Assembly (NCBI GenBank): GCA_025454125.1
Contig: JALOPA010000046.1
Span: forward strand, 1-9,660
DNA length: 9,660 bases
Reading direction: 5' to 3'
Origin: Thermodesulfobacteriota bacterium
GTDB taxonomy: Bacteria > Desulfobacterota > DSM-4660 > Desulfatiglandales > HGW-15
Shown in pieces: positions 1 through 9,660 of the stretch (positions are counted from its first letter, which is position 1; the number at the start of each line of letters is the position of its first letter). A program made the position numbers and the translations under genes. The notes beneath the pieces were generated by a model, which was not told the DNA's origin, did no database searches, and worked only from the letters and a program-made list of their open reading frames with translations.

Positions 1-226
1 ACCATTGATATGGGCTCCTCAGGACTGCGTTAATTCATGATGGTCAAAGAGTCCGTCACTGTGCTAAGTTGATGACCACCAAAATGCGTGTTTTCAGAAC
101 AGCGCCTGGAGTCAAGCGTAAGGACCCTGAACAATGAGGAAGGGGCTGAACGCTGACTGCTGACAGCTGAAGATCATAGCACCTTACCACAAATCCTCTG
201 GAGGGTCGAGGAGCGAGGAGGGAGGC
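1..226. other. Non-coding lead-in, possible tail of an upstream gene
   Basis: No convincing gene lies here. Frame 1 is open from base 1 to a TAA at 31-33, which could be the last ten codons of a gene ending at the window edge, but ten codons cannot be identified. The rest holds a heptamer array (145-172, listed separately) and, just before the next gene, a purine-rich Shine-Dalgarno stretch around 216-225. I saw no clear sigma-70 promoter. A long open frame runs on the minus strand across this region and into the MBL gene, but its translation looks like the shadow of that gene. Confidence 0.4.
145..172. repeat. Heptamer tandem repeat, consensus GCTGAMN
   Basis: Four consecutive 7-bp units each begin with GCTGA and differ only in the last two bases (AC, CT, CA, AG). 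The array is perfectly phased at 7 bp and lies about 55 bp upstream of the MBL-fold hydrolase start. Period-7 short tandem repeats are known in bacterial intergenic DNA. No function can be assigned from sequence. Confidence 0.7.
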
Positions 227-1066
227 ATGCTCATCAGAATCTGGGGATCGAGGGGTTCCATTCCTGTCTCGGGAAAAGAATATGTGAAATACGGGGGTGA
301 CACGACCTGCCTTGAAATCCGTACCAGGGACGACCGCATCATTATCGTGGATGCCGGCACAGGGATCCGGAGGCTGGGGCACCGCTTGCTGGAGGAAGGT
401 CGATACTCCTACGACATGGTGTTTACGCATGCCCACTGGGATCATCTCATGGGGTTTCCCTATTTCGAACCGCTGTACACCGGGAGAACCCGGCTGCGCA
501 TCCAGGGGTGTCCCTTTGCCCAGAAGTTCATCCAAACCATGCTTTCCAAGATCGTGGACCCTCCTAATTTCCCGGTAGGTTACGAGAACCTCAGAGCCCA
601 CATCCACTATGAACCCGAGTGCAGCGAGCGTTTTCAAATCGGCTCTGTTGCGGTCATTCCCATTCCCCTGAGTCATCCGAACGACGGCAACGGCTACAAG
701 TTCATCGAAGGAAACAGAACTTTTGTTTTCCTGACGGACAACGAGCTGGACTATGGCCATCCCGGGGGACGCTCTTTCGAAGAGTATCGAAGCTTTTCAC
801 AAGGGGCTGATCTCTTGATTCACGACGGGGAATTCACGCCTGAGGAATACAAAAAGACGAAACGTTGGGGCCATTCCACGTACACGAGAGCGCTGGACCT
901 GGCTGTGCAGGCAGGGGTGAAGAAGTTGGGTGTGTTTCATTTGAATCAGTCGAGAACAGACCGTCAAATGGACCGTCTTGTTGAAGACTGCAGGAAAAGG
1001 GCCGCCCGAAAAGGAGCCCAACTTCAGTGCTTCGGCGTAGCTGCGGGTATGACGCTGAAGGTGTGA
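227..1066 (+). CDS. MBL-fold metallo-hydrolase
   Basis: A 279-residue cytoplasmic metallo-beta-lactamase-fold hydrolase with no signal peptide or membrane segment. The N-terminal IRIWGSRGSIPVSG and the following GGDTTCLEI are typical of the PhnP / cyclic-phosphodiesterase-like branch. The metal-binding HxHxDH motif is seen as H68, H70, D72 and H73 (THAHWDH). Further likely metal ligands are H150 (LSHPND), D171 (LTDNE), and H216 in WGHST or H238 in GVFHL. All expected ligands are present, so it should be an active di-metal enzyme, probably a phosphodiesterase or RNase-like hydrolase; the substrate cannot be read from sequence. The ATG at 227 follows GAGGAGGGAGG with AGGAGG about 4 nt away, a strong though close Shine-Dalgarno. 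It appears to be a single-gene unit flanked on both sides by heptamer repeats and converges on the aldolase gene. Confidence 0.9.
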   Translation: MLIRIWGSRGSIPVSGKEYVKYGGDTTCLEIRTRDDRIIIVDAGTGIRRLGHRLLEEGRYSYDMVFTHAHWDHLMGFPYFEPLYTGRTRLRIQGCPFAQKFIQTMLSKIVDPPNFPVGYENLRAHIHYEPECSERFQIGSVAVIPIPLSHPNDGNGYKFIEGNRTFVFLTDNELDYGHPGGRSFEEYRSFSQGADLLIHDGEFTPEEYKKTKRWGHSTYTRALDLAVQAGVKKLGVFHLNQSRTDRQMDRLVEDCRKRAARKGAQLQCFGVAAGMTLKV

Positions 1067-1068
1067 AA

Positions 1069-1117
1069 CGTTGTCCGTTCACTGTTGACCGTTATCCGTT
1101 CACCGTTCACCGTTGTC
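1069..1117. repeat. Heptamer tandem repeat, consensus CGTTNNC
   Basis: Seven phased 7-bp units begin 3 bp after the MBL stop codon. All fit CGTTNNC, apart from one unit starting with T; the variable pair is GT, CA, GA or AT. Degenerate relatives (CTCGTGA, CTCGTCA) continue to about 1138. The array occupies the convergent spacer between the MBL gene and the aldolase gene. It has no dyad with a U-tract, so it is not an intrinsic terminator. Confidence 0.75.
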
Positions 1118-1175
1118 CGTCTTACTCGTGACTCGTCATTTATGCGCCTCGGGCGCACTTGTCACTAGTTTTCTC

Positions 1176-1237
1176 CGGTCGGCCGTCGTCTGTTCTCTCG
1201 ACATCGGCGGTCTGCGGTCGGCGGTCGGCCGTCGTCT
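1176..1237. repeat. Second heptamer array with a perfect 15-bp direct repeat
   Basis: The 15-mer GGTCGGCCGTCGTCT occurs at 1177-1191 and again at 1223-1237. The second copy closes a period-7 run starting at 1208 (CGGTCTG, CGGTCGG, CGGTCGG, CCGTCGT). The run ends exactly where the minus-strand aldolase stop codon begins (1238). The unit differs from the CGTTNNC array 60 bp away, so two unrelated heptamer families share one 171-bp convergent spacer. Confidence 0.7.
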
Positions 1238-2125
1238 TTACAAGAGCCCTCCCTCCTTTAGTATCTTTCGAATCGATTCTTTGGCTTCCCGGCTCACCGG
1301 CCTGAGCGGCGGGCGAGGGTCTCCGGCTGCATATCCGAGCATTTCCGCGGCGCATTTGATGCCGGGAACGCCAAAGCCGCCCACAATCTTCTGATTGACC
1401 GGCAGAAGCCGCAACTGCAATTGTCTTGCCTTCTCGTAATCGCCGGCCTGAAAGAGCTTGAAGATCTCAACCGTTTCCCCAGGGGCTATGTTGGACAGGG
1501 CAAGGATGCCGCCCTTGGCTCCGAGGAGCAAGGCGGAGAACACGAGCGATCCGTGCCCCTGGAAGAGAGAGAACTGCGGGGGACAGGCTTTGAGAGTCTC
1601 ACTGATCGCAGCCATGTTTCCGGAGGAATCCTTGAGACCGATCACGTTGGGATGAGTCGCCATGGCAGCAATGGTCTGCAAAGGAAGTTCGAGGCCTGTG
1701 AATTTGGGCACGGTGTACAGGATAATGGGAATCTTCGATCTGTCCGCAATCTCCCGGTAATAGGATTCGAGGGCCGCGGCCGTCATCTGAGCCTTATAAT
1801 AGAAGGGGGTTACCACCAGGGAATAATCCGCGCCTGCCCTGGCAGCCTTGTTGGAAAAATCGATGGTGCCGGAGCTCGACTCGGAACCCGTGCCAGCGAT
1901 CACGACTTTGCCGGGCGCGGCAGCGGCACGCACGGCTTCTATGGCCTTGAGGCCTTCCTGCTCGTCCATCAGGATGCCCTCACCGGTGGACCCCAGCACA
2001 ACATAGCCTGTGAAGTCGAAATGGTTGAGTTTCTTGATGTTGGACCTGAGGCCCGACAGCGAAAGCTTGCCATTGTTGAAAGGCGTGACAAGAGCCGGGA
2101 AAATACCGGAAAGAACTTTTTTCAT
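1238..2125 (-). CDS. DapA-superfamily class I aldolase, HOGA-like
   Basis: A 295-residue (beta/alpha)8 lyase of the dihydrodipicolinate synthase / N-acetylneuraminate lyase superfamily, of normal length. Visible motifs are the GSTGE carboxylate-binding loop (45-49), Y137 in YTVPKFTG, and the Schiff-base lysine K165 in GLKDSSGN. In true DapA the Tyr motif reads YNVPxRTG and its Arg binds aspartate semialdehyde; here that position is F142. From memory, the stretches AGTGSES, VVTPFYY, VPKFTGLELP, GLKDSSGN and FGVPGIK track animal 4-hydroxy-2-oxoglutarate aldolase (HOGA) better than DapA. The likely reaction is therefore retro-aldol cleavage of a 2-keto acid such as 4-hydroxy-2-oxoglutarate, although automatic annotation would call it DapA. 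The ATG (2123-2125) has GAGGAG about 11 nt upstream. It is divergent from the four-helix-bundle gene and has no operon partner in view. Confidence 0.85.
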   Translation of the reverse strand: MKKVLSGIFPALVTPFNNGKLSLSGLRSNIKKLNHFDFTGYVVLGSTGEGILMDEQEGLKAIEAVRAAAAPGKVVIAGTGSESSSGTIDFSNKAARAGADYSLVVTPFYYKAQMTAAALESYYREIADRSKIPIILYTVPKFTGLELPLQTIAAMATHPNVIGLKDSSGNMAAISETLKACPPQFSLFQGHGSLVFSALLLGAKGGILALSNIAPGETVEIFKLFQAGDYEKARQLQLRLLPVNQKIVGGFGVPGIKCAAEMLGYAAGDPRPPLRPVSREAKESIRKILKEGGLL

Positions 2126-2247
2126 GTCTTCTTGATCTCCTCATCGATCGTTTTTCGCCGCCCGCTGCTCATGGAGTAGGGCGGAAGCTTGGTCATTCTG
2201 GCTGAAAGAAGGACAATTGGGAAGGAAAAAGTTCGGCGGGCTTCGGC

Positions 2248-2276
2248 TTGATTAACCACAGGCTTTACCCTATGAT
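2248..2276 (+). promoter_or_regulatory. Sigma-70-like promoter of the four-helix-bundle gene
   Basis: TTGATT (2248-2253), a 17-bp spacer and TATGAT (2271-2276) form a near-consensus promoter. The predicted start of transcription, about 7 nt past the -10, falls at about 2283, directly before the ATG at 2284. This suggests a leaderless or nearly leaderless transcript and argues against the in-frame TTG at 2248 and ATG at 2272, which lie inside the promoter. Confidence 0.5.
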
Positions 2277-2283
2277 TCGCGGC

Positions 2284-3081
2284 ATGAGCGAAGAAGAGGA
2301 AAAAGGCAGAAAAAAGACTGATCGGACCGATCCGTCGGATCGGACGGATCGGACTGAGAAAGCAAAGAAGCAGGGGCGGATCCGCCCGAGTGGCGGCTAC
2401 CGCAATTTGCGCTCGTTTCAGGCGACCAGCATTATCTACGACGCCACAGTGTCGTTCTGCGACCGCTTCATGGACAAACGCTCGCGCACCGTGGACCAGA
2501 TGGTGCAAGCCGCACGCAGCGGCCGGCAGAACATTGCCGAGGGCAGCCGGGCCTCGGCAGCCTCCAGCCAGACCGAGTTGAGGCTGATCAATGTGGCCCG
2601 CGCGAGCCTCGACGAACTGCTGCTCGATTTCGAAGACTTTCTGCGTCAGCGCGGCTTGCCCCAATGGGCAAAAGACGATCCACGCGCGCTGGAAGTGAGG
2701 GCGGTGGGCAGAGAGCATCGGACCGATCCGACGGATCGGTCGGATCAAGGGCCTTACAGCCCTTGGCTCAGGAGCGACGACCCGGCGGTGGTGGCCAATG
2801 CTATTATCTGTCTGATTCACCAGGCCAACTACCTGCTGGACCGCCAGATTGCAGGGTTGGAGCGGCAGTTCATCCAGGAGGGTGGCTACACAGAGCGCCT
2901 GGCCGCAGCGCGGATCGAGGAGCGCGGCAGGCAACGGCAGCCGGAGCAGAAGACGCCGGTCTGCCCAAAGTGCGGTGAGCCCATGGCGCTGAGGACAGCG
3001 CGGAAGGGCACCAATGCAGGGGCGCAGTTCTGGGGGTGTTGCAGGTATCCGAAGTGTAACGGCCTGCGGCCGGTTGAGTAA
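2284..3081 (+). CDS. Four-helix-bundle / suffix-domain protein with C4 zinc ribbon
   Basis: A 265-residue soluble protein. Residues about 39-125 (GGYRNLRSFQ through FLRQRGLP) match the 23S rRNA intervening-sequence / four-helix-bundle family, including RSRTVDQMVQAARS and QNIAEGS. Residues about 160-215 fit the 'four helix bundle suffix' domain described after this bundle. Residues 227-258 form a topoisomerase-type C4 zinc ribbon: C227-x2-C230, then C252 or C253 and C258 in a CRYPKC context. Two low-complexity stretches, residues 13-24 (DRTDPSDRTDRT) and 146-155 (HRTDPTDRSD), are encoded by period-9 GATC repeats and fall in linkers, not domains. The bundle family is related in fold to the DGR accessory protein Avd. 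The zinc ribbon suggests nucleic-acid binding, but no function is established. The ATG at 2284 is chosen from the promoter position; there is no Shine-Dalgarno. It may be co-transcribed with the CCA gene 69 bp downstream. Confidence 0.8.
   Translation: MSEEEEKGRKKTDRTDPSDRTDRTEKAKKQGRIRPSGGYRNLRSFQATSIIYDATVSFCDRFMDKRSRTVDQMVQAARSGRQNIAEGSRASAASSQTELRLINVARASLDELLLDFEDFLRQRGLPQWAKDDPRALEVRAVGREHRTDPTDRSDQGPYSPWLRSDDPAVVANAIICLIHQANYLLDRQIAGLERQFIQEGGYTERLAAARIEERGRQRQPEQKTPVCPKCGEPMALRTARKGTNAGAQFWGCCRYPKCNGLRPVE
2320..2355. repeat. Period-9 GATC repeat, cluster 1 (in frame)
   Basis: Four 9-bp units of consensus GATCSGNCN have GATC at 2320, 2329, 2338 and 2347. Being 9 bp, each unit adds exactly three codons, D-R/P-T/S. 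It sits in the N-terminal tail of the four-helix-bundle gene. Adjacent units tend to be mutually inverted (GATCGGACC / GATCCGTCG), giving overlapping dyads. Confidence 0.85.
2716..2747. repeat. Period-9 GATC repeat, cluster 2 (in frame)
   Basis: A degenerate CATC unit at 2716 is followed by GATC at 2725, 2734 and 2743, again in strict 9-bp phase and the same reading phase as cluster 1. It encodes the linker HRTDPTDRSD between the four-helix bundle and the suffix domain. Confidence 0.85.
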
Positions 3082-3088
3082 TGAAATT

Positions 3089-3130
3089 GATCGGACCGAT
3101 CAGTCGGATCGGACCGATCGGTCGGATCGT
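3089..3130. repeat. Period-9 GATC repeat, cluster 3 (intergenic)
   Basis: Five units with GATC at 3089, 3098, 3107, 3116 and 3125 lie in the 69-bp gap between the four-helix-bundle stop (3079-3081) and the CCA gene start (3151). Same consensus and period as the two in-gene clusters, but outside the coding region. Several overlapping dyads such as GATCGGACCGATC could form hairpins in RNA; there is no following U-tract. Confidence 0.85.
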
Positions 3131-3150
3131 CTCCTGAAAAGGGCTTCATC

Positions 3151-4455
3151 ATGAGTGCTCGCAGCACCAGCAAAATAGCGTGGAAAATTCCAGGCTTTGT
3201 CCGGTCGGTGATCGACCGGCTGCACCGGGCAGGGCACGAAGCCTACATTGTGGGCGGCGCTGTGCGAGACCTTTGCATGGGCCGGCCTGCGACGGACTGG
3301 GATGTCACGACCTCGGCGGCCCCTGCAGAGATCGCCTCTGTTTTCAAAGGTCTTCGAAGTTTCTCTCTCAAGCACGAAACCGTGACACTCGTGCACGAAG
3401 GCCGTCACTATGAGGTGACACCCTTCAGAGGGCCGAGCCAAACCCTTGAAGATGATCTCCAGCACCGGGACTTCACGATCAATGCCATGGCCTATGACAT
3501 GGGAAAGTCTGTGGTCATTGATCCCTGGGGAGGAAGGAGAGACATCGAGAAAAGGGTCGTGAGAGGGGTAGTCAGCCCTGAGGAGAGATTTCGCGAAGAT
3601 CCTCTGCGGCTCTTGCGGGCGGTTCGGTTCGCCGCGGAGCTTGAATTCCGCTTGGAGCTGAGGACCTCAAGGGCGGTTTCATTGATGGCTGGGTCCATCA
3701 CCGGTGTCGCGCCCGAGCGGATCAGAGATGAACTGGTCAAGACTCTTGTGTGCGAAAAGCCTTCGAGAGGCCTGAAACTCCTCAGCAGAACAGGGCTGTT
3801 CGACTTTATCCTGCCTGAACTTGGCAAAGAGGTAAAGGCGAAGGAGAGGGTGGTGGATCAAACGCCTCCCGATTCTGTGCTCCGGTTGTCAGCGCTTTTC
3901 TGCGCGCCCAGCCGATCCGCCACTGCGCCTCGCGAGACACAAAACGGCCTGACCGCCAAGTCCGTTATGGCCCGCCTTTGTTTCAGCAAAAGCATGATCC
4001 GGAAGGTGGTCAGACTCGTCGAGGAAGAGAAGTCGCTCGCTTCATACGATTCGTCCTGGAAGGATGGGGATCTGAGAAGGTTGGTGCGCAGGGTGGGAGC
4101 CGAGAACTGGGAGATCCTCGTGGCGCTCCGGACTGCCCATCTGACGGGTCCGGTCAAGGGCAACACGGCGGCTCTTGACCGGCTGACGGAGGTTCACGCG
4201 AGGGTCAAGAGCCTGATCAAAGCGCCTCTGGTCAGGGGACCGCAGGATCTGGCGATCAACGGCTCCGATGTCATGAAAATCACAGGCCTGTGTCCAGGGC
4301 CTGAAGTCGGCCGAATTCTGAAGCATCTTTCTGAAGAGGTCATGGACCATCCTGAGTGGAACAGGAAGGCGAAGCTCGCTGCCTTGGTGAGAAAAATGAA
4401 ACCCGCCGCAGCAAGCTCCAGAGAATCCCCCCCTGAGGCGGGTAAACCCTCCTGA
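3151..4455 (+). CDS. cca: CCA tRNA nucleotidyltransferase / poly(A) polymerase family (class II)
   Basis: A 434-residue cytoplasmic class II nucleotidyltransferase. It probably adds or repairs the 3' CCA of tRNAs. The head domain has GGAVRD (35-40) and the metal-binding pair D49 and D51 in TDWDVTT. HRDFTINAMA (105-114), EDPLRLLRAVRFAAEL (149-164) and APERIRDEL supply the nucleotide-recognition and neck segments. The body and tail run to about residue 420. There is no C-terminal HD phosphohydrolase domain such as E. coli Cca carries. In some bacteria CC- and A-addition are split between two such proteins, or a relative serves as poly(A) polymerase; sequence alone does not settle this. The ATG follows GAAAAGGG with about 7 nt spacing. 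The last residues (EAGKPS) and the stop codon come from a 19-bp tandem repeat. It may share a transcript with the upstream four-helix-bundle gene. Confidence 0.9.
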   Translation: MSARSTSKIAWKIPGFVRSVIDRLHRAGHEAYIVGGAVRDLCMGRPATDWDVTTSAAPAEIASVFKGLRSFSLKHETVTLVHEGRHYEVTPFRGPSQTLEDDLQHRDFTINAMAYDMGKSVVIDPWGGRRDIEKRVVRGVVSPEERFREDPLRLLRAVRFAAELEFRLELRTSRAVSLMAGSITGVAPERIRDELVKTLVCEKPSRGLKLLSRTGLFDFILPELGKEVKAKERVVDQTPPDSVLRLSALFCAPSRSATAPRETQNGLTAKSVMARLCFSKSMIRKVVRLVEEEKSLASYDSSWKDGDLRRLVRRVGAENWEILVALRTAHLTGPVKGNTAALDRLTEVHARVKSLIKAPLVRGPQDLAINGSDVMKITGLCPGPEVGRILKHLSEEVMDHPEWNRKAKLAALVRKMKPAAASSRESPPEAGKPS

Positions 4456-4509
4456 GGCGGGTAAACCCTCCTGAGGCGGGTAAACCCTCCTGAGGCGGGT
4501 AAACCTGGC
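4434..4509. repeat. 19-bp tandem repeat, four copies
   Basis: Units of TGAGGCGGGTAAACCCTCC start at 4434, 4453, 4472 and 4491. The first three are identical, the fourth diverges in its last bases, and a fragment (GGAGGCG) follows. The array fills nearly all the convergent gap between the CCA gene and the radical SAM gene. Its second copy supplies the CCA stop codon (TGA, 4453-4455). Each unit carries an imperfect palindrome, CCTCCTGAGGCGG across unit boundaries, so the transcript could fold into serial small hairpins. No unique spacers are present, so it is not a CRISPR. Confidence 0.9.
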
Positions 4510-4530
4510 GGAGGCGAATGAAGCCTTCGC

Positions 4531-5484
4531 TTACCAGACCATGCGGAAGCTGTCAGTGAAATCCACAGAGCAGCAGGTCGATTGAAAACGAGGGGTCAGC
4601 CCGAGTCTTGATGCCTCCTCCAGCGCTTCTTCGGACCATACAGCCATGCGGGTTATTCCGGCACGGAGGGCAAGCTTTTCCAGTTCGAGGCCTTCTTTGT
4701 TTCTGGGTCTTTCACATCCGAGTGAAATGGGGAGTTGGGGCATCAGAAGTCTCGCCTTCGCGACGATTTTCGCCGCTTCAAGAGGCGAAGGAGGCTTGAT
4801 CCCGGCCATAGGGGTTCCCCTCAGCCCGGTGAGCACCACGACGACGAGCACCGCGGGCTCGTGCCGGCTCAGGATCCGAAGCGCTTCCTCTTCCCCTTTT
4901 ATCCTACCGTAGTGAAGCCCGACCACAATGTGAGGAGCCATTTGCAGCCCGCTCTGAGAAATGTTCTCCAAGGCCTCTTTGACGGTTTGAAGTCCTTTGA
5001 GGTGGTAGACCTGCTGAGCCGTTTCCTCATCACCCATCACGTCCATAAGAGCCTGGCGAACGCCGCTTTTCTTCAACTGCCGGCATGTCTCGAGATCTGG
5101 AAATCCCACATGGGCGGAGAGAAAGAGCCCGGTTGTCTCTGCGGACCGGCGGATCGCCTCGGCGTATCTGGCCCAAGGCAGCCGCCCCTCCCGGTCAGAC
5201 CCTCCGCTCAGAAGGATTCCGTGGGCTCCTCTGTTGTGAAGGTGCGCCGCTTTTTGGATGAGGTCCTCCGGCTCGGTGACCTGGATCATGGGGTCCAGGA
5301 GGCGGCCCTTGCAGTGCTCGCACTGGAGTTCGCACTCTTTTCCCGTGATGGAAATGGCAGGGTATCGGCCGCGCAGGTTTTCATAGCGGATCATGCCGGG
5401 GAGATAGAAGGTGATCTCTTTCCCGTGGTTTGCCCGGGTGGTTCGGAAAGCCTGTTCAAAGAGGCTCTCATCTTCAGAAGTCAT
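4531..5484 (-). CDS. Radical SAM protein, biotin-synthase-like (COG1856-type)
   Basis: A 317-residue radical SAM enzyme. The cluster-binding motif CELQCEHC (C51, C55, C58) has the canonical C-x3-C-x2-C spacing, preceded by YPAISITG. The GGS segment (LLSGGSDREG) fits the SAM-binding strand. Additional cysteines sit at LGCERP and as a CC pair near the C-terminus (304-305), which could bind an auxiliary cluster. It resembles the uncharacterised biotin-synthase homologues of COG1856. A two-protein lipoyl synthase (LipS1/LipS2) is built from radical SAM proteins of this general kind, but I cannot assign that role without a partner gene, and none is in the window. The ATG at 5484 is preferred because GGGAG lies 8-9 nt upstream; an in-frame TTG at 5499 would add five residues but lacks a ribosome site. 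It stands alone, convergent with the CCA gene and divergent from the lipoprotein gene. Confidence 0.85.
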   Translation of the reverse strand: MTSEDESLFEQAFRTTRANHGKEITFYLPGMIRYENLRGRYPAISITGKECELQCEHCKGRLLDPMIQVTEPEDLIQKAAHLHNRGAHGILLSGGSDREGRLPWARYAEAIRRSAETTGLFLSAHVGFPDLETCRQLKKSGVRQALMDVMGDEETAQQVYHLKGLQTVKEALENISQSGLQMAPHIVVGLHYGRIKGEEEALRILSRHEPAVLVVVVLTGLRGTPMAGIKPPSPLEAAKIVAKARLLMPQLPISLGCERPRNKEGLELEKLALRAGITRMAVWSEEALEEASRLGLTPRFQSTCCSVDFTDSFRMVW

Positions 5485-5516
5485 TTCGCGCGCTCCCAAA
5501 ACGTTAATCGCTTGCC

Positions 5517-5546
5517 TTGACAGTGTGGCTGCGAGACAATTATCCT
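5517..5546 (+). promoter_or_regulatory. Sigma-70-like promoter for the lipoprotein gene
   Basis: A perfect -35 (TTGACA, 5517-5522), an 18-bp spacer and TATCCT (5541-5546, four of six consensus bases). Predicted transcription start is about 5553, giving a leader of about 170 nt that contains the palindromic repeat at 5590-5660. No other good promoter is seen before the lipoprotein start. Confidence 0.5.
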
Positions 5547-5589
5547 AAGCAGGCGCAGAAAGGTCGAATTCGTGAGACCTTCTGTTTGT

Positions 5590-5660
5590 CGTCACTCCCG
5601 CGAAGGCGGGAGTCCAGAAATTCCTGGACAGACTGGATTCCCGCCTCCGCGGGAATGACG
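5590..5660. repeat. MITE-like palindromic repeat, copy 1
   Basis: A 71-bp inverted repeat. The left arm begins CGTCACTCCCGCGAAGGCGGG, and the right arm is its near-complement ending GCGGGAATGACG; each arm also contains its own CCCGC/GCGGG mini-hairpin. This is the widespread GTCATTCCCGC...GCGGGAATGAC family of non-autonomous repeats, often mis-annotated as short proteins containing IPASAGMT. It lies in the predicted leader of the lipoprotein mRNA. The longer outer inverted repeat seen around copy 2 is absent here. Confidence 0.85.
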
Positions 5661-5723
5661 GAAGAAGAGGCTTGCCGCCCCTTCGCGAGACCATCAATAA
5701 AAGAAGAAAGGCAGCTGTGACCG

Positions 5724-6359
5724 GTGATGAAAACAAAAGATAGTTTAAGAAAAAGCTTAAATCAAGGGTTGATCCTGTGCCTCCTTGGCGCGGCCCTTTT
5801 CATGGCGGCCTGCAGTTCCATTGCCTATGTGCAGCTCAATGACCGCGTTCCTGCTAAAGATTCCGCGCTGGCCGGCAAAAAGGCATTCCTGTCTGTGGAA
5901 GATGAAAGAAAGACAAAAGAGTTCGCCGGCCCGGGAGTCAAACGTGAGTTCGACCGTTTCTCTGAAACCCTTGCCTACTCTGTACAGAAAGGGACCGAGC
6001 CGGCGCTCAAACACGGCCTTTATGACGTCCCGTCGCTGGTGAAGGAGGCTTTTCGCGCCAGGGTCGAAAGCGAGGGAGTCGAGATCCTCACCGAGCGAAA
6101 GGCAGGGCAGATGGAATTGGTCTTCGCGCTCCAGGACTTCTCCCTGGATCTGGTCGGCCGGAACTGGAAAACCAAATTCGGGTATGAAGTCCGGCTCATG
6201 AAGAACGGGAACCTTCTTGCCAAGCAGTTCGCCAATGGAGAGGCGGAAAGGCTCAAACTCATGGGAACCGAGCAGGCCGATGCGGTTGTGGGAGACCTCT
6301 TTTCGGATGTGATGAACCGAATGAATGTGGCCAAACTTTTTAAGGACGCCGGCCAATAG
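5724..6359 (+). CDS. Small lipoprotein of unknown function
   Basis: A 211-residue protein with a classical lipoprotein signal: basic N-terminus (MMKTKDSLRKS), hydrophobic core about 15-28, and lipobox FMAAC with the lipidated Cys at residue 30. Ser follows the Cys, not Asp, so by the E. coli rule it would be sorted to the outer membrane, facing the periplasm. The mature part is about 180 residues, mixed alpha/beta and charged, with a LSVEDERKTKE segment vaguely like YajG-type lipoproteins. That likeness is weak and I do not assign a family. The GTG at 5724 is used; an ATG follows at once (5727), and AGAAAGG lies about 12 nt upstream of the GTG. It is a single-gene unit, divergent from the radical SAM gene and separated from the kinase by a repeat-filled spacer. 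Confidence 0.8.
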   Translation: MMKTKDSLRKSLNQGLILCLLGAALFMAACSSIAYVQLNDRVPAKDSALAGKKAFLSVEDERKTKEFAGPGVKREFDRFSETLAYSVQKGTEPALKHGLYDVPSLVKEAFRARVESEGVEILTERKAGQMELVFALQDFSLDLVGRNWKTKFGYEVRLMKNGNLLAKQFANGEAERLKLMGTEQADAVVGDLFSDVMNRMNVAKLFKDAGQ

Positions 6360-6405
6360 CATCCCTTCAGGTTTTCCCCTTCACCCTGGTTTTTTCGCTG
6401 TGACC

Positions 6406-6499
6406 CAGGCACAAAGGGACAAAGGCACATAGGCACAAAGCAGAAAGAGGATCCTGGTATATCCCTTTGTCCCTCTGTGCCTTTGCCCCTTTGTCCCTG
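6406..6499. repeat. Octamer arrays facing each other as a long inverted repeat
   Basis: The left arm (6406-6442) is built from period-8 units of GGCACAAA and variants. The right arm (6463-6499) is built from CCTTTGTC-like octamers and is the reverse complement of the left over 37 bp with about five mismatches; the loop is about 20 bp. RNA from either strand could form a long hairpin. It is not followed by a T-tract, so it is not a standard intrinsic terminator, though it could still separate the lipoprotein and kinase transcripts. Confidence 0.75.
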
Positions 6500-6528
6500 T
6501 CCTTTCTTGACTTAAGACCTTATTCTCC

Positions 6529-6558
6529 TTGAATTTTCCAGTTGTCCTGTGTTATAGT
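6529..6558 (+). promoter_or_regulatory. Sigma-70-like promoter of the kinase-rimO unit
   Basis: TTGAAT (6529-6534), an 18-bp spacer and TATAGT (6553-6558). Predicted start of transcription is about 6565, only about 6 nt before the kinase ATG at 6571, so the mRNA would have almost no leader and no Shine-Dalgarno. A second -35-like TTGACT at 6507-6512 has only a poor -10 partner. Confidence 0.45.
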
Positions 6559-6570
6559 GCTTAAACGATT

Positions 6571-7998
6571 ATGAAGACCGCAGCCCGAAAAAGGGTGATT
6601 TCCTTGCCCGAGAAAGAAAAGACAGAACAGGAAGAGGGCAGGAAAAAACTAAGCCTCACCAGCTGGCTCAAAATGAAACTGCTGGGCAAAGACAGCGAAG
6701 CCAGCCCTGTGGACACCCAGTTTCTTGCCGATCTCTCGGACATCAAGACCGTGGGCCGGTATGAGATCATGGGAAAGATCGGCCAGGGAAGCATGGGCGT
6801 GGTGTACCTGGGCCGCGACCCCTACATCAACCGGTACGTGGGAATCAAGATTTCGCGGCCGGCGGCGGACGTGAAAGGGGAAAAGGCGGACAAATACCGG
6901 GAACAGTTTTTCCTGGAGGCCCAGTCCGCCGGAAGGCTGGTGCATCCCGGGATCGTGGCCATTTACGACGCGGGCATGTACAAGGACTTCTGCTACATCA
7001 CCATGGAATATGTGGACGGTCCTTCCCTCCAGAAGTATTGCACCAAAGAGAATCTGCTCCCCATCAGCAAAGTGGTGGAGGTCATCTTCAAGGCCTGCAA
7101 CGCCCTGGACTTCGCCCACCGGCAGGGCGTAATCCACCGCGATATCAAGCCGTCGAACCTGATGCTGGACCGCTCCGGCGAGGTGAAGATCACGGATTTC
7201 GGGATCGCCCACGTCAAGACCAGTTCGACGATTTCAAAGGGCATCGTGGGCTCTCCCAGCTACATGTCTCCCGAGCAAGTCAAAGAAGAGCCGGTGGAAG
7301 ACAAAAGCGACATTTTTTCCCTGGGGTGTGTCCTCTATGAACTTCTCGCAGGGGAGAAGGCTTTTCCCGGCGAGAACTACTTTTCGATCATGTACAAGAT
7401 CACCAACCTGGAACCGGCCCCTGTTCGGACGGCCCGGCCGGAGATCCCTGAAGTTCTGTGGAAAATCTGCCGCAAAGCCCTCGCCAAAGACCCTGCCCAG
7501 CGCTATCAGAGCTGCATGGACCTGGCCTATGATTTGAGGGTGGCGCTCAGGGGGCTGAAAGGCGGCCCGCGGGCGGACAAAATCGAAAACATCATCGACT
7601 ATGTCCACGGCGTGCCTTTCTTTGAGAACTTCACCAAGGACCAGGTCAAGGAAATCCTGCACGCGAGCAACATCATCAAGGTCCGCAAGGGGAGGGTGGT
7701 CGTGGCGGAAGGGGATATCGATGACACCTTCTACATTATCCTCAGCGGCAAGGCGGCGGTCAGCAAGGAAAAGAGACTCATCGCCTCCCTGACCCGCGGA
7801 GAATGTTTTGGAGAGATGTCCTACCTGAGCGGGCAGACCCGAGCGGCCACGGTGGTGGCGGAAACGGATTGCATCCTCATGAAAATCAGCGGGACCCTGC
7901 TGGATAAATCCGCAGAACCCATTCAACTTCTGTTTATGAGAAATTTCGCCACAACCCTCCTTCATCGTCTGACCAAGAAGATTCAGGAAGACCTTTAG
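6571..7998 (+). CDS. Ser/Thr protein kinase with C-terminal cyclic-nucleotide-binding domain
   Basis: A 475-residue soluble Hanks-type kinase. Residues 1-60 are a charged, probably disordered tail. The kinase domain (about 63-325) has the glycine loop GQGSMG (71-76), the ATP-binding K93 (GIKIS), the helix-C E116, the catalytic HRDIKPSN (189-196, D191), DFG (209-211) and SPE (233-235), so it should be active. A CNMP-binding domain follows (about 349-445) with the phosphate-binding cassette FGEMSYLSGQTRAAT: E415 and R424 are nine residues apart, as in PKA regulatory subunits and CAP-type domains. Activity is therefore probably gated by cAMP, cGMP or a similar nucleotide. No membrane segment or PASTA repeats. 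The ATG at 6571 lacks a Shine-Dalgarno; an in-frame TTG at 6604 after AAAAAGGG is an alternative start. The stop is 2 nt before rimO, so the two are probably co-transcribed. Confidence 0.93.
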   Translation: MKTAARKRVISLPEKEKTEQEEGRKKLSLTSWLKMKLLGKDSEASPVDTQFLADLSDIKTVGRYEIMGKIGQGSMGVVYLGRDPYINRYVGIKISRPAADVKGEKADKYREQFFLEAQSAGRLVHPGIVAIYDAGMYKDFCYITMEYVDGPSLQKYCTKENLLPISKVVEVIFKACNALDFAHRQGVIHRDIKPSNLMLDRSGEVKITDFGIAHVKTSSTISKGIVGSPSYMSPEQVKEEPVEDKSDIFSLGCVLYELLAGEKAFPGENYFSIMYKITNLEPAPVRTARPEIPEVLWKICRKALAKDPAQRYQSCMDLAYDLRVALRGLKGGPRADKIENIIDYVHGVPFFENFTKDQVKEILHASNIIKVRKGRVVVAEGDIDDTFYIILSGKAAVSKEKRLIASLTRGECFGEMSYLSGQTRAATVVAETDCILMKISGTLLDKSAEPIQLLFMRNFATTLLHRLTKKIQEDL

Positions 7999-8000
7999 CT

Positions 8001-9259
8001 TTGAAATCAAAAGACAAAGTATGTGTCGTCAGCCTGGGGTGCGCGAAGAACCTGGTGGACAGCGAGCACATCCTGGGGTGGCTTTCGGAAAAGAAGTATC
8101 CCATCGTTGGAAACCTGGAAGAAGCGGACATCGCGGTGATCAACACCTGCGGCTTCCTCCAGTCGGCGGTTGAAGAAGCGATCCGCACCATCCTCGAGGT
8201 GTCTGAACGAAAGAGGAAAGGCCGGCTGCGCAAGCTCTATGTCGTCGGCTGCTTTGTTCAGCGCTACGGGTACAAACTGAGGAAGGAGATTCCCGAGGTG
8301 GACGGCTGGGCCGGTCCCGGGGAAATCCATCAGATCACGGAACTCCTCCAAGGACGAAAGCGTAAGGACCCGCCTTTTCTCATCAACCGGCCCACCTATC
8401 TTCCCGACCATCGGACCCCTCGAGTGCAGTCCACGCCGCTTTGGAGCGCCTATCTCAAGATCGCCGAGGGGTGTTCCCACCGGTGCAGCTTCTGCCTCAT
8501 TCCCAAGCTGCGCGGTCCCTTGAGAAGCCGAAGCCTGGAATCGCTGATCGAAGAAACGGTCCAGATGGTAGAGCGGAGGACCTGGTGGAACGGCTTGTGC
8601 AGATCCGAGGGCTCTCCTGGGTCCGCCTTCTGTACAGCCATCCCGAGAGGATCACGGACAGGCTTTTGGAACTCATGGAGTCCCCATCCCCTCTGTGCCC
8701 CTATCTCGACATCCCCATTCAACACGTAGACCCGGCGATGCTCAAGGCCATGGGGAGGGGCATGAGCGAGGCGAAAGTGCGGCGGCTCATCGAAAGGATA
8801 CGATCCAGGAACGAGCGAGTCAGCCTGAGGACAACGGTCATGGTGGGATTCCCGGGGGAAACAGAGGCCGCTTTCGAGCGACTGCTGGGGTTTGTGAAAG
8901 AGGCGGAATTCGATCACCTGGGCGCGTTTGTCTTCAGCCCGGAGAAGGGGACCACCGCCGGCCTCATGAAAGACCGAGTGGCGCTTGCGGCGGCAGAGCG
9001 AAGAAGGAGCCGGATCATGCGCCTCCAGGCGAGGATCTCAAAAAAGAAGAATGAGGCCAGAATCGGGCAGGTCCATCAGGTGTTGATTGAAAGCGCCGGC
9101 CGGGGACCGGAGTGGACGGCCACCGGCCGAACCGTTTTCATGGCGCCGGAAGTGGACGGGCAGGTTCTCATCCGGGGGCCGGCGGAAGAGGTGGGCCGGA
9201 TCGTGCCGGTGAAAATCACAGGAGCCTCGACCTATGATCTCACCGGAGAAAAGGCCTGA
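8001..9259 (+). pseudogene. rimO: Ribosomal protein S12 methylthiotransferase RimO, frameshifted with internal deletion
   Basis: RimO adds a methylthio group to the conserved Asp of ribosomal protein S12 using two Fe-S clusters. The first part (8001 to about 8575) has the UPF0004 cysteines C14, C50 and C84 and the radical SAM motif CSHRCSFC (C158, C162, C165). The second part, in another frame (about 8576-9259), carries the rest of the barrel (YLDIPIQH, MVGFPGET, GAFVFSPEKGT) and the TRAM domain. At the junction the sequence passes from ETVQMVE directly to EDLVERLVQI. The segment normally between, GxxEIxLVAQDTTxYG and a few residues, about 23 in all, is missing and the frame changes. The summed length (about 419) against the usual 430-440 agrees with a deletion of about 70 nt. 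No single-frame readthrough restores the protein, so it is a pseudogene or a sequence or assembly error. The TTG start at 8001 has AGGAAG 10 nt upstream. Confidence 0.88.
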
Positions 9260-9353
9260 TCTTTTCTTGCTTTGACGGAAGCCGCGTGCTAAATCAGGGT
9301 CCATAGGAAGAATCATGCCTTTTCTCGTGCAGCACAAGAAATCCCTAGCAAGT

Positions 9354-9475
9354 TGCTGAAAAACATATTCGGTGCGTCACTCCCGCGCAGGCGGGAGTCC
9401 AGATTAGCCAGGGAAGCCTGGATTCCCGCCTTCGCGGGAATGACAGCTAGGACGGCGAAAAGGGGTTTTTCAGCA
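9354..9475. mobile_element. MITE-like element, copy 2, with outer terminal inverted repeats
   Basis: A core palindrome at 9375-9445 is closely related to the copy at 5590-5660. It is enclosed by a perfect 11-bp inverted repeat, TGCTGAAAAAC at 9354-9364 and GTTTTTCAGCA at 9465-9475. The 122-bp whole has no coding capacity, and I see no clear target-site duplication. It fills most of the 255-bp gap between rimO and the polyprenyl synthetase gene; the remainder (9260-9353) shows no gene, promoter or terminator that I can support. Confidence 0.75.
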
Positions 9476-9514
9476 TCATGGCAGCCCGCAGTTAAGAGAG
9501 TTTTCCAGAACACG

Positions 9515-9660
9515 ATGAACGACTTCTTGGATCGCTTCGGCCCTCAGCTTAAGGAAATCGACGACGCCCTGAACCAATCTATCGGCGGCCGGATCCCCGT
9601 TGTCAGCGACATCGCTCGCTACGCACTGCTGGGGGCCGGGAAAAGGATCCGTCCGTTGCT
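9515..9660 (+). CDS. Polyprenyl diphosphate synthase, N-terminal fragment
   Basis: The first 48 codons of a gene running off the window edge. The protein starts MNDFLDRFGPQLKEIDDALN and reaches LLGAGKRIRPL, the first conserved block (GGKRIRP) of trans-isoprenyl diphosphate synthases, which binds the isopentenyl diphosphate. The spacing from the start and the ISGGGKR-like context resemble long-chain (octaprenyl/heptaprenyl type, quinone side-chain) enzymes, but the Asp-rich motifs that fix chain length are outside the window. No upstream in-frame start exists; the only ribosome-site candidate is AAGAGAG, about 14 nt upstream, which is weak. Transcription must cross, or start inside, the MITE-like element just upstream. 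Confidence 0.85.
   Translation, partial: MNDFLDRFGPQLKEIDDALNQSIGGRIPVVSDIARYALLGAGKRIRPL

Follow-up and report, generated by a model that had tools for sequence, protein, structure and literature searches.

The window analysed here (the whole stretch of 9,660 nucleotides, positions 1 to 9,660 of contig JALOPA010000046.1 of a Thermodesulfobacteriota bacterium) contains a four-helix-bundle gene for which the same nine-base tandem repeat occupies the coding N-terminal tail, the coding interdomain linker and the gap after the stop codon, and the question raised by this locus is what relates the gene to its repeat. The answer proposed is that gene and arrays are probably one mobile element, of a class which spans the four-helix-bundle TIGR02436/PF05635 family. 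In relatives, arrays stand on either side of the gene and are reverse complements of each other, their motif and period track the protein branch, and orthologous sites either contain or lack the unit. The copy in the window would be such a mobile unit, and its protein is predicted to bind its cognate array and to drive movement.

The window gene and its arrays

Coordinates of the gene, its domains and its arrays are given in Table 1.

Table 1. Features of the four-helix-bundle locus (positions in the window)
Feature	Position	Strand	Basis
Four-helix-bundle suffix protein gene, 265 aa	2284..3081	+	ORF; TIGR04258 and TIGR02436 above cut-offs
Four-helix-bundle domain, residues 44-113	2413..2622	+	TIGR02436 match
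Suffix domain, residues 167-214	2782..2925	+	TIGR04258 match
Topoisomerase-type C4 zinc ribbon, residues 227-263	2962..3072	+	PF01396, 34.0 bits, cut-off 32
Array 1, four units GATCNGWCN, coding N-terminal tail	2320..2355	.	Repeat finder, TRF, count
Array 2, four units, coding linker between bundle and suffix	2716..2751	.	Repeat finder, TRF, count
Array 3, five units, past the stop codon	3089..3133	.	Repeat finder, TRF, count

An alternative start of the gene is possible at 2272, and the stop codon occupies 3079-3081. The layout of bundle fold and zinc ribbon described in the initial annotation was recovered, since the protein passed the cut-offs of TIGR02436 (30.7 bits, cut-off 24) and Zn_ribbon_Top1 (34.0 bits, cut-off 32), as well as that of TIGR04258 (76.4 bits, cut-off 40). 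Against Pfam 23S_rRNA_IVP (PF05635) it scored 27.1 bits, under the gathering score of 33.8; this family and Zn_ribbon_Top1 were the only Pfam matches at E 0.001, with no Y1 transposase domain. Neither a transposase nor a reverse transcriptase was detected among the seven window ORFs scanned. A gene of dapA type (-) and one for a CCA-type nucleotidyltransferase (+) flank it; it does not lie inside a 23S rRNA gene, an Rfam scan of the window having given no match. As a guide to insertion, the neighbouring genes in the window (MBL, dapA, cca and rSAM) were of no use, being matched in 0/80 loci, and a cca search covering 8 genomes, in which dapA was not seen beside cca, was uninformative. A search for phage carriage of the gene gave no match.

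A direct recount gave, as first annotated, 13 nine-base units in three clusters, 12 of them with an intact GATC: these start at 2320, 2329, 2338 and 2347 in array 1, at 2725, 2734 and 2743 in array 2 (whose first unit, CATC at 2716, is the sole broken one) and at 3089, 3098, 3107, 3116 and 3125 in array 3. A repeat finder and TRF reported the same three arrays. The pattern GATCNGWCNGATC has 9 matches in the window against 0.01 expected, and 0/200 shuffles reached 9. Most of the genomes used are metagenome bins, which could suggest chance or an assembly artefact as the source of the pattern; against the shuffles, and with complete named plasmids showing the pattern too, the probability of this is negligible. 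Array 1 would be the left end and array 3 the right end of the proposed element.

The window contains several further repeats. At 6407-6498, after the ORF at 5724-6359, inverted period-8 arrays (AGGCACAA x4.2, then TCCCTTTG x4.6, 21 bases apart) resemble the solo hairpins found beside relatives of the window gene. Period-7 tandem runs lie between the MBL-fold gene and dapA at 1069-1120 (CCGTTCA-type) and 1204-1234 (TCGGCGG-type), with no four-helix gene adjoining, and are possible solo arrays. Two similar intergenic inverted repeats of the CTCCCGCG..GCGGGAGTCCAG type, seen by eye at 5590-5665 and 9375-9445, are a dispersed repeat of a different sort, and a 19-base tandem repeat of about 4 copies (4428-4516) lies at the 3' end of the nucleotidyltransferase gene. 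A gene of MiaB/RimO-type radical SAM appearance (by eye) at 8001-9259 is split over the overlapping frames 8001-8729 and 8441-9259, by a frameshift or a sequencing error.

Repeat arrays across the suffix family

Of 8000 candidates scored, all of them significant, 120 homologues were listed, one of them the window's own protein; runs of the Asp-x-Ser/Thr type, searched with a loose pattern, are present in 116 of these 120. Contigs were scanned for the best 80 of 555 confirmed loci, the titles of which span many phyla. In 72 of these best 80 loci, at least three GATC at nine-base spacing were found in or adjoining the gene (no GATC array in L004, L013, L036, L042, L047, L057, L064 and L073), which agrees with the earlier proposal that family and repeat travel together. 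The number of units per linker also varies among homologues, so that constant linkers, one of the two outcomes named beforehand as refuting, were not seen; there are 0 to 8 units in linker 1 and 0 to 6 in linker 2 for the 65 scorable of 83 genes; these counts leave out the 18 unscorable genes and the class "inside 4HB core", whose boundary is misplaced and which includes the N-terminal tail.

In other branches of the suffix family, the corresponding positions hold arrays of another sequence, among them GTCSGACNN, CTGGGACNN and ATAGGGGNG with period 9, ACACGGACNN with period 10 inside coding linkers, and CAAGTCG, which has period 7 and is found on both flanks. The initial annotation had given weight to a unit of exactly three codons, and this had to be abandoned as the key, being ruled out by periods 7, 8 and 10: in sister branches, the coding linkers can hold arrays of 10-base units, and units of 7 or 8 bases form arrays next to the gene. 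Arrays were counted around 205 suffix-family genes (212 minus 7 duplicates; counts with the duplicates in gave the same picture) and in control windows of the same loci, and only these controlled counts were used, TRF listings of sister-branch arrays including chance repeats. Densities per kb were 0.772 around genes vs 0.044 in controls for period 9, 0.097 vs 0.005 for period 10, 0.064 vs 0.015 for period 7 and 0.037 vs 0.019 for period 8; periods 11 to 14 were not enriched around the 205 genes, and 59 of these genes had no array at the threshold used.

Among non-GATC arrays (74 genes), the period was shared in 93/94 same-gene pairs vs 39% between genes, and the motif was shared at 75% or more in 67/93 same-gene pairs vs 14% between genes. 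Of these motif-sharing pairs, 46 were inverted and 20 direct, with 1 tie; when the self-complementary GATC type was included, orientation was even (69 inverted vs 68 direct). Motif similarity drops with protein distance (Mantel r -0.51, 0/999, 69 genes), a correlation to which simple descent of the DNA within and around the gene contributes, and which was computed with a statistic that ignores genome kinship; the dispersal tests described below are less exposed to this. In genome G098, a 41-copy period-9 array (TGTCCACAC) lies downstream of the suffix gene of locus L118, 692-1055 from the gene start; this genome has 909 overlapping matches of the GATC pattern, and ten 20-kb stretches of it hold only two arrays.

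For the GATC type, the self-complementary consensus GATCNGWCN describes the units better than the 9-mer GATCSGNCN first proposed. The G and the C of this consensus are found in 295 and 293 of 304 units for arrays within matched gene stretches (81 loci), in 84/84 and 84/84 units for arrays adjoining these stretches (some still coding the N-terminal tail) and in 40/43 and 41/43 units for distant arrays. No symmetric arrangement of units beyond that of shuffles was found inside GATC arrays. Codon use in the runs differs from that of the remainder of the same 83 genes: GAT makes up 0.90 of the Asp codons in runs vs 0.44, CGG 0.87 vs 0.29 of the Arg codons, and TCN 0.98 vs 0.56 of the Ser codons. 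Because run codon use is biased and the consensus is the same inside and outside the gene, the constraint acts on DNA. The runs could instead have been selected as disordered Asp-Arg-Ser/Thr linkers, the regularity of the DNA being a by-product of slippage, and it is true that 100/109 coding GATC arrays are in the frame where a stop cannot arise (GAT CNG WCN). This is nonetheless very improbable given the unchanged consensus outside the gene, the bias among synonymous codons, the occurrence of period 10 in linkers and of period-7 arrays outside genes, and the copies dispersed elsewhere in the genome; linker selection at the protein level alone is ruled out by the copies outside the gene and the codon bias.

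Standalone four-helix genes

Standalone TIGR02436 loci, intended as a negative control, were found to have arrays in 18/30 cases, nearly all of period 7 or 8, vs 88/129 suffix genes (p 0.40). Since these control genes carry arrays, the claim was widened to the whole four-helix family, and the suffix domain was rejected as a special partner. The initial annotation missed that the association reaches four-helix genes without suffix or zinc ribbon, as it missed that the arrays are the ends of a mobile unit.

From the standalone set, 9/68 loci (gene not located) and 4 duplicate genes were left out; on named plasmids, 18 loci of 24 matching records were used, several of them interrelated. Arrays are present on both sides of 15/18 plasmid genes and 23/43 other standalone genes, vs 0/114 for control positions shifted by 850 bases in the same loci. 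For 35 pairs of the same period, the reverse-complement identity of the two sides was 0.825 vs 0.534 when partners were swapped (0/1000 swaps), with the inverted comparison better in 29 pairs, the direct one in 5 and a tie in 1.

In standalone members, the four-helix protein is the only annotated ORF of a 420-520 bp unit, and neither a transposase nor a catalytic domain was found in the family ORFs scanned (window and plasmid relatives). Five plasmid members were compared with PF05635 and all pass (108-138 bits). The Avd relation put forward in the initial annotation stands in part: Avd profiles give weak matches to standalone members (PHROG 1.5e-9 and 2e-6; bAvd 1.5e-8, or 35.5 under its cut-off of 40; Avd equivalog 29.8, below its cut-off of 80), but the window protein has no Avd match in PHROGs (E 0.01) or Pfam (0.001). 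Solved relatives 2gsc and 2rld each have five chains per entry, and some suffix forms carry an added zinc ribbon of nucleic-acid type. An Rfam scan of 20 standalone loci gave no match.

A defence role was rejected after a PADLOC scan of three proteins gave no match. At L401, L403 and L408, on named cyanobacterial plasmids, the four-helix gene and its arrays lie within a CRISPR-Cas gene set (cas6/cas4 and cas10/cmr3).

Filled and empty sites

The unit made of gene plus arrays is present or absent between relatives at six sites, on named cyanobacterial plasmids. One neighbour protein is identical in the operon common to the Nostoc plasmids L396 and L405: the L405 site is filled in L405 and empty in L396, L422 and L423, and in the next gap of the operon, 300 bp away, L396 is filled and L405 empty. 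A further relative, L421, is without the unit at the L405 site and has a 9-base overlap at the junction. The Trichormus plasmid locus L400 holds a 421-bp unit which is absent in L414 (Nostoc linckia) and L415 (Aulosira), whose flanks are 97-99% identical to those of L400; GTAAT is found on both sides of the unit and once in the empty site, a clean 5-bp target duplication, and L416 (Nostoc C052) has a deletion remnant there. The other filled sites are L399 (empty in L417-L419), L397 (an insertion between nrdB and nrdA, empty in L424) and L411 (empty in L425), where the junctions of the empty sites differ by 12-17 bases. A clean target duplication was thus seen at only 1/6 sites (L400), most flanks of the other filled/empty pairs being 85-95% identical. 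The comparison of L401 with L420 is complex and was left out of the six-site count.

Unit number changes as well: between L400 and L406 (97% identical), the left array differs by 14 bases, exactly two units. For the GATC type, the gene-holding interval of L019 is about 1060 bases; of eight relatives two were informative, L429 with an interval of 206 bases and L430 with one of about 374, their right-hand anchors being short (84 and 33 bases, respectively).

These comparisons bear on the reading in which the protein acts as a regulator by binding arrays in DNA or mRNA (its own included), the arrays having spread by slippage and recombination, and the insertion polymorphism reflecting homologous exchange between plasmids. 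Arrays do lie close to start and stop codons, their unit number changes between orthologues, and the TAACTGA repeats of one genome, mostly just upstream of start codons, have been proposed as sites to which a regulator binds (PMC4679880). Slippage leaves unexplained, however, the presence or absence of whole units within similar flanks and in different gaps of one operon, and we regard this reading as unlikely.

Dispersal of the arrays in genomes

Dispersal was studied in 194 genomes of one phylum, 97 of which have the suffix family (96 above the cut-off); TIGR02436 was present in 34/34 genomes chosen among these. The earlier suggestion that the genome be searched for the 9-mer was answered by a repeat that is scattered, yet tied to the family, so that the other outcome named as refuting, scatter with no such tie, was not seen either: GATC arrays were found in 29/97 genomes with the suffix family vs 4/97 without it. 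The corresponding numbers for the other two motifs (97 genomes each) were 14 vs 2 and 15 vs 1, and those for any of the three motifs 45/97 vs 6/97 (p about 1e-10, kinship ignored), so that six genomes carry arrays without a detected suffix gene. A reversed-pattern control gave 0 in all 194 genomes. The GATC pattern was absent from 68/97 suffix-family genomes, and all three motifs from 52/97.

Whether the dispersed arrays match the motif of the gene was scored in 79 genomes with fetched genes, with some family genes left unfetched and kinship ignored. Elsewhere in the 17 genomes with a GATC-bearing gene, GATC arrays occurred in 12, GTCSGAC in 1 and the period-10 motif in 0. The 10 genomes with a GTCSGAC-bearing gene had their own motif elsewhere in 7, GATC in 2 and period 10 in 3, and the 9 genomes with a period-10-bearing gene had their own motif in 3 and each other motif in 3, a weak specificity. 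In 50 genomes whose fetched genes bear none of the three motifs, arrays were present elsewhere in 9, 3 and 3; for GATC alone, 62 genomes have no array in their fetched genes, and 10 of these carry one elsewhere (some genes unfetched).

A period-7 hairpin recurs in genomes G105 and G119, about 15 times in each, with two inverted arms, mostly of four units and nearly fixed in sequence, and unrelated loops. Gene L223 lies between two near-identical copies of the period-7 hairpin, and gene L228 between two copies of a 190-bp element. The period-10 element of G191 has inverted array ends around a core some 158 bases long; between its two copies, a portion of this core seems (by eye) to be inverted. 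Empty sites for the period-7 hairpins were sought between G105 and G119 at two sites and none was found, one site being conserved and the G119 contigs breaking at the element in the other. Contigs end about 40 to 215 bases from period-10 arrays in L311 (G191) and L312-L314, and copy numbers in draft genomes are therefore probably underestimates.

Solo hairpins of this kind would also be expected if the four-helix gene were a passenger (cargo or regulator) and an unrelated RAYT- or IS-type transposase recognised the arrays in trans. The ORF without catalytic domain, and the one 5-bp duplication, as made by transposases, point the same way. This arrangement seems rather improbable to us, since a single gene family is associated with many end sequences and periods and the end sequence tracks the protein branch, which would not be expected for a passenger.

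Proposed mechanism

Returning to the mobile element made of gene and arrays, its simplest form would read [7- or 8-base unit]n, an ORF of about 120 codons, [reverse complement of unit]n, with a length of 420-520 bp and insertion between genes, often within operons. In the suffix form, to which the window copy would belong, the unit is mostly of 9 or 10 bases; the ends of the element would in part have been taken into the reading frame, where they code for protein tails, or would adjoin it, and further copies of the array would occupy the interdomain linkers, mostly in the stop-free frame GAT CNG WCN. Solo arrays and hairpins of the same motif in the same genomes would presumably be non-autonomous copies.

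The Avd-like protein would bind its own array, as a DNA or RNA hairpin; we infer this from its being the only annotated ORF of the unit, from its likeness to Avd and from the zinc ribbon of some suffix forms. The five chains of 2gsc and 2rld would fit an oligomer on a repeated site. The protein would then promote movement with host enzymes, which are invoked because no catalytic domain was found; either the host or some activity not yet recognised must supply cutting and joining. Slippage may afterwards alter the number of units.

A wider version of this proposal, tentatively held and given somewhat less than an even chance, would define a class of autonomous elements moving without a transposase, in which the four-helix (S23/IVP/Avd-like) protein reads its own array, which forms the inverted ends. 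Its solo copies would include heptamers of the STRR type (STRR are the heptamer tandem repeats of cyanobacteria), in cyanobacteria and other groups, as well as the 9- and 10-base repeats, and an ORF in a 23S rRNA intervening sequence would represent this element after insertion into rRNA.

Comparison with known systems

In 23S rRNA intervening sequences, an ORF lies between complementary ends. The IVP ORF (PF05635) belongs to the same protein family as the four-helix gene, whereas the four-helix unit sits between protein genes. Diversity-generating retroelements offer a likeness through Avd, whose profiles are matched by standalone four-helix members, and differ in their reverse transcriptase, which the scanned window ORFs lack. 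Foldback elements share the architecture, with inverted ends of short tandem repeats flanking a middle part, but those compared are eukaryotic and tied to ordinary transposase families, unlike the four-helix element, which is without transposase.

The element resembles REPIN-RAYT systems, in which a gene lies among inverted repeats also dispersed as hairpins, and repeat types differ near different gene versions (PMC3116915). The tyrosine (Y1) transposase domain of RAYTs is, however, absent from the four-helix protein; the ends of the four-helix element are tandem arrays of 7-10 bases, and its gene-bearing unit is itself seen to come and go. REPIN-like dispersed hairpins beside the gene were seen in period-7 relatives, and the self-complementary unit of the window shows no orientation.

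Heptamer tandem repeats (TAACTGA and others) are likewise of period 7, mostly intergenic and subject to indels in 7-base steps, and their host groups overlap with those of the four-helix elements (PMC4679880). TAACTGA repeats are reported there from Beggiatoaceae, Cyanobacteria and Bacteroidetes; the abstract states of their spread that "no mechanism is evident", and the author raises a repeat-binding protein as a possible mobile element. These repeats were published without a link to a four-helix protein, and a term search of PMC4679880 returned no mention of S23 or four helix.

In the openly available literature searched, no paper was found to connect the four-helix family with tandem repeats; one paper containing both terms lists four helix bundle genes in tables of phage regions. 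What appears to be new is that three features occur together: the element moves, its tandem-array ends track the protein, and it has no recognisable transposase. This novelty would lessen if a transposase acting in trans proved responsible.

Biological meaning

A common protein family of unknown function is assigned here to a mobile element, and this element could specifically account for how short tandem repeats spread among bacteria, a question left open in the abstract of PMC4679880. Should the protein prove to read its repeat, the family would be a ready set of protein/DNA-motif pairs with different periods, and such pairs would suit the study of how recognition evolves.
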